From: Oscillatoriales cyanobacterium
GTDB taxonomy: Bacteria > Cyanobacteriota > Cyanobacteriia > CACIAM-69d
Reading direction: 5' to 3'
Assembly: GCA_004292515.1 (NCBI GenBank)
Contig: RDXB01000060.1
Coordinates: 1-64,000 of the forward strand
DNA: 64,000 nt
Shown piece after piece: positions 1 to 64,000 of this stretch (position 1 is the stretch's first letter; each line of letters starts with the position of its first letter). Under the pieces are notes generated by a model that saw only the letters and a list, made by a program, of their open reading frames with translations, had not been told where the DNA came from and ran no database searches. A program made the position numbers and the translations under genes.

Positions 1-174
1 CGATCGGTCATTGGATTCGCGATCGCCGATCGGGGCAGCCGAGAAATTCAAGTCTCGCAAGTGTTGCCGGGTTTAGAATTGTCGATTATTACCGAAGCAT
101 TGCAACGGCTCGATCGCGAAGATGACGGACAAATCACCCGCTGGCTAATCGATCAGTTCCAGGAGAAATCTTGA
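1..174 (+). CDS. Uma2-family endonuclease-like protein, C-terminal part (cut by window edge)
   Basis: The reading frame is open from base 1 to a TGA at 172-174 and encodes the last 57 residues of a protein whose start lies outside the window. The residues (VSQVLPGLEL, then a helical tail ending in WLIDQFQEKS) resemble the C-terminus of the Uma2 (DUF820) family, PD-(D/E)XK nuclease-fold proteins that are greatly expanded in cyanobacteria. The catalytic core would lie upstream and cannot be seen. An almost identical 3' end occurs at 1376-1575. Family assignment is from recognition of the tail only. Confidence 0.6.
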   Translation, partial: RSVIGFAIADRGSREIQVSQVLPGLELSIITEALQRLDREDDGQITRWLIDQFQEKS

Positions 175-224
175 GTCAAAATGCCAAAGTTATCGATTCC
201 TTACGCTGATCTTGAGGGTTGACC

Positions 225-647
225 ATGCCAACCTCCCCGATCGCCCAAACCTCAACCGATCAAGACGCAGTGCTGATGCGATCGCTTGCCGGTCAATCTC
301 GCCACCCCCAACTCGGTCAAATTGCGATCGCCCTGCGCGATAACTTGCTCAACATCTACGGCGATCGCCTAGCCCATCTGATCCTCTTCGGTTCCCAAGC
401 CCGAGGCGATGCCCAACCAGACTCCGATCTCGATGTGCTGATTGTTCTGCGCGACCAGACCACCAAAATCGATCGACTACAAGAACAAGACCGAACCCAG
501 TTCATCACCGATCTCTGTCTAGACTACGAATTAGTCATCTGCCCCATCTTCTGGCTAGAAAATCAGCTAGATTGGGAACACCATCCACTCTTACAAAATA
601 TCAGAGCCGACGGAATTTCATTGATCAATGTCTGGCGAGATTATTGA
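225..647 (+). CDS. MNT-type nucleotidyltransferase, likely antitoxin of a HEPN/MNT pair
   Basis: Encodes about 140 residues with the minimal nucleotidyltransferase signature GSQARGDAQPDSDLDVLIV, that is GSx-ARGD followed by SDxDxxV, which carries the paired metal-binding aspartates. In HEPN/MNT modules this protein neutralises the HEPN ribonuclease, in studied cases by adding nucleotides to it. ATG at 225 is preferred; a TTG two codons upstream is possible. The 3' end overlaps the next gene by 20 bases, which suggests translational coupling. That this one acts as an antitoxin is inferred from the pairing. Confidence 0.85.
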   Translation: MPTSPIAQTSTDQDAVLMRSLAGQSRHPQLGQIAIALRDNLLNIYGDRLAHLILFGSQARGDAQPDSDLDVLIVLRDQTTKIDRLQEQDRTQFITDLCLDYELVICPIFWLENQLDWEHHPLLQNIRADGISLINVWRDY

Positions 648-1023
648 CCGAATTCAAAAAGCCCACGACAGCCTACGGGCAGCCCAATTGTTGCTAGATG
701 AGGGGCTTCCAGATTTTGCAATGCCGAGAGCCTACTACACAATGTTCTACGTTGCAGAAGCCTTTTTGATTTCTCGGAATTTCCGATTTTCTAGTCACTC
801 AGCAACTATCAGTGCATTTGGTCGAGAGTTTATTAAATCAAAAGAATTACCGATTGAATTTCATCAATTTCTGTTACAAGCATTTCAGTCCCGAGCGATC
901 GGTGACTATGGTGCTTGTGGCTCAATTGAAATCGAAGAAGCACAAATTCATATTGAGCGCGCACAACAGTTCATTGACTTAGCAAACCATTATTTTCAGT
1001 CTGAACCCGAACTAGATAATTAA
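628..1023 (+). CDS. HEPN domain protein, likely RNase toxin
   Basis: A 131-residue all-helical protein of the HEPN superfamily. It has the N-terminal helix pair with AYYTMFYVAEAFL and a C-terminal SRAIGDYG segment. The usual R-x4-6-H RNase motif is not present in textbook form; instead there is an arginine followed by Asp-Tyr, a variant I associate with HEPN proteins encoded beside MNT genes. It overlaps the MNT gene by 20 bases. HEPN toxins cut RNA or tRNA. Whether this copy is active cannot be judged from sequence. Confidence 0.82.
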   Translation: MSGEIIDRIQKAHDSLRAAQLLLDEGLPDFAMPRAYYTMFYVAEAFLISRNFRFSSHSATISAFGREFIKSKELPIEFHQFLLQAFQSRAIGDYGACGSIEIEEAQIHIERAQQFIDLANHYFQSEPELDN

Positions 1024-1053
1024 CAAGAGTCTTGTACCCGCTCTGCAAAACTT

Positions 1054-1347
1054 CTAGAGGGCACGCACTGCCTCCCGTAGCACAATATCTTTCAAGTAGG
1101 GGCGCAGCGATTGTGGTGTTCCTAAGTCAACCGAACAATTTAAAATTTCCTCTAGATAGTCCTTTAGCTCAATAAACGTAAATAATCCCACCGGCTTTTC
1201 AAACTCCACCAGTAAATCCACATCACTATCAACACCGGCTTCATCTCGCGCCACCGAACCAAATAGAAACAGCGTTTTCACCGAAAATGCTTGAATTTGT
1301 TGCTGATGGGTTAGTAACGTTTCGATAGCCGTTTGCCGACTCAGCAT
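1054..1347 (-). CDS. MNT-type nucleotidyltransferase (orphan antitoxin-like)
   Basis: About 97 residues from ATG at 1347; a longer frame to 1461 exists but reads through the Uma2 remnant on the other strand and lacks family similarity. The motif LFGSVARDEAGVDSDVDLLVEF is the GS-x10-DxD nucleotidyltransferase signature, and the length fits MntA-type proteins. Such genes normally sit beside a HepT (DUF86/HEPN) gene, but none follows here: the downstream neighbour is the 3' end of the convergent HEPN gene at 628-1023. It may be an orphan antitoxin or may have lost its partner. Confidence 0.78.
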   Translation of the reverse strand: MLSRQTAIETLLTHQQQIQAFSVKTLFLFGSVARDEAGVDSDVDLLVEFEKPVGLFTFIELKDYLEEILNCSVDLGTPQSLRPYLKDIVLREAVRAL

Positions 1348-1375
1348 CTTCAGTGCTCCGTCATTGCTTAAGTGG

Positions 1376-1575
1376 AATATTGGGTGGTGAACGTCGAAGC
1401 GCGATCGATTATTGGATTTGCGATCGCCGATCGAGGCCGCCGAGAAATTCAAGTCTCGCAAGTGTTGCCGGGTTTAGAATTGTCGATGATTACCGAAGCG
1501 CTGCAACGGCTCGATCGCGAAGATGACGGACAAATCACCCGCTGGCTCATCGAACAATTCCAAGCAAAATCTTGA
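1376..1575 (+). pseudogene. Uma2-family gene fragment (C-terminal end only)
   Basis: About 65 codons reading EYWVVNVEARSIIGFAIADRG to a WLIEQFQAKS tail, the C-terminus of a Uma2 protein. A TAA lies immediately 5' of the GTG at 1372, so the catalytic part is missing. Over roughly 165 bases it matches 10-174 with about 12 differences counted by eye (about 93% identity). It is read here as a truncated duplicate. Confidence 0.7.
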
Positions 1576-1639
1576 TTGTCTTGGTCGCGATTTTGCATGA
1601 ATCGTCTGATCTTTAATCAACACCGATCGCCCCATCACC

Positions 1640-2305
1640 ATGTCACCTCGGACGCTGGAACTGACCGATCGCCTCTATGACTATTTATTGGCGGTTTCGC
1701 TGCGGGAACCAGCCATTTTGCAAGAACTGCGGGCCGTGACAGCGCGCCACTCAGCCGCTCGGATGCAAATTGCACCGGAGCAAGGGCAATTTATAGCCCT
1801 GTTGGTGCAACTGTTGGGGGTGCAACGGGCGATCGAAATCGGCACATTCACCGGCTACAGCACCCTATGCGTTGCTCTCGCCATGCCCGAACAAGGGGAA
1901 ATCATTGCTTGCGACATCAACGCCAACGACACCGCGATCGCCCAGGAATTTTGGCAGCGGGCCGGCGTTGATCACAAAATCACCCTGCAAATTGCCCCAG
2001 CTCTGACCACGCTCAATCGCCTCCTGGCCGCAGGGCGAGCCGGTGACTTTGACTTTGCCTTTATCGATGCGGACAAGAAAAACTACACCCACTATTTCGA
2101 TCGCTGCTGTGAACTGGTGCGGCCCGGCGGGCTAATCGCGATCGATAACGTGCTTTGGTACGGGCGCGTGGCCGATTTGGCAAACCAAGAAAGCGCCACC
2201 GAAGCAATCCGGGAATTCAATGCCCGTTTGCATGGCGATCCTCGGGTAGATTTGAGCCTCGTGCCGATCGGGGATGGTTTGACCCTGGCTCGGCGACGTG
2301 GTTAA
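1640..2305 (+). CDS. class I SAM-dependent O-methyltransferase (CCoAOMT/COMT-like)
   Basis: 221 residues, the usual size of Methyltransf_3 (caffeoyl-CoA/catechol O-methyltransferase-like) proteins. The SAM motif AIEIGTFTGYSTL is near residue 64. The divalent-metal and catalytic segment FIDADKKNYTHYFD is near 140, and AIDNVLWYGRV near 170 supplies the second metal ligand region. Cyanobacterial members methylate small catechol-type phenolics with broad specificity. The natural substrate is unknown and there is no pathway partner nearby. The ATG at 1640 is the only sensible start. Confidence 0.9.
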   Translation: MSPRTLELTDRLYDYLLAVSLREPAILQELRAVTARHSAARMQIAPEQGQFIALLVQLLGVQRAIEIGTFTGYSTLCVALAMPEQGEIIACDINANDTAIAQEFWQRAGVDHKITLQIAPALTTLNRLLAAGRAGDFDFAFIDADKKNYTHYFDRCCELVRPGGLIAIDNVLWYGRVADLANQESATEAIREFNARLHGDPRVDLSLVPIGDGLTLARRRG

Positions 2306-2346
2306 GGCGACGTGGTTAAGGCGCAGTGAATTGGCGCAGTGAATTA
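2294..2346 (+). repeat. short direct repeats at the end of the O-methyltransferase gene
   Basis: Two copies of cgacgtggttaagg (the first containing the TAA stop) are followed by two copies of a cgcagtgaatt unit. The arrangement looks like slipped-strand duplication of the 3' end of the gene. Confidence 0.75.
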
Positions 2347-2497
2347 AGGGCTAGTTCCGCTAGTTGATGAAGGGATCACTAATTCGATCGCCAACGGAGC
2401 CTGGCCCAGCGCACCGCTCGATCGCAAATTCTGTCACCCTAGAAGGGGGAACCGCTCAGGGCGTACCCAGTTATTCCTCTCGATTTCGATCTTCAGC

Positions 2498-3496
2498 ATG
2501 ACGCTTCCTTCGACCCCTTTGATCGCCCTCGGATCGCTGCTCGGCCTCGGGGCGGCTGGTCTCGCCCTCTACCTACTCCTGCCCCGCAAATATCAGTCGG
2601 CCAACTCCGTCGCCAACGCCTACGATGAATGGACAGAAGACGGCATCTTGGAATTTTATTGGGGCGAGCACATTCACTTAGGCCACTACGGTTCACCGCC
2701 GCGCCGCAAGGATTTCTTGGTGGCCAAAGCCGACTTTGTGCACGAAATGGTGCGCTGGGGCGGCCTCGATCGCTTGCCCCCTGGCACGACGGTGCTGGAT
2801 GTGGGGTGCGGCATCGGGGGCAGCAGTCGCATCTTAGCCCGCGACTATGGCTTTCAGGTCACAGGTATCACCATCAGTCCGCAGCAAGTGGCACGGGCCA
2901 GTCAGCTCACCCCGCCAGATGTGAGCGCCCAATTCGCGGTGGATGATGCGATGGCCCTGTCGTTTCCCGATGCCAGCTTTGATGTGGTTTGGTCGATCGA
3001 AGCAGGCCCCCACATGCCCGACAAAGCCGTATTTGCTCGGGAACTGCTGCGGGTACTGAAACCGGGTGGCATTTTGGTGGTGGCCGACTGGAACCAACGG
3101 GACGATCGCCAAGTGCCTCTCAATGCCTGGGAGCAGCCAGTGATGCGACAGTTGCTCGACCAATGGGCCCACCCCGCCTTTGCCAGCATCGAAGGCTTTG
3201 CCGAACAACTGGAAGCTACGGGCTTGGCAGCAGGCCGCGTCGTCACAGCCGATTGGACCTCGGAAACCCTACCCTCTTGGCTAGACTCAATTTGGCAGGG
3301 CGTGGCCCGGCCGGCGGGCTTGGTGCGCTTTGGCTGGTCGGGTTTGCTAAAGTCCCTGCGTGAAGTGCCAACTCTGTTGTTGATGCGGTTGGCCTTTGGG
3401 GCGGGTCTTTGCCGGTTTGGGATGTTCCGCGCGGTGCGATCGACCCCCACCCAATCCTCCACCGTTGCCCTTTCAACGGCCAGTAGCAATCAGTAG
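2498..3496 (+). CDS. 2-methyl-6-phytyl/solanesyl-1,4-benzoquinol methyltransferase (MPBQ/MSBQ MT)
   Basis: 332 residues with an N-terminal membrane anchor (about residues 8-28) and a class I methyltransferase fold. The SAM motif VLDVGCGIGGSSR lies near residue 98, followed by GITISPQQV and later FDVVWSIEAGPHMPDK. From memory the sequence follows Synechocystis Sll0418 closely along its length, including SVANAYDEWTEDGILEFYWG near the start. That enzyme methylates the aromatic ring in both tocopherol and plastoquinone synthesis at the membrane. It is transcribed alone here. The extra serine/threonine-rich C-terminus is not conserved. Confidence 0.93.
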   Translation: MTLPSTPLIALGSLLGLGAAGLALYLLLPRKYQSANSVANAYDEWTEDGILEFYWGEHIHLGHYGSPPRRKDFLVAKADFVHEMVRWGGLDRLPPGTTVLDVGCGIGGSSRILARDYGFQVTGITISPQQVARASQLTPPDVSAQFAVDDAMALSFPDASFDVVWSIEAGPHMPDKAVFARELLRVLKPGGILVVADWNQRDDRQVPLNAWEQPVMRQLLDQWAHPAFASIEGFAEQLEATGLAAGRVVTADWTSETLPSWLDSIWQGVARPAGLVRFGWSGLLKSLREVPTLLLMRLAFGAGLCRFGMFRAVRSTPTQSSTVALSTASSNQ

Positions 3497-3590
3497 CACC
3501 CAGTAGAGGCGATCAGCAGAGGCGATCGCCCGGCCAGAGCGCTATTAATCGTTGTGCATCACGGTTAATAGCGCCCAATCTCTCCTACTA

Positions 3591-3899
3591 ACGTCAGTTC
3601 GGGATCAGGGGAGCCAAGACAAAGACGGGGGTGGTTAAGCTGAGGCGTTAACCAAAACAACTCTCAGAGAATGTCTGAAAAGCCAGAACTGATACTTTGC
3701 ACGCCCCATCGATCGGCGCAGACAAGGGGCTTGAACATCTTGCCCCCATGGCTATTGCTGCTGGGCCCGGGCCAGAAGATACTTTTCAGACATCCTCTCA
3801 TCAGACATCCTTTCAGCGAAATCATCACGATTCTGGTGGCATTCCATCAGCTTCATCGATTCCACAGGGCGATCGCAACTTCAAAACCCGAACTGACGT
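3591..3899. mobile_element. IS982-like internally deleted remnant with 13-bp terminal inverted repeats
   Basis: The left end acgtcagttcggg (3591-3603) and right end cccgaactgacgt (3887-3899) are perfect 13-bp inverted repeats. The left 80 bases (including the segment ggcgttaaccaaaacaac) and the right part (cgaaatcatcacgattctgg, then ggcattccatcag) match the decayed IS982-like element at 25514-26204. The transposase frame is destroyed, and a second small element (3671-3793) lies inside it. It cannot move by itself. Confidence 0.75.
3671..3793. mobile_element. 123-bp MITE-like element (family B) nested in the IS remnant
   Basis: Perfect 12-bp terminal inverted repeats, atgtctgaaaag at 3671-3682 and cttttcagacat at 3782-3793. 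Inside are a degenerate form of the caaggggct...ccttg palindrome (3723-3742) and the string gggcccgggcc. A related element with the same ends and the same internal string lies at 30021-30245, and a third partial relative at 49796-49990. No protein is encoded. Confidence 0.7.
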
Positions 3900-3966
3900 A
3901 ACTTCAGAACTACTAATCAAAATTGCTAATGCAGTGGGTAGCCAGCGTTGTGGGCCTGCGGTGTCG

Positions 3967-3999
3967 CTCGGGTCTGACCTGGACTGCATCAGACCCGAG
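3967..3999. other. perfect 11-bp hairpin downstream of the ferredoxin gene
   Basis: ctcgggtctga (3967-3977) pairs with tcagacccgag (3989-3999) across an 11-base loop. It lies 47 bases beyond the ferredoxin stop. No T-tract follows on either strand, so it may be a factor-dependent terminator or an mRNA-stabilising structure. Confidence 0.5.
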
Positions 4000-4016
4000 T
4001 GATCTGGCTGCCATGG

Positions 4017-4083
4017 CTGAGGAGCGATCGGCTCCTGAACTTGGCTTATTGGGGCGTGCGTTGCAAGTCCGATCGCTCCTCAG
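4017..4083. other. perfect 15-bp inverted repeat spanning the ferredoxin stop
   Basis: ctgaggagcgatcgg (4017-4031) is the exact reverse complement of ccgatcgctcctcag (4069-4083). The left arm also folds on itself (ggagc-gatcg-gctcc). The right arm is inside the coding sequence of the ferredoxin gene and the left arm is beyond its stop. Confidence 0.6.
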
Positions 4084-4273
4084 GCACAATTGCCCCTTCC
4101 ACAGGACAAACTTGGACACAAATTCCACAATCAATGCAAGTGGCAAAATCAATCCAGAACCAATCAGTTCCTTTGGCGTTTTTGCCGGGGCCGGGGTGAA
4201 TGCAGGCGACGGGACAAGCTTCCACACAGTCACCCACGCCTTCGCAGGTGTGAGTCACGATCGAATGAGCCAT
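4046..4273 (-). CDS. bacterial-type ferredoxin, two iron-sulfur clusters
   Basis: 75 residues. The N-terminal half has THTCEGVGDCVEACPVACIH and the C-terminal half has CIDCGICVQVCP, so cysteines are placed for two clusters. The second is a clear CxxCxxCxxxCP [4Fe-4S] motif; the first has C-x5-C-x3-C-x3-C spacing as in seven/eight-iron FdxA-like ferredoxins. It differs from PsaC, which begins with a different motif and is 81 residues long. It is a soluble electron carrier with unknown partners, and is conserved in cyanobacteria at this size. ATG at 4273. It stands alone. Confidence 0.88.
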   Translation of the reverse strand: MAHSIVTHTCEGVGDCVEACPVACIHPGPGKNAKGTDWFWIDFATCIDCGICVQVCPVEGAIVPEERSDLQRTPQ

Positions 4274-4385
4274 AGGACGGAAGTTGGACGTTCTTCAACT
4301 AGCAAACTGGGCGGTTCCTAGTCTATCGCGACGTTAAGCAATGTAACGTCAGCCCCTTAACCTAGCTGCTCAGGGATGGTGCATC

Positions 4386-4485
4386 AAATTAGTGCGGGGT
4401 CAGTGGCAATATCGTGCCAATTCCATGAGTACCTTAAATTAGTGCGGGGTCAGTGGCGATATCGCGCCAATTCCATGAGTACCTT
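4386..4485. repeat. 50-bp tandem duplication, two copies
   Basis: Unit 4386-4435 is repeated directly at 4436-4485 with two base differences. Each copy begins aaattagtgcggggtcag and contains a near-palindromic gatatcgcgcc segment. Confidence 0.9.
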
Positions 4486-4754
4486 GCTAATCCTGCGTTA
4501 ATCCTGCTGTTTGCGCGGTAGTGGTCTTACCTCGACTGTGTTGCTCAATCCAGCGGAAACTGCTCGCGACCAACTGATCGGTGTACTTGCCCACACAGGC
4601 AGTCAGCATTAAACGAGTAGCGGGGGGACGACTCATCCAACACCCTGATTTGGTTCTTCACAGATCACTTCAGTTTTGATCGTTTGCAGTTCCTAAGTTG
4701 ATACTGATAGCGCTTTTTGACTGACTAATCACTGATCGATGAAAACAAGGAACT

Positions 4755-4900
4755 TTAGGGACTGTCATCGTTTTTGGCACAAGCTGAAATGGTTGATTTT
4801 CTATGCTCTAGCCGTTGTAACAAGGGGCTGAAGCCCCTTGTTTTCAATGATCTTGCCACGGCAGAATCAGGGTTTTAGGCGACTTGATGATGGGCCCTAG
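4755..4900 (+). mobile_element. 146-bp MITE-like element, family A
   Basis: The ends ttagggactgtcatcg (4755-4770) and tgatgatgggccctag (4885-4900) are imperfect inverted repeats. The centre is the palindrome caaggggctgaagcccc-ttg (4821-4840). The same architecture and sequence occurs at 9532-9681 and, half-length and inverted, at 18524-18610. It is non-coding. Confidence 0.7.
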
Positions 4901-4969
4901 TCCTCTTCCTTGTCCTCATAGCCGATAGTGATTAGCCAGTGTTGAAAGGTAATTTTCGGACAGTTGTTT

Positions 4970-5668
4970 CTAGGCGGCGATCGCCTCTTCGTAGGGCACA
5001 AACAACGATTTCTTTGCGCCGCAGATCGGGCATTGCCAATCGTCGGGAATGGCCTCAAACGGCGTGCCCGGTGCAATCCCTGAATCAGGATCGCCGATCG
5101 CCGGATCATAAACCATCGAGCATTGGCGGCAAATCCACTTGTCGCCCGCAGCCTTAGTGGCCGGAGCCACGCCATCGAGACCGCGCAGGGCTTCGCTGTA
5201 TTGATCCGCGTGGTGATGCTCGATCGAAGTTAAGAACCCGAAGTTGCGGGCCGCGCTGCGGAACATCCCGGCGTGTTCGCGCGACTCATCGGCCTGTTCT
5301 TGGAATTCCCGCTCGGCTTCGGTGTCACGATCAGCCCGAGCTTCGGCGGCAAAGTTGGGATACATCGTTGTGTATTCGTAGGTTTCGCCCTCGATCGCCA
5401 GCTCCAAACAGCGCGCCGCGATCGCCTTCTTTTGCTCGTCGGTCAGGCTGGCGGGATCTTCCACCACCAATTCAGGGTGCATCAGCCGGAAGTGCGCGAA
5501 GGCGTGTTCCGTTTCTTGGGCCGCCGTGTCCCGAAACAGCTTGGCTAGGTCGCCCATGCCCAGCTTTTTGGCCACATCGGCAAAGAACAGATATTTGCGG
5601 TTGGCCATCGATTCGCCGCCGAAGGCATCGGCCAGGTTTTTGGCGGTGTTGGAGTTTGAAAGATCCAT
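4970..5668 (-). CDS. rbr: rubrerythrin
   Basis: 232 residues. An N-terminal ferritin-like di-iron domain (about residues 8-150) has the iron-ligand segments [21 protein letters not shown] and [13 protein letters not shown]-terminal rubredoxin-like domain (about 175-225) has CRQC and CPICG knuckles. Rubrerythrins reduce hydrogen peroxide using electrons passed through the rubredoxin iron. It is a cytoplasmic enzyme of oxidative stress defence. The gene is monocistronic and divergent from the GH3 gene. ATG at 5668 begins MDLSNS. The four 16-bp repeats upstream lie in its leader or promoter. Confidence 0.94.
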
Positions 5669-5691
5669 AGGACGGGTGGGGGGTTCTCAAT

Positions 5692-5755
5692 GAATAGCGG
5701 ACGGCGAGAATAGCGGACGGCGAGAATAGCGGGTGGCGAGAATAACGGATGACGA
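5692..5755. repeat. four tandem 16-bp repeats upstream of rubrerythrin
   Basis: The unit gaatagcggacggcga occurs at 5692-5707 and 5708-5723 exactly, and at 5724-5739 and 5740-5755 with a few changes. The array begins 23 bases 5' of the rubrerythrin start codon. Confidence 0.92.
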
Positions 5756-5936
5756 CCGGATCACAAGCCGGTTAAGCTTGCTTGCTCTCTAGTAGAGTTC
5801 TTAACTCATAGTCATTACGACTACGAATAATCTAGCACGTCGATCGCTGGCTGACAACTACCGCCCCATTGCCCTAGAGGCGATCGCAAATCGCAATCCC
5901 CGATAATGAATCCGCACCCCGTGCTGATCCCATCCC

Positions 5937-7679
5937 ATGATTGCTACCATCCCCGCTTGCTTGCCCGACCTCGATCGCCTCACCCTGCGCCAACAGATCG
6001 CCCAAATGGTGGTGGTGCGGGCCTCTGGGTTTTTGATGGATGCCCAAATTCGCTATCCCGCCTGGGAGCCGATCGCCCCGGTGCTGGCATCTTGGATTGG
6101 CGAGTTGGGTGTGGGCGGTGTGATTTTGCTGGGGGGCAGCGCGGCAGAGATTGCCCTACGCACCCACGAGTTTCAAACTTGGGCCCCCATTCCCTTGCTG
6201 ATCGCGGCTGACATTGAAGAGGGCGTGGGTCAGCGGTTTGCGGGAGCAACCCAGGGGCCGCCGCTGATGGCGATCGGAGCGGTGGCCCAGCGAGATTTAC
6301 CCCAGGCGATCGCGCTGGCCCAAGCCTATGGCGCACTGACGGCGGACGAGGCCCGGGCGATCGGCTTGAATTGGCTGCTGGGGCCGGTGGTGGATGTGAA
6401 CAACAACCCCGACAACCCGGTGATTAATGTTCGATCGTTTGGCGATTGCCCAGCGATCGTCGGGCAGTTGGCGGCGGCCTTCATTGCGGGGGCCCGGCAG
6501 CGGCCGATCCTGACGGCGGCCAAACATTTTCCTGGCCATGGAGACACGGCGATCGACTCCCATTTGGAGTTGCCGGTAATTCCGCACGATCGGGCCCGGC
6601 TGGCGGCGATCGAGTTGCCTCCCTTTGTGGCGGCGATCGCGGCGGGAGTGGATGCGGTGATGAGCGCCCATTTGCAAATTCCGGCACTGGATGCGACCTA
6701 TCCCGCCACCCTGTCGCGATCGATCCTCACCGATCTGTTACGCCATGAGTTGGGCTTTGAGGGCTTGATCGTCACCGATGCCTTGGTGATGGGGGCGATC
6801 GCCCGGCGCTATGGGGCCAACGAAGCGCCCGTGTTGGCCGTGGAAGCGGGAGCCGACATCTTATTAATGGCCGTTGATCCACCGGGGGCGATCGAAGCGG
6901 TGGCCCAAGCGGTGGAGGCGGGCCGGATTGTGCCGGAACGAATTCGCGCTTCGGTGGAACGGATTTGGCGATCGAAAGCCCGGATTTTTGACTCGGAAGC
7001 CCCCGCGATCGCGCCGCCCCAAGCGATTGACCTGCGCCACCACCTGGCCCAGCCCCAGGCCCAATCCACGGTCGATCAGCTACTCATCGCCAGTCAACAG
7101 GGCGGCAACGGCAGTTTGGCTCTTCCCACTGCCGCCACCCCGAGCGATCGCACCTTGGCCAACGAAGATCTAGAAAACCTGGGAACCCTGGCGGAGGTGG
7201 CCCAAACGGCAACCTCGCCAGTCCAAATTGCGCGAAATCTGATCGCTTTGGATGATGCGATCGCCAGTGACTATCTGGGGCAGTTCACCCCGGCGATCGC
7301 CTGGCCGCGCCAGTGGGGCATCGGGCAACTCCAAATCGTGGATAGCTACAGCCCCGTAGCTCCCGACTCGATCGCCACCCTCGCGGCCCAAGGCCCCACC
7401 CTGCTGCAAATTTTCGCCCGAGGGAATCCCTTCCGAGGCAGCGCTGGCCTGACCCAAGGGGCGATCGCCTGGCTTACTGCACTGCGGTCAGCCAACACCC
7501 TAGCCGGTGTGATTTTATATGGCAGTCCCTACCTGCTCGATCGCCTGCGGCCCCTGTTGGGAGTCGATATTCCCTATCGTTTTAGCTACGGTCAAATGCC
7601 CCGGGCCCAGGCGATCGCCCTTGCCAGCCTGTTTGATCAGCCGATCGATGCCGGTGATGAACCCTACCCCCGCCGTTGA
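5937..7679 (+). CDS. glycoside hydrolase family 3 protein (NagZ-like beta-N-acetylhexosaminidase)
   Basis: 580 residues. The N-terminal GH3 barrel (about 15-340) has the signature KHFPGHGDTAIDSHLELP near residue 196, the loop that supplies the His/Asp acid-base in NagZ-type enzymes. VTDALVMGAI near 280 carries the nucleophile aspartate. A C-terminal domain of about 200 residues follows, more degenerate, as in cyanobacterial relatives. The probable reaction is release of N-acetylglucosamine from peptidoglycan fragments. No signal peptide is seen, consistent with cytoplasmic wall recycling. ATG at 5937 starts within an 84-base divergent region. Substrate is inferred from family. Confidence 0.87.
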   Translation: MIATIPACLPDLDRLTLRQQIAQMVVVRASGFLMDAQIRYPAWEPIAPVLASWIGELGVGGVILLGGSAAEIALRTHEFQTWAPIPLLIAADIEEGVGQRFAGATQGPPLMAIGAVAQRDLPQAIALAQAYGALTADEARAIGLNWLLGPVVDVNNNPDNPVINVRSFGDCPAIVGQLAAAFIAGARQRPILTAAKHFPGHGDTAIDSHLELPVIPHDRARLAAIELPPFVAAIAAGVDAVMSAHLQIPALDATYPATLSRSILTDLLRHELGFEGLIVTDALVMGAIARRYGANEAPVLAVEAGADILLMAVDPPGAIEAVAQAVEAGRIVPERIRASVERIWRSKARIFDSEAPAIAPPQAIDLRHHLAQPQAQSTVDQLLIASQQGGNGSLALPTAATPSDRTLANEDLENLGTLAEVAQTATSPVQIARNLIALDDAIASDYLGQFTPAIAWPRQWGIGQLQIVDSYSPVAPDSIATLAAQGPTLLQIFARGNPFRGSAGLTQGAIAWLTALRSANTLAGVILYGSPYLLDRLRPLLGVDIPYRFSYGQMPRAQAIALASLFDQPIDAGDEPYPRR

Positions 7680-7839
7680 AGAGGGTGCAGGGCGATCGGG
7701 AGGGCAGGCGATCGCCCTCCCAAAAATCGCCAGTACCGATCGAAACAACTATGATGAAAGCAATGATTACGACCACCCCGAACCCTGCGGATTTAGTCCA
7801 GTCCCGGTAGATTCGGTCGCTCCCTTCACTCCAGTTCCT

Positions 7840-9162
7840 ATGCCGATCGCGAAGAGCAACCTCGTTTTAGGCGCAACGGCCGCAACGGTCGCCGCTGTTA
7901 CCCTAACGGGCGCGGGCATCCATCTTTCGCAGGGTCACGCTTTCTTTCGAGAAAACCCGAGGGAAGTGATTGACGAAGTTTGGCAAATTGTCGATCGCCT
8001 CTACGTGGATGGCACGTTTAACCAAGTCGATTGGCAAGCGATTCGCCAAGACTATTTGAAGCGCGACTATGCCCAACCCGAAGCCGCCTACAAAGCGATT
8101 CGGGAAATGCTTGAAAAACTCGGCGATCCCTACACCCGCTTCATGGACCCCGACGAGTTTCGCAATATGCAAATCGACACCTCCGGCGAGCTGACCGGCG
8201 TGGGTTTGCAGTTGGGCGAAGACAAAAAAACCAAAGAACTGGTGGTGGTTTCTCCGATCGATGGTTCGCCAGCCGCCAAGGCCGGGATTTTGGCGAAGGA
8301 CAAGATCATCGAAATCGATGGCAAGTCCACTAAGGGGATGGATATCAACGCGGCGGTGAAGCTGATTCGCGGCCCGGTGGGAACCAAGGTGGTGTTGACC
8401 CTGCAACGGGGCGATCGCACCATGAGCTACACCCTAGAACGGGCCAAAATTGAGCTGCATTCGGTGACGTTTAGTGAGCGACCCAAGGACGGGGGCGCAC
8501 CGATCGGCTACATCCGCCTGACGCAATTCAGCGCCAATGCTGCCCCAGAAATGCGGGACGCGATCCAAAAGCTGGAAGCCAAAAATGTGTCGGGCTACGT
8601 GCTGGATTTGCGATCGAACCCCGGCGGCTTGCTCTATGCCAGCATTGAGATTGCGCGGATGTGGATGAACGAGGGGGCGATCGTCTCCACAGTCGATCGC
8701 AACGGCGAAACCGATCGCCAACAAACCAATCGATCGGCCCTCACCACCAAGCCCGTCGTGGTGTTGGTGGATAACGGCTCCGCCAGTGCCAGCGAAATTC
8801 TGTCAGGAGCCTTGCAAGACAACAAGCGCGCCATCATCATTGGCACCAAAACCTTTGGCAAAGGCTTGGTGCAGTCGGTACGCAGCTTGGGCGATGGTTC
8901 CGGCATGGCTGTCACCGTTGCGAAATACCTCACCCCCAACGGCCGTGACATCAACAAACACGGCATCGACCCCGACATCGAAGTGAAGCTGACCGACGAG
9001 CAGCGGGAATTCCTCGGGGAAAATCGCGACAAAATCGGCACCCTCGAAGATGCCCAGTACGCCAAGGCCCTAGAGGTGCTGCAAGGGGAAATCACTAAGG
9101 CGAATGGCACCAGGAGTGCAGCGGCTCCGGCTCCCAGTCCTCAATCGACAGAAACCCCGTAA
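7840..9162 (+). CDS. C-terminal processing peptidase, family S41
   Basis: 440 residues from ATG at 7840; the open frame continues upstream to 7519 but overlaps the GH3 gene in another frame. An N-terminal signal or anchor (about 8-30) precedes the domain LYVDGTFNQVDW, a PDZ domain (about 125-205, GVGLQLG to RGPVGTKV) and the protease core. The catalytic serine is in GSASASE (residue 316) and the lysine in TFGKG (residue 341), the 25-residue spacing known for CtpA-type proteases. Family members mature the D1 protein of photosystem II or process lumenal and periplasmic proteins. Which of CtpA, B or C this is cannot be fixed here. Confidence 0.9.
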   Translation: MPIAKSNLVLGATAATVAAVTLTGAGIHLSQGHAFFRENPREVIDEVWQIVDRLYVDGTFNQVDWQAIRQDYLKRDYAQPEAAYKAIREMLEKLGDPYTRFMDPDEFRNMQIDTSGELTGVGLQLGEDKKTKELVVVSPIDGSPAAKAGILAKDKIIEIDGKSTKGMDINAAVKLIRGPVGTKVVLTLQRGDRTMSYTLERAKIELHSVTFSERPKDGGAPIGYIRLTQFSANAAPEMRDAIQKLEAKNVSGYVLDLRSNPGGLLYASIEIARMWMNEGAIVSTVDRNGETDRQQTNRSALTTKPVVVLVDNGSASASEILSGALQDNKRAIIIGTKTFGKGLVQSVRSLGDGSGMAVTVAKYLTPNGRDINKHGIDPDIEVKLTDEQREFLGENRDKIGTLEDAQYAKALEVLQGEITKANGTRSAAAPAPSPQSTETP

Positions 9163-9172
9163 CGCAGAGTCC

Positions 9173-9397
9173 ATGACAACCCGTGCGATGCGTGCCAACG
9201 ACCCGGCAGAATTGGAAACTGGTTTCTATATCGTGCGGTGTGCGGACGATCGCTGCGAAATTGTGGCGATCGATCAGCTATCGATGCTCCTAGATCCCCA
9301 TCCCTCGGGCGATCGTTGGGGGCCCTATGCTGAACGCACCGAGGCGATCGCCAAGCGTGTTGGCTTGATTCGATCGGGTAAATGCCAACCCCAATAA
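9173..9397 (+). CDS. hypothetical protein, 74 residues
   Basis: A small soluble protein beginning MTTRAMRAND, with a compact central part (GFYIVRCADDRCEIVAIDQL) and a basic tail. It begins 10 bases after the protease stop, so it is probably co-transcribed with it. I do not recognise the family. The bias to HIP1-type codons and the sound spacing suggest a real gene. An upstream extension to 9104 in the same frame overlaps the protease gene and is not preferred. Confidence 0.6.
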   Translation: MTTRAMRANDPAELETGFYIVRCADDRCEIVAIDQLSMLLDPHPSGDRWGPYAERTEAIAKRVGLIRSGKCQPQ

Positions 9398-9531
9398 CCG
9401 ATCGCTTCATCGGGTCGGGACAGGCTCCCGGGCAATATGGAGGGGCGATCAGATGGATCGATCATCTAGATCGATCGCCAACGAGCCAAAAACCTTGATT
9501 CCAGCGTCACGAGATCGTGGGGGACAAGGGG

Positions 9532-9681
9532 CTTAGGGGGTGTCATCATTTGCTGGAATGAGTCTGAAATCGTCGATTTTCCACGCCTCAGTCGTCGCAA
9601 CAAGGGGCTTAAGCCCCTTGTTCCCCACGATTCGCTAACGGCAGCATCAGGCTTTCAGGCTAATTGATGACAGGCCCTAAG
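9532..9681 (+). mobile_element. 150-bp MITE-like element, family A
   Basis: The ends cttagggggtgtcatcatt (from 9532) and aattgatgacaggccctaag (to 9681) are imperfect inverted repeats. The centre is a perfect 20-bp palindrome at 9601-9620. A further inverted, partial copy of the same family (about 9673-9727) abuts its right end. It lies in the 370-base spacer between the 74-residue ORF and the small membrane protein gene; no gene is seen there. Confidence 0.7.
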
Positions 9682-9770
9682 CCCCTCGTGACGACCATTG
9701 AGGCCAGGGAAATCAACTGTTTCAGCGTCCCGACTGGCAACGATCGATCAACCCTAGGCTGCACCCACAA

Positions 9771-9944
9771 TCAGGCTTCATCCACAATGCGGAAACCCAA
9801 AATTCCCATGCCCACCACACCAACCAAGTAGCCCACCACCGCCAACATCGGACTCAACGCCCACAAAAAATGGGTCAGCGCGTAGAGCAGCGGCGTGAGC
9901 AACAGCAGCGACAGAAATATTTCTGGCAGTTTTAAGTAGTCCAT
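9771..9944 (-). CDS. small membrane protein, unknown function
   Basis: 57 residues from ATG at 9944 (MDYLKLPEIF), with two hydrophobic segments of about 18 residues each (LSLLLLTPLLYAL and MLAVVGYLVGVVGMGILGF). A 72-residue version from ATG at 9989 is possible. It stands alone between repeat-rich spacers. No family was recognised. The two-helix pattern and intact frame make a real gene plausible but not certain. Confidence 0.5.
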   Translation of the reverse strand: MDYLKLPEIFLSLLLLTPLLYALTHFLWALSPMLAVVGYLVGVVGMGILGFRIVDEA

Positions 9945-10819
9945 GGAAACCGCTCTATCCCAATCGAAAACTGAGCTTTCAGCAACCATTCACTGATCTG
10001 GATGCGCTGAATGCGTCGAATACGTTGAATACATTGGATGCGTTGGATACGTTGAATGCATCAATCGTGTTGGCGAGTTGTAGCTCGAAGCACTTCTCCA
10101 TACTTTCAATGCTCAATATAGCGCCTGTTGCTCGAAGCGCCCACTGGGTGATGGATCAGGGCGATCGCTCCCATCCATAACTGTCCTGGCCGGCCGCCAC
10201 ACACCCCCCCCAAACCAGAAACAAAGGCTGTGCCAGCCGCGTCATTGTCTCCATCATTCCCCCAGTGACTTGGCGGATTGATGGCTATTTCCAGCTGATC
10301 GACCCAAGGCAATCCTGTGGCATTCCCGAAAGAGGCTGGATGCACCGCCCCGATTGCACAGGGTCTCGACACAATGAATCTATGAATCTAGTTCGCGGGG
10401 GCTAGGACGGCGCTGGCAGCCACCAGCTCTCAGGTCTTCATCCACCCTTGAGCGATATCTAGCTCACAATCCGGCTCGCAGATTTGCCACGCCAACTCCG
10501 GCTGACAAACTCCGACTGACAAACTCCAACTAACAAACAAGGCCTAGGCAGGGCGATCGCGCTCTTACTAGAAATGCCGGATCTGCCTTGAACATTGGAC
10601 TAAATCAACAACAAGCAGCAACAAGCGGCGATCGCAATGTTCGTTTAGTTGAGTCTTGGTTGGCTTGGGTCGGGTTTAGTTAGGCTTGGCCGGCGATCGG
10701 GGGATTAGCATCAGGGAATTGGCAATCGTCAGCCGATCGTTGAGCCTTCCGGCCACCCTTTACGTCCATTCCTGTCGATCGTCACGCATTCACCATCCCA
10801 CCATCCCGAGGTATCGATC
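9945..10819. other. 875-base repeat-bearing intergenic region upstream of the RTX gene
   Basis: Contains a 9-bp tandem array (10000-10062) and 14-bp repeats of the type gacaaactccgact (about 10502-10531). No convincing gene: an 88-codon frame at 10106-10372 (minus) has no family features. Promoter elements for the RTX gene should lie in the last 150 bases, but none is clear. Confidence 0.55.
10000..10062. repeat. seven tandem 9-bp repeats
   Basis: Units of the form G(G/A)AT(G/A)C(G/A)(T/C)(T/C), for example gaatacgtt, run head to tail seven times from 10000 to 10062 with drift between copies. Confidence 0.85.
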
Positions 10820-12076
10820 ATGCCTACCGCATCTGCACTGGGAACCCTAAATGCCGCTGATGCCAACAACAGCGGCCTCTATGCCCTCCGCACCGTCCCC
10901 TTTCAGGAATACACCGTCACGGGCTTAACGGCTGGTTCCACCCAAATCGTGGTGTCGGCCAACGCCAGCAGCCTAGACCCCTACCTGCAAATTTTCCGTC
11001 GCAACGGCACGACCCTCAGCCTCGTTGCCGATAACTACGATTCCAGTGCCACCAACAAGAACGCCCTGGTACAGTTCGTGGCCGAAGCAGGCGCGCAGTA
11101 TGTGGTGCGGATTGCCCGCAGCAGCGCCGATGCCGGTGGTTTTAACCTGCAAGTCACCAATGATGCCGTGGCGGCGATCGCTGGGCCCACCGCGATCGGG
11201 ACAGCGGACGTGACCACTGGCGACATCACCAGTCAAAACCTGAGCTTCCCAACCTTCCCCAACCCCGCCGAACTAGCTTCCGACAACGGCATTCCCACCG
11301 GCCCCTCCACCTCAAGAGACGAATTATCGGGCCTGCCGCTGTTTTACTTGACGGACAGTGGCGACAACACCAATCTAGGTGTGCGGGTCGAAACCAAAGG
11401 CTTCTTTGTGTCGGGCTTGAATGGCAACGACACCATTACAGGTTCGTCCGACAATGACTTCTTCAACGGCAACAAGGGCAATGATGTGTTGGCCGGTGGC
11501 GATGGTGTGGATCAAATTCGCGGCGGTCGGGATTCCGACAGCATCGATGGCGGTGCGGGCAATGAAATCATCCTCAACGGCAACAATGGCAACGACCTCG
11601 TGCGCGGTGGCGAAGGCAACGACACGGTGAATGGCGGCCGGGATTCTGACATTCTGTTTGGGGATAATGGCGACGATTTCCTATCCGGCGATTTTGGTCA
11701 AGACATTTTGACGGGGGGCGCGGGGGCTGATTCCTTTGTGTTGCGGGCCGATCGCGATGCGGCATCGGGCTTGACCAACACGGCCACCAATGCCAACCAA
11801 GCCGATATCATCACTGACTTTGTGCTGGGAACCGACAAGATTCGGCTAAACACCAGTGATGGTCTGACCCTCGAAAAGTTGACCTTTGAGTTTGTGGCAC
11901 TGAATGCAGCCACGGCTGTAACCGATGCGGGGGCCTTGTCTACCACTGGGGTGAAGACTGGCACGGCGATCAAGGTGAATGATGCCACTTCGGCTGCCAA
12001 TGGTCAGTATTTGGGTGTGGTGTTGGGGGTACTGCCGGGGACGTTGAATCAAGCGACGAATTTTACGGTGGCGTAG
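10820..12076 (+). CDS. RTX-type calcium-binding secreted protein with PPC-like domain
   Basis: 418 residues. The N-terminal 120 residues (YTVTGLTAGSTQIVVSANAS through YVVRIARSS) resemble a bacterial pre-peptidase C-terminal (PPC) beta domain. From about residue 195 to 300 there are glycine/aspartate nonapeptide repeats such as GGDGVDQIR, GGEGNDTVN and GGAGADSFV that bind calcium in a parallel beta roll. The C-terminal 90 residues (ITDFVLGTDKIRL) are the region usually read by type I secretion systems. There is no N-terminal signal peptide. No catalytic domain is seen, so it may be an adhesin or surface-layer-type protein. No ABC exporter genes are near. Confidence 0.85.
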   Translation: MPTASALGTLNAADANNSGLYALRTVPFQEYTVTGLTAGSTQIVVSANASSLDPYLQIFRRNGTTLSLVADNYDSSATNKNALVQFVAEAGAQYVVRIARSSADAGGFNLQVTNDAVAAIAGPTAIGTADVTTGDITSQNLSFPTFPNPAELASDNGIPTGPSTSRDELSGLPLFYLTDSGDNTNLGVRVETKGFFVSGLNGNDTITGSSDNDFFNGNKGNDVLAGGDGVDQIRGGRDSDSIDGGAGNEIILNGNNGNDLVRGGEGNDTVNGGRDSDILFGDNGDDFLSGDFGQDILTGGAGADSFVLRADRDAASGLTNTATNANQADIITDFVLGTDKIRLNTSDGLTLEKLTFEFVALNAATAVTDAGALSTTGVKTGTAIKVNDATSAANGQYLGVVLGVLPGTLNQATNFTVA

Positions 12077-12661
12077 GTGCTGGATTGGGCCCTAGGGCCC
12101 GATCGTGCTCACCAAGCAAACTAAACCAAACTAAACCAAAGCGGCCGATCGCCTTCAGGGACGATCGACCGCTTGCTAGTGGTTGGTAGACTTCTTGCGG
12201 GAATCAGCCAACAAGTCCTCATCCCCCGGCCCCTTTGCCCCTCTTGGGAGGAGGGAAGCCGGAAATTGGGGTTTTTCAAGGATTGCATTTCGGGTTTGCA
12301 AGTTCTCCCCACTAGGTCGGGAGAGAGATTTAGGATGAGGGTCTGGACGGATGCAAGTGATGCAAGAGGTCTGGCGGTTGCTGACCAAGGGTTGGTGTTG
12401 ATTTTGTGGGCTACCCAGCGCGATTGAGTTGAATTTGATATAACTGCATTTAGGACGTTGGTGACCCAGAGGATTGGGAAACGGCAGGCTGTTTACGTCA
12501 ACCGAGCCAGCGATATGTCTCTGGGGCATCGGTATCTGGGTAATCTTTTAAGCTAATCAGCGAATAGAGCTTGATCCACCGATTTTCGCAATATTTTCTC
12601 TAGATATCGTCTGTTTCGTCTACGTTCCTGCGTTTTTTCACCCCTGTTTAGGAACTGAGTT
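12077..12661. other. 585-base spacer after the RTX gene
   Basis: Holds the hairpin at 12139-12174 and a segment (about 12320-12360, gagagatttaggatgaggg) whose reverse complement recurs inside the 30021-30245 element. No supported gene was found. Confidence 0.5.
12139..12174 (+). terminator. probable terminator hairpin of the RTX gene
   Basis: aagcggccgatcg and cgatcgaccgctt pair over 13 positions with one mismatch around a 10-base loop. It is 63 bases beyond the stop codon. There is no run of T, so termination by this hairpin is only likely. A repeat of actaaaccaa precedes it. Confidence 0.5.
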
Positions 12662-12940
12662 GTGACTATTTTGAGTCCCGAGCAAGTCCAAGAGCGCCTC
12701 CAGGCAATCCCCCACTGGACCTTGGAGGGCAAGACCATTACCTGCGATCGCCGTTTTGAAAATTTTATTGATGCGATTCAGTTTGTTAATCAGTTGGTGG
12801 AACCGGCCGAAGCGGCGAGCCATCACCCTGACCTGGCCATTAGCTACAACCGGGTCACGATTACCCTCACCACCCACGATGCGGGCGGTTTAACGGCGAA
12901 GGATTTTGACCTAGCAGCCACGATTGATCGATTGGGTTAG
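12662..12940 (+). CDS. pterin-4a-carbinolamine dehydratase
   Basis: 92 residues with GTG start at 12662. The core motif EAASHHPDLAISYNRVTITLTTHDAGGLT near residues 56-84 carries the paired histidines and the downstream histidine of the active site. The family dehydrates 4a-hydroxytetrahydropterins; in cyanobacteria without phenylalanine hydroxylase its role may instead concern pterin or molybdopterin chemistry or a transcription co-factor function. It is not linked to other pterin genes here. The length is typical. Confidence 0.9.
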   Translation: MTILSPEQVQERLQAIPHWTLEGKTITCDRRFENFIDAIQFVNQLVEPAEAASHHPDLAISYNRVTITLTTHDAGGLTAKDFDLAATIDRLG

Positions 12941-12970
12941 CGACCTCACCCCAACCCCTGAGCGATCGTC

Positions 12971-14902
12971 TTGGTATTCTGTCTACCACCCATGCTCAGG
13001 ATGCTGGGTTGTATGGGGTTTGGGGGGTTCCTGGCCCATTGCGATCGCCCCATTCTCCCAAGCTGCCCCCCCGAGCTGCCCCTTAAGTTGCTAGTGTTGT
13101 TGCCCGCACACAACCAGCCCGTTGCAGCCGTCCAGTCCAGCGCGAGACCGGTTGCACCATCCCCCGTACCGCGTTTTACCCCTGCATCCTCCCTGGCGAG
13201 TAGACCCGTGAATTCAGTTTCGATTTGGGGCGAACGGGACTTTTTGCAAGAGGCTGCCAGCCAAGCCTCTCTGGTTGAAGAGTTATTGGCGATCGGCACT
13301 GCTCTGTCTGCTGTTAGTGACCTAGACGAACTGCTGACCCTGATTTTGACCACCTGCCGCGAACTGACCTGGAGCGACGCTGGCAGTATCTACTTAATCG
13401 ATCGCAGTGACGACACCCCCAAACTCGTCTTCAAAGTGGCCCAAAACGCCTCGCAGCCCAACGCCTCTTTTCGGGAATTTGCGATGCCCCTGGCCCGGCG
13501 GAGTCTGGCCGGCTATGTGGCCCTCACGGGCAAGTGCCTGAGCATTCCCGATGCTTACTGTTTGCCGGCCGGTGCGCCTTACCAGTTCAATCACAGCTTT
13601 GACAGTGGGTTTGCCTATCGCACCCGATCGGTGTTGGTGCTGCCCATGCAAAACCTGAATGGTGAAACAATCGGCGTACTCCAGTTAATTAACCGCAAGG
13701 TGCATCCCCACGTGATTGTGGATGCTTGGAACGCGATGGACTCCACCCGCCCCTACACCGAGTGGGAAGAGCGGGTGGTGCAGGCCCTGGCGAGCTTGGC
13801 GGCCATTTCGATCGAGCGCAGTCATCTCCAAGAAAATATCGAAGCCCTATTTGAGGGGTTTGTGCGGGCGGCTGTTCAGGCGATCGAGTCGCGCGATCCT
13901 TGCACCTCGGGCCATTCCGAGCGCGTAGCCACCCTGTCCGTGCGGTTGTGCGAAGTCATCAACGACACCGACTCTGGCCCCCTCGCCACTGCTTACTTCA
14001 CCCCTCGCCAAATCCAAGAAATTCGCTATGCCAGCTTGCTCCACGACTTTGGCAAGGTCTGTGTGCCCGAGTCGGTGTTGATCAAGCGCAAAAAGTTGTA
14101 TCCCGATCAGCTGGAAATTATCCGCCACCGCTTTGCTTTGGCACGCCGCACCTTGGAACTGGACTGTTTGCAGGTCAAATATCACTACCAAATCGACCAT
14201 GGAGGCCGGCGCGGATCGGAGGGGAGTTCCTATCTACACAACAGTGCCTATGTGGCTGATCCCCTCCACCGACTGGATGAGGAGCTGGGCGCGGCGATCG
14301 AAGAACTCGATCGCTATTGGCACCTGCTGCTGGTGGCCAATGAACCCCATGTGCTCGAAGCTGAACCCTTGGCCCAATTGCAGGAGCTGGCTAGTTACAC
14401 CTACCGCGACGTTGATGGCCAACAAAAGCCCCTAGTCACGGCGGACGAAATCGAGCAGTTGACAATTCCGCGCGGGACATTGACTGGTCATGAGCGCCAG
14501 GCCATGCAGTCCCATGTAACCCACACCTACAGCTTTTTGAAGCGAATTCCCTGGACAACCCATTTGCGTCATGTGCCAGAGTTTGCCTATGCCCACCATG
14601 AAAAGCTGGATGGCTCTGGTTATCCAAGGGGCTTGCAGGGCACGGAAATCCCCCTGCAAACGCGAATCATGGCCGTAGCTGATATCTACGATGCCTTGAC
14701 AGCAGCCGATCGCCCCTACAAGCGATCGATTTCGCCCAGTGCCGCCTTGAATATCCTGCGACAGGAAGCCGAACTGAATAAGCTCGATTCGCTGCTAGTG
14801 CAGTTGTTTGAACAGCAAGGGGTGTACCGGGTCATTGGCCATGTGCTCGATCAGCAACTGCTGCGGCCCCAGTCGGCCCTCGACAGCACCTTTTGGGGAT
14901 GA
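12971..14902 (+). CDS. GAF/HD-GYP domain phosphohydrolase (putative c-di-GMP phosphodiesterase)
   Basis: Up to 643 residues; the first 75 or so are low-complexity, and a GTG near 13208 is another possible start. A GAF domain spans about 110-275 (LDELLTLILTTCRELTWSDAG to IGVLQLINRK). The HD-GYP domain has SGHSERVA near 314, the metal pair HDFGK near 358 and HHEKLDGSGYP near 541. Between the HD and GYP parts lie about 120 extra residues with charged and proline content, larger than in classic HD-GYP proteins. Known members hydrolyse cyclic di-GMP. The ligand of the GAF domain is unknown. Confidence 0.88.
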   Translation: MVFCLPPMLRMLGCMGFGGFLAHCDRPILPSCPPELPLKLLVLLPAHNQPVAAVQSSARPVAPSPVPRFTPASSLASRPVNSVSIWGERDFLQEAASQASLVEELLAIGTALSAVSDLDELLTLILTTCRELTWSDAGSIYLIDRSDDTPKLVFKVAQNASQPNASFREFAMPLARRSLAGYVALTGKCLSIPDAYCLPAGAPYQFNHSFDSGFAYRTRSVLVLPMQNLNGETIGVLQLINRKVHPHVIVDAWNAMDSTRPYTEWEERVVQALASLAAISIERSHLQENIEALFEGFVRAAVQAIESRDPCTSGHSERVATLSVRLCEVINDTDSGPLATAYFTPRQIQEIRYASLLHDFGKVCVPESVLIKRKKLYPDQLEIIRHRFALARRTLELDCLQVKYHYQIDHGGRRGSEGSSYLHNSAYVADPLHRLDEELGAAIEELDRYWHLLLVANEPHVLEAEPLAQLQELASYTYRDVDGQQKPLVTADEIEQLTIPRGTLTGHERQAMQSHVTHTYSFLKRIPWTTHLRHVPEFAYAHHEKLDGSGYPRGLQGTEIPLQTRIMAVADIYDALTAADRPYKRSISPSAALNILRQEAELNKLDSLLVQLFEQQGVYRVIGHVLDQQLLRPQSALDSTFWG

Positions 14903-15225
14903 TCGGCCAGGGAGACTCTCAACGCCCAACTGGGCAATCGTCAGGATTTGACGAAATTTGACCAGTGCCCATCTCGATCGCCGTGATCGAGCGCTGGTGG
15001 GTTGGGTCATTCGCGATCGGCGGACCCTGGGGCGATTTGGGCTGGGGAGCAACGGCGATCGCTAGGGATCCAGGAGCGATCACCCCAGCACCCCCCGAGA
15101 TTTTCAACACCGGTCACCAGTTTTCAGTGGTACTGTATAAACTAGGTAGATGGGAAAACCTTGCCAATCGGTTACTCACGGTTTGCACGCCATCTCCCAG
15201 ACAGGTGTGAGGATAGGAGAGCGCA
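14903..15225. other. 323-base spacer with the leader of the porin gene
   Basis: No gene is seen. It contains HIP1 octamers and, near its 3' end, the proposed porin promoter. Confidence 0.5.
15113..15141 (+). promoter_or_regulatory. candidate promoter of the porin gene
   Basis: A good -10 hexamer, tataaa at 15136-15141, is followed by about 75 bases of leader. The -35 region around 15113-15118 is weak, as is common in cyanobacteria. The gene is preceded by gaggataggagag, an ample ribosome binding region. Confidence 0.45.
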
Positions 15226-16941
15226 ATGTCAAATTCAATTTGGAAAGCCTTGCTGGCTAGCCCGGCAATCTTGGGCGCTGCCATTTTCGTGGCCTCGCCG
15301 GCTTCAGCACAACAAGTTTCTTCGACCACTGTGCCTTCGGTGAACGCGCTGGAAAGCGACGCAAACCCGGATGCAGTCAGCAACCTCGACCAGATCAACC
15401 AGTACGGTCGTGAAGGTCGCGGTCGTCGCGCCAACAGCGCCGAGCAAGTGACCTCGGTCTCGCAGCTGTCCGACGTGCAACCCACCGATTGGGCCTTCCA
15501 GGCGCTGCAATCGTTGGTTGAGCGCTACGGCTGCATCGCGGGCTACCCCGATGGCACCTACAAGGGCAACCGGGCGATGACTCGCTACGAGTTCGCCGCT
15601 GGCTTGAATGCTTGCCTCGATCGCATTCAAGAACTGCTGATCACCAACGTCGCTGACTACGCTACCAAGGCTGATCTTGAAGTCCTCAAGAAATTGCAGG
15701 ACATGTTCAAGACCGAGTTGGCAGCCCTGCGCGGTCGTGTGGATACCCTGGAAGGTCGCATTTCCTACCTGGAGAAAACCCAGTTCTCCACCACCACCAA
15801 GCTGACCGGGGAAGCCATCATGATGTTGGCGGGTGCGACCTCGGCTGATTTTGAAGATCTGGGCGACATCGGCATCGGCGACAGCGATGACAACCAAGTT
15901 GTCTTCCAGCAACGGGTTCGCTTGAACTTCAACACCAGCTTCAGCGGCGATGATCTGTTGATCACCCGCCTGCAAGTGGGTAACTCCCAGGGCTTCAACG
16001 GCGTAGCCGGTGAAACGACCCTGACCAACCAAGTGTTTGGCGACAGCGGCAACCGCTTTGGCTTGGACACGCTGCAATACCAATTCCCGATCGGGGGTGG
16101 CAAGGGCCGCGTTTACCTGACCGCCAACGCTGGTGTGTGGGACGACATCTCCAACACCCTGAACCCCTACTTTGAAGACTACGACGGCGGGCGCGGCTCC
16201 CTGAGCGCCTTTGCGCAACGCAGCCCAATCTACCGTCTGGGCGGTGGCGCTGGGATCGGCATGAAGTATGACTTCAGCGACAACTGGCAACTGTCAGTTG
16301 GTTATTTGGCCGGCGAAGCCGCTGACCCCAGAAGTGGCGACGGCGTTGGTCAAGGCGGTCTGTTTGACGGTCAATTCTCGGCATTGGCCCAGTTGACCTA
16401 CACCAACGATGCCAAGACCTTTGGTTTGGGTCTGACCTACAACTACTCCTACTTTGGCGAAGGCGAGTTTGGCTTCGACAACGCAGGTTTCGCAAGCGGC
16501 TTCACCGGTACGGTGGCGGCTAACGTCCTGCCCCAACAGGATGCTGTGGGTGCTAACTCGATCGGTCTGCAAGGCTACTACCAGTTCAGCCCCAAATTTG
16601 CCCTGACCGGCTTTGTGGGCTACACCGGCGTTGACTCGAAGACCGACGACGACTTCGAGAATGCCGACATCTGGTATTACGCCTTGGGCTTCGCGCTGCC
16701 TGACCTCGGCAAGGAAGGCAGCTTGGGCGGTATCTTCGTGGGTGCTCAACCCTACGTGACCAGCATCGATGATGACGATGTGGACACCGATGTGCCCCTG
16801 CAAGTGGAAGCTTTCTACAAGTACGCCATCAACGACTGGATCTCGATCACCCCTGGGGTGATCTGGCAGATCAACCCAAACCAAAGCTCTGAAAACGACG
16901 ATGTGATCATCGGTACGCTACGCACGACCTTTGTGTTCTAA
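15226..16941 (+). CDS. outer-membrane porin, SLH domain, iron uptake porin family (SomA/Slr1841-like)
   Basis: 571 residues. The signal peptide is cut near residue 28 (ASPASA-QQ). A single SLH domain follows (about 85-145: LSDVQPTDWAFQALQSL, then RYGCIAGYPDGTY) and binds pyruvylated wall polymer. Next are a short coiled coil (about 160-185) and a large OprB-type beta barrel ending in a phenylalanine (TLRTTFVF), the usual outer-membrane assembly signal. These are the dominant outer-membrane proteins of cyanobacteria and pass small ions, including inorganic iron. Asp/Gly-rich codon use suggests high expression. Confidence 0.93.
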   Translation: MSNSIWKALLASPAILGAAIFVASPASAQQVSSTTVPSVNALESDANPDAVSNLDQINQYGREGRGRRANSAEQVTSVSQLSDVQPTDWAFQALQSLVERYGCIAGYPDGTYKGNRAMTRYEFAAGLNACLDRIQELLITNVADYATKADLEVLKKLQDMFKTELAALRGRVDTLEGRISYLEKTQFSTTTKLTGEAIMMLAGATSADFEDLGDIGIGDSDDNQVVFQQRVRLNFNTSFSGDDLLITRLQVGNSQGFNGVAGETTLTNQVFGDSGNRFGLDTLQYQFPIGGGKGRVYLTANAGVWDDISNTLNPYFEDYDGGRGSLSAFAQRSPIYRLGGGAGIGMKYDFSDNWQLSVGYLAGEAADPRSGDGVGQGGLFDGQFSALAQLTYTNDAKTFGLGLTYNYSYFGEGEFGFDNAGFASGFTGTVAANVLPQQDAVGANSIGLQGYYQFSPKFALTGFVGYTGVDSKTDDDFENADIWYYALGFALPDLGKEGSLGGIFVGAQPYVTSIDDDDVDTDVPLQVEAFYKYAINDWISITPGVIWQINPNQSSENDDVIIGTLRTTFVF

Positions 16942-17284
16942 ACAGCGCATCCTCACCGTTGCGTTCTAATCTCCTGAGATAAATCGAGTGTGGGCTTAAT
17001 TGGGTGAGCAATTCATCCGTTGAGCCGCCCGGTTTAACCCAATGGCAAAAGCCCCATCAATGATTTGGTGGGGCTTTTGCATGGTTAGGGGGATTGCAGG
17101 GTGGGGCATGGGGATCGAGATCGCCCCAAGTTGTCGAAATCGTCCCCTGCCATCCCACAAATCTTTACAGCGGGGTTCTCTAAGAAGAGTTCGGCGCGAT
17201 CGCCCCCCTTTGATAGACTAACTGAGCAAGCCCGAACGACTCTGGGGTTTCGTTGGCCAGCACTTGGGAAGGAGATTTTTTTTC
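16942..17284. other. spacer between the porin and FBPase/SBPase genes
   Basis: 343 bases. It holds the porin terminator (17045-17080) and presumably the promoter of the next gene. A run of eight T precedes the GTG start at 17285. No gene is seen. Confidence 0.5.
17045..17080 (+). terminator. terminator of the porin gene
   Basis: gcaaaagcccca (17045-17056) pairs perfectly with tggggcttttgc (17069-17080) around a 12-base loop. The T-rich right arm gives a usable, possibly two-way, intrinsic terminator. Confidence 0.75.
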
Positions 17285-18322
17285 GTGGAAACTACCCTCG
17301 GTTTAGAAATTATTGAGGTCGTCGAACAGGCGGCGATTGCCTCCGCTCGTTGGATGGGCAAAGGTGAAAAGAACATCGCTGACGAGGTGGCCGTAGAAGC
17401 CATGCGTGAGCGGATGAATAAGATCCACATGCGTGGCCGGATCGTGATTGGTGAGGGCGAGCGCGACGACGCGCCCATGCTCTACATCGGTGAAGAAGTG
17501 GGGATCTGCGCTACGCCGGATGGTGCCAAGAGCTGTAACCCTGACGAGCTGGTGGAAATCGACATCGCCGTTGACCCTTGCGAGGGTACGAACCTGGTGG
17601 CTTATGGCCAAAATGGTTCGATGGCCGTGTTGGCGATTGCCGATAAGGGTGGGCTGTTTGCGGCTCCTGACTTTTACATGAAGAAGCTGGCGGCTCCTGC
17701 GGCTGCCAAGAATCATGTAGACATTAACAAAAGTGCGACTGAAAACCTGAAAATTCTGTCGGATTGTCTGAATCGCGCGGTTGAAGAGCTGGTGGTGATC
17801 GTGATGGATCGCCCCCGCCACAAGGACTTGATTGCCGAAATTCGGGAAGCTGGTGCTCGGGTGCGGTTGATTAGCGACGGTGACGTGTCGGCTGCGATCT
17901 GCTGTGCCTTCGCGGGGACTAACGTCCATGCCCTGATGGGGATCGGTGCGGCTCCTGAGGGTGTGATTTCGGCAGCGGCGATGCGCTGCGTTGGTGGCCA
18001 CTTCCAAGGCCAACTGATTTATGACCCCGAAATCGTGAAAACGGGTCTGATCGGCGAGAGCAAGGAAAAGAACCTGGAGCGCCTGGCCAGCATGGATATC
18101 ACCGATCCCGATCGCGTGTATGACGCACACGAGCTGGCATCCGGTGAAAACGTGCTGTTTGCTGCCTGCGGGATCACCCCCGGTGTGCTGATGGAAGGCG
18201 TTCGCTTCTTCGGTGGCGGTGCGCGGACTCAAAGCTTGGTGATTTCCAGCCAATCGCGGACGGTGCGCTTTGTGGATACGATCCACCAATTTGGCAAAAC
18301 GACGACGTTGCAACTGAAGTAA
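17285..18322 (+). CDS. glpX: class II fructose-1,6-bisphosphatase / sedoheptulose-1,7-bisphosphatase
   Basis: 345 residues from GTG at 17285 ([15 protein letters not shown]), which matches the start of cyanobacterial homologues; an in-frame ATG seven codons upstream adds residues not found in the family. The conserved segments [32 protein letters not shown] and [15 protein letters not shown] hold the metal and phosphate ligands. In cyanobacteria this one enzyme does both bisphosphatase steps of the Calvin cycle, is activated by reduction and inhibited by AMP. It is flanked by terminators on both sides, so it is a single-gene unit. Confidence 0.96.
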
Positions 18323-18337
18323 TTGCGTTAGCCGCTT

Positions 18338-18390
18338 GAATGGCTTGCCGAGATCCCCTGGGCGATCGCGGCAAGCCATTCTTGTTTTGG
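18338..18390 (+). terminator. terminator of the FBPase/SBPase gene
   Basis: gaatggcttgccg (18338-18350) and cggcaagccattc (18369-18381) are perfectly complementary over 13 bases. They are followed by ttgtttt. Confidence 0.8.
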
Positions 18391-18523
18391 GATCTGAAGA
18401 GTGCATGGCGCGGCGATCGCATGGGCGGAGTTGGCAAGATTGGCAGGCTGAGGGGGATCGTCCCATCGCCTACAACCCTTATTCCACCGTTAAGCGATCG
18501 TTCGTTACGCAATCGTTGGGCAG

Positions 18524-18610
18524 CAAGGGGCTTAAGCCCCTTGTCACGACCATTGGGGCACGGAAAATCAACTGTTTCAGCTTGCACCCAGACTATGACG
18601 GCGGGCCCTA
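18524..18610 (-). mobile_element. partial family A element, inverted
   Basis: Begins with the perfect palindrome caaggggcttaagcccc-ttg (18524-18543) and runs to the terminal gggccctag. Read on the minus strand, it follows the left half of the elements at 4755-4900 and 9532-9681 (gctgaaa...gttgattttc). The other half is missing. Confidence 0.6.
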
Positions 18611-18795
18611 GTCCTTGTTCAGTTGCTCCGGCCATGGTGGGATCTGACGATCGCACCTGAGCTACTCGGGCAAGGGGGCGAAGGCGGCCAAAACCAGCCG
18701 TTACAGTTCTTATAGATCGATCGCCGGGTTATCGGTAAATCCGTTAAAGTCGAGCTTTGACCGCCGTTTGAACCGATTTTTAGTTAAGAGGCCAT

Positions 18796-20082
18796 ATGAA
18801 TATTGCCGTGATCGGACTGAGCCACAAAACGGCTCCGGTCGAAGTACGCGAAAAATTGAGCATTCCTGAGCCGCAAGTAGAAGCGGCGATCGCCAGCTTG
18901 GTGAGCTGCTCCCATGTGGAGGAGGTGGCGATTCTCAGTACTTGTAACCGCATGGAACTCTATTGCGTCCTCAGCGAGGTCGATCGCGGCGTGCAAGAGG
19001 TGGTCGAGATCCTGGCCGAGCGCAGCAAGCTGCCCCTGGAGTCCCTGCGCCATCACTTGTTTGTGCTGCTGCGTCAGGATGCGGTGATGCACCTGATGCG
19101 CGTGGCGGCAGGTCTCGATAGCTTGGTGTTGGGCGAGGGACAAATTCTTTCCCAGGTGAAAAACGCTTACAAGCTAGGGCAGGACTTCAAGGGCATTTCG
19201 CGGATTCTGAACCGGTTGCTGAAGCAGGCGATTACGGCGGGCAAGCGGGTGCGCACGGAAACCAGCATTGGCACGGGGGCCGTGTCGATCAGCTCGGCGG
19301 CGGTGGAACTGGCGCAACTGAAGGTGCCTGACCTGTCCCCTTGTCGGATTGCGATTGTGGGGGCGGGCAAGATGTCACGCCTGTTGGTGCAGCATTTGCT
19401 GTCGAAGGGAGCCACGCAAATCACGATCGTCAACCGATCGCTCGAACGTGCGGAAGAGCTGGCGCGCCGCTTTCCCGATGCCAAGCTGGCCTTGCATCCC
19501 TTGCCCAGCATGATGAGCACGATCGCCGCTGCAGATATCGTCTTCACCAGCACTTCAGCCACGGAACCGATTCTCGATCGCGCCAAGCTGGAACCGATCG
19601 TGCTGCCGGGCCGCCGCCTGATGCTGTTTGATATTTCGGTGCCGCGCAACATTGCCAGCGATGCCAACGAGGTTGAAGGCGTGCAGGCCTTTGACGTGGA
19701 TGACTTGAAAGAAGTGGTGGCCCAAAACCACGAAAGCCGCCGCAAAATGGCGATCGAAGCGGAAGCCCTGCTGGACGAAGAGGCAGAAGCCTTTGAAGTC
19801 TGGTTGCAGTCGCTGGATACGGTCTCGACGATCGACAGTCTGCGCCGCAAGGTGGAAACGATCCGCACCCAAGAACTAGAAAAAGCCCTGTCGCGTCTGG
19901 GTTCGGAGTTTGCGGGCAAGCACCAGGAAACGATCGAAGCCCTAACGCGCGGTATCGTCAACAAGATTCTGCATGATCCGATGGTGCAACTGCGGGCCCA
20001 GCAGGACATCGAAGCGCGCCAGCAGGCCATGCAAACCCTGCAAACCCTGTTTAACCTGGAGGCGGTAGACAGCGCTGCCTAG
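18796..20082 (+). CDS. hemA: glutamyl-tRNA reductase
   Basis: 428 residues. The catalytic N-terminal domain has [15 protein letters not shown] and the nucleophile cysteine 50 in [24 protein letters not shown] follows, then an NADPH-binding Rossmann domain ([12 protein letters not shown] near 190) and the C-terminal dimerisation helices. It reduces glutamate on tRNA-Glu to glutamate semialdehyde, the committed step of tetrapyrrole synthesis and so of chlorophyll, haem and bilins. It is monocistronic and converges on the GNAT gene. ATG at 18796 follows gttaagaggccat. Confidence 0.97.
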
Positions 20083-20087
20083 CCGTC

Positions 20088-20963
20088 CTAGTTCCCAGTC
20101 CCGGGCGATTTGCCTGAGCCGATCGCCCGCTCAAAGGCCAGCTCACAGGCGATCGCCACAGGTTGATAGCCCAGGGATTGGTAGATGTGGTTGGGAATCG
20201 GTTGGGCGCGATCGGCATAGAGGGTGCAGGCGATCCCGTGGGCCAGCAGTATCTCCGAGACAGCCGCTGAAATGGCGCGCCCATAGCCCTGGCCCCGAGC
20301 GGCCGGTGGCACATAGACCGGCCCCACGCGCCCAATCCCGAGGCTGGAGGTCTGGCTGAGTCCGGCAAAGGCCACGGGGCGATCGGTTTCCCACAGGTAC
20401 AGCGCGCCTGCACCAATGCCCCAATCCACGATGGAAGCGATCGGGGCTGGCAAGGGAAACAACGCCTCTCGGGAAAATGCGTCATACCACTGGATTAAGC
20501 AATCGCGATCGCCCTCTGTGGCCGGCCGCGCCTGACCCGGTGGCCGCGTAAAGGGCTGCAAGTTGTCCAAGTGGTAGACCATCACCTCTTTGTCTAAATG
20601 CCAGCGATCGCCCCGCAGGGCTTGCCAGCGATCAGCAAAGGTTGTGGCTTCGGCAACCAGCCCCGTCACCCCGGCCCAGTCACTCCGTTGAGCCACGTGA
20701 TCCGCTAGGTAAGTAACCGCTGCTGGTGTTTGGGCCGCTGACAGCAATAACTGACGCGATGACATATTGATCGCCACCACCAGGGGCGCTTGCTGCTCAT
20801 CAACCACCATCGCCATCAAAGGTGGCTGGAGTCCCAAGTCCGGCATTTTCGCCAAGCGATCTGCAATCCCCAACATCCAATTGTGGACATCGGGTTGCTG
20901 GATCAAGTAGGGCACGGCTTGCGCCCCAAACGCCACCGGGTCAGTAAATTCCAAAAACTCCAT
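20088..20963 (-). CDS. GNAT-family N-acetyltransferase
   Basis: 291 residues from ATG at 20963 (MEFLEFTDPV); a GTG at 20999 would add 12 residues. The C-terminal half is a GNAT domain: VGPVYVPPAARGQGYGRAISAAVSE gives the acetyl-CoA pyrophosphate loop (R-G-x-G-Y-G/A), and ADRAQPIPNHIYQSLGYQPV is the typical last strand and helix. The N-terminal half resembles the paired domain of YjdJ/FR47-like two-domain GNATs. The substrate is unknown. It is convergent with hemA, only 5 bases apart. Confidence 0.87.
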   Translation of the reverse strand: MEFLEFTDPVAFGAQAVPYLIQQPDVHNWMLGIADRLAKMPDLGLQPPLMAMVVDEQQAPLVVAINMSSRQLLLSAAQTPAAVTYLADHVAQRSDWAGVTGLVAEATTFADRWQALRGDRWHLDKEVMVYHLDNLQPFTRPPGQARPATEGDRDCLIQWYDAFSREALFPLPAPIASIVDWGIGAGALYLWETDRPVAFAGLSQTSSLGIGRVGPVYVPPAARGQGYGRAISAAVSEILLAHGIACTLYADRAQPIPNHIYQSLGYQPVAIACELAFERAIGSGKSPGTGN

Positions 20964-21150
20964 AGGATTTCGGGTCAGAACGGGTTCATCAACACGCACT
21001 GCCCTACGCTAGGAGATCCCACCGGCACTCGTCCAAGCCGCCACCCTGAAGCGGATAATGGGGCGAATTGTCCGTCACCCCGGTGGATGATCATCTGGCC
21101 TTGTTGAATTTGCCTCGTTAGATTCTGTTGCTCCTGCTCGCCGGTTTGCC

Positions 21151-22137
21151 ATGACTGCTGCTGATTCTGCCGCTGATGCTTCGTTCGATCGCTCCACGGA
21201 ACCACCCGACCCCGCCGCCAACCCCTGGGGGCATCAATCGGTCTTGTGTGCAGAATCGATCGCTGCCTTAGCGCCTCAACCGGGCGGGATCTATTTGGAT
21301 GCCACCTTGGGGGCGGGCGGCCACAGCGCGGCCTTGCTAGCTGCTTGTCCCGAGGCGCAACTGGTGGGTCTTGATTGTGATGAGCGAGCCTTGGCGATCG
21401 CCCGCGATCGACTGGCTCCCTGGGGCGATCGAGTCACCTTCGTCCATAGCAACTTTGCCAACTTCCAGCCGGGTGAGCAGCGCTTTCATGGCATCTTGGC
21501 GGATTTGGGAGTCAGCTCCATGCAGTTTGACCAGCCCGATCGCGGCTTCAGCTTTCGCCAAGATGGCCCCTTGGATATGCGGATGGACGATCGGCTCGAC
21601 CAGTCGGCGGCAGATCTGGTCAACACCTGGGAAGAAGTGGAGCTAGCCAACGCCATTTATCAATATGGCGAAGAGCGCTTATCCCGCCGCATTGCCCGCG
21701 CGATCGTCGAGCAACGCCAACGCCAACCCTTTAGCCGCACCCTGGAACTGGCCGAGGCGATCGCCCGCTGCGTGCCCGGTAAATATCGTCATGGGCGAAT
21801 TCACCCTGCCACCCGCACCTTCCAAGCCCTGCGGATCGTGGTGAACCAAGAATTGGATGTGCTCGAAACCTTGCTGGATCTGGCCCCCGATTGGCTGGCT
21901 CCCGAGGGGCGATTGGCGATCATCAGCTTCCACAGCCTAGAAGACCGAATCGTGAAGCACCGCCTCAAAGACAGCCCCCTATTGCAGGTGCTCACTAAGA
22001 AACCGACTATTCCCACGGAAGCGGAAACGGCAACCAATCCCCGGGCCCGATCAGCAAAATTGCGGGTTGCCCAACGCCATCCGCTGGAACCGACACCGAC
22101 GCGCGATAGACTAAACCGAGGGCGGCGATCGGGCTGA
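21151..22137 (+). CDS. rsmH: 16S rRNA (cytosine1402-N4)-methyltransferase
   Basis: 328 residues. HQSVLCAESIAAL is followed by the SAM motif YLDATLGAGGHSAALL near residue 50. GILADLGVSSMQFDQPDRGFSFR near 117 and IISFHSLEDRIVKH near 255 are family signatures, and the Arg-rich C-terminus is typical. It methylates the ribosomal decoding centre. In many bacteria rsmH heads the cell-division dcw cluster, but here, as in other cyanobacteria, it stands apart from it. ATG at 21151 adds an Asp/Pro-rich lead of about 25 residues. Confidence 0.95.
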   Translation: MTAADSAADASFDRSTEPPDPAANPWGHQSVLCAESIAALAPQPGGIYLDATLGAGGHSAALLAACPEAQLVGLDCDERALAIARDRLAPWGDRVTFVHSNFANFQPGEQRFHGILADLGVSSMQFDQPDRGFSFRQDGPLDMRMDDRLDQSAADLVNTWEEVELANAIYQYGEERLSRRIARAIVEQRQRQPFSRTLELAEAIARCVPGKYRHGRIHPATRTFQALRIVVNQELDVLETLLDLAPDWLAPEGRLAIISFHSLEDRIVKHRLKDSPLLQVLTKKPTIPTEAETATNPRARSAKLRVAQRHPLEPTPTRDRLNRGRRSG

Positions 22138-22852
22138 GGTGTACTGATGGCGGGATGATTGCCCCTTAGGATCAATCCTACCCTTGCGCCCGAACTCGCG
22201 AATTCCAGTGAAGCCAATTTGGCGATGACAATGGGGATTGTCAGGGCATCACCCAGGCGATCTCACCATCGCTCATCTTCCCGAGAAGTCCCGAGAAGCC
22301 CTTCGCGATCGCGGTTACTCTAGGGACAGTACGCGCTGTTGTGCTGCCCCTGCCCTAGCCTTGTCAGGGTGTGCGGTGCAATCACCCCGATTCGAGCGAT
22401 CGCCCGAGTAAACTAAAAACAGCTCAAAGGCAGCAAACGACTGCAGCGATCGCCTAGCTTGCCCGTCAGTCAGACTCCCTGCTGACCCCATCTCGCCCCG
22501 GATGCCCAGGCCGTCCCGTTCCCACGAGCGGGCTTGCCCACCAGCCAACTCGCTGCCCACGCAGCCATCCACCGGGATGCGATCGCCCCTCTCCGTCCCC
22601 TGGAGATTGAGCCGGCGCGATCGCCCCATCGAGTTGACCTGGCCCTGTTGAGGGGGTCGCACTCGTTCACGACCCAGTTTGCCTCTGCCGGTTTGCCTCT
22701 GCCGGTTTGCCCATGCCAGTTTGCCCATGGGTCGGTTGCTGGCCCCAGCGACAACAGCTCCCGCGCGGCATCCCTGCTGTCAGCCTTACATCGCCAATGG
22801 TTTTTGCTATGCCTTTCGCTAACCCTATCGATCAGTGCAAGTGGAGCACGCG
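22138..22852. other. 715-base spacer upstream of the PP2C regulator
   Basis: Contains a 14-bp tandem array (22677-22732) and several HIP1 octamers. Frames at 22315-22728 (minus) and 22534-22914 (plus) are open but low-complexity, and are read as non-coding. Confidence 0.5.
22677..22732. repeat. four tandem 14-bp repeats
   Basis: gtttgcctctgccg occurs twice exactly (22677-22690, 22691-22704), then twice with changes (gtttgcccatgcca and gtttgcccatgggt). Confidence 0.9.
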
Positions 22853-24604
22853 ATGAGTCCAGCCATCGAACTCACACCGAGGGTAGAAGCAAAACTCAAG
22901 CTCATGGTGGTTGACGACGAACCCGACAACCTCGACTTGCTCTATCGAACGTTTCGTCGAGAATTTTCGGTCTACAAGGCCGACAGTGGGTTCAGCGCCC
23001 TGGAAATGCTCGATCGCAACGGCGAAATGGCCGTGATCGTCTCCGACCAGCGGATGCCGGGGATGAACGGCACAGAATTCTTAAGCAAAACGGTCGATCG
23101 CTTCCCCGACACGATTCGGATCATCCTCACCGGCTACACCGACGTGGAAGATCTAGTGGGAGCCATCAACTCCGGCAAAGTGTTTCAGTACCTCACGAAG
23201 CCCTGGAGTCCCGACGACCTGAAGCGCGTGGTCAATCAAGCCGCCGAAACCTACAAAGTCGTCAAGCGTCGCACCAACGAGCTTAACCGCGCATTACGGC
23301 GAGAATCGCTATTCAATGCCATGATGAGCGCCATTCGCGAGTCGTTGAACTATGACAGTATGCTGCCGACGATCGCCCAAACCGTCGCCACAACCCTTGG
23401 GGCCGACTGTGCAGTGCTCCAGCCCGTGGAAGCAGGGGCGATCAAAGGCAAGCCCATTCATTACCCATCCGAGGCGATCGACTGGTCTTTGACTGACAAC
23501 GGAGCCTTGCGCCTGCCGGTGCAAGCCGCCCTCGATCAACTCCAAACCCAAACCGTTCAAACCCAAAGCCACCCACTAGCCAACGGCGACCCAACCCAAT
23601 CGGCAAGCAATGCGGATCAAACCCATCAAGGAGCGATCGACGAGCTAATCGTGCCCCTGGTTTATCAACAAGAATGCCTAGCGCTGTTGTCCCTAGTGCG
23701 ACGTGGCATCCAAACCTGGCAAGCCGACGAAATTGACCTGATTGGCGAAATCACCGAGCAAGCCGCCTTAGCCCTGTCCCAAGCACGTTTGTATCAGCGC
23801 ACCGAGGCCCAAACCCAGCAGTTCCGAATGGAGCTAGACGTGGCCCGCCAAGTCCAAGCCGACTTGCTGCGCCAGCATTGGCCCGATGTACCCAATATCC
23901 AAATCCAAGCCGAATGCCGCCCAGCTCGCGAAGTTGGGGGCGACTTCTTCGAGGTGTTTGTGCACCCCCAAGGGGATGTGTGGCTAGCCGTGGGCGATGT
24001 GTCTGGCAAAGGCGTGCCCGCCGCCCTGTTTATGGCTAGTTCAATTTCGGTGCTGCGCCAAGAACTGGCTGGGGCCGAGTCACCAGAACCCGATGAAGCA
24101 ATTCGACGGCTGAATCGAGCCTTGTCGGAAAATTTGTTTAATAGCAACCGTTTTATTACGATTACCCTAGCTCGCTACACACCGAGCACTAAGCGCCTGG
24201 CCTATGCCAACGCGGGGCATGTGTATCCAATGGTGTGGTCACCTCGGGCCGTACAAGCGGACGGAGCTGAGGCCAGTAGCCTGGAGCCAACCTATCTAAA
24301 GGCTCGGGGTGTACCGCTGGGCATCTTGACGGAATGGAAAGGGACAGGAGGTGAGCGAGTGCTAGAGCCGGGCGAGGCCCTATTGATGGCCAGCGATGGA
24401 ATTACGGAAGCGACGGTGACTAACCCCCAATTATTCAGGGCGGGGCTACCTGAGGGATCGATGCTGAGACAGGAAGGGCTTTGGGAATTGTTGAAGCAAC
24501 AAGGTAGCCCCTTTGACTTGCAGCAACTGCTGGCAACCTTGCATCAAGTTTCGCCTGACGAACAAGAAGACGACCAGACCCTACTGCTTCTGGAGGTTCT
24601 GTAA
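22853..24604 (+). CDS. response regulator with PP2C (SpoIIE/RsbU-type) phosphatase output
   Basis: 583 residues from ATG at 22853. The receiver domain (about 15-130) has the acidic pair in VVDDEPDN, the phosphoacceptor in VIVSDQRMPGMNG, ILTGYTD, and the lysine in QYLTKPW. A GAF-like segment (about 160-310) is followed by a PP2C/SpoIIE domain (about 330-580) with the metal ligands in REVGGDFFEVF and AVGDVSGKGVPAALFM and later LLMASDGITEA. Phosphatases of this type dephosphorylate anti-sigma-factor antagonists. The adjacent kinase-like gene 4 bases downstream suggests a partner-switching unit. No antagonist gene is next to it. Confidence 0.93.
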   Translation: MSPAIELTPRVEAKLKLMVVDDEPDNLDLLYRTFRREFSVYKADSGFSALEMLDRNGEMAVIVSDQRMPGMNGTEFLSKTVDRFPDTIRIILTGYTDVEDLVGAINSGKVFQYLTKPWSPDDLKRVVNQAAETYKVVKRRTNELNRALRRESLFNAMMSAIRESLNYDSMLPTIAQTVATTLGADCAVLQPVEAGAIKGKPIHYPSEAIDWSLTDNGALRLPVQAALDQLQTQTVQTQSHPLANGDPTQSASNADQTHQGAIDELIVPLVYQQECLALLSLVRRGIQTWQADEIDLIGEITEQAALALSQARLYQRTEAQTQQFRMELDVARQVQADLLRQHWPDVPNIQIQAECRPAREVGGDFFEVFVHPQGDVWLAVGDVSGKGVPAALFMASSISVLRQELAGAESPEPDEAIRRLNRALSENLFNSNRFITITLARYTPSTKRLAYANAGHVYPMVWSPRAVQADGAEASSLEPTYLKARGVPLGILTEWKGTGGERVLEPGEALLMASDGITEATVTNPQLFRAGLPEGSMLRQEGLWELLKQQGSPFDLQQLLATLHQVSPDEQEDDQTLLLLEVL

Positions 24605-24608
24605 ACCC

Positions 24609-25055
24609 ATGAGAACTGAAATCCAAGTTCCAAGCAACTTGAAGTTTCTAACGGTGGTCGAGCAATGGTTGCTAGGCTCGTTAGAAATTGAGTTGGGCGA
24701 TCGCGTGGATTGGGCCCGCCAATCAAATCGGCTGCGGTTGGTGCTGGCGGAAGCGTATTCCAACGTTGTGCGCCATGCCCACAAAGATCGCCCCCATCTC
24801 CCGATCGAGATGACGGTGGAAGTACAGGATCGTGATTTGTCGATCGAAATTTGGGATCGCGGTCAGGGGTTTAGCCTAGAAACCTACCTGCCGCCGCTGC
24901 CGGAAGCCAAACAAGAAAATGGCTATGGCTGGTTGATTTTGAACCGGCTGATGGATCGGGTGGAATATCGCTTGCAAGTGGATGGCAAAAACTGCCTGGT
25001 TTTGTTGGCAACCTTGCCACCCCGAGAGGAACCTCAAAATCAAAACAAAGGCTAG
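24609..25055 (+). CDS. anti-sigma regulatory factor, HATPase (RsbW/SpoIIAB-like) serine kinase
   Basis: 148 residues, ATG at 24609, just 4 bases after the phosphatase stop. The Bergerat ATP-binding fold is visible: LVLAEAYSNVVRHAHK (N box), EIWDRGQGF (G1 box, DxGxG variant) and NGYGWLILNRLMDRVEY (G2 region). RsbW-type proteins bind or phosphorylate STAS-domain antagonists and sometimes hold sigma factors. The target here is not visible. Pairing with the PP2C regulator suggests they set the phosphorylation state of one shared antagonist. Confidence 0.9.
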   Translation: MRTEIQVPSNLKFLTVVEQWLLGSLEIELGDRVDWARQSNRLRLVLAEAYSNVVRHAHKDRPHLPIEMTVEVQDRDLSIEIWDRGQGFSLETYLPPLPEAKQENGYGWLILNRLMDRVEYRLQVDGKNCLVLLATLPPREEPQNQNKG

Positions 25056-25512
25056 ACTGCGACCTCGGCTTTGGGTGGTGCGGCTCGATCGACTGACCCG
25101 ATGGCCGGTCTGATGGTGGAATTTGCTGCTAGTTGGCGATCGAGGGCTGTATCGAGGGTTTTTAGTGTTTCGTGTCGATCATGGTTTGTATTGGCTGGCT
25201 GGACATCACGAAAAATGGTAAATAGTCCTGCGTAGCGAGAGCCAAACCCATTGACGAATCGATCGATGAGGATCTTCTGATGCGTGGCTTTAGGGTATCA
25301 CCGCGCTAAGTTCACTACGTAAGTTCACTGATCTGGGTTGATTAAATCTAGGCAGTCATGCTTGGGAGTGATAATAACTTGTGACGGTTTAGCCTTTGTT
25401 CTGAAGTTTATAGTCTGATTAGCATCACCAACTTGTCAAAAATGAACAACCAAAACTGAGCTATTATCTGAAATCTCAAAATTCAAAACTGAAATTCAAA
25501 AAACAATTTAAT
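25056..25512. other. 457-base AT-richer spacer before the IS remnant
   Basis: No gene, no strong hairpin and no repeat unit was recognised. The last 100 bases are clearly AT-rich. Confidence 0.45.
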
Positions 25513-25513
25513 A

Positions 25514-26204
25514 GACATCAGTTCGGGATCAGGGAAACGAAGAAAAAATGGGGCTGGTTACGCTGAGGCATTAACCAAAACAACTCTCAGCCCAACCCCG
25601 TCATGGTCAGGCTAGAAGCTCTGTTCTGCAAAATCGATGACTTCTGCCAAGACTTTGAAGCGCAATGGATGTAACGCCTACTCAAGAATGGTTTCAAGCA
25701 ACGCCAGCATCAGCGCTCCATGCGTCTCAGCGAAATCACCACGGTTCTGGTGGCATTCCATCAGCAGGGCGATCGCAACTTCACAACCTGCTATCACAAC
25801 CATGCCGCGGTCTACTGGCGCGCAGAATTCCCAACCCTGGTCAGCTACTCCCGCTTGAGTGAGTACTTACCCTCAGTGTTGCTGCCACTCTGTGCCTATC
25901 TGCGTCACTGTTTTGGCTCCTGTCGGGGGTATCAGTTTCACTGATTCTACACATCAATTCCATTTCATCAATTCCACAGCCCTGTGGGTTTGTTATGGGC
26001 AGCGAGCCAGCCAGCATCGGGTGTACGGTTATTGACCAGCTTAGAACCGGTGCCAGATTGGGCACTCTCGTCACCACAGTCTGGTCAGTTGCCTTGTTCA
26101 TCTGCTCAGTGGGCTGATTGCCTACTGCCATCAGCCCAAGAAGCCATCCCTTAACCCAGTAGCGCTCGGAATTAAACTTTTTGCTCAACCCGAGCTGACG
26201 TTGC
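25514..26204 (+). mobile_element. decayed IS982-family insertion sequence
   Basis: The left end (from 25514, atcagttcgggatcaggg) and the right end near 26185-26204 (tcaacccgagctgacgtt) are imperfect inverted repeats of the same sequence seen at 3591-3899. A second close copy of the right-end sequence (cccgagctaacgtt) follows immediately to 26221. Total length is about 700 bases against about 1 kb for intact IS982 elements. Confidence 0.75.
25603..25944 (+). pseudogene. IS982-family transposase, N-terminal remnant
   Basis: ATG at 25603 reads LEALFCKIDDFCQDFEAQW, the typical IS982 transposase start, then a TAA at 25672-25674. The same frame continues with LSEITTVLVAFHQQGDRNF, YWRAEFPTLVSYSRL and LLPLCAYLRHCFG to a TGA at 25942-25944. 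After that, homology (FIDSTAL...) continues in another frame and fades. The catalytic DDE part is lost, so it is inactive. Confidence 0.85.
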
Positions 26205-26220
26205 TTAACCCGAGCTAACG

Positions 26221-26820
26221 TTAAAGTTGAACGGCTAAATTTGCGGAGACGCACACGACTCGGCGGGGACGATTGGTGATTTCGCCATTCGAGAGGATGC
26301 AAGTGGTAGGCCCGTCAGCCCAGACTGCAGCTAGAGGGCTAATCTGGCTAGCAGTCCGCACGAGGGCATCACAGGTCTGTTGCCAGGCAGCTCGCAAGGC
26401 GCGCTCTGCTGACGGAGTCCCCACGCCAGCGTAGGGGTTGTGGTCGATGAACCGGCCAAACAGAAATTGGCAATCAGCGGCATATTTTTGGGTGTCTAGT
26501 AGGTGGCAGTGCCAAGCCTGGTCAATGTCTGGACTGGGAACCAATGGTGCTTGGGGAAAAAGAGCGATCGCCCGCAAAAATTGCAGATAGCCCGCCAGCG
26601 CATTGGCCGCTCGATCGCAAGACCACCCCAATCCGGCACTGTGATCAGTGAGTTGAAAGGCGATCGGCCCCCAATCCAGGGCTTGCAGTCGCTGATCAAT
26701 AACCGCAGCGGCGATCGGACCGGCATCGTGCAGCTCATGGGCGGGCCGGGTGCTGCATCGGGCAGATGTTGAGAAAGCAGGACTCGAGATTCGATCCGCA
26801 GCAGCAGTGAACGCCGTCAT
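26221..26820 (-). CDS. glycine-rich domain-containing protein-like (GRDP-like, DUF1399)
   Basis: 199 residues. The family signature is SPDIDQAWHCHLLDTQKYAADCQFLFGRFIDHNP near residues 94-127, matching the 'D..WH.H......Y..D' core of GRDP-like (PF07173) proteins known from plants, fungi and some cyanobacteria. The glycine-rich part of plant relatives is absent. The biochemical role is unknown. The 3' end abuts the decayed IS, so the last residues may have been changed by its insertion. ATG at 26820. Confidence 0.72.
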   Translation of the reverse strand: MTAFTAAADRISSPAFSTSARCSTRPAHELHDAGPIAAAVIDQRLQALDWGPIAFQLTDHSAGLGWSCDRAANALAGYLQFLRAIALFPQAPLVPSPDIDQAWHCHLLDTQKYAADCQFLFGRFIDHNPYAGVGTPSAERALRAAWQQTCDALVRTASQISPLAAVWADGPTTCILSNGEITNRPRRVVCVSANLAVQL

Positions 26821-27236
26821 GCATCAACCTCCAGAAAGGTTACGAAGGATGTCACCTGTCATCGTTCTGGATGCAAAAAGTTATGCACCGCCGCTGGGCA
26901 ACTACTTAACAGCCGCTGAAAACCCTTGCGGGAAGATGGTTTGAGTCATCGCTGCTCTGCTAGTTATGACTGCTAGTTATGACTGGCTATGTCTACTGGT
27001 CATATTGGTCGCTGCTGGTTGTGATCATCTTCTGGTTAACCAGAAAAATGGCTGCGGGTTTCCTGGTTATTAGCCACTCCTTGGGGCAGAACTCAGAGCG
27101 GTATCAGATGGATTGCGATCGCCGACAACTTTTAGCGAGATGATAAGAGAGGCATTGGCTGGCTTCTGCCCCATTGTTTAGGTCGCCAGTGATCACTCAC
27201 CAGGCGGCTCAGTTCCGTACTTGACAATCACGCAAC
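26821..27236. other. 416-base spacer before the sigma-like gene
   Basis: A 13-bp direct repeat, tgctagttatgac, occurs at 26958-26970 and 26971-26983. An inverted pair ctggttaaccag / cctggttatt lies further on, near 27035-27071. No gene is seen. Confidence 0.5.
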
Positions 27237-28067
27237 GTGTCTCCTTCCCTTGATACCGACCTAAACCCTCCAACTGAGTTGGATTTGCAGTTGGTAGAGC
27301 TGTTGCAACAGGTGAGGCGATCGCCCAAGCGCGACCCGCGCGCCCTGACGCGCCTGTTAACCTTGATTCCCAAGCTGCCAGGACTACGGCGCGATCGCCA
27401 TCCCGACTATTTGGAAGCCCTCAACCATGTGCTGAAATATGTGCAGACCCGGATCGATCGGTTTCAGTGCGATCTGGATGCGGATCCCAGTTTTGTGCGG
27501 CAGCGGTTTACGGTTTGGGTGAATGGTCAGCTCAAGTTTCGGATTTTGGATCTTTATCGCGGAGCCGATCGTCCCCTGAGCCTAGATGCCCCCGTTGCCA
27601 TGGACTCCGGTAACTTGCCCCTACTCGACTACTTAGGCAAGCTATCTAATCGAGCCATGTCGTTGGATGGGATTGAAGCATTGATTGAAGAACGGCAGTT
27701 GCAAGCCACACGCCGCCAGGGGCTGTTGGTGGAGCTATACATCGAACGTGATCCAGAGGGGCGGTTGCAAAGCTGCACCGGAACCCAAGCTCCTCACATG
27801 AATTGCCAAACCTTGGCGCAATCAATTCTGTTGCAAACGCGGGGCGATCGCGTGGGGCCATTGCCCGCTGAGAAGAAAAATACCTGGCGATCGCTGGCTC
27901 GACAGTTGCAGGTCAACGAGCAAACACTCCACAGCCACTGGAAACGGCGCTGTTATCCGATGTTGAAAGCGATCGCCCAGGATATTCTGGCGCGTCCGGC
28001 CCAAGTCGCCACTCTATTGGGCATTCCGTCAGGGTCGGGAGCAACCGGGCATGAGGAGGTGAGCTGA
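27237..28067 (+). CDS. sigma-70-like cyanobacterial protein
   Basis: 276 residues, GTG start. It resembles a cyanobacterial group of divergent sigma-70-like proteins: a region-2-like helix (FVRQRFTVWVNGQLKFRILDLYR) is followed by LSLDAPVAMDSGNLPLLDYL and a region-4-like helix-turn-helix (TWRSLARQLQVNEQTLHSHWKRRCYPML). A cysteine-bearing stretch (LQSCTG...MNCQTLAQSILLQ) lies between. It may recruit RNA polymerase to a small regulon, or may no longer act as a sigma factor. It overlaps the DUF1822 gene by one base, a pairing I know from other cyanobacteria. Confidence 0.75.
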   Translation: MSPSLDTDLNPPTELDLQLVELLQQVRRSPKRDPRALTRLLTLIPKLPGLRRDRHPDYLEALNHVLKYVQTRIDRFQCDLDADPSFVRQRFTVWVNGQLKFRILDLYRGADRPLSLDAPVAMDSGNLPLLDYLGKLSNRAMSLDGIEALIEERQLQATRRQGLLVELYIERDPEGRLQSCTGTQAPHMNCQTLAQSILLQTRGDRVGPLPAEKKNTWRSLARQLQVNEQTLHSHWKRRCYPMLKAIAQDILARPAQVATLLGIPSGSGATGHEEVS

Positions 28068-29185
28068 TGTTACCCGCCATTGCTGTGACCCTCAGTGCTG
28101 ACGATCGCCAACGGGCCCTCGATGCGGCCGCTGAGGCGGCTAACCCGAATCGTGGCCGCACAGTCTTTTTGCAAACCCTAGCGATCGCAGCTTTTCAGCA
28201 GTTGTGGTCTTGGTTGGAGTTTGGCCCTGACTGCCCTGCGATCAATGGTTTGCCGGGGGAAGTAGGTCGCGTGGGTTTGGCCCAAGGCGGTTCGATCGCC
28301 CTGTTGCCCCTAACCCAAGAAGCACCCGATCCAGGCGGAACGGAGCAGCCACCGCCGCCACCGGTCGATTGGCCCCTGGATTGGCCCGACGATGTGGTGG
28401 CCTTTGTGCCCGTGGCGGTGAATCATGCGCTCGATCGCGCCTGCTTGTGGGGTTGGGTATCCGTGGGCGATTTGAACTTGCCGCCCGCCCCGGCCCAGCC
28501 ATCCCTCGGCAATCTACTTCAGAACTGGGAATCCCTAGAGCCGTACCTGTGGCGCATGACAGCGGCGTTGGCTTGGATTGCGGAAGCGGCTGACCCGGTG
28601 GCCCTGCAAGTGCGCCAATCGATCGCCCCGGATGAGCGCATGGCCTTGGTCGCCAGTCTCGATCGCCAATACCGCGAGGGCGATCCAATGGGTGATCTGA
28701 CGTTTGGACTCAGTTCACTCAATTTGGATGACACCGGAGAACGTCTTGAGAGCGATATCTCTGAAGATTCCTTACCAGAAAACTCATGGCTACTGGATCC
28801 AGAAGACCAATTGCAATCAGATTTACGCTTACCAGACTCGCCGCGAAATAATACCCCTCTGACCTACGGCTCACCCACCGATCGCCCAACGGCGAAAGTT
28901 CGCGATCCTGCCAATCCCTATCGTGCCAAGACAGATCATTCCAAGGCATCAAGCCCAACGGCATCAAACCCATCGAATCGCGCTTGGCAGGATCTAGAAG
29001 CACCGTTGCTAGAGCGACTACTCCCAATTTGGGAGCGCCAGGCTGACTATATCGATACCGATGCTGACGCGCATTTTAGTGATGAGCTAGAAGATCTACT
29101 CTGGGATCTCCAGATCGATCGCCTTGATCTTGATGCGGATGAACACTTCGATGAAACGCTAGGTGGTCAGGACGACCGTCTATAA
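28067..29185 (+). CDS. DUF1822 family protein
   Basis: 372 residues, ATG overlapping the previous stop (TGATG). The N-terminal 190 residues follow the DUF1822 pattern: AANPNRGRTVFLQTLAIAAFQQLW, a short glycine-rich linker, then VAFVPVAVNHALDRACLWGWVSV. The C-terminal half is acidic and low-complexity, with Asp-rich repeats such as DTDADAHFSDELEDLLWDLQ and DLDADEHFDETL. DUF1822 proteins are nearly confined to cyanobacteria and often follow a sigma-like gene, which suggests an anti-sigma or sensor role; no function is proven. Confidence 0.8.
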   Translation: MLPAIAVTLSADDRQRALDAAAEAANPNRGRTVFLQTLAIAAFQQLWSWLEFGPDCPAINGLPGEVGRVGLAQGGSIALLPLTQEAPDPGGTEQPPPPPVDWPLDWPDDVVAFVPVAVNHALDRACLWGWVSVGDLNLPPAPAQPSLGNLLQNWESLEPYLWRMTAALAWIAEAADPVALQVRQSIAPDERMALVASLDRQYREGDPMGDLTFGLSSLNLDDTGERLESDISEDSLPENSWLLDPEDQLQSDLRLPDSPRNNTPLTYGSPTDRPTAKVRDPANPYRAKTDHSKASSPTASNPSNRAWQDLEAPLLERLLPIWERQADYIDTDADAHFSDELEDLLWDLQIDRLDLDADEHFDETLGGQDDRL

Positions 29186-29289
29186 CGTGACAAAAACGTG
29201 ACAGAAACGCGACGAAGGGATAGAAGATGGCCGTTGATTCAGTTGGCGATCGCCCCCCAACTCCGGATCAACATTCGTGAAGAGACAAT

Positions 29290-29862
29290 TCAGGAAGGGG
29301 AAGAGTCCCCGTAGCGCAACCTTTCGAGCTGTTGGCGCACCGAGTCATTGAGCCGACTACTTAAAAACCGCCCGGTGGCCGGACGGCTCGATTTTTTGCG
29401 GCGATGAATCTGCTGCTCTGCCAGTTCAATATCGTGCAACAGTTGCTGCACCGACATCCACTCTGCGCCATAGCCGATCGTAGTCATTTGCTGGGCCCGG
29501 TCAGACGTGGCCACAATGATGCGGTTACGGTCGCGATCAGCAGTGCGGCTATGGGTCGCGCAGGCTTTTTCGATGTAAGTATCGGCGGTTTGACCAAATT
29601 CTGTGTAGTGCACCGTCAAGTGTTGGGTGATCGTCTCAGCAACGGCGCGATCATCCCGATACTGGGCATCAAACACTAGATAGGTGGCAAAGGCGCGATA
29701 GGCACTGTAATTGCAAAGGTGCTGAATCAGTTCCCAGCGGGCAGCTTCTAGATCATTGCGCTCTAGGTGCTTGTGCATTGATCGCTGACGCATCTGCGAC
29801 CACTGGCCGATGGCGTTGTAACCATCGACAAACAGGGTGGCTTCGTGCGATCGAGCGTTCAC
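29290..29862 (-). CDS. YacP-type NYN-domain ribonuclease-like protein
   Basis: 190 residues from GTG at 29862. The NYN (PIN-like) fold is indicated by LFVDGYNAIG near residue 10, VFDAQYRDD near 63, and RNRIIVATSDRAQQMTTIGYGAEWMS near 112-137, which supply the acidic metal-binding cluster. The homologue Rae1/YacP of Bacillus is a ribosome-associated endoribonuclease. The basic tail (RRKKSS) may help to bind RNA. It is expressed alone here, on the opposite strand to its neighbours. Confidence 0.85.
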   Translation of the reverse strand: MNARSHEATLFVDGYNAIGQWSQMRQRSMHKHLERNDLEAARWELIQHLCNYSAYRAFATYLVFDAQYRDDRAVAETITQHLTVHYTEFGQTADTYIEKACATHSRTADRDRNRIIVATSDRAQQMTTIGYGAEWMSVQQLLHDIELAEQQIHRRKKSSRPATGRFLSSRLNDSVRQQLERLRYGDSSPS

Positions 29863-30406
29863 AATGGGTGACCTACGCGGAGGGATAAAGTTCTGAAATT
29901 GACTTGAAACTTATCTTAATACGTTGGTTTACGAATCGCTGTATCGATCGTCCCTTTTTCTGGGGCCGGCGGCCTGGTTAGGGGTTGAGCTGGGCTGGCA
30001 GTTGGGGGCGTAACCTCAGAGGATGTCTAAAAAGCGGATGTCTAAAAAGCCAGCGGCGATACCCTAGGCTTCTTGCATCAATCCAGACTCTCACCCTAAA
30101 TCCCTCTCCCGGCTTGCTGATGCGCGCAAGAGGTCTTCTGCACACCCAAGTGGTCAACGTAGACAAAGGGATTCAGCCCCTTGCCCCCCATAAATATTTA
30201 AATATTGGTGCTTGGCCCGGGCCGGACGATACTTCTCAGACATCCCCTCAAGGAAACCTGGTTTAACAGCATTTTGAGAGTCTGGACACACGATCGCCAG
30301 TGCCGCATCAGCGGCATTACCTGGACTGGCGACTTTGCTATAGGATCGAGCAGCACCCACTGCCCCCGCCCCGTCGCCTGTTCGACGATCGCGCCCCGGC
30401 CCGCTC
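29863..30406. other. 544-base spacer with a family B repeat element
   Basis: Apart from the element at 30021-30245, nothing coding is supported; a 62-93 codon frame in it is made of repeat sequence. Confidence 0.5.
30021..30245. mobile_element. 225-bp MITE-like element, family B
   Basis: The left end ggatgtctaaaaagc is duplicated in tandem (30021-30035, 30036-30050). The right end cttctcagacatcc (30232-30245) is its imperfect inverse. Inside are a degenerate palindrome caaagggattcagccccttg (30164-30183) and gcttggcccgggccggacgat, close to the 3671-3793 element. About 70 central bases are unlike that copy but recur inverted near 12320-12360. Confidence 0.65.
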
Positions 30407-31117
30407 ATGCCTGACGCTAATCACTACGACATCTTGCAGCTCGATCGCGCCGCCACACCCGAGCAGATCAAGCAAGCCTATCGCCGCCTGGTAAAGCAGT
30501 TCCATCCGGACTGCAATCCCAACCTGGCCAGCACCGATCGAATTGCAGCGATCAACGTGGCCTACGGAATTCTCAGCGATCCACGCCAGCGAGCGGCCTA
30601 CGATCTCGGCTTGCGCTACGGCGCAACAGACCGTCCCGGCAACCATGCCAGTGCCACGGCCCAGCGCCGCACGAACACCACAACCCCTCCGCGATCGCCC
30701 CGTCCGAGACGAGAAGCCGATGCTGATTTAGAAGTCTGGCTGCGTCGGGTGCATACGCCGGTCGATCAGGCCATTCGTGAGATCGCCCGATCGCTCAAGA
30801 GTGCGGTCAATGCCCTAGCGGCCGATCCCTATGACGACGAGCTAATGGCAGAATTTGAATCCTACCTAGAGCGCACCACAGCCACGCTCGATCGCGCCAA
30901 AGCAGCCTTGCAATCGATGCCCAACCCCCGCAGCACTGCTGGAGCCGCCGCCCACCTGTACTACAGCCTGAATCACCTCGGCGACGGACTCGACGAACTG
31001 GCCTACTTCCCAATGAACTACGACGAAACCCGCCTGCACGACGGTCAGGAATTCTTCCGCACGGCAGAACGATTGCGTCGAGAAGCCAAAGACGCGATCA
31101 GTAACCTGGGGCGGTAA
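30407..31117 (+). CDS. J-domain (DnaJ-like) protein
   Basis: 236 residues. The N-terminal J domain (1-70) has HYDILQLDRAATPEQIKQAYR and the essential HPD motif at residues 33-35, so it should stimulate the ATPase of an Hsp70. There is no Gly/Phe region, zinc finger or client-binding domain of DnaJ. After a Pro/Arg linker the C-terminal 140 residues are helical (VDQAIREIARSLKSAVNAL) with no recognised domain. It is probably a specialised co-chaperone. Confidence 0.9.
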   Translation: MPDANHYDILQLDRAATPEQIKQAYRRLVKQFHPDCNPNLASTDRIAAINVAYGILSDPRQRAAYDLGLRYGATDRPGNHASATAQRRTNTTTPPRSPRPRREADADLEVWLRRVHTPVDQAIREIARSLKSAVNALAADPYDDELMAEFESYLERTTATLDRAKAALQSMPNPRSTAGAAAHLYYSLNHLGDGLDELAYFPMNYDETRLHDGQEFFRTAERLRREAKDAISNLGR

Positions 31118-31637
31118 CAGCGATCGCCCCCCATCGTCGCGATTGGTGATCGATTACATTCCGGCACATTCCGGGGGCATGGGCTTCTGGGGGTATGGGC
31201 GATCACCCCGATCGCTAGCAGCATTTTGTAGCCAAATCATCAGTTTGTAGACAAAACGTGATCACTCCGCTACAATACTGAACCGTTGCCAAAACTGTGG
31301 CTGACTGCGCTCCGCAACTTTGTTCCACAGGCAACATTTGCTCAAACGGATACTGAGCAGCCTGCTGCTTAAGTCCTGGCAAGCAACCGCGCTGCAACGA
31401 TGCAAACCGCTTCAGCGCAAAATCTTCCCTCGGTTGACTGATATCCGAGCGCCCAAGCACCACAACGGTTCCCAAGCGCAGATAACACGGTCGGTCTACG
31501 TCAATCAGAGTTCTCAAAACTCAAAGTCCGTCGGGAAAGTGCTTCTAGCTTCCTACGAGCTAGAAGCGCTCTTATTGCGGCTGGTTGACGCTAGAGGGAA
31601 GGACTCTCCTAACCATCCCTAGTCTAAGGAGAACGCC
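31118..31637 (+). other. 520-base leader region of the ribosomal protein supercluster
   Basis: No supported protein. A 100-codon frame (31320-31622) has no family features. The last 100 bases hold a strong hairpin (31538-31570). The start of transcription is not located. Confidence 0.5.
31538..31570 (+). promoter_or_regulatory. leader hairpin upstream of rplC
   Basis: agtgcttctagct (31538-31550) pairs with agctagaagcgct (31558-31570) over 13 positions with one G-U type mismatch and a 7-base loop. No T-tract follows. The position 68 bases before rplC is suitable for feedback control by a ribosomal protein, but the regulator is unknown. Confidence 0.5.
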
Positions 31638-32282
31638 ATGTCTCTTGGCATCCTAGGTACTAAGTTGGGCATGACCCAAGTCTTTGATGAGACGGGGCGC
31701 GCCATCCCGGTCACGGTGATCCAAGCCGGCCCCTGTACCGTTACGCAGATCAAAACCAAGGAAACGGATGGTTATACCGCCGTTCAATTGGGCTTCCAAG
31801 AAGTTAAAGAAAAGGCCCTGAGTAAGCCTGAGCTTGGCCACCTGAGCAAGGCAAACGCCAAGCCCCTGCGCCACCTGCGGGAATACCGCCTAGGTGATGT
31901 CGGCGGCTTCAGCATTGGTGAAGAAATCCGCGCCGATCGCTGTATCGAAGTCGGTCAAATCGTTGACGTGACGGGTAACAGCATTGGTCGTGGCTTTGCC
32001 GGCTACCAAAAGCGCCACAACTTCGGTCGTGGTCCCATGTCTCACGGTTCCAAGAACCACCGTTTGCCCGGTTCGACGGGCGCGGGTACGACCCCCGGTC
32101 GTGTCTACCCCGGCAAGCGCATGGCTGGTCGGATGGGCAACGAGCGTGTGACGGTCAAAAAGCTGACGGTCGTGCGTATCGACCCCGATCGCAACCTCGT
32201 GTTGATCAAAGGGGCTGTTCCGGGTAAGCCGGGGACGCTGGTCAGCATTGCACCGTCCAACCTGGTGGGCCGTCAAAAGTAA
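31638..32282 (+). CDS. rplC: 50S ribosomal protein L3
   Basis: 214 residues. [26 protein letters not shown] at the start and [29 protein letters not shown] near 115-145 are L3 signatures; the latter loop reaches the peptidyl transferase centre. It is the first gene of the fused S10-spc-alpha cluster here; the S10 gene itself (rpsJ) is not upstream, as is normal in cyanobacteria, where it lies with tufA. ATG follows a strong aaggaga ribosome binding site. Confidence 0.98.
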
Positions 32283-32323
32283 GCGCGATAGCCCCATAAG
32301 TCCGTCGAACGTGGAGCACAGCA

Positions 32324-32959
32324 ATGGTCAACTGCATTGTGAAGGATTGGGACGGTAAGGAAGCCGGCAAAACCGAGCTAGACTTACGCGTTGCCCGTGA
32401 AGAGAACGCACAACATATCGTGCACCGGGCGTTAGTGCGCCAACTGGCCAACGCTCGTCAAGGTACGGTGAGCAGCAAAACGCGATCGGAAGTTCGCGGT
32501 GGTGGTCGCAAGCCCTGGCGGCAAAAGGGAACGGGTCGCGCCCGCGCCGGCTCGAACCGCTCGCCCCTGTGGCGGGGGGGTGGGGTCATCTTTGGGCCTA
32601 AGCCCCGCGACTATTCGCAGAAGATGAACCGCAAGGAGCGCCGCTTGGCCCTGCGGACCGCATTCCAAGGTCGGATGGACGATCTGGTGGTGGTGGAAAA
32701 CTTTGCCAGCCAACTGGAGAAGCCGAAAACCAAAGACCTGTTGGCAGCCCTGACCCGCTGGGGTGTCGATCTCGGTCAAAAGGTGCTGCTGATTGTGGCG
32801 GAGCAAGACGAGAACGTCGTGCTGTCGTCCCGGAATGTCCAAAGCCTGCGGCTGATTTTGGCGACGAACTTAAATGTGTTCGATCTGCTAAATGCCGACA
32901 AGGTGGTGGTGACAGCGGACGCACTGGAGAAGATCAAGGAGGTTTACGGCGATGATTAA
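32324..32959 (+). CDS. rplD: 50S ribosomal protein L4
   Basis: 211 residues with the L4 core [26 protein letters not shown] followed by [18 protein letters not shown], the extended loop that lines the exit tunnel. In E. coli L4 represses its own operon; whether it does so here through the 31538 hairpin is untested. It is 41 bases after rplC and overlaps rplW by 8 bases. Confidence 0.98.
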
Positions 32960-33278
32960 GCGCACTCCTAAGTACAAGACGCGCTTGGATGATCGTGCGT
33001 TGGCCGATGTGGTTCGCCGCCCGATCTTGACCGAGAAGGCAACGATCCTGCTGGAAAACAACCAGTATGTGTTTGACGTAGACCCCCGTGCCAACAAGCT
33101 CGACATCAAATTTGCGATCGAGGGCTTGTTTGAGGTGAAGGTTCAAAGGGTCAACACCTACAACCCGCCGCGCAAGACCCGCAAAATGGGTCGGCTGTCG
33201 GGTTACCGTCCTCAGGTGAAGCGGGCGATCGTCACGCTGGCCGAAGGCAGTTCGATTCAACTGTTCCCCGAAGTCTAG
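32952..33278 (+). CDS. rplW: 50S ribosomal protein L23
   Basis: 108 residues. [26 protein letters not shown] and [12 protein letters not shown]-type sequence (here [22 protein letters not shown]) are typical. L23 sits at the tunnel exit and docks trigger factor and SRP. Its ATG lies inside the end of rplD, which points to coupled translation. Confidence 0.97.
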
Positions 33279-33298
33279 CGCTGAAGGAGTTTTAGACG

Positions 33299-34162
33299 AT
33301 GCCGATTCGTACCTTCCGTCCTTATACCCCTGGGGTTCGTCAAGCTAGCGTGGCGGATTTCACCGAAATCACCCGCAGCGAACCCGAAAAGTCTCTTACG
33401 TCTTACAAGCACCGCCGTAAGGGTCGCAACAACCTGGGTCGGATTACCTGCCGTCACCGGGGCGGCGGCCACAAGCGCCTCTACCGCAAAATCGACTTCA
33501 AGCGCGACAAGCTGGGCATGACCGCTGAAGTGCTGTCGATCGAGTATGACCCCAACCGGAATGCACGCATTTCGCTGGTGCAATACGAAGACGGCGAAAA
33601 GCGCTACATCATTACCCCCATTGGTTTGAAGGTGGGCCAAACCGTCGTGGCGGGCCCCGATGCCCCGATCGAAGTTGGTAACGCCTTGCCCTTGGCCAAC
33701 ATGCCGCTGGGTACCACCGTTCACAACGTTGAACTGGTGGTGGGTCGCGGCGCACAGATGGCCCGGTCTGCCGGTTCCAGTGCCGAAGTAGTCGCCAAAG
33801 AAGGCAACTACGTCACCCTGAAGCTGCCTTCGACGGAAGTTCGCAAGGTGCGCAAAGAGTGCATGGCCACCGTGGGTGGCGTGGGCAACACTGAGCACCG
33901 AAACCTCAGCCTGGGTAAGGCAGGTCGTAAACGCTGGTTGGGTCGTCGTCCGGAAGTGCGCGGTAGCGTCATGAACCCGGTGGATCACCCCCACGGTGGT
34001 GGTGAAGGGCGTGCTCCCATTGGGCGCTCTGGTCCGGTCACCCCTTGGGGTAAGCCTGCTTTGGGTCGCAAGACCCGCGACAAGCGGAAAGCCAGCAGCA
34101 AGCTGATTGTGCGTCGTCGTCGTAAGTCGTCCAAGCGCGGTCGCGGCGGTCGCAACGCATAG
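33299..34162 (+). CDS. rplB: 50S ribosomal protein L2
   Basis: 287 residues. [15 protein letters not shown], then [24 protein letters not shown], and the C-terminal [19 protein letters not shown] with the conserved histidine needed for peptidyl transferase activity. It binds domain IV of 23S rRNA. 20 bases after rplW; a 98-base gap, the longest in this part of the cluster, follows. Confidence 0.98.
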
Positions 34163-34260
34163 GTTTTTTCAGTGTGGCGATCGCCCACCGGCCATCGTTG
34201 ATGCGATTGCCCCAGCGATCGCTCCTTGAGATCGCGATTCCCTAAGAGTTCCTAAAGCGT

Positions 34261-34539
34261 ATGTCTCGTTCTCTGAAAAAAGGTCCCTTCGTTGCCGACA
34301 AGCTGCTCAAAAAAGTAGAAGCGCTCAACGTCAAGGGCGAAAAGCAAGTGATCAAAACCTGGTCGCGAGCCTCAACGATCCTGCCCCTGATGGTGGGTCA
34401 CACGATTGCCGTCCACAACGGTCGCCAGCACGTCCCGGTGTACGTCAACGAACAAATGGTGGGCCACAAGCTGGGTGAATTTGCTCCCACGCGCACCTTC
34501 AAAGGCCACACCAAGGGCGACAAGAAAGGACGCAAGTAA
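34261..34539 (+). CDS. rpsS: 30S ribosomal protein S19
   Basis: 92 residues. [21 protein letters not shown], then [31 protein letters not shown], and [11 protein letters not shown] are S19 signatures. It sits in the head of the 30S subunit beside S13. The ribosome binding site is weak (aagagttcctaaagcgt), perhaps offset by the 98-base gap before it. Confidence 0.98.
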
Positions 34540-34560
34540 TCCTGGAGGATTTGATCGGTT

Positions 34561-34917
34561 ATGGCACTCAGTCCCAACGAAGTCAAAGCAAGCGTGCGCT
34601 TCGTGCGGATGTCCCCCCGCAAAGTTCGCCGCGTTCTCGATCAAATCCGAGGCCGTAGCTACGCCGAAGCGCTGATTATTCTGCAATTCATGCCCTATCG
34701 CGCCTGCGAAATCGTTCGCAAGTTACTGCGATCAGCCGCTGCCAACGCGGAAAACAACAACGGCCTCGATGCAACCGCATTAGTCGTGAGTACGGCCTTC
34801 GCTGACCAGGGCCCTTCCCTGAAGCGATTCCGCCCTCGCGCCCAAGGTCGCGCCTACCAAATCCGCAAGCCCACCTGCCACATCACCGTGGCGGTTGCTC
34901 CGGCGGCTGAAGCCTAA
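34561..34917 (+). CDS. rplV: 50S ribosomal protein L22
   Basis: 118 residues. [25 protein letters not shown] and the beta-hairpin region [29 protein letters not shown], which reaches into the exit tunnel and is where macrolide resistance changes are known. 21 bases after rpsS. Confidence 0.98.
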
Positions 34918-34938
34918 GCATAAGGAGACGAGGAAACC

Positions 34939-35670
34939 ATGGGACAGAAGATTCACCCCGTCGGCCTGCGACTCGGCATTACCCAAGAGCACCGCTCGCG
35001 CTGGTTTGCAGATCCGTCGCGTTATTCCAGCCTGTTGCAGGAAGACCACAAGATTCGTCAATACGTTGATAAGAATCTGAACAACGCTGGCATTGCCAAA
35101 GTCCGCATCGAGCGGAAAGCTGACCAAATTGATTTGGAAGTGCACACGGCTCGTCCGGGTGTGGTTGTGGGCCGGGGCGGCAGCGGAATTGAAACCCTGC
35201 GTGTTGGTCTGCAAAACCTGCTGGGCAGCCGCGATCGCCAGATCCGGATCAACGTGATCGAAGTAGCTCGGGTTGATGCCGATGCCACCTTGATTGCCGA
35301 GTACATTGCCCAACAACTGGAGCGTCGGGTGTCGTTCCGTCGAGTCGTTCGCCAGGCGATTCAGCGGGCTCAACGCGCCGGGATCGAAGGGATCAAAATC
35401 CAAGTCGGCGGTCGTTTGAACGGTGCAGAAATTGCCCGATCAGAATGGACGCGGGAAGGTCGTGTTCCCCTGCATACCCTGCGGGCGGACATTGACTATA
35501 GCTACCGCACCGCCAGCACCATTTATGGGGTGTTGGGGATCAAGGTGTGGGTGTTCAAGGGCGAAATTATCCCTGGACAAGAGGAAGTAGCCCCGGCGAA
35601 TCAGCCTGCGCCGCGTCGTCGCCAGCCCCGTCGTCGTCAGCAGTTTGAAGACCGCTCGAACGAGGAATAA
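34939..35670 (+). CDS. rpsC: 30S ribosomal protein S3
   Basis: 243 residues. [25 protein letters not shown] opens the protein, the KH-type RNA-binding domain includes [16 protein letters not shown], and the C-terminal domain has [19 protein letters not shown]. The tail is Arg-rich ([10 protein letters not shown]). S3 helps to form the mRNA entry channel. ATG after aaggagacgagg. Confidence 0.98.
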
Positions 35671-35673
35671 TCC

Positions 35674-36093
35674 ATGCTCAGCCCAAGAAGAACCAAATTC
35701 CGCAAACAACAGCGCGGCCGGATGCGGGGCCTTGCCACTCGGGGCAGTGAACTGAACTTTGGGGATTTTGCCCTCCAATCGCTGGAATGCGGCTGGATTA
35801 CGGCTCGTCAAATTGAAGCCGGCCGTCGAGCCATGACTCGCTACATCCGCCGGGGTGGCAAAATCTGGATTCGGGTCTTCCCTGATAAACCCGTGACCAT
35901 GCGCCCCGCTGAAACCCGGATGGGTTCCGGTAAAGGTGCACCGGAGTTCTGGGTCGCCGTGATTAAGCCCGGTCGGATCCTGTACGAAATCAAGGGTGTT
36001 GCTGAAGAGACGGCTCGCGAAGCAATGCGCCTGGCCGCGTTCAAGATGCCCGTGAAGACCAAGTTTATTGTTCGCGAAGACATCCAGTCGTAA
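35674..36093 (+). CDS. rplP: 50S ribosomal protein L16
   Basis: 139 residues. [19 protein letters not shown] and [32 protein letters not shown] are L16 signatures. It contacts the A-site tRNA. Only 3 bases separate it from rpsC. Confidence 0.98.
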
Positions 36094-36099
36094 TGCCCT

Positions 36100-36327
36100 A
36101 TGGCTCTCCCGAAGATTGCTGACGCGCGCGCCCTCAGTGACACCGAACTGGGCGATCGCATTTTGGAACTCAAGCGCCAACTGTTCCAATTCCGGATGAA
36201 GAAGGCGATTCGCCAAGAGGTGAAATCGCACGAAATCAAACATGCGAAGCATGAGTTGGCGCAACTGCTCACGGTGGAGCACGAGCGCAAGCTCGCCGCT
36301 GCATCTGTAGCAGCAACCCAAGCGTAG
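36100..36327 (+). CDS. rpmC: 50S ribosomal protein L29
   Basis: 75 residues, two helices: [26 protein letters not shown] followed by [20 protein letters not shown]. The alanine-rich tail ([10 protein letters not shown]) is slightly longer than in most bacteria. It lies next to L23 at the tunnel exit. Confidence 0.96.
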
Positions 36328-36345
36328 TTCTGGAGTTGAACCCCT

Positions 36346-36594
36346 ATGGCTGCAAAAGAACGTGTTGGCGTTGTTGTGAGCGACAAGATGCAGAAAACGG
36401 TGGTGGTGTCGGTGGAAAACCGCTCGGCCCACGCCAAGTACGGCAAAATTGTGGTTCGCACGCGCCGCTTTAAGGCCCACGATGAAGACAACCAGTGCAA
36501 GGCAGGCGATCGAGTTCGCATCCGCGAAACTCGCCCCCTAAGCAAAACCAAGCGCTGGACGGTCGTTGAAGTTCTCGAAAGCGCGACCCGGTAA
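36346..36594 (+). CDS. rpsQ: 30S ribosomal protein S17
   Basis: 82 residues. [20 protein letters not shown] and [38 protein letters not shown] are typical of this primary 16S rRNA-binding protein. 18 bases after rpmC. Confidence 0.97.
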
Positions 36595-36611
36595 GGGAGG
36601 CTCGATCGCCC

Positions 36612-36980
36612 ATGATTCAACAACAAACCTACTTAAACGTAGCGGACAACAGCGGCGCGAAGAAGATCATGTGCATTCGCGTGCTGGGCGGTGGTAACCG
36701 TCGCTACGGTCATGTCGGTGATGAAATCATCGCCGTCGTCAAAGATGCCATTCCGAATATGGCTGTCAAAAAGTCCGACGTGGTGCGCGCCGTGATCGTG
36801 CGTACTAAAAAGACCATCCACCGTGACAGTGGCATGTGCATCCGCTTTGATGACAATGCCGCCGTGATCGTTAACAAGGATGGCAACCCCCGTGGGACTC
36901 GCGTTTTTGGCCCCGTAGCTCGTGAGCTGCGTGACAAGAACTATCTGAAGATCGTTTCGCTGGCTCCGGAGGTGCTGTAA
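36612..36980 (+). CDS. rplN: 50S ribosomal protein L14
   Basis: 122 residues. [27 protein letters not shown] and the C-terminal [28 protein letters not shown] are diagnostic. It forms an intersubunit bridge and binds the silencing factor RsfS. Its stop overlaps the ATG of rplX by one base (TAATG). Confidence 0.98.
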
Positions 36981-37348
36981 TGGCCAAGCCCGGTAAGATT
37001 CAAGTCAATGCCAACGGCAACGCTGTGCGTCACAAGATGCACGTCAAAACAGGCGATACCGTTCAGGTAATCTCCGGTCGTGACAAAGGAAAAGTTGGCA
37101 AAATTGTGCGGATTTTCCCTAAAACGAGCCAAGTGATCGTCGAAGGGGTGAACCAAAAAACCAAGCACACCAAGCCGACCCAGGAAGGCGAATCGGGCAA
37201 AGTCGAGGTGCGCGAGTTCCCGATCCATAGCTCGAACGTCCTGCACTATTCGGAAAAAGAAAAGGTCGCCAGCCGCGTTTGCTACACCTTCACCGACCAA
37301 GGGAAGAAGGTACGCAAGCTGATCAAAACTGGCGAAATCATCGACTAA
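36980..37348 (+). CDS. rplX: 50S ribosomal protein L24
   Basis: 122 residues. [40 protein letters not shown] is the KOW motif region. L24 starts assembly of the 50S subunit. Translation is probably coupled to rplN. Confidence 0.97.
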
Positions 37349-37374
37349 CGTTGCGCCCGATCGCTGAAAGAGCC

Positions 37375-37920
37375 ATGCCAGCACGACTGAAAACCATTTA
37401 CAAGGAAACGATCGTGCCGAAGCTGACAGAACAGTTTCGGTACGAGAACATTCACCAAGTGCCCAAGGTGGTGAAGATCACGGTCAACCGTGGTTTGGGC
37501 GAAGCCTCCCAAAATGCCAAAGCCCTAGAGTCTTCTCTAGTGGAACTGGCGACGATCACGGGTCAACGCCCGGTCGTCACCCGCGCCAAAAAGGCGATTG
37601 CCGGTTTTAAACTGCGCCAGGGCATGCCGGTCGGCATGATGGTGACCCTGCGCTCCGACAAGATGTATGACTTTCTTGATCGGCTGGTGCGCCTCTCACT
37701 GCCCCGGATTCGGGATTTCCGAGGAGTTAGCCCCAATAGCTTTGATGGGCGCGGCAACTACTCCTTGGGTCTGCGCGAACAGTTGATCTTCCCTGAAATC
37801 AGCTACGACGGCATCGACCAAATTCGCGGGATGGACATTTGCATCACGACGAGTGCCACCAATGACGAAGAAGGCCGCGCGCTGCTCAAGGAAATGGGCA
37901 TGCCGTTCCGGGACAAGTAG
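37375..37920 (+). CDS. rplE: 50S ribosomal protein L5
   Basis: 181 residues from ATG at 37375; the frame is open upstream into rplX but that part has no L5 similarity. [57 protein letters not shown] and [22 protein letters not shown] are L5 signatures. It binds 5S rRNA. The gene for S14 (rpsN) that follows rplE in E. coli is absent here, as usual in cyanobacteria. Confidence 0.98.
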
Positions 37921-37938
37921 CGTTGCAAGGAGCGAACC

Positions 37939-38337
37939 ATGGTTAATGATCCCATCGCAGATATGCTGACGCGCATTCGCAACGCCTGCCTGGCGCGTCA
38001 CCAAAAAACGGAAATTCCGGCAACGAAGATGACCCGCAGCATCGCTGAGGTGCTCAAGTCTGAAGGCTTCGTCGCAGAAGTGGAAGAAACAGGGGAAGGC
38101 GTGCAGAAGACGCTGCTGATTTCCTTGAAATACAAGGGCAAGCAGCGCCGTCCGATCATCTCGAACCTGAAGCGCGTGAGCAAGCCGGGTCTCCGCGTCT
38201 ATTCCAATCGCCGCGATTTGCCCCGCGTGTTGGGCGGTATCGGCATCGCAATCGTCTCGACCTCTCGAGGCATCATGACCGATCGCGACGCGCGTCAGCA
38301 GGGCATCGGTGGCGAAGTCCTCTGCTACGTCTGGTAA
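37939..38337 (+). CDS. rpsH: 30S ribosomal protein S8
   Basis: 132 residues. [19 protein letters not shown] at the N-terminus and [26 protein letters not shown] at the C-terminus are diagnostic. In E. coli S8 represses the spc operon by binding mRNA near rplE; a matching site was not looked for in detail here. Confidence 0.98.
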
Positions 38338-38363
38338 TCCCTACGACGAAGGAGTTCTCAATC

Positions 38364-38903
38364 GTGTCCCGCATCGGCAAGCGTCCCATTCTCATTCCCA
38401 AAGGGGTGACGGTGACGATCGACGGCCAAACCGTCTCGGTCAAAGGCTCTAAAGGCGAGTTGACCCGCACCTTCCCCCCTGAAATTCTGTTCGCGCAAGA
38501 AGATGACCAACTGGTTGTCACCCGGCGCGATGAGTCTCGCCCTGCCCGCCAGCGCCATGGCCTCTGCCGTACCCTCCTGGCCAACATGGTCGAAGGGGTC
38601 TCCCAAGGCTTCCAGCGTCGCCTGGAAATCCAGGGAGTCGGTTACCGGGCAGCCGTTCAAGGCACTACCTTGAACCTGTCCATGGGCTACAGCCACCCGG
38701 TGAATATTCCTGCCCCTGCTGGAATCCAATTCGCGGTGGAAAACAACACCAACGTGATTGTCACCGGCATCGACAAGGAGCTGGTGGGTAACACGGCTGC
38801 TCGTGTTCGTGCTGTGCGCAAACCGGAACCCTACAAGGGCAAAGGGATTCGCTACCAGGGTGAAGTTGTTCGCCGCAAGGCAGGTAAGACAGGTAAGAAA
38901 TAA
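38364..38903 (+). CDS. rplF: 50S ribosomal protein L6
   Basis: 179 residues, GTG start at 38364 preceded by gaaggag. [45 protein letters not shown] and [26 protein letters not shown] are L6 signatures. It lies near the factor-binding centre. Its TAA overlaps the ATG of rplR by one base. Confidence 0.98.
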
Positions 38904-39265
38904 TGAAAGCCACTCGCAAGGATATGGTGCAGCGTCGCCACGGGCGGGTGCGCCGCAAAATTTCGGGAACCCCCGATCGGCCTCGCCTGTGCGTGTTTCG
39001 CTCGCACCAGCACATTTATGCCCAGGTGATCGACGACACCCAACATCACACGTTGGTGGCCGCCTCGACCCTGGAGCCCGATCTCAAATCGCAGCTTGAA
39101 GGTAGCCGCGATTGTGAGGCAGCCGCAGCTGTGGGTAAGCTGCTGGCCGAGCGCGCCCAAGCAAAGGGCGTTACCCAAGTTGTGTTCGATCGCGGCGGTA
39201 ATCTTTACCACGGTCGCGTCAAGGCTCTGGCCGACGCGGCGCGCGAAGCCGGACTGAACTTCTAG
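38903..39265 (+). CDS. rplR: 50S ribosomal protein L18
   Basis: 120 residues. [33 protein letters not shown] and [26 protein letters not shown] are typical. L18 binds 5S rRNA with L5. It is coupled to rplF by a one-base overlap. Confidence 0.97.
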
Positions 39266-39288
39266 GCGAGAACTCAGGAGTATTCACT

Positions 39289-39813
39289 ATGGCAACTCGT
39301 CGTAAAGGCAATCGCACCCGCGAGAAAGAGTCCGAATGGCAAGAGCGCGTCGTCCAAATCCGTCGCGTCACCAAGGTGGTCAAAGGCGGTAAAAAGCTCA
39401 GCTTCCGCGCTGTGGTCGTGATCGGTAATGAACGCGGTCAAGTAGGCGTGGGCGTAGGCAAAGCTGCTGATGTGATCGGTGCCGTCAAGAAGGGCGTGGC
39501 CGATGGCAAAAAGCACCTAGTTGACGTGCCCCTAATCAAGGGCGATACGATCCCCCACCCCACCAACGGGGTCGGTGGTGGTAGCTCCAAGGTGATGATG
39601 CGTCCGGCAGCTCCCGGTACCGGGGTAATTGCTGGGGGCGCAGTCCGCACCGTTCTGGAGCTGGCTGGCGTGAAGAATATCCTCGCCAAGCAATTGGGTT
39701 CCGATAACCCTTTGAACAACGCCCGTGCTGCTTTGGATGCCCTGTCATCCCTGCGGACTTTTGCCGAAGTGGCCGAAGACCGGGGTGTGGCCCTCGAGCA
39801 CCTGTACAAATAG
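39289..39813 (+). CDS. rpsE: 30S ribosomal protein S5
   Basis: 174 residues. [37 protein letters not shown] forms the double-stranded RNA-binding-like domain, and [31 protein letters not shown] the second domain. It acts in decoding accuracy. L30 (rpmD), which follows in E. coli, is missing here, as in other cyanobacteria. Confidence 0.98.
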
Positions 39814-39840
39814 TTCCGGTCATCGACGGAGACCAAATCC

Positions 39841-40284
39841 ATGAAAATCACGGATGTACAGCCTAAGAAAGGCTCCAAAAAGCGCGGCCGCCGCGTGGGT
39901 CGCGGCATCGCTGCTGGCCAGGGCGCGAGCTGTGGCTTTGGGATGCGGGGTCAGAAGTCGCGATCGGGTAGCGGTACTCGGCCCGGCTTTGAAGGGGGTC
40001 AAATGCCCCTGTATCGCCGCGTTCCCAAGCTGAAGCACTTCCCGCTGATCAACCGCCAAGCCTACACGATCGTCAATGTTGGCAGCCTTGCTGACTTGGC
40101 CGCAGGCTCGACGGTAACGTTGGCTTCCTTGATGGAGGCGGGCATCGTCACCACCAATGACGGCCCGCTCAAGCTGCTGGGTGGCGGCGATCTGTCGGTG
40201 AAGCTGACCGTGGAAGCGGCCCGCTTCACGGCCACGGCAAAACAAAAGATCGAAGCAGCCGGCGGTACTTGCACGGTTGTCTAA
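39841..40284 (+). CDS. rplO: 50S ribosomal protein L15
   Basis: 147 residues. [31 protein letters not shown] is the Gly/Arg-rich N-terminal arm and [20 protein letters not shown] the next signature. 50 bases before secY. Confidence 0.97.
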
Positions 40285-40334
40285 GATTGAAGTTGGGAAT
40301 CCGGTTGCTGAAATTTGCCTGAGGTGTACCAACC

Positions 40335-41657
40335 ATGGTCGTCAGTCGAGATAAAGCGCCAACAGCCCAAGAAACCTTCATGCAAATGGCCCAGGCGGCT
40401 GGCCTGCGGGGGCGGTTGCTGGTGACCGTCGGCCTGCTAGTGCTGGTGCGCCTTGGGATCTTTGTTCCGGTGCCGGGGATTGATCGTGCAGCCTTTGGCA
40501 ATGCGATTCAAAACAGCGGCTTGGGTGGCATTGTTGGCTTTTTGGATATTTTCTCCGGGGGCGGTCTGTCCCTGCTGGGGATCTTCGCGCTCGGCATTTT
40601 GCCCTACATCAACGCCTCAATCATCATCCAACTGCTGACGGCTGCCCTGCCGTCTCTGGAGGATCTACAAAAGAACGAGGGCGAAGCTGGTCGGCGAAAG
40701 ATTGCTCAAATCACCCGTTATGTGTCGGTGGGTTGGGCAATCATTCAAAGCACTGGAATTGCCCTGTGGATTTCTGCCCTGGGAGCAACTGCGGAGCCGG
40801 GTCCACTCTTTGCGATCAAGACGGCTTTGGCCCTAACGGCAGGGTCGATGTTCGTGATGTGGGTTGGGGAGCTGATCACGGAGCGCGGTGTGGGCAACGG
40901 TGCGTCGCTGTTGATCTTTGTCAACATTGTCTCGACCTTTCCCAAGTCCGTTGGGCAAACTCTGGAGCTGGCCCAAAGTGGCGATCGCTCGACCATTGGT
41001 GGAATTGTGCTGCTGATGCTGGCCTTTTTGGCCACGATCGTTGGCATTGTCTTTGTCCAAGAGGGGGCAAGACGGATCCCGATCGTGATGGCTCGCCGTC
41101 AGGTGGGCCGGCGCACGTATCAAGAACGCAGCAGCTATTTGCCATTGCGGCTCAACCAGGGCGGCGTGATGCCGATCATCTTTGCAACGGCAGTGTTGGT
41201 GGTGCCTGCTTCCCTCGCGCAGTTTGCCAACAATGAAATTCTGGCTAGGGTGGCAACCTACCTCAGCCCCACGGGGCCGGCTCCCTGGCTCTATGTGCTG
41301 GTGTATCTGACCCTGATTCTGTTCTTTAGCTATTTTTATTCGTCGCTGGTGGTGAACCCGGTGGATATGGCCCAGAATTTGAAAAAGATGGGGGCCAGTA
41401 TTCCCGGTGTGCGTCCAGGGCAAGCGACTAGCAAACGGGTGCAGCAGATTTTGAATCGGCTGACCTTCCTGGGGGCAATTTTCTTGGGTTTGGTGGCGAT
41501 CGTACCGACAGCGGTGGAGAGTGCGACCAATGTTCGTACTTTCCAGGGCTTAGGGGCTACATCGTTTTTGATCCTGGTCGGGGTGGCGATTGAAACCGCG
41601 AAGCAGATTCAGACCTACGTAATTTCCCAGCGCTACGAAGGGATGGTGAAGCAGTGA
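40335..41657 (+). CDS. secY: preprotein translocase subunit SecY
   Basis: 440 residues with ten predicted membrane helices, beginning with LRGRLLVTVGLLVLVRLGIFVPVPGID. The plug and first-helix region (GILALGILPYINASIIIQLLT, here FALGILPYINASIIIQLL) and the cytoplasmic loop RRTYQERSSYLPLRLNQGGVMPIIFA are hallmarks. It forms the protein channel in the plasma and thylakoid membranes. Its stop overlaps the adk GTG by 4 bases. Confidence 0.98.
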   Translation: MVVSRDKAPTAQETFMQMAQAAGLRGRLLVTVGLLVLVRLGIFVPVPGIDRAAFGNAIQNSGLGGIVGFLDIFSGGGLSLLGIFALGILPYINASIIIQLLTAALPSLEDLQKNEGEAGRRKIAQITRYVSVGWAIIQSTGIALWISALGATAEPGPLFAIKTALALTAGSMFVMWVGELITERGVGNGASLLIFVNIVSTFPKSVGQTLELAQSGDRSTIGGIVLLMLAFLATIVGIVFVQEGARRIPIVMARRQVGRRTYQERSSYLPLRLNQGGVMPIIFATAVLVVPASLAQFANNEILARVATYLSPTGPAPWLYVLVYLTLILFFSYFYSSLVVNPVDMAQNLKKMGASIPGVRPGQATSKRVQQILNRLTFLGAIFLGLVAIVPTAVESATNVRTFQGLGATSFLILVGVAIETAKQIQTYVISQRYEGMVKQ

Positions 41658-42226
41658 CGCGATTGATCTTTTTCGGACCTCCGGGTGCAGGCAAGGGTAC
41701 TCAGGCCAAGCAGTTGTCGGCGGAGTATGGGATTCCCCATATCTCGACTGGTGATATTTTGCGGGATGCGGTGAACCAAGGGACGGAGTTGGGACAACAG
41801 GCGAAGTCCTTCATGGATCGCGGTGCGTTGGTTCCCGATGACCTGATTATTGGGATTATCAAAGACCGTTTGGCTCAGTCTGATGCCCAGCAGGGTTGGA
41901 TCCTAGATGGGTTCCCCCGCAATGTTGCCCAAGCTGAGAAGCTGAATGAGATGCTAGCGGCGACAGGTCAAGGGTGCGATCGCGTCCTGAGCTTGGTGGT
42001 ACCCGATGAAGTCCTGAAAACCCGTCTGTTGAGCCGTGGTGCTCAGGAGGGGCGATCGGACGATAATCTGGCCACGATCGAGCATCGGCTAGCGGTTTTT
42101 CACCAAACTACGTCGCCGCTGCTGGATTTCTACAAGACCCACAATGCGTCTTTGCTGGCGGAGGTGGATGGTCACCAACCGATGGATCAGGTGACGATCG
42201 CCCTCAAGCAGGCGATCGCCCACTAA
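41654..42226 (+). CDS. adk: adenylate kinase
   Basis: 190 residues, GTG start overlapping secY. The P-loop FGPPGAGKGTQAKQL is at the N-terminus, then HISTGDILRDAV, and GWILDGFPRNVAQA. The lid domain is short (no Cys4 zinc site), the form usual in cyanobacteria. It interconverts ATP, AMP and ADP. A 133-base gap separates it from infA. Confidence 0.97.
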   Translation: MTRLIFFGPPGAGKGTQAKQLSAEYGIPHISTGDILRDAVNQGTELGQQAKSFMDRGALVPDDLIIGIIKDRLAQSDAQQGWILDGFPRNVAQAEKLNEMLAATGQGCDRVLSLVVPDEVLKTRLLSRGAQEGRSDDNLATIEHRLAVFHQTTSPLLDFYKTHNASLLAEVDGHQPMDQVTIALKQAIAH

Positions 42227-42359
42227 CTTGCTGCTCATCGCGTTTTGGCCCAGCTACGGACGCGATCGCCCCTTGTGCTAGTTTGTCAGTGTTATTGCGC
42301 CTTAACAGCAAGACCGCTGACTGTCAACCGACTCGACGTGAATACAGGAGACCTGATCC

Positions 42360-42596
42360 TTGTCGAAGCAAGATCTGATCGAAATGGAAGGAACCGTGAC
42401 CGAATCGCTGCCGAACGCCATGTTTCGGGTCGATTTGGACAACGGTTTTAACGTCCTAGCACATATTTCCGGCAAAATCCGCCGCAACTACATCAAGATT
42501 TTGCCGGGCGATCGCGTCAAGGTAGAGCTGACCCCCTACGACCTGACCAAGGGTCGGATCACCTACCGCCTCAAAAACACTGGGGGCAAAAAATAG
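42360..42596 (+). CDS. infA: translation initiation factor IF-1
   Basis: 78 residues. [25 protein letters not shown] and [36 protein letters not shown] make up the S1-type OB fold. The start codon must be TTG at 42360, since no ATG or GTG lies at the conserved N-terminus; it is preceded by acaggagacc. Binds the A site during initiation. Confidence 0.96.
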
Positions 42597-42689
42597 GCGG
42601 CTCGTTCATTTACAGCTTCCGGCTGACCCAGTGGGTTGATCTGGCTACCGTTTTTCTCTAAAATTCCAAGTTTGGAGATTTTAACCATC

Positions 42690-42803
42690 ATGAAAGTCCG
42701 AGCCTCCGTCCGCAAAATGTGCGAAAAGTGTCGCGTGATTCGTCGTCGCGGCCGCGTTATGGTCATTTGCCAAAACCCGAAGCACAAACAGCGCCAAGGG
42801 TAA
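42690..42803 (+). CDS. rpmJ: 50S ribosomal protein L36
   Basis: 37 residues, ATG at 42690: [19 protein letters not shown], then [15 protein letters not shown]. The Cys/Cys/Cys/His set (CEKC...C...H) is the zinc-binding form. The length is exact for the family. It is placed between infA and rpsM as in most bacteria, with a gattttaacc lead and ggag nearby. Confidence 0.97.
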
Positions 42804-42881
42804 GCCGTTAAAAACGCCAGGGTGGTTGTAGTTGCCTTGCGCCATCAAAGACAGAGCATCTAAACGTTAGGGAGAACCAAC

Positions 42882-43259
42882 GTGGCACGTATTTCCGGTG
42901 TAGATTTACCGCGCGATAAGCGCATTGAAATTGGGCTGACCTATATTTACGGCATTGGTCTGACCCTATCTAAGAAGATCTTGGCCGCCACGGGTGTTAA
43001 CCCTGATACGCGCGTCAAAGATCTCAATGATGCCGATGTGACTGCGCTGCGCGCCGAACTGGATAACTACCAAGTCGAGGGTGACCTGCGCCGTTTCGAG
43101 GCCATGAACATCAAGCGACTGATGGACATTGGTTGCTATCGGGGCCGTCGTCACCGCGCAGGCTTGCCGGTGAGGGGTCAGCGGACGCGCACGAATGCCC
43201 GGACTCGCCGGGGTGGTCGCCGCACGGTGGCCGGTAAGAAGAAGGCTCCGCGCAAATAA
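42882..43259 (+). CDS. rpsM: 30S ribosomal protein S13
   Basis: 125 residues, GTG start after ttagggagaacc. [25 protein letters not shown], then [27 protein letters not shown] are diagnostic. It contacts the P-site tRNA and bridges to the 50S subunit. First gene of the alpha operon segment. Confidence 0.98.
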
Positions 43260-43310
43260 TCGACTGGTTTTGGTTCCTTTCAACGAACGTTTTGGTTCTG
43301 TTCAACAGCT

Positions 43311-43706
43311 ATGGCAAAGCAACCTAACAAGCGCTCTGGCCCGCGCAAGCAAAAGCGCAATGTGCCGAGTGGTGTCGCTCACATCCAATCGACCTTCAAC
43401 AACACGATCGTCACGATCACGGATCTCAAGGGCGATGCAATTTCCTGGGCTTCGGCTGGCTCCAGTGGTTTCAAGGGAGCCAAGAAGGGTACGCCCTTCG
43501 CTGCCCAAACCGCTGCTGAAGCGGCTGCCCGCCGTGCATCTGAGCAAGGGATGCGGCAGGTAGAAGTGATGGTGAGTGGGCCGGGTTCGGGTCGTGAAAC
43601 GGCGATTCGGGCGCTGCAAGCATCGGGTTTGGAAATTACCCTGATTCGTGACGTTACGCCGATTCCGCACAACGGCTGCCGTCCGCCCAAGCGTCGTCGG
43701 GTCTAG
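43311..43706 (+). CDS. rpsK: 30S ribosomal protein S11
   Basis: 131 residues. [36 protein letters not shown] and the C-terminal [21 protein letters not shown] are typical. The rpsD (S4) gene that follows in E. coli is not here. A terminator-like hairpin lies 60 bases downstream. Confidence 0.98.
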
Positions 43707-43766
43707 ACCTTTGGGCGATCGCTTAGCAGAACGTAGCTGATATGGCGATCGCAACTTTGACCCTTA

Positions 43767-43799
43767 GCGGCAGCCTTCGGGCGCTTGCCGCGCGTTTTT
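43767..43799 (+). terminator. terminator-like hairpin between rpsK and rpoA
   Basis: gcggca (43767-43772) pairs with tgccgc (43786-43791), enclosing gcc-ttcg-ggc, a stable UUCG tetraloop stem, with a 3-base bulge. gcgttttt follows. It could attenuate transcription into rpoA or end the transcript, with a new promoter in the 60 bases before rpoA. Confidence 0.5.
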
Positions 43800-43863
43800 C
43801 CTGTTACGGGGCGGCGATCGTCGCCGCATATCGATCGACTAGGCCGGTTGGGAGGCACGAAGC

Positions 43864-44808
43864 GTGTCGCAAGTTCAGATTGAATGCGTTGAATCGAGCA
43901 CGGAAAGCAATCGCAACCTCTATAGCCGTTTGGTTCTAAGCCCGCTGGAGCGCGGTCAAGGGACTACGGTGGGGAATGCCCTGCGCCGGGTGCTGTTGTC
44001 GAACCTGGTGGGTTCAGCGGTCACGGCGGTGCGGATTGCAGGTGTAAACCATGAGTTTGCAACGGTTCCGGGTGTGCGGGAGGATGTGCTAGATATCCTG
44101 CTAAACATGAAGGAATTGGTGCTCAGAAGCCATACGGATCAACCGCAAATTGGCCGGTTGTTGGCCAAGGGACCAAGGGTTGTGACGGCGGATATGTTCG
44201 ACTTGCCTTCGGAAGTGGAGGTAGTCGATCCGACGCAATACATCGCCACTTTGGCAGAGGGAGCCACTCTGGAAATGGAATTCCGGGTGGAGCGCGGTGT
44301 GGGCTACCGCGCGATTGATCGCGGGCGCGATGATGCCTCGGCGATCGACTTTCTGCAAATTGACTCCATCTTCATGCCGGTGCGGAAGGTCAACTACACC
44401 GTGGAGGATGCCCGAATTGGCGAGTCTTTGGAAAAAGACCGGCTGATTCTGGAAATCTCCACCAATGGTAGCCTCACACCCCAGCAGGCCCTCAGCCAGG
44501 CGGCTACGTTGCTGGTCGATCTGTTTAATCCGCTGAAGGATTTCACGATCGAAGCCACCAAGAGCGATCGCCAAGAATCGCAAGATCCCAGCAGCCAAAT
44601 TCCGATCGAGGAATTGCAACTGTCGGTGCGGGCCTATAACTGCCTCAAGCGGGCCCAAATCAACACAGTGGCCGATCTGCTGGAATTTACCCAAGAAGAC
44701 CTCTTGGAAATCAAGAACTTCGGAGCCAAGTCGGCTGAAGAAGTAATCGAAGCGCTGCAACGGCGTTTGGGTATTACGCTGCCCCAAGAAAAGGTGGCGA
44801 AAGCCTAG
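43864..44808 (+). CDS. rpoA: DNA-directed RNA polymerase subunit alpha
   Basis: 314 residues, GTG at 43864 after gggaggcac. The N-terminal assembly domain has LSPLERGQGTTVGNALRRVLLSNLVG and the C-terminal domain has LQLSVRAYNCLKRAQINTVADLLEFT and NFGAKSAEEVIEALQRRLG, which contact UP elements and activators. The linker between the domains (about 225-245) is Ser/Gln/Asp-rich. Confidence 0.98.
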   Translation: MSQVQIECVESSTESNRNLYSRLVLSPLERGQGTTVGNALRRVLLSNLVGSAVTAVRIAGVNHEFATVPGVREDVLDILLNMKELVLRSHTDQPQIGRLLAKGPRVVTADMFDLPSEVEVVDPTQYIATLAEGATLEMEFRVERGVGYRAIDRGRDDASAIDFLQIDSIFMPVRKVNYTVEDARIGESLEKDRLILEISTNGSLTPQQALSQAATLLVDLFNPLKDFTIEATKSDRQESQDPSSQIPIEELQLSVRAYNCLKRAQINTVADLLEFTQEDLLEIKNFGAKSAEEVIEALQRRLGITLPQEKVAKA

Positions 44809-44864
44809 GCAATCACCACCCCCATCCCCCCTGTTCCCCCATTAGTTGAGTAGAGATCGGAGCT

Positions 44865-45215
44865 ATGCGTCACGGTCGTCGCGTTCCTAAACTTAGTAAA
44901 CCCGCTGACCAGCGTCGCGCCCTGCTGCGTGCCCTGGCCACGGAAACGATCCGCAACGGTCAGATCACGACCACCAAGGCGCGGGCCCGGGCCGTGCGTA
45001 CGGAAGTGGATCGGATGATTTCCCTGGCTAAGGATGGTTCCTTGTCGGCCCGTCGCCGGGCCCTAGGCTATCTGTATGACCAGAACTTGGTACATGCTTT
45101 GTTTGAGCAAGCTCCCCAACGCTACGCTGAGCGTAATGGTGGCTACACCCGAATCCTGAGGACTGTTCCCCGCCGGGGCGACAATGCAGAAATGGCCATT
45201 CTGGAGTTGGTTTAA
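44865..45215 (+). CDS. rplQ: 50S ribosomal protein L17
   Basis: 116 residues. [29 protein letters not shown] and the C-terminal [25 protein letters not shown] are L17 signatures. 56 bases after rpoA, 32 before truA. Confidence 0.98.
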
Positions 45216-45247
45216 CGCACTCCGAGGGCGACCACTGCATCACAACC

Positions 45248-46096
45248 ATGGCTGACTGTCCTGCCGATCAACAGCGGATTGCTCTGGTAATCCAATACCT
45301 GGGAACACAGTTTTGCGGTTGGCAACGGCAACGCTCTGATCGCAGCGTCCAGGCCACCATCGAAGACGCGATCGCCGAGCTGCTGGGTCATTCTGTAGTC
45401 CTCCACGGGGCTGGCCGCACTGATACCGGCGTTCATGCTTCGGCCCAAGTGGCCCACTTCGATGTGGCCAGTCCGATTCCTCCCCAGCGCTGGGCCAAAG
45501 TCCTCAACACTCGGTTGCCAGATGATATTCTGATTCTGGCTTCCTGTGTGGTTCCGAGGGCCTGGCACGCCCGCTTCTCGGCCACGTGGCGGCGTTACCG
45601 CTACGTGCTCTACACCGACCCGCAGCCGAATCTGTTCCTGAAACCCTTTAGCTGGCACTATTACGAGCCGGTACAAGTGGAGTCCATGCAAGCGGCGATC
45701 GCCCCCCTGGTGGGTCGGCATCACCTAGCGGCATTTCACCGGGCCGGTTCCAAGCGCCCCCACTCTTGGGTGGACGTGCATGAAGCCTGGTGTCGGCGAC
45801 GCGGGCCCCTCGTTGAACTAGAGGTGCAAGCCAGTGGCTTCCTCTACGGAATGATGCGGTTGCTGGTGGGAATGTTGGTGCTGGTGGGGCGCGATCGCCT
45901 CAGCGTTGCAGACTTCACCCAAGTTTGGCAAAGCGAGCGCCGAGACTTAGTGAAATATGCTGCCCCGCCTGCGGGATTGTGCCTGTTGCGGATTGGCTAT
46001 CCCGACTCTCCCTTGCCGGAGATTGCTCGCACCAACACATTGCCTTGGTTTGACCTGGCTGATCGGCTAGACCCTCCGAGGCAGACCGCTACATAA
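45248..46096 (+). CDS. truA: tRNA pseudouridine(38-40) synthase
   Basis: 282 residues. IALVIQYLGTQFCGWQRQ and the catalytic loop HGAGRTDTGVHASAQVAHFD near residue 56 (the aspartate of GRTD is the nucleophile) identify TruA. WHARFSATWRRYRYVLY and HHLAAFHRAGS follow the family. It modifies U38-U40 of tRNA anticodon stems. Its place after rplQ is usual in cyanobacteria. Confidence 0.96.
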   Translation: MADCPADQQRIALVIQYLGTQFCGWQRQRSDRSVQATIEDAIAELLGHSVVLHGAGRTDTGVHASAQVAHFDVASPIPPQRWAKVLNTRLPDDILILASCVVPRAWHARFSATWRRYRYVLYTDPQPNLFLKPFSWHYYEPVQVESMQAAIAPLVGRHHLAAFHRAGSKRPHSWVDVHEAWCRRRGPLVELEVQASGFLYGMMRLLVGMLVLVGRDRLSVADFTQVWQSERRDLVKYAAPPAGLCLLRIGYPDSPLPEIARTNTLPWFDLADRLDPPRQTAT

Positions 46097-46177
46097 AACT
46101 TCTAGGCTTAACGCATTACGCGATCGCCCTAGGTTTAACTGCTGTTCTTGCAACTTTTGCAACATCACTCGATCGTT

Positions 46178-46642
46178 ATGTCCATCCCCACCAAAACCTA
46201 CCTTCCCCCCGTCAACGATATCGATCGGCGCTGGTTCGTCGTCGATGCTTCTGGGCAACGTCTGGGCCGTCTGGCTTCGGAAGTAGCCGCTGTGCTGCGG
46301 GGCAAAAACAAGCCCACCTACACCCCCCACTTGGACACCGGTGACTTTGTAGTCATCGTCAACGCCGAGAAAGTGGACGTGACCGGCAAAAAGCGCACCC
46401 AAAAGGTCTATCGCCGTCACTCGGGTCGTCCCGGCGGGATGAAAACCGAGAGCTTTGAAAAGCTGCAAAGCCGCCTGCCTGAACGGATTGTGGAACATGC
46501 CATCAAGGGGATGCTGCCCAAGAATGCATTGGGTCGGCAACTGTTCCGCAAGCTGAAAGTCTATGCCGGCGAAGCCCATCCCCATACGGCACAACAACCC
46601 GAAACCCTGACGATCAACACCATTCCTGGAGGTGAAGGCTAA
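46178..46642 (+). CDS. rplM: 50S ribosomal protein L13
   Basis: 154 residues from ATG at 46178 ([19 protein letters not shown]); a further upstream in-frame start at 46148 lacks conservation. [44 protein letters not shown]-type sequence and [21 protein letters not shown] identify L13. Its last base overlaps the first of rpsI. Confidence 0.97.
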
Positions 46643-47055
46643 TGCAAGCAACGGATAACAACGGGCGCGTGATGTATCGTGGCACGGGCCGCCGCAAAAC
46701 CTCGGTGGCACGAGTGCGCTTGGTTCCCGGCTCGGGTCAACTGACAATTAACGGTCGCCCCGGCGACAACTACCTGCAATACAACCCGGTGTACCTAGCT
46801 GCGGCAAAGGCTCCCTTGGAAACCTTGGGGTTGGAAGGTGATTACGACGTGCTGGTGAGCGTGGTGGGTGGCGGCCTCACGGGCCAGGCTGACTCGATCC
46901 GTTTGGGTGTGGCCCGGGCGTTGATTCAGCTTGACCCCGAAAACCGCAAGCCCCTGAAGGTGGAAGGCTACCTGACTCGCGATCCCCGCGCTAAGGAACG
47001 TCGCAAGTACGGTCTGAAGAAAGCCCGGAAGGCCCCGCAGTTCTCGAAGCGTTAA
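46642..47055 (+). CDS. rpsI: 30S ribosomal protein S9
   Basis: 137 residues. [21 protein letters not shown] and the C-terminal [24 protein letters not shown], whose last Lys-Arg touches the P-site tRNA anticodon. It is coupled to rplM by a one-base overlap (TAATG). Confidence 0.98.
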
Positions 47056-47227
47056 TTGTTCGATTGGGTGGCTTGTGGATGGATGGGGACTGACGATCGC
47101 GGCGTGATCATGCTGAGTCGCTAGCCCAATCGAGTCCAGTCCAACTAACACCCTGTTGAATGACCCCTGAAAACATTGTTGGCAACACTGTTCGATCGCC
47201 CCTATAGACTTGGTTGAGGCTGACATC

Positions 47228-47452
47228 ATGGCAAAAGACGGTATTCATCCCGAGTGGTATCCCGAAGCTAAGGTTTACTGCAACGGCGAATTGGTGATGA
47301 CGGTGGGATCTACCCAACCCGAATTGCATGTGGATATCTGGGCGGGCAACCACCCCTTCTTCACGGGTACGCAACGGATGCTGGATACGGAAGGCCGCGT
47401 GGAGCGCTTCCTCCGCAAGTACGGCATGGCTACCGACAGCGACAAGAAATAA
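47228..47452 (+). CDS. rpmE: 50S ribosomal protein L31
   Basis: 74 residues from ATG at 47228. GIHPEWYPEAKVYCNGELVMTVGSTQPELHVDIWAGNHPFFTGTQ is the L31 pattern. Only one cysteine is present, so it lacks the zinc-binding CxxC pairs of the C+ form. It follows rpsI by 172 bases and ends the cluster, with a strong terminator behind it. Confidence 0.96.
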   Translation: MAKDGIHPEWYPEAKVYCNGELVMTVGSTQPELHVDIWAGNHPFFTGTQRMLDTEGRVERFLRKYGMATDSDKK

Positions 47453-47514
47453 TAGGTTTGATGATCGGCTAGCGCAGTTCAGCCGATTCATCCAGCCCCA
47501 ATCACCGCAAATGG

Positions 47515-47552
47515 GCGAGGGAGTTGTCATTACAGCTCCCTCGCGTTGTTTT
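47515..47552 (+). terminator. terminator of the ribosomal protein supercluster
   Basis: gcgagggag (47515-47523) pairs perfectly with ctccctcgc (47536-47544) around a 12-base loop, followed by gttgtttt. A classic intrinsic terminator 62 bases after the rpmE stop. The rest of the 350-base spacer to prfA holds nothing recognised. Confidence 0.88.
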
Positions 47553-47802
47553 AGGCAATCATCCTGCTCATGGGCCCATACGGTCTGGTTGGCGATTGAG
47601 TAGTGATCGGTTTAGTGGGGGCGATCCTTGCTAGCATTGCCATATGCAAAACCTCCCACAGCCGCCCGATCGCGTTGACGAGTCTGCCGGCTGAGGCGAT
47701 TGGCTGCCGATCGCTGGCCTGTGACGGGCCGCGGGCAGTGACGATGGTGCTGTGGTGAGCCTGCGTTTCCCTTCTATCCGATTACGATCGCCCCGCGCAC
47801 CG

Positions 47803-48897
47803 ATGGCTGAACAGTATTTGCTCGATAAGTTGCAATCCGTTGAGCAAACCTTCAATGAATTAACGCGCCGCTTGGCTGACCCGGACGTTGCGACCGATCC
47901 GGCTGAGTTTCAGCGGGTGGCCAAGGCGCGATCGTCCTTGGAAGAAACGGTGATTGCCTACGATGCCTGGAAAACGGCGATCGGGGATCTTGAAGGGGCC
48001 CGCGAAATTCTCAAGGAATCCGCCGACGACCCCGAATTGCGGGAAATGGCGCAGCTCGAAGTGCAAGAGCTGAACGATCGAGTGGCGCAGTTGGAATATC
48101 AACTGAAAATTTTGCTGCTGCCGCGTGACCCCAACGATGACAAGAACATCATGTTAGAAATCCGCGCCGGGACGGGCGGGGATGAGGCCTGCATCTGGGC
48201 GGGTGACCTGCTGCGGATGTATTCCCGCTATGCCTCGACGCAGGGCTGGAAGGTGGCGCTGGTGAGCGAGTCTCTATCGGAGGCGGGGGGCTTCAAGGAA
48301 GTGATTCTGGAAGTCCAAGGCGATCGCGTCTACAGCAAACTGAAGTACGAAGCCGGGGTACACCGGGTGCAGCGCGTACCGGCCACAGAAGCGGGCGGGC
48401 GCGTCCACACCTCCACGGCCACGGTGGCAATCATGCCCGAGGTGGATGAGGTGGAAGTTCACATTGACCCGAAGGATATTGAGCTGACCACGGCGCGATC
48501 GGGCGGCGCGGGTGGCCAAAACGTGAACAAGGTGGAAACTGCTGCGGATTTGTACCACAAACCCACGGGCATTCGCGTTTTTTGTACAGAAGAGCGATCG
48601 CAGCTCAAAAACAAAGAGCGAGCCATGCAAATTTTGCGGGCCAAGCTCTACGAAATGAAAATGCGCGAACAACAGGAAGCCGTCACCTCAGCTCGGCGAT
48701 CGCAGGTAGGCAGTGGGTCGCGATCAGAAAAAATCCGCACCTACAACTACAAGGACAACCGCGTCACCGATCACCGCTTGGGGCAAAACTTTACCCTGAC
48801 GGCCGCCCTCGAAGGCGATGTTGACGGCATGATTCAATCCTGTATTACCCAGGATCAACAGGCACAGCTTGAAGAACTCGCAGCCCAAGTCAGCTAA
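47803..48897 (+). CDS. prfA: peptide chain release factor 1
   Basis: 364 residues from ATG at 47803 ([15 protein letters not shown]); an in-frame extension to 47752 is not conserved. The stop-codon reading tripeptide PAT is in [18 protein letters not shown] and the catalytic GGQ in [15 protein letters not shown], whose glutamine triggers peptide release. [17 protein letters not shown] is a further signature. It reads UAA and UAG. It is separated from rpmE by a terminator, so it needs its own promoter. Confidence 0.98.
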
Positions 48898-48981
48898 AGA
48901 TATTGGCTAGAGATTAAAGATATTGGCTAGAGATTAGGGACTTCAAGACCCAGTGATGGAACCTCAAGACCCAGTGATGGA
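48896..48981. repeat. two adjacent tandem duplications between prfA and moaE
   Basis: aaagatattggctagagatt occurs twice directly, followed by two copies of ctcaagacccagtgatgga. Both look like recent slippage products. They lie in the convergent gap between prfA and moaE. Confidence 0.85.
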
Positions 48982-49022
48982 TCCAGCAACCCAAAATCCG
49001 GCAGAATCAAATGGTCTCCAAC

Positions 49023-49547
49023 TCAGACCACGGGACTGCTGATAGTTTCTGGAGCGCAGTTATCAGACTGTTCGCAAGCGCCGATGCTAACCCAGTTGCT
49101 GGAGCCGTCGGCCCAGAATTCTTTTTTCCAAATCGGTGCATTGTGCTTGAGCTGGTCGATCGCGTAGCGACAAGCGTCAAAGGCTTCGGCCCGGTGGGGA
49201 GACCCGATCGCCACCAGCACGCTAATTTCCCCAATTCGCAACTTGCCAATGCGGTGGTGAATGGCCACCCGGTTCACAACGGGCCATTGCTGACGAATCT
49301 GAGCGGCGATTTGCTGGAAAATAGTGATCGCCATTGGCTCGTAGGCCTGGTAATCTAAGGCCACCACGGGTTTACCGTCTGTTTCTTGGCGCACAGTACC
49401 GTTCATCACCACGATCGCCCCATTGGCGGGATCATCCGCAAGGCGATAGACCGCATCGAGAGACAGCGGCGCAAACGTAATCGCAAACGAGTCGCGCGAG
49501 TCCGCTGCGGGCGTGGGCTTGGCCAGGGGGGAGGGCACGGACAGCAT
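49023..49547 (-). CDS. moaE: molybdopterin synthase catalytic subunit
   Basis: 174 residues. GAIVVMNGTVRQETDGKPVVALDYQAYEPMA, RVAIHHRIGKLRIGEISVLVAIGSPHRAEAFDACRYAIDQLK and the active-site lysines in PIWKKEFW are MoaE signatures. With MoaD it adds two sulfurs to precursor Z to give molybdopterin, needed by nitrate reductase. moaD is not adjacent. The Pro-rich first 15 residues may be non-conserved. The nitrate transporter lies 13 kb away. Confidence 0.95.
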   Translation of the reverse strand: MLSVPSPLAKPTPAADSRDSFAITFAPLSLDAVYRLADDPANGAIVVMNGTVRQETDGKPVVALDYQAYEPMAITIFQQIAAQIRQQWPVVNRVAIHHRIGKLRIGEISVLVAIGSPHRAEAFDACRYAIDQLKHNAPIWKKEFWADGSSNWVSIGACEQSDNCAPETISSPVV

Positions 49548-50000
49548 GGCTCTTGCTCAACAACTCATCTGAAACGGCGATCTCTGCTATCCTAACGCCT
49601 CATGCTAGGCGATCGACACCGTCCCAAACAGTCGAGATTCTTGGAATTTTGAGGAGCGATCATCAGTAATGTTAATCGTCCGTAAATCGCCCGTCAGAGG
49701 ATGTGTGATACCAGCTTCGATTACCAATGCCACGAATCCTGCGCTGAAACCCTTGTCAGATAGGAATTTTGAGTAGCATCAATCCACGAAATTGGTATGA
49801 GAAGCCAAAATTGATACTCTGTACGCCCCAGCCATCAACTAAAACTTGATACTCTGCGCGCCCCAGCCATCAACTAAAACAAGGGGCTTAAGCCCCTTGC
49901 CCCACAGCAGTTGATGCAACGATCGGTGCTTGGCAAGTGCTTCAGGACTTTTTGCAAATATCTTCGTGCGAAAAGTTAAAAGCCACTCCAATCTCTCAAT
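49548..50000. other. 453-base spacer with family B-type repeat
   Basis: Contains the 35-bp tandem pair and palindrome at 49811-49899. No protein or RNA gene was recognised in the rest. Confidence 0.5.
49811..49899. repeat. 35-bp tandem duplication joined to the 20-bp palindrome
   Basis: A 35-bp unit beginning ttgatactctgtacgcccc and ending catcaactaaaac is at 49811-49845 and again at 49846-49880 with two changes. It runs directly into the palindrome caaggggcttaagcccc-ttg (49880-49899). The unit resembles the left part of the 3671-3793 element (tgatactttgcacgcccc). Confidence 0.8.
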
Positions 50001-50231
50001 TTAATGCGTTGACTTGGATGCTGATTTTAGTTGAGCACAAGTTGCAAATCGAGTAACCATTCGTTGTGTAGGCACTTGACCGTCACAGGTCAAGGAATTA
50101 AGCGGTTGCCCAACAAAGTCATTGGTTTGACTGACTCGCATCATGGCAACAGGAAATGAGACAGAAAAGGCAACGAAAATTGCCACCCATCCCCCTACAC
50201 ACTTGTGCATCGTGATCATTGAGTCTTGCAT
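50001..50231 (-). CDS. small predicted exported/membrane protein, unknown
   Basis: 76 residues, ATG at 50231 with a good upstream gaggg ribosome binding site. One hydrophobic segment near residues 12-30 (CVGGWVAIFVAFSVSFPVAMM) looks like an anchor or uncleaved signal. The rest (about 45 residues) is polar with two cysteines (LTCDGQ and FATCAQL) that could form a disulfide. It lies 13 bases after the previous gene of the cluster. No family was recognised. The base composition is more AT-rich than the core genes around it. Confidence 0.55.
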   Translation of the reverse strand: MQDSMITMHKCVGGWVAIFVAFSVSFPVAMMRVSQTNDFVGQPLNSLTCDGQVPTQRMVTRFATCAQLKSASKSTH

Positions 50232-50244
50232 AATAAAACCCTCA

Positions 50245-50718
50245 TTACTGCAATGGGAGGTAAGGAAACAAGGGATGCCATGCCATGACAGTTGCTACCG
50301 TAAACAAGGTGAGCACCCAGAAGAACAGCGTCCTTGGTTTAATCTGTTTCCGTCGCAGACTCGGATAAAGAATTGCCAAACTAGCCAACCAACCGATGAG
50401 TAGCACCGTTTCCTTGCCGGCATAGCTACCAATATTGCCCCAGAGTGGATCAGTGTTGACACTGCCCGGGATCCAACTGCCTAATGAGCGTACGGCAGCT
50501 TCGCGGGCTTTTGATGTATCTGAAAGATGGTGTACAACCATCATGGCCACAGCCCCCACCCCGCCACTGATGAGGAAAGCGGCAGCAGAGCCATTCGTTG
50601 TGGGTGGATTCTGTGATCCTCTAGAGAGAGCTTGAGGAAATAGCTTTAGTTGCTTCCAAAGCTGGATGTAGAGTGGCAGTGATTTGTTCTCAATTCGAGA
50701 GGCAGAATTTTGCTTCAT
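50245..50718 (-). CDS. predicted membrane protein, unknown (157 residues)
   Basis: 157 residues, ATG at 50718. Three hydrophobic segments: about 45-65 (AAAFLISGGVGAVAMMVVHHL), 100-118 (KETVLLIGWLASLAILYPSL) and 130-150 (LFFWVLTLFTVATVMAWHPLF). Histidines sit at the membrane edges (VVHHL, MAWHPLF). No family was recognised. It follows the larger membrane protein gene by 49 bases and precedes the 76-residue gene by 13, so the three form a likely operon on the minus strand. Confidence 0.65.
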   Translation of the reverse strand: MKQNSASRIENKSLPLYIQLWKQLKLFPQALSRGSQNPPTTNGSAAAFLISGGVGAVAMMVVHHLSDTSKAREAAVRSLGSWIPGSVNTDPLWGNIGSYAGKETVLLIGWLASLAILYPSLRRKQIKPRTLFFWVLTLFTVATVMAWHPLFPYLPLQ

Positions 50719-50767
50719 AGCTGAAGGATATAGTCTTTGACTTTGCTAGATGTTGCTTCACCAGATG

Positions 50768-51403
50768 CTACAGAGCGTGAATCTTGGCAATTCCTAGACC
50801 TGTAACAAAGCCACCCATTGCAAAAAACATCATTGCCATCAAGCCAATCGAGGTGACAGCTAAAACGGGTCGATTTTGTTTTTCTAAAATGGAGTCGCCG
50901 TACTTCCATAGAATCCAGGTACATGCCACACCCAACGGCAAGGTAAACAGCACGGTGAATTCGTGATATTCCATGAACACGTATTGCGTTAAAGGTGAGT
51001 TTTCCTTCAGCCAAGCTCTGGCTCCACCAAAGTTTTCATCAGCTCGATAACGCATGTAGGCAAGATTGCCAGTCGCAATTCCTAATGCTGTGATGACCGT
51101 TGACCAAAATGTCAGCGATCGCATGTGAGGTAGGACTTTTGCAGAACCTCGTAATAGAGGAAAGGCTAGGTGACCCGCATAGGCGACAACCACGGTCGTT
51201 AGCATGGCTCCAATTCCGTGAATGAGGCCGAGCGATCGTTGCCATGGACTGGGATGGAGCAGGTTGACAAATGGCAGAAAGAGAAAGAGTCCGGCCGAAA
51301 GAATGGCTAGTCCATAGACAGCAACGGTGGCGATCTCTAACGTTTTTGGAAACTGAGGTGAGGTCGAGCCTGATACCCGTGAATCCGCATGTGGTTGATG
51401 CAT
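50768..51403 (-). CDS. predicted multi-helix membrane protein with conserved-looking histidines, unknown
   Basis: 211 residues from ATG at 51403, which has a ggag eight bases upstream (a GTG at 51412 is less likely). Five hydrophobic helices at about 22-44, 58-82, 95-112, 140-162 and 178-205. Histidines lie at helix ends: LIHGIGAML, AYAGHLAF, VLPHMRS, MEYHEFTV and a final KIHAL. That layout could bind one or two b-type haems, as in small cytochrome b-like membrane anchors, but this is inference only. First gene of a three-gene cluster of unknown role. Confidence 0.65.
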   Translation of the reverse strand: MHQPHADSRVSGSTSPQFPKTLEIATVAVYGLAILSAGLFLFLPFVNLLHPSPWQRSLGLIHGIGAMLTTVVVAYAGHLAFPLLRGSAKVLPHMRSLTFWSTVITALGIATGNLAYMRYRADENFGGARAWLKENSPLTQYVFMEYHEFTVLFTLPLGVACTWILWKYGDSILEKQNRPVLAVTSIGLMAMMFFAMGGFVTGLGIAKIHAL

Positions 51404-52176
51404 CAACAGCACTCCAGAGAAAAATTGGCAATAGTTATCTCCTGAGATGCCCCAATGAACTTGGGCATCTCAGGGCCACACGGCCTTGAGGAACATTCAG
51501 TAGCTCGCTAGATCTCTTGGGGCAATTCGCTAGAAGCTCTCAGCTCTTAACCCGTGCGCTTAAGATGAATGAGAGGCTAATGGACTTAGGGTTTGCAACG
51601 ATGCGTCCAGCCTAAATCAGTCCCCTTTTACCTTGCTGGAATAAGGATCTAGAGTTCGGGCTTGCTTGATGCAAAAGTCTTGTGTGACAGTGCTTAGGAG
51701 CAGGAGAGGTCAAGGGACTCTCTGCTGCATGGTTTTGAAGCCCTAGAAGTTGTTGCTAATTTATAGCATTAAGGAAGTGCTGTCAGTCTAGGCATTAGAT
51801 TTATTTTTCATAAAGAGTCGATCGACCAATACGCAGTTACGGTTCTTACCCCATCGAGTGGGCACAGTAGCCTGTAGGGTGTGCAATGCCCACTGACTAA
51901 CAGCTTCATCGCATCGGCAATATGCTGTACTAGTCGTTTGAGGGGAGGGCTGTGTGACGAGTTCCTAATGCGGCCATGAAAAGCCATTCACGGGACTGTG
52001 GTACCTGTTTTGGAGTCTGAAAGTCGGTCGCTGGAAGCCTAATGCCAAGCCGACTGACCCTGGGATCAAGGGAGGCGATCGCCCAAATCTGCCCAACGGC
52101 TCGCAAGATCCACGATCGCAAATATCATAGAAAGCGCCCTCTTGAAAACGCCCTCTTGATCGGCTTCCGTTGCGCC
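51404..52176. other. 773-base spacer between the membrane cluster and mnmA
   Basis: AT-richer than average. It has a short motif gggcacagtagcctgtaggg near 51858 that resembles dispersed intergenic sequence in cyanobacteria, and an 11-bp repeat cgccctcttga twice just before mnmA. No tRNA cloverleaf or gene was seen. Confidence 0.5.
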
Positions 52177-53256
52177 ATGAGCACCGCTTCTCTCGCTCCC
52201 AAGGTTGCTGTCGGCTTGTCCGGCGGCGTGGATAGTTCCACTACGGCTCTGTTGCTGAAGGAGCAGGGCTTTGATGTGTTGGGAGTCACCCTGTGGCTGA
52301 TGCGTGGCAAAGGCCAGTGCTGTTCTGAAGGGATGGTCGATGCAGCCCAACTTTGCGAAAAGCTAGGAATTGTCCATCATGTGGTGGACACGCGCGACAC
52401 TTTTGAAACCTACATCATTAATTATTTGGTTGAAGGCTACGAAAGCGGTACGACCCCGTTGCCTTGCTCCCAATGCAACCGCACGGTGAAGTTTGGCCCC
52501 ATGCTGCAATATGCGCGTCAGGAACTGGCGGCCGATCGCATTGCTACCGGTCACTACGCGCGCACGGCCTATGATCAGCAAACGGGTCGCCACCAATTGC
52601 TGCGCGCCCTCGATCGCAATAAAGACCAGTCCTATTTTTTGTATGACCTAGAGCAAGAGGTGCTGGGGGCCGTGATGTTCCCCTTGGGGGAATATGACAA
52701 GGCCCAAACCCGGGAGTTTGCCCGCCGCTTTGGGTTGCATGTGGCGGATAAACCCGAAAGCCAAGATCTGTGTCTGATTGAAGCCCACGGATCGATGCAG
52801 GCCTTTTTGGATAAGTACATTGCGCCCAAGGCTGGCGAAATTGTGGATCTGGATGGCAAGGTGCTGGGTCAGCATGAGGGCATTCACCACTACACGATCG
52901 GTCAGCGCAAGGGGCTGGGGGTGTCTGCGCCGGAGCCGTTGTATGTGGTGGCGCTGGATGCGAGTCGGAATCGAGTGGTGGTGGCGACACGCGATCGAGC
53001 CACGCGCCCGAGCTGCACCGTCAGCCGGGTGAATTGGGTGTCGATCGCGCCGCCGGCCGCGCCGCTTCCAGCGGAGGTGCAGATTCGGTATCGATCGCCT
53101 GCTGTGCCGGCCACGATTGTGCCGCTGGGGGAGGGCGATCGGGTCAAGATTGTTTTTGATGACCCACAATTCAGCGTGACCCCTGGCCAGGCGGCGGTTT
53201 GGTATCGCGGGGAAGTGCTGCTGGGCGGTGGAATTATCGATCGCTTTGATGACTAG
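52177..53256 (+). CDS. mnmA: tRNA-specific 2-thiouridylase
   Basis: 359 residues from ATG at 52177. The PP-loop [16 protein letters not shown] binds ATP. The catalytic cysteine is in [13 protein letters not shown] (residue 100 is the one placed like Cys102 of E. coli) and the second in [18 protein letters not shown] and [10 protein letters not shown] are further signatures. It thiolates U34 of tRNAs for Lys, Glu and Gln. The in-frame extension to 52042 is not conserved. Confidence 0.97.
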
Positions 53257-53482
53257 GGGCTGATGGCTAGGGGCTGACGATTAAGGGGTCTGGGGTCGGT
53301 GCTGGGTGAATCAGCCTAGACACTCCCCTCAATGTCCTGGCTCCCCAGCTCCCCAAAACCCCACAACCCTAAAAGAAACGAGGGACAGGTTACAAAACGC
53401 TGCCCCTCGACTGGGATGACATAAGTTGATTTAGCGCAAGCTGACTTCAGCGCGATCGAAATCTCGAAGTCAATGAGAGCGA

Positions 53483-54013
53483 CTACGACTGAACTGACTT
53501 GAGGTAAGCCAGCATCGTATCAGCATCGGATACCTCAAAGGGGTCATCGGGAGCATTGTCGGCATAACCCGGCTCGACGAACATCTTTTCGATCGCCCCA
53601 TCGTTGACGACCATCGAGTAGCGCCAAGAGCGCATCCCAAAGCCCAGATTGCTCTTGTCTACGAACATGCCCATTTTGCGAGTGAATTCTCCGTTCCCAT
53701 CGGGCAGTAGGAAGACTTTGTTTGCGTTTTGTTGCTTGCCCCACTGGAACATCACAAACGCATCATTCACAGATAAACAAATCACCGCATCTATACCCAG
53801 GGTCTGCATTTCGTCGTACAGCTCTTCGTAGCGCGGCAGGTGACTGGTGGAGCAAGTGGGTGTGAAGGCCCCCGGCAGCGAGAACAGCACGACGCGCTTG
53901 CCCCCAAACAGGTCTTGGGTGGTGCGATCTTGCCAGCGGAAGGGGTTGGGGCCTGATACGGATTCGTCGCGCACACGGGTTTTGAAGACGACATCGGGGA
54001 CGCGATCGATCAT
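53483..54013 (-). CDS. type II peroxiredoxin (atypical 2-Cys)
   Basis: 176 residues. The active site is [16 protein letters not shown] with the peroxidatic cysteine at 54, and a second cysteine at 79 in AVICLSVND, 25 residues on, as in PrxII/Prx5 proteins that form an intramolecular disulfide. [12 protein letters not shown] and RSWRYSMVV are family signatures. It reduces hydrogen peroxide and alkyl peroxides using glutaredoxin or thioredoxin. No glutaredoxin domain is fused. ATG at 54013. Monocistronic. Confidence 0.93.
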
Positions 54014-54217
54014 GGTGTGGCTTCCTTGGGGTCAGAGAGGTCTTGTGAACTCATAACGAGTATGGCTTAGGATCAGCAGTTTGACAAGCAGTTTGGCCAG
54101 TAGTTTGACAAGGGGTACTGCTGGGAATGACGGGTGGGGAATGACGGGTGATTACTCGATCGCTCCGATTCCCGATTCCCGATTCGCCACACCCCCGATC
54201 GCCCGTGTCGTTTTCCG

Positions 54218-55621
54218 TTAGCCGTCTGCTCGCCCAGTAATCGAGAGGCCATCCACCACGATCGAAGGGGTGTAACAGGAGCCGTTCCACTCTGCGTCGC
54301 CACCCAGTTGGATCACCTGCTTGAGGGCGCTATAGACATTGCCGGCCACCATGGTGTCCTTGACCCGGCCGACGATTTGGCCCTGCTCCACCCAAAAGCC
54401 CAAATCCACATTCACAGAAAAATCCCCGGAGATGCCCGCGCCGCCGCCGAGCATTTGGTCGATGACCAGGCCCGAGGGCAGGTTGGCGATCAGTTGATCC
54501 AAGCTGCCCTGACCGGTGGCGATCGCCATGTTGAACAAACCGGGGGTGGGATAGCTGCCGAGACCGGGGCGGAAGCCGTTGCCGGTGGTGCCAATGCCGA
54601 GGCGATGACCGGTTTTGCGATCAGTGTAGAAGCTTTGCAGAATCCCGTCTTTGACAAAATCAATCTCGCGGGTGGCTGTCCCTTCGTCATCAAAGGGGCA
54701 ACTGTAGGGGCCATCGGCGGGGCGCTGGGAAATGGTGAGCTCGCGACCCAAGACCCGATCGCCCAGGCGGCTGCTGTCGAGATCGCCGGTTTTGCCGCCC
54801 CAGGGGGACGCGCCTTCGAGGGCCTGTTTGCCGTTGAGGGCGGCTTGGATCGTGCCCCAGAGCATATCGGCGGCTTTGGCGGTAAACAGGATGGGCAGCC
54901 GGCCGGTGAGGGTGGCGGCGCTGCGGCGCGACCAATCGAGGCGCTGCACCACTTGTTGGGCGATCGCGATCGGGTCAAGGTAGCCGCGTTGGGTTTGGCC
55001 ATCGGCCACATATAAAAAGTCATCACCCCGCACCCATTCCGCCGACAGGTAGCAGCCCAGGGTGGTGTCGCTGTAGCCACAGTCGAGGCCGCGGGAGTTG
55101 ATCAGGCGGGTGGTTTCGGTGTCGCATTCCCACTCGGCAGAGCAGAGCACGTCCGGGTGGCGATCGCGCACATGGGCAATGGCTGATCGCCCCCATTCAA
55201 TCAGTTGATCGACGCTCACCCCATCGCCCAAGTCGGGATAGTGATCCTCGGCGGCCGTTTCAGCCAGTTCGATCACCTCGGGATCGTTGAGGGCGCTGAG
55301 GGCGATCGCACGATCGATCAACGATTGGGGATCCACGGGGCCATAGGCCACCGCCAGCCCCGGCCGCCCATGCTTCCACAGACGCAGTGCCGTCCCAGCG
55401 GCCTGGGCACTTTCAATTTGCTTCAGTCGGTTGGCCTCAAAAGACACGGGCCGCGACAGTGACTGGGATTGGTAAACCTCGGCGGCTTCCGCGCCGGCTT
55501 GGTGGGCTAAGTCGAGTAATTGTTCGGGGTCGATCGCACCTGTGGCGATCCCGTTTGTTGCAGAAGCTCCGGGCCACTCAGCAGCACCCATAGGGCAATT
55601 CACAGGGGCAATTGACAACAT
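54218..55621 (-). CDS. TldD/PmbA family metalloprotease-like protein
   Basis: About 467 residues from ATG at 55621 (MLSIAPVNCPMGAAEW); upstream sequence in the frame is not conserved. AGAEAAEVYQSQSLSRPVSFEANRLKQIESA opens the PmbA/TldD fold, and GTTGNGFRPGLGSYPTPGLFNMAI and GISGDFSVNVDLGFWVEQG are C-terminal signatures. PmbA (TldE) lacks the metal site of TldD and acts with it to cleave unfolded peptides. The HExxH motif is not visible, consistent with PmbA. A TldD partner is not next to it. Confidence 0.88.
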   Translation of the reverse strand: MLSIAPVNCPMGAAEWPGASATNGIATGAIDPEQLLDLAHQAGAEAAEVYQSQSLSRPVSFEANRLKQIESAQAAGTALRLWKHGRPGLAVAYGPVDPQSLIDRAIALSALNDPEVIELAETAAEDHYPDLGDGVSVDQLIEWGRSAIAHVRDRHPDVLCSAEWECDTETTRLINSRGLDCGYSDTTLGCYLSAEWVRGDDFLYVADGQTQRGYLDPIAIAQQVVQRLDWSRRSAATLTGRLPILFTAKAADMLWGTIQAALNGKQALEGASPWGGKTGDLDSSRLGDRVLGRELTISQRPADGPYSCPFDDEGTATREIDFVKDGILQSFYTDRKTGHRLGIGTTGNGFRPGLGSYPTPGLFNMAIATGQGSLDQLIANLPSGLVIDQMLGGGAGISGDFSVNVDLGFWVEQGQIVGRVKDTMVAGNVYSALKQVIQLGGDAEWNGSCYTPSIVVDGLSITGRADG

Positions 55622-56014
55622 CACTGCGGATTGAACAGGGCACAGGGCCGGCCAGGATTCAGACCAACACCCTGGATGCCTCGCGGGTACACCCCAATCT
55701 CGCTGGCGATCGCGCGCCACCGAAACCGCGCCAGACCGCAACGCTGCCCAAAATTGTACCGTCGCGTGGGCCGCGCAACCCCGGAATTCACGGGCAAGCC
55801 GAGATCGACAGCACTGACTGATCCCGAGAGTGATCAAATCCATCAAGGGACTTTCCAGAAGCGATCGCGCCGTCTGCTAGATTTGATACCCTAGCTGGAA
55901 TACTTTCGCCAACCAAGCTCAACGGGCTAGTGAATTCGCTCCTCAAACGAATTCGTCAGGCTGCCCTTTGAGCGATCGCAAACCTCGATTCGAGCCAAGG
56001 AGCAAGCAAGCGCA
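55622..56014. other. 393-base divergent spacer before guaB3
   Basis: The pmbA and guaB3 genes diverge from here. Two HIP1-type sites and an inverted tgaattcgctcc / aacgaattcg pair (about 55931-55950) are present. No gene was recognised. Confidence 0.45.
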
Positions 56015-57178
56015 GTGGACATTCAATTGGGACGAGGCAAAACCGCCCGCCGCGCCTACGGTATTGATGAAATCGCCCTAGTTCCCGGGGCCCGCACCGT
56101 TGACCCGAACGTCACCGACACCCGCTGGACGATCGGCGGCATTGAACGCACGATCCCGATTATCGCTAGCGCCATGGACGGCGTGGTGGATGTCCAAACC
56201 GCCATCAAGTTGGCCCAGCTCGGCGCGCTGGGCGTGCTGAATCTGGAAGGGATTCAAACCCGCTACGAAGATCCCGAGCCAATTCTCGATCGGATTGCTT
56301 CCGTTGGTAAAGATGAGTTCGTGCCCCTGATGCAAGAACTCTATGCCGAGCCGGTCAAAGAGGCCCTAATCGCCAAGCGGATTCAGGAAATGAAGGTCGG
56401 CGGTGGAATTGCGGCCGTCAGCGCCACCCCGATCGCCGCCAAAAAATTCGGCAGCGTGATCGCCGAAGCCGGAGCCGACATCCTCTTTATCCAAGCCACC
56501 GTCGTTTCCACTAACCACATTTCGCCTGAAGGCGTGACCCCGCTGGATCTGGCCAAATTCTGCCAAGAAATGCCGATGCCCGTGGCCCTGGGCAACTGCG
56601 TCACCTATGAAGTGACCCTGCAACTGCTGGAAGCCGGAGCCGCCGCCGTTTTGGTGGGCATTGGCCCCGGTGCGGCTTGCACCTCGCGCGGTGTGTTGGG
56701 CATTGGTGTGCCCCAGGCGACCGCCGTGGCCGACTGCGTGGCTGCCCGCGACGAGTTCCACGCCAAAACCGGCAAGTATGTGCCGATCATTGCCGATGGC
56801 GGATTGGTCACGGGCGGCGACATCTGTAAGTGCATTGCCTGCGGAGCCGATGCGGTGATGATCGGGTCGCCCTTTGCGCGGGCAGCCGGTGCGCCGGGTC
56901 GTGGCTTCCACTGGGGCATGGCCACGCCTAGCCCGGTGTTGCCCCGTGGCACAAGGATCAAGGTGGGCACGACCGGAACGCTGGAAGAAATCTTGATTGG
57001 CCCCGCCAAGCTAGACGACGGAACCCACAACCTGCTGGGCGCACTGAAAACCAGCATGGGCACTTTGGGAGCCAGCACCCTGAAGGAAATGCAGCAGGTG
57101 GAGGTGGCCGTTGCGCCGTCGCTGTTGACCGAAGGCAAGGTGTACCAGAAGGCGCAGCAGTTGGGGATGGGCAAGTAG
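56015..57178 (+). CDS. guaB3: GuaB3 family IMP dehydrogenase-related protein (likely GMP reductase)
   Basis: 387 residues, GTG start. The barrel of the IMPDH/GMPR family is present with the catalytic cysteine at about 222 in GIGPGAACTSRGVLG and the phosphate loop in PIIADGGLVTGGDICKCIACGADAVMIGSPFARA. There is no CBS regulatory domain, so it is not the canonical GuaB. GuaB3 proteins of cyanobacteria have been reported to act as GMP reductases, returning GMP to IMP. Yfr1 lies about 115 bases downstream. Confidence 0.92.
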   Translation: MDIQLGRGKTARRAYGIDEIALVPGARTVDPNVTDTRWTIGGIERTIPIIASAMDGVVDVQTAIKLAQLGALGVLNLEGIQTRYEDPEPILDRIASVGKDEFVPLMQELYAEPVKEALIAKRIQEMKVGGGIAAVSATPIAAKKFGSVIAEAGADILFIQATVVSTNHISPEGVTPLDLAKFCQEMPMPVALGNCVTYEVTLQLLEAGAAAVLVGIGPGAACTSRGVLGIGVPQATAVADCVAARDEFHAKTGKYVPIIADGGLVTGGDICKCIACGADAVMIGSPFARAAGAPGRGFHWGMATPSPVLPRGTRIKVGTTGTLEEILIGPAKLDDGTHNLLGALKTSMGTLGASTLKEMQQVEVAVAPSLLTEGKVYQKAQQLGMGK

Positions 57179-57293
57179 GCGATCGCCCCAACATGGCGCG
57201 ATCATGCCCTGAGCTTGTCGAATCGTCTCGATTTGTGGGGCGATCGGCCACAATCCTTATCGAGAGGCAAACGCAGCGTATAGAATAGGGGTA

Positions 57294-57363
57294 TAGCGGA
57301 GACGCATGTTTCCGTTCACTCCTCACACCACACTCCGCTCGAACAATGTTCGGGCGGTTTTTT
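57294..57363 (+). ncRNA. yfr1: Yfr1 small regulatory RNA
   Basis: The ultra-conserved 11-base Yfr1 core actcctcacac is at 57318-57328, exposed between two stems. The 5' stem is cggaga/tttccg at about 57297-57314. The 3' stem is ccgctcgaac/gttcgggcgg (57335-57344 and 57348-57357) with six T behind it. A -10-like tagaat lies at 57281-57286. Yfr1 sits downstream of guaB in many cyanobacteria; it base-pairs with mRNAs, notably of outer-membrane porins. The 5' end is estimated. Confidence 0.9.
57335..57363 (+). terminator. intrinsic terminator of Yfr1
   Basis: Ten-base stem with one G-U pair and a 3-base loop, ending in tttttt at 57358-57363. Confidence 0.88.
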
Positions 57364-57452
57364 AATGTTTGGAAATATAGGGCGATCGCTTTTGAGTTCC
57401 TTGGGCACTGGATTTTGAACAGTCGAGAACTCTAGAATGAACTAAGAAGTCG

Positions 57453-57803
57453 TTAAAGAGCGTGATCGCTAATTTCAACAAGAGCTTCACCCCGCTTTAG
57501 CAATTCCCATGCAGTGGGCAAGGTTGTCGATAAGACCTCTCGCAATTTTGCATTGGATGTGTTGCCACAAGTTAGCCAAATAATGGGCGGTGGCGGCCCG
57601 AGACGTTCGACCAGCTCAACAAAATCGCGATCTTTCGTCATGAGCGCTGCTAACTGGGTGCGAGCCGCTTCAAAGATGTTCAGATCTTCTGCATCACGAA
57701 GACCTACATCTCGTAAGGCATGGGTTGAAATATCAAATGTAGTAATAATCCAAGGTGCTAAAGCTGGGGAAAGATGGGCATCGAGCCACAAAGTCTGAAT
57801 CAT
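57453..57803 (-). CDS. DUF5615 PIN-like toxin
   Basis: 116 residues from ATG at 57803 (MIQTLWLDAHLSPAL); a GTG at 57809 overlaps the antitoxin stop and is also possible. The acidic residues typical of the PIN-like Mut7-C/DUF5615 fold are visible: WLDAHLSP near the start, LRDAEDLNIFEAA, and MTKDRDFVEL. IIWLTCGNTSNAKLREVL is another family signature. Such proteins pair with DUF433 antitoxins and are presumed ribonucleases. The overlap suggests one transcript. Confidence 0.88.
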   Translation of the reverse strand: MIQTLWLDAHLSPALAPWIITTFDISTHALRDVGLRDAEDLNIFEAARTQLAALMTKDRDFVELVERLGPPPPIIWLTCGNTSNAKLREVLSTTLPTAWELLKRGEALVEISDHAL

Positions 57804-57805
57804 TG

Positions 57806-58030
57806 TCACCCAACCAAGACCACATGATTTAACTTGCGAGCTGCATAAATTAGAGCTGCCTGAATATCTTCTAGTTCCAAGTCAGGAAGTTCTTCTAAAA
57901 CTTCTGAATTACTTAATCCTGTTGCCAATAAATCCAGGATATCTGAAACTCGAATTCGCATTCCACGAATACAGGGACGACCGCCGCATTGCTTTGGATT
58001 GATGGTGATTCTGGATAGTAAAGAGGGCAT
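57806..58030 (-). CDS. DUF433 antitoxin
   Basis: 74 residues, ATG at 58030. ITINPKQCGGRPCIRGMRIRVSDILDLLATGLSNSEVLEELPDLELEDIQAAL is the DUF433 (VapB-like) winged-helix pattern, including the GRPCIRG motif. It is upstream of and partly overlaps the DUF5615 gene, the usual order for this toxin-antitoxin type. It probably represses its own operon. Confidence 0.92.
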   Translation of the reverse strand: MPSLLSRITINPKQCGGRPCIRGMRIRVSDILDLLATGLSNSEVLEELPDLELEDIQAALIYAARKLNHVVLVG

Positions 58031-58082
58031 GGTTCGCTAGAAAGCTATTCACTGTTGAGGATTAGTTGAGCATTAGTTTAAC

Positions 58083-58119
58083 AAAAAATCCCCGATCGCC
58101 CTTGATGAGCAATCGGGGA
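58083..58119 (-). terminator. terminator of the nrt operon
   Basis: Read on the minus strand, tccccgat (58119-58112) pairs with atcgggga (58096-58089), then six T (58088-58083). It is 44 bases beyond the nrtD stop. It also faces the DUF433 gene. Confidence 0.8.
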
Positions 58120-58162
58120 ACGGCAATTTGCTGAGGAGAAAACTGAGAAACGTTGATCGCGC

Positions 58163-59002
58163 CTATTCGTCGTCGTGGGCGTAGCGATTGAACAGGTAAT
58201 CGAGGGCGTAATTCCGCAAATCGTAGTAGAGCGGATCTTCCATGATCAGATCCCGACCGCGCGGGCGATCGAACGGAATATCCATCACTTCCCCGATTTT
58301 GGCGGAAGGGCCATTGGTCATCATCACCAACTTATCCGCCAGGAACAATGCTTCATCGATGTCGTGGGTAATCATCAATACCGTGCAGCGACGAGCGCTC
58401 CAAATCTTCAGCAATTCTTCTTGGAGTTCTTCCTTGGTGATCGCATCCAATGCACCGAAGGGTTCATCGAGGATCAACACTTCCGGTTGAATAGAAAGGG
58501 CGCGGGCGATCGAAACCCGCTGCTTCATCCCCCCGGAAATTTGCGGTGGCTTCTTTTCCATGGCTTCGCTGAGACCCACCATGGCCAGGTTGTCGCGAGC
58601 CATCGCGCGCTTTTCCCGTTCAGACTTTTCGGGATAGACCGCATCGATCGCCAGGTAGACATTTTCAAATACGGTCAACCAGGGCAACAGCGCATAGTTT
58701 TGGAACACGACCATTCGATCGGGGCCGGGCTTTTTAATATCTTGGCCCTTAAGACGCACCGTGCCGTAGGTGGGCTGGGCAAATCCCGAAACCATACTTA
58801 ACAGGGTGGATTTTCCGCAACCGGAGTGACCGATCACGCAAATAAATTCACCTTCATTGACCGTTAGATCCACCTCATCCAAAACGATGTAGAGACCTTT
58901 GCTGGTGGGGTAGGTTTTGTTAACCCCTTTGAACTCTAGAAAGGGCGTGCCGGAAGACTGCAGCGGCGCAATTTTTTGGGCATTACTAGTGGCGATCGAC
59001 AT
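58163..59002 (-). CDS. nrtD: nitrate ABC transporter ATP-binding subunit NrtD
   Basis: 279 residues from ATG at 59002, which has a GGAGG eight bases upstream. Walker A is [11 protein letters not shown], the signature [15 protein letters not shown] and Walker [12 protein letters not shown], with the switch histidine in MITHDIDEA. It hydrolyses ATP for nitrate/nitrite uptake together with NrtC. It is the last gene of nrtABCD. A 165-base gap with a palindromic repeat separates it from nrtC. Confidence 0.96.
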   Translation of the reverse strand: MSIATSNAQKIAPLQSSGTPFLEFKGVNKTYPTSKGLYIVLDEVDLTVNEGEFICVIGHSGCGKSTLLSMVSGFAQPTYGTVRLKGQDIKKPGPDRMVVFQNYALLPWLTVFENVYLAIDAVYPEKSEREKRAMARDNLAMVGLSEAMEKKPPQISGGMKQRVSIARALSIQPEVLILDEPFGALDAITKEELQEELLKIWSARRCTVLMITHDIDEALFLADKLVMMTNGPSAKIGEVMDIPFDRPRGRDLIMEDPLYYDLRNYALDYLFNRYAHDDE

Positions 59003-59126
59003 CCTAAAAACCTCCGACAAATCGGTTAATTCGGATTACAAAACAAAGCAATGATGGTCAGTAGGGGTGCACGGCGGTGCGCCCAATTGCCTGATTAGTT
59101 GGCTAGTTGCAGAAGCTAGTTGCAGA

Positions 59127-59146
59127 CAAGGGGCTTAAGCCCCTTG
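59127..59146. repeat. 20-bp palindromic repeat between nrtC and nrtD
   Basis: A perfect caaggggcttaagcccc-ttg palindrome in the operon gap, 19 bases after the nrtC stop. Confidence 0.85.
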
Positions 59147-59167
59147 CCCCCACCCATGAATGGGGAT

Positions 59168-61150
59168 TTATGCAGCCAAAATGCGAGGCGGATCGAGGTG
59201 GACTTCGGCGATCGAGATGTTGGCCTTAATCGCCAGACTGTTCAGGTAGCTAATCGGGTCCTCCGCGTCGAAGGTTGAACCATCAAACAGTTCGATCGCC
59301 CCACGCCGGAATTTATCATCCAGCAAGCCCAGCTCCCGGGCGGCGATGCTGTAAGTGGTTGGGCGCACCACCCGCTCCAGCACTTCCAGCCAGTTGCGCG
59401 GGAAGGGTACATCGCCCCAGCGCGCCATCTGCGCCATCATCCACAGGTGCTCCGTGCGGCTAGGACGGTTCGCCCCTTCGCCATAGAACCAGTGGTGGGC
59501 ATATTGAATGGGGTTGCCCAGGTCGCAGGTCAACTCCTGTGGATCGCCCAGGTGGATATATTCCTCGCGCGTGCCCACATAGGCGCGATCGCTCAGAATT
59601 TTGCGCACTTCCAAGTGGTTTGCCGGGTCGGAGCAGTAGCGGCAGGCATCCAGCAGCGCCTTCACCAGGGCCACGTGGGTGTTGGGGTAAGCGTTGGCCC
59701 AGTCCTCGCGCACACCCAGCACTTTGCCGGGGTGATCGCGCCAGATTTCCAGGTCAGTGGCGATCGTCACGCCCACGCCTTCCATCGCCGCCCGCAAATT
59801 CCAGGGCGAACCGACGCAATAGCCGTCAATACTGCCCGCTTTCAAATCCACAATCATTTGGGCCGGTGGAATTGTTTCCAAATGCTCAATTTCATTGGCG
59901 GCCAGCCAATAGCGCAGCAGCAAATTGTGCATGGAAGAGGGGTGAACCATGCCCAAAATATGGGACTTACCCGGCGTTTCCCGCAGCAGGTTCTTGAAGT
60001 CAGCGGCGGTTTGGATACCCGCATCAAATAGCTTTTTGGAAAGGGTAACGGCGTTTCCATTCCGGCTCATGGTCAGGGACGTGACCGTGGGCAAAGGGCG
60101 ATCGCCATGGCCACCCACCGTCAACCAAACGGGCATCCCCGAGGGCATTTGAGCCGCATCAATATAGCCACCCGCAATCCCATCAACGATGCCACGCCAA
60201 CTGGTTTCCCGCACCAGATTGACTTCATCGAGACCGTACTTTTCAAAGAAGCCCTTTTCCTTAGCCACAGCCAGGGGGGCGCAGGCAGTGAGAGGCAAAA
60301 AGCCAATTTCCAAATTGACTTTTTCTAAGCCATGTTTAGAGACTACTTCCACCTTACGAGCGCGAATCTTCTTCACCCGTTTCTGTTGATTTAGGAAGTA
60401 AATCATTTCCGATCGCAGCTTGTAGTAGCTGGGGTGTTCCACAACTTCCATTCGCTTGCGGGGGCGGGGGATATCCACTTCCAAAATTTGCCCAATCTTG
60501 GAGCCGGGGCCGTTGGTGAGCATCACGATTTGATCGCTCAACAACACCGCCTCATCCACATCGTGAGTCACCATCACGGCGGTGACTTGATTTTCCTCGC
60601 AAATTTGCATCAGCTTTTCTTGCAAATTACCGCGAGTCAAGGCATCGAGCGCGCCAAAGGGTTCATCCAACAGCAACAGCTTGGGTTTGAGCGCCAATGC
60701 TCGGGCGATCGCCACCCGTTGTTTCATCCCGCCAGACAGTTGACCGGGGCGCTTGTCGGCAGCTTGTTTCAAACCCACCATGTCGATATGGGTTTGCACC
60801 ATCGCATCGCGATCAGCCTTAGGTAAATCGCCCATCACTTCATCAACAGCTAGGGCGATGTTTTCGCGAGCGGTCAACCAGGGCAGCAGCGAATAGTTTT
60901 GGAACACCACCATTCGATCAGGCCCGGTTTTTTTAATCCGTTGCCCTTCCAGGGTGACGAGGCCACCGGTGGGGAAATCCAGCCCGGAAATCATATTCAG
61001 TAGGGTGGATTTACCGCAGCCGGAGTGACCAATCAGGGATACAAATTCACCCTTTTTGATCGTTAGGTCAATGCCCTTAAGGGCAAGATATTCACCTTGG
61101 TTGAGGGGAAAAACTTTTTCGAGATTCTCGATCGCAACGAATGCACTCAT
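59168..61150 (-). CDS. nrtC: nitrate ABC transporter fused ATP-binding/regulatory subunit NrtC
   Basis: 660 residues from ATG at 61150 ([14 protein letters not shown]); the frame is open further but is repeat sequence. The N-terminal 260 residues are an ABC ATPase ([40 protein letters not shown]). The C-terminal 370 residues, from about 285 ([25 protein letters not shown]), are homologous to NrtA. In Synechococcus this domain binds nitrate or a related ligand and mediates ammonium inhibition of uptake. The length matches known NrtC. Confidence 0.97.
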
Positions 61151-61230
61151 GGGGCAATCCTCTAAAAACCAGCGGATAGGATTGGTATGGGCAACGGCCC
61201 TAGGCGAGGGAAGGGGCAAGAGGCAAGAGG

Positions 61231-61250
61231 CAAGGGGCTTAAGCCCCTTG
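61231..61250. repeat. 20-bp palindromic repeat between nrtB and nrtC
   Basis: A perfect palindrome in the 109-base operon gap, next to two copies of aggcaag. It can form a 10-bp stem in the nrt mRNA. Confidence 0.85.
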
Positions 61251-61259
61251 TCTATCAAC

Positions 61260-62096
61260 CTATTCCGGCAGGATCAAGGTTTGGATGTAGGCAACAGCGC
61301 GATCGAGAATCAGACCCACAGCGCCGATATAAACCACGCCCAAAATGATCTCGCTGACGTAGTTTTGCTGATAGGCATCCCAGATAAAGAAGCCGATGCC
61401 CAACGTGCCACCAATCACGATTTCTGCGGCGATAATTGCCAACCAAGACAGCCCGATCGCAATCCGCAAGCCCGTGAAGATATAGGGCAGCGCTGAAGGG
61501 AACAAAATCTTGAAGAAGAAGGTTTTTTGCTTCAGTTGCAACACCTGTTTGACGTTGATGTAGTCCTGGGGAATTTGCTTCACACCCACCGTGGTGTTGA
61601 TCAAAATCGGCCAAACAGCGGTCACAAAAATCACAAAGATTGCAGAAATTTCCGGTTGTTGAAACGTCACCAGGGCGATCGGTACCCATGCCAGCGGGGC
61701 AATCATCCGCAAGAACTGAAAAACAGGATCTAACGCCTTATCAACAGCCGGTGAAAGCCCAACTAAAATCCCCAAAGAAACACCCACAACAGCGGCGATC
61801 GTGTAGCCCTGGGCCACACGCACCAGACTGGCCATGGTTTGCCAAAACAGGCCCTTATCCAGCCCACCGCGATCGTAAAAGGGGTAAAGCAGCAGGGTGC
61901 GGGTGCGCTCATCGGTGAACACGCTCAGGGGGCCGGGCAACCGGGTTAAACCCGACCAAGCGATCACTTGCCAAATAGCTAGGAATCCTAAAATCCCGAT
62001 CGCTGGTAATAGGATCGTGCTGCCATTTTTCTTCAGCCACTTCTCAAAGGCGGAGGGCTGAGAAGCGCCATTTGATCGAGATATAGAAGATGCCAT
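61260..62096 (-). CDS. nrtB: nitrate ABC transporter permease NrtB
   Basis: 278 residues with about six membrane helices. The binding-protein-dependent transport loop is FFFKILFPSALPYIFTGLRIAIGLSWLAIIAAE near 190-222, which docks on NrtC/NrtD. LLPAIGILGFLAIWQVIAW is the first helix. It forms the channel for nitrate and nitrite in the plasma membrane. It starts 105 bases after nrtA. Confidence 0.96.
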   Translation of the reverse strand: MASSISRSNGASQPSAFEKWLKKNGSTILLPAIGILGFLAIWQVIAWSGLTRLPGPLSVFTDERTRTLLLYPFYDRGGLDKGLFWQTMASLVRVAQGYTIAAVVGVSLGILVGLSPAVDKALDPVFQFLRMIAPLAWVPIALVTFQQPEISAIFVIFVTAVWPILINTTVGVKQIPQDYINVKQVLQLKQKTFFFKILFPSALPYIFTGLRIAIGLSWLAIIAAEIVIGGTLGIGFFIWDAYQQNYVSEIILGVVYIGAVGLILDRAVAYIQTLILPE

Positions 62097-62201
62097 GATG
62101 ATGTCCTCTCGAACGTCGAGTCAGGGTAGGGAATGCCACAAAATTCAACTAGTTGGGTCTGTGAGCCACCCCAAAGGAAGCGGTTCCTTGGGAGCTACTT
62201 G

Positions 62202-63572
62202 CTATGCCTTGATTGCCAAGCTCTTGAGGTAATCTTGGGGCTTTTCAGGGTCAAACTTGATGCCATCAAAGAAGGTTTCGATACCCCGAGAAGGACTGCT
62301 AGGCACATCGGTAATCCCAGCTTCCTTCGCAGCTTCTAGCCAAATGCTGCCTCGGTTAACCCGCTCCACGAGATCCTTTGCCTTGTCGATCGTGAAGCCA
62401 TAGTCCTTGTGGAAACCCCAACGGATCGTTTCTGTCAGGAACCAAAGATCGTGGCTCTGGTAGGGATAGGAAACACTACCGATCGGATCTTTCCAATAGA
62501 GCGGCCCCTTGTTGAAATCATTGATGTCTGGCTTGCCATCACCCATGGTGTACTTACCATTGAAGGGCGGCTCCAGAATGTTGGCGGGAATGTTGAAATA
62601 GTTGCGACCGGAAACGATTTTTACCAATTCAGACCGGTTTTCTGGCTTGTCGCACCATTGCTGGGCTTCCATGATTCCCTTCAGCAAGGCCTTGGTTGCT
62701 TTGGGATGGGCATCGACCCAATCGGCCCGCATGGCGAAGTATTCTTCGGGATGGTAGGGCCAGATTTCCGTGGTTAAGCAGGCCATGAACCCAATCTTGT
62801 CGTTGACAATTCGGTAGGGCCAAGGATCGCCAGTACTGAAGGCATCCATCGTGCCAATTCGCATCCCTTGTACTGTTTCTGGCGGCGGAACGGCCAGCAA
62901 ATCGATGTCTTTGGCGGGGTCAATACCACCGGCTGCAAACCAATAGCGAATCCAAAAATCTTGGTTAGCGGTGGGAAAGGTGAAAGCGGCTTTGAATTTA
63001 CGCCCATTTTGGGCCGCGTAACCTTTAATGTAGGCTTGGGCATTCTTGAGATCGAGTCCCAATCCTTTCCCCGCATTCTGATTAGAAACGGCGATTCCGT
63101 TGGCATTGGTCACCAGTTGGGCCAACACATACATGGGGGTTTTCTTGCCGTTGGTGATGATGCCTTCAGTAATCAAATGGGGCATGGGCATTTGCCATTG
63201 GCCACCATCGACACCACCAGACTTGGAACCAATCACAATATTGTCGCGAGCGGCGGCCCAGTTGGCTTGCTTGGACACCTCCACTTCGGTCATGCCGTAC
63301 TTAGCAAAAAAGCCTTTTTCCTTGGCAATAATCAGCGGCGCAGATTCCGCGATCGGCAGGTAGCTCAGTTTGGCTTTGGTGACTTCTGGGGTGGTTTCGG
63401 GGGTGAGGGCGGCGGGGCTAGCGGTACTGGTGGGCGATCCGGCGGGGCTGGCGGCTGTGCCACCCGTTTCGGGGGGATTACCCAAACAGCCTTTAAGCAA
63501 AATGGAACCGGCGGCCGAGGCTCCAGCGGTTAACAGAAAGCGGCGACGGGAGAGTCCGAATTCATCAGACAT
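62202..63572 (-). CDS. nrtA: nitrate ABC transporter substrate-binding lipoprotein NrtA
   Basis: 456 residues from ATG at 63572. The N-terminus has [15 protein letters not shown], a twin-arginine-like signal, followed by the lipobox SILLKGC, so it is probably exported and lipid-anchored at residue 29 or so. A Pro/Thr/Ser linker follows. The binding domain begins [26 protein letters not shown], with later [21 protein letters not shown] and [20 protein letters not shown] signatures. It binds nitrate and nitrite with high affinity. First nrt gene in view; nirA, which precedes it in many cyanobacteria, is not in the window. Confidence 0.96.
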
Positions 63573-64000
63573 GGCGCTGGCAACTCCTGTAAAAGTTGGG
63601 CAGAAAGTTGAGCACAACGAACTGGGACGATCGCGATCGCCCATTTCGTCATGAGTTGTGAAAAAGCCGGTTGCCGAACCCCAAGGCGATCGCCTATTGA
63701 TCGCGATCGAAATTCCCTGCCAATCGTTTTCAGAGCTTGGCGGTTTGGCAACTGAGGTCATGCTAAAGGTTCATTCATCAGAAGTCCAGATGAATAACCA
63801 GTAAATTGAAAAGAAAAACTAAATTATAGATATAAGCTTAACTTGATCATTGACCAGCTAAAACATAGCTTTTGTTTATCATTAAAAAGATACAGCGTTT
63901 TGCAAATCGAATTGATTTAATTCGTTTCGGTGATTAATCACCCTTTAAGCCAGGATTTAGCGACTATTTGGGGGTCGATCGCGGCGGAATCCCTGGAGAC
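63573..64000 (-). promoter_or_regulatory. upstream region of the nrt operon
   Basis: 428 bases, AT-rich beyond 63770. On the minus strand a good -10 box TATAAT lies at 63828-63823, which would give a leader of about 250 bases. No clear NtcA site (GTA-N8-TAC) was found by eye within 60 bases of it. No gene is seen before the window edge. Confidence 0.45.

Follow-up and report, generated by a model that had tools for sequence, protein, structure and literature searches.

The known proteins closest to B, one of the three described here, handle haem. The WWD family is defined by a four-helix core, a WWD loop and two periplasmic histidines (PMC10663686). W119 and R128 of CcmC and K842 of CcsBA are described as contacting or crosslinking haem (PMC9616876), and CcmF has been discussed as a haem-reducing cytochrome in its own right (PMC10663686). 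A further point of comparison is iron uptake of the Fet3-Ftr1 reductive type and by FtrABCD/EfeUOB. The yeast pair of multicopper oxidase and FTR1 works after a ferric reductase. Here we analyze a three-gene cassette, A-B-C, in which B shows a distant relation to the WWD core and whose copies recur beside iron genes.

Gene order, spread and acquisition

The cassette lies in a 64-kb stretch (the window) of contig C102 from the 3.98-Mb cyanobacterial genome G000. Its features are as follows.

50768..51403, minus strand: gene A, 211 aa, five predicted transmembrane (TM) helices
50245..50718, minus strand: gene B, 157 aa, three predicted TM helices
50524..50532, minus strand: H63-H64-L65 of B (VVHHL), outer end of TM1; H64 in 24/24 members, H63 in 21/24
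50407..50442, minus strand: WWD-like motif W-G-N-I-G-S-Y-A-G-K-E-T, B residues 93-104, outer loop before TM2
50275..50280, minus strand: W147-H148 of B, invariant in 24/24 members, P-His2-like position after the last core helix
50001..50231, minus strand: gene C, 76 aa, one TM helix, outward tail
49881..49897, minus strand: possible intrinsic terminator downstream of C, AGGGGCTTAAGCCCCTT then GTTTTAG; weak, as such sites are no commoner than in shuffles

A-B-C is a real operon. Coordinates and strand agree with an earlier note on this DNA, which had read three minus-strand genes with gaps of 49 bases (A to B) and 13 bases (B to C). Sigma-70 promoters were no more frequent in the window than in shuffles. 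Between moaE and gene C (window 49807-49876) lies a 35-base unit in two tandem copies that are 91% identical.

Bacterial species, each represented by one genome, were scanned with patterns from one sequence of A, which reach close relatives only; the 29 loci recovered are 66-87% identical and all come from cyanobacteria. B and C lie downstream of A in the same order and strand in every one. A profile search of 386 cyanobacterial genomes recovered 16 copies of intact A from 15 genomes, degraded A from another five and a single distant homologue; order and strand are again kept in 15/15 intact loci, three of which repeat the 29-locus set. In a 367-genome sample, B was present in exactly the 15 genomes with intact A and in none without, one of them (G191) carrying two copies each of A and B. 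With the window counted and the three twice-seen loci dropped, there are about 42 distinct copies, always ordered A-B-C. The earlier note had proposed a gene-neighbourhood survey as a check on co-occurrence, and the outcome is strict co-occurrence of the three genes in other genomes. Four of the five genomes with degraded A were checked, and none has B or C in the surrounding region (L071:7751-8279, L072, L073, L074).

Compared with the closest relative locus, L030, dN/dS is about 0.08 for A, 0.09 for B and 0.20 for C. A and B are under strong purifying selection, and the intact, conserved frames and low dN/dS exclude chance ORFs. We found no description of the cassette in an open-access subset of the literature, and plasmids searched as carriers of the trio gave no match.

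The window genome probably acquired the unit, because two congeners lack the genes and GC3 among the longer window ORFs is lowest in A and B. In G033 and G045, the congeners in question, moaE and mnmA, which flank the trio in the window, adjoin each other with no trace of A-B-C between them, and A and B are absent elsewhere in both genomes. GC3 is 0.47, 0.51 and 0.40 in A, B and C versus 0.66-0.69 in four flanking genes; among the 42 window ORFs of at least 150 codons (mean 0.654, sd 0.055), the lowest two values are those of A and B. The AT-richer composition in the earlier note is thus seen, and the acquisition it suggested is likely, as a recent event, with congener absence as better support than its count of HIP1 sites: the deficit is there (1 site in about 2.4 kb of the trio region versus 92 in 64 kb) but lies within chance and is weak evidence. 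Identity of A to the copies at L002, L003 and L030 is 86-87%, against only 67-71% for MnmA of the same loci, a contrast that can be no more than supporting because A is well conserved everywhere. The site of the trio also carries an inversion, with mnmA inverted relative to moaE (window 49023-53256 versus L100 and L101 of the two congeners).

Proteins A, B and C and the WWD core

AlphaFold2 models of moderate confidence place five helices in A (20-49, 55-84, 91-119, 138-173, 175-210; mean pLDDT 74) and three in B (43-68, 102-121, 128-146; pLDDT 78), in agreement with the helix counts of the earlier note. The histidine motifs it had listed are all present, HGIG, AGHL, EYHEF and KIHAL in A and VVHHL and MAWHP in B. 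It had also recognized no known family, and indeed none of the three proteins matched a curated family over cut-off in Pfam or NCBIfam. Sequence searches of solved structures with A and B gave chance matches only. Foldseek returned no significant fold match for either model; the best for A was cytochrome c oxidase subunit III, which has a similar helix count but scores E 0.04 at best (TM 0.38-0.49) and has no sequence match to A.

The top Pfam match of B is PF01578 (Cytochrom_C_asm), with E 0.003 for the window protein and 17.6 bits against a curated cut-off of 29.9, hence below cut-off. Fourteen of 24 members match this family, also below cut-off (best E 4.2e-5), and the match is centred on W93-T104. 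In hhalign, B and CcsA align ungapped over 42 columns at 36% identity (P 0.004), with WGNIGSYAGKET of B set against WGSYWSWDPKET of the CcsA WWD loop. We also derived an independent WWD profile from 16 CcsA and CcmF-like sequences of cyanobacteria and searched it against 4,383 stop-to-stop frames, taken from the window and from every locus retrieved except those of CcsA. The best 72 frames were all B proteins, which are mutually related and count as one family match, and the first non-B frame scored E 0.41. When two B proteins were shuffled within helices and loops, 0/5,000 shuffles reached the score of either. Together, the profile search, shuffles and hhalign indicate a distant sequence relation of B to the WWD loop and the helix that follows it.

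The motif itself is strongly conserved, with G94, G97, Y99, K102, E103 and T104 in 24/24 members and W93 in 21/24. In our own residue mapping, W93 and K102 fall on CcmC W119 and on R128/CcsBA K842. Beyond the shared ungapped WG...KET loop and following helix, B resembles CcsA, CcmC and CcmF in its invariant histidine after the last helix. By position this H148 corresponds to P-His2 and may be a haem ligand. H64, at the outer end of TM1, is a candidate haem or metal ligand; it sits on a different helix from P-His1, which H62 or H147 of A could supply. Based on the positive-inside rule, we read H64, the WGNIGSYAGKET loop and W147-H148 as lying on the outer face.

B also differs from the family. 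W-x-W-D is replaced by G-S-Y-(A/T/S), in which the equivalents G97 and Y99 occur in 24/24 members, A, T or S stands at 100 and there is no aspartate; only W93, G94, K102, E103 and T104 of the wider motif are retained. B has three helices instead of a four-helix core in one chain, the position of its TM histidine is variable, and it scores below the curated cut-off. A and B are separate genes, the neighbours of the trio are iron genes rather than cytochrome c maturation genes, and a normal CcsA is encoded elsewhere in the window genome. Because the defining W-x-W-D is missing, B is not a family member; the comparisons support it as a divergent, minimal relative of the CcsA/CcmC/CcmF core. PF03239 (FTR1/EfeU) matched only 2/24 B members (best E 0.034) and no A.

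In A, H62, H78 and H147 are invariant in 24/24 members, R118, R120 and E145 are likewise invariant and E148 is near-invariant, whereas H209 of KIHAL occurs in 22/24. By the same positive-inside reading, H62, R118, R120, E145, H147 and E148 would lie on the outer face, with H78 the only invariant histidine at the inner side. Profile comparison found no relation of A to CcsA or to B. The histidines near helix ends recall the bis-haem four-helix cytochromes b (b561, NarI, FRE/YedZ type), but A has no Pfam match, H209 is not invariant, and H78 and H147 are absent from the distant homologue. We rejected A as a b561-like bis-haem protein, because two complete ligand pairs cannot be formed from its invariant histidines. 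The earlier note had guessed at haem b from edge histidines. The four-histidine pattern as such did not hold up, with H209 variable and only H62 kept in the distant homologue, but a haem link gains independent support from the WWD similarity of B.

That homologue, A', lies in G016, from another class of the phylum (L075:1189-1629, minus strand), and is about 36% identical to A over 95 residues. It keeps H62, R118, R120, E145 and E148 and lacks H78 and H147. A' is followed directly by a B-like frame, B', with GAYSGK (a weak B-profile match), which keeps GK and lacks KET and H148. Next comes a TPR protein of one span, whose CcmH/CycH-type match is weak and scores below TPR_1; the three span L075:304-1629 (minus strand). 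Within this class, a search for further A' homologues found only G016 itself. The G016 pair extends the A-B pairing and weakens mechanisms that need H78 or H147.

C has a conserved core, RVSQ..F.G...S, and a variable outward tail, short in most genomes and much longer in some. As CcmC is by CcmD, B is accompanied by a small one-span partner. The earlier picture of a small exported or anchored protein with two cysteines holds for the single span and outward tail; the cysteines number three, two of them in the exported tail, and as those two occur only in closer relatives of the window and are absent from most of the family, they do not stand as a functional feature. No CXXCH or other recognizable haem-acceptor motif is conserved in C. 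At L018 the tail ends in a peptidoglycan-binding domain (PG_binding_1). Long extra outward domains occur at L008, L010, L013-L015, L022, L026, L065, L067 and L069; that of L013 has no Pfam match.

Iron genes and other neighbours

Iron genes lie within 7 kb of the trio in 20 of about 42 copies. The neighbours include a ferritin-like gene (15), a two-domain multicopper oxidase (15), FTR1 permease (14), an HHH-motif lipoprotein (14) and IsiA (2, and also beside two degraded-A loci), with CbiMQO-type transporter genes beside 11 copies. Assuming a single FTR1 per genome, the number in G000, we estimate chance FTR1 adjacency at about 0.2% per locus. All 15 A-positive genomes carry the ferritin-like gene, versus 91/386 overall (P 1.5e-10, phylogeny ignored); counted by genus, it occurs in 7/7 versus 52/142 (P 7e-4). 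G000 has it, while its two congeners and a further member of their family lack both this gene and A. The multicopper oxidase is enriched and not obligate, occurring in 8/15 A-positive genomes versus 67/386. These results support a link of A-B-C to iron.

At the window copy itself, no iron genes and no RTX/HAF gene are adjacent. FTR1 is encoded elsewhere in the genome, unlinked to the trio, and the ferritin-like gene is on another contig, with native composition. A search upstream of A gave no consistent match to a Fur box. Near IsiA and an oxidase beside one A-B-C copy is a Crp-family-like regulator (L008:10869-11444), which may resemble the iron-stress regulator IdiB. Ferritin-like, FTR1 and IsiA genes still stand beside degraded A at L071 and L073.

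With a permease, a multicopper oxidase, a periplasmic lipoprotein and a ferritin-like protein as neighbours, the loci resemble Fet3-Ftr1-type reductive uptake and FtrABCD/EfeUOB. In contrast to the components of those systems, none of which A, B or C matches over cut-off in Pfam, A-B-C is accessory and often unlinked.

Another recurring neighbour, at 14 copies, is a secreted protein with RTX or HAF repeats (DUF3466). In Microcystis loci the gene for it, or what remains of that gene, separates A from B; a HAF-repeat PEP-CTERM protein or remnant is so placed at L016:3995-5182 and similarly at L009, L025 and L060, and in many further loci homologous RTX/HAF proteins come after C. Phytase was considered as the shared neighbour and set aside, since Pfam and sequence show the shared part to be RTX/HAF.

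Possible functions of the cassette

Our leading reading, held tentatively and at somewhat less than an even chance, is that A-B-C encodes a membrane complex that has a haem site on its outer face and works in iron acquisition or homeostasis, probably through a ferric-reductase-like electron-transfer step. The horizontally moving cyanobacterial operon would specify a small inner-membrane complex. In it, B would turn H64, H148 and the WG...KET outer loop towards the periplasm; A, the five-helix partner, would add H62, R118, R120, E145 and H147 on the outer face; and C, an anchor with one span and a periplasmic tail, would take the place that CcmD has next to CcmC. A and B would most likely hold haem at the outer face, a bare metal ion being less likely, and the probable electron-transfer step would lie upstream of the ferroxidase-type oxidase and FTR1 permease that are neighbours in other genomes. 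We propose this role because those neighbours are a multicopper oxidase and FTR1 and because CcmF, with the same core, is discussed as a haem-containing reductase, which offers by analogy a precedent for redox use of the WWD core. Complex formation, haem binding and electron transfer by A-B are what we infer. In a bolder version, which we consider doubtful, A and B form a split minimal haem-handling core outside cytochrome c maturation that reduces ferric iron and completes a reductase-ferroxidase-FTR1 uptake route.

Several observations count against the leading reading. B is below the PF01578 cut-off, lacks W-x-W-D and has three helices; neither A nor B has a significant Foldseek match, and their models are of moderate confidence; 7/15 A-positive genomes lack the oxidase, the window copy has no iron genes and there is no consistent Fur box; the recurrent RTX/HAF neighbour is left unexplained; and the G016 pair keeps only H62 of the histidines of A, with KET and H148 missing from B'. 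Of the two main rivals, the first, which we consider unlikely, has A-B carry or present haem at the outer face for transfer to a partner in the periplasm or at the surface, comparable to the transfer from CcmC to CcmE; the C tail, the RTX/HAF protein or some unknown cytochrome could be this partner. Known haem-handling proteins move and attach haem (PMC10663686), C resembles CcmD and CcmE in having one span and an outward part, and the TPR protein after A'-B' has its weak CcmH/CycH-type match; yet C conserves no haem-acceptor motif, the TPR match is generic, a normal CcsA is encoded elsewhere in the genome and the neighbours point to inorganic iron.

The neighbouring permeases, multicopper oxidase and ferritin, with CbiMQO beside 11 copies, would also suit a non-haem accessory to metal transport or sensing, in which a His/Glu/Arg cluster on the outer face binds a divalent ion, iron or another, in aid of FTR1 or CbiMQO permeases. 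Even A' retains E145, E148, R118 and R120, but the WWD-like motif and profile match of B go unaccounted for and FTR1 and ferritin of the window genome are unlinked; we judge this second main rival improbable. A long shot is an envelope module unrelated to iron, for secretion or display of the RTX/HAF-repeat (DUF3466, PEP-CTERM) protein, with the iron neighbours reflecting shared genomic islands. The 14 copies with that protein or a remnant near C or between A and B fit such a module, but iron neighbours recur in diverse families and different arrangements and the ferritin-like gene is in every A-positive genome. That the ORFs are spurious, or decaying DNA without function, is already refuted by conservation to near certainty: degraded A in five other genomes would fit it, but the frames are intact in about 42 copies and purifying selection is strong.

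Cyanobacteria have a high demand for iron, and how electrons reach iron uptake at the membrane is understood only in part. As a conserved trio that moves horizontally and is tied to ferritin, FTR1 and multicopper-oxidase genes, A-B-C is a concrete candidate for knock-out. Should B bind haem without the WWD tryptophans, this would reveal how small a part of the haem-handling core suffices, and that the core has uses besides cytochrome c assembly.
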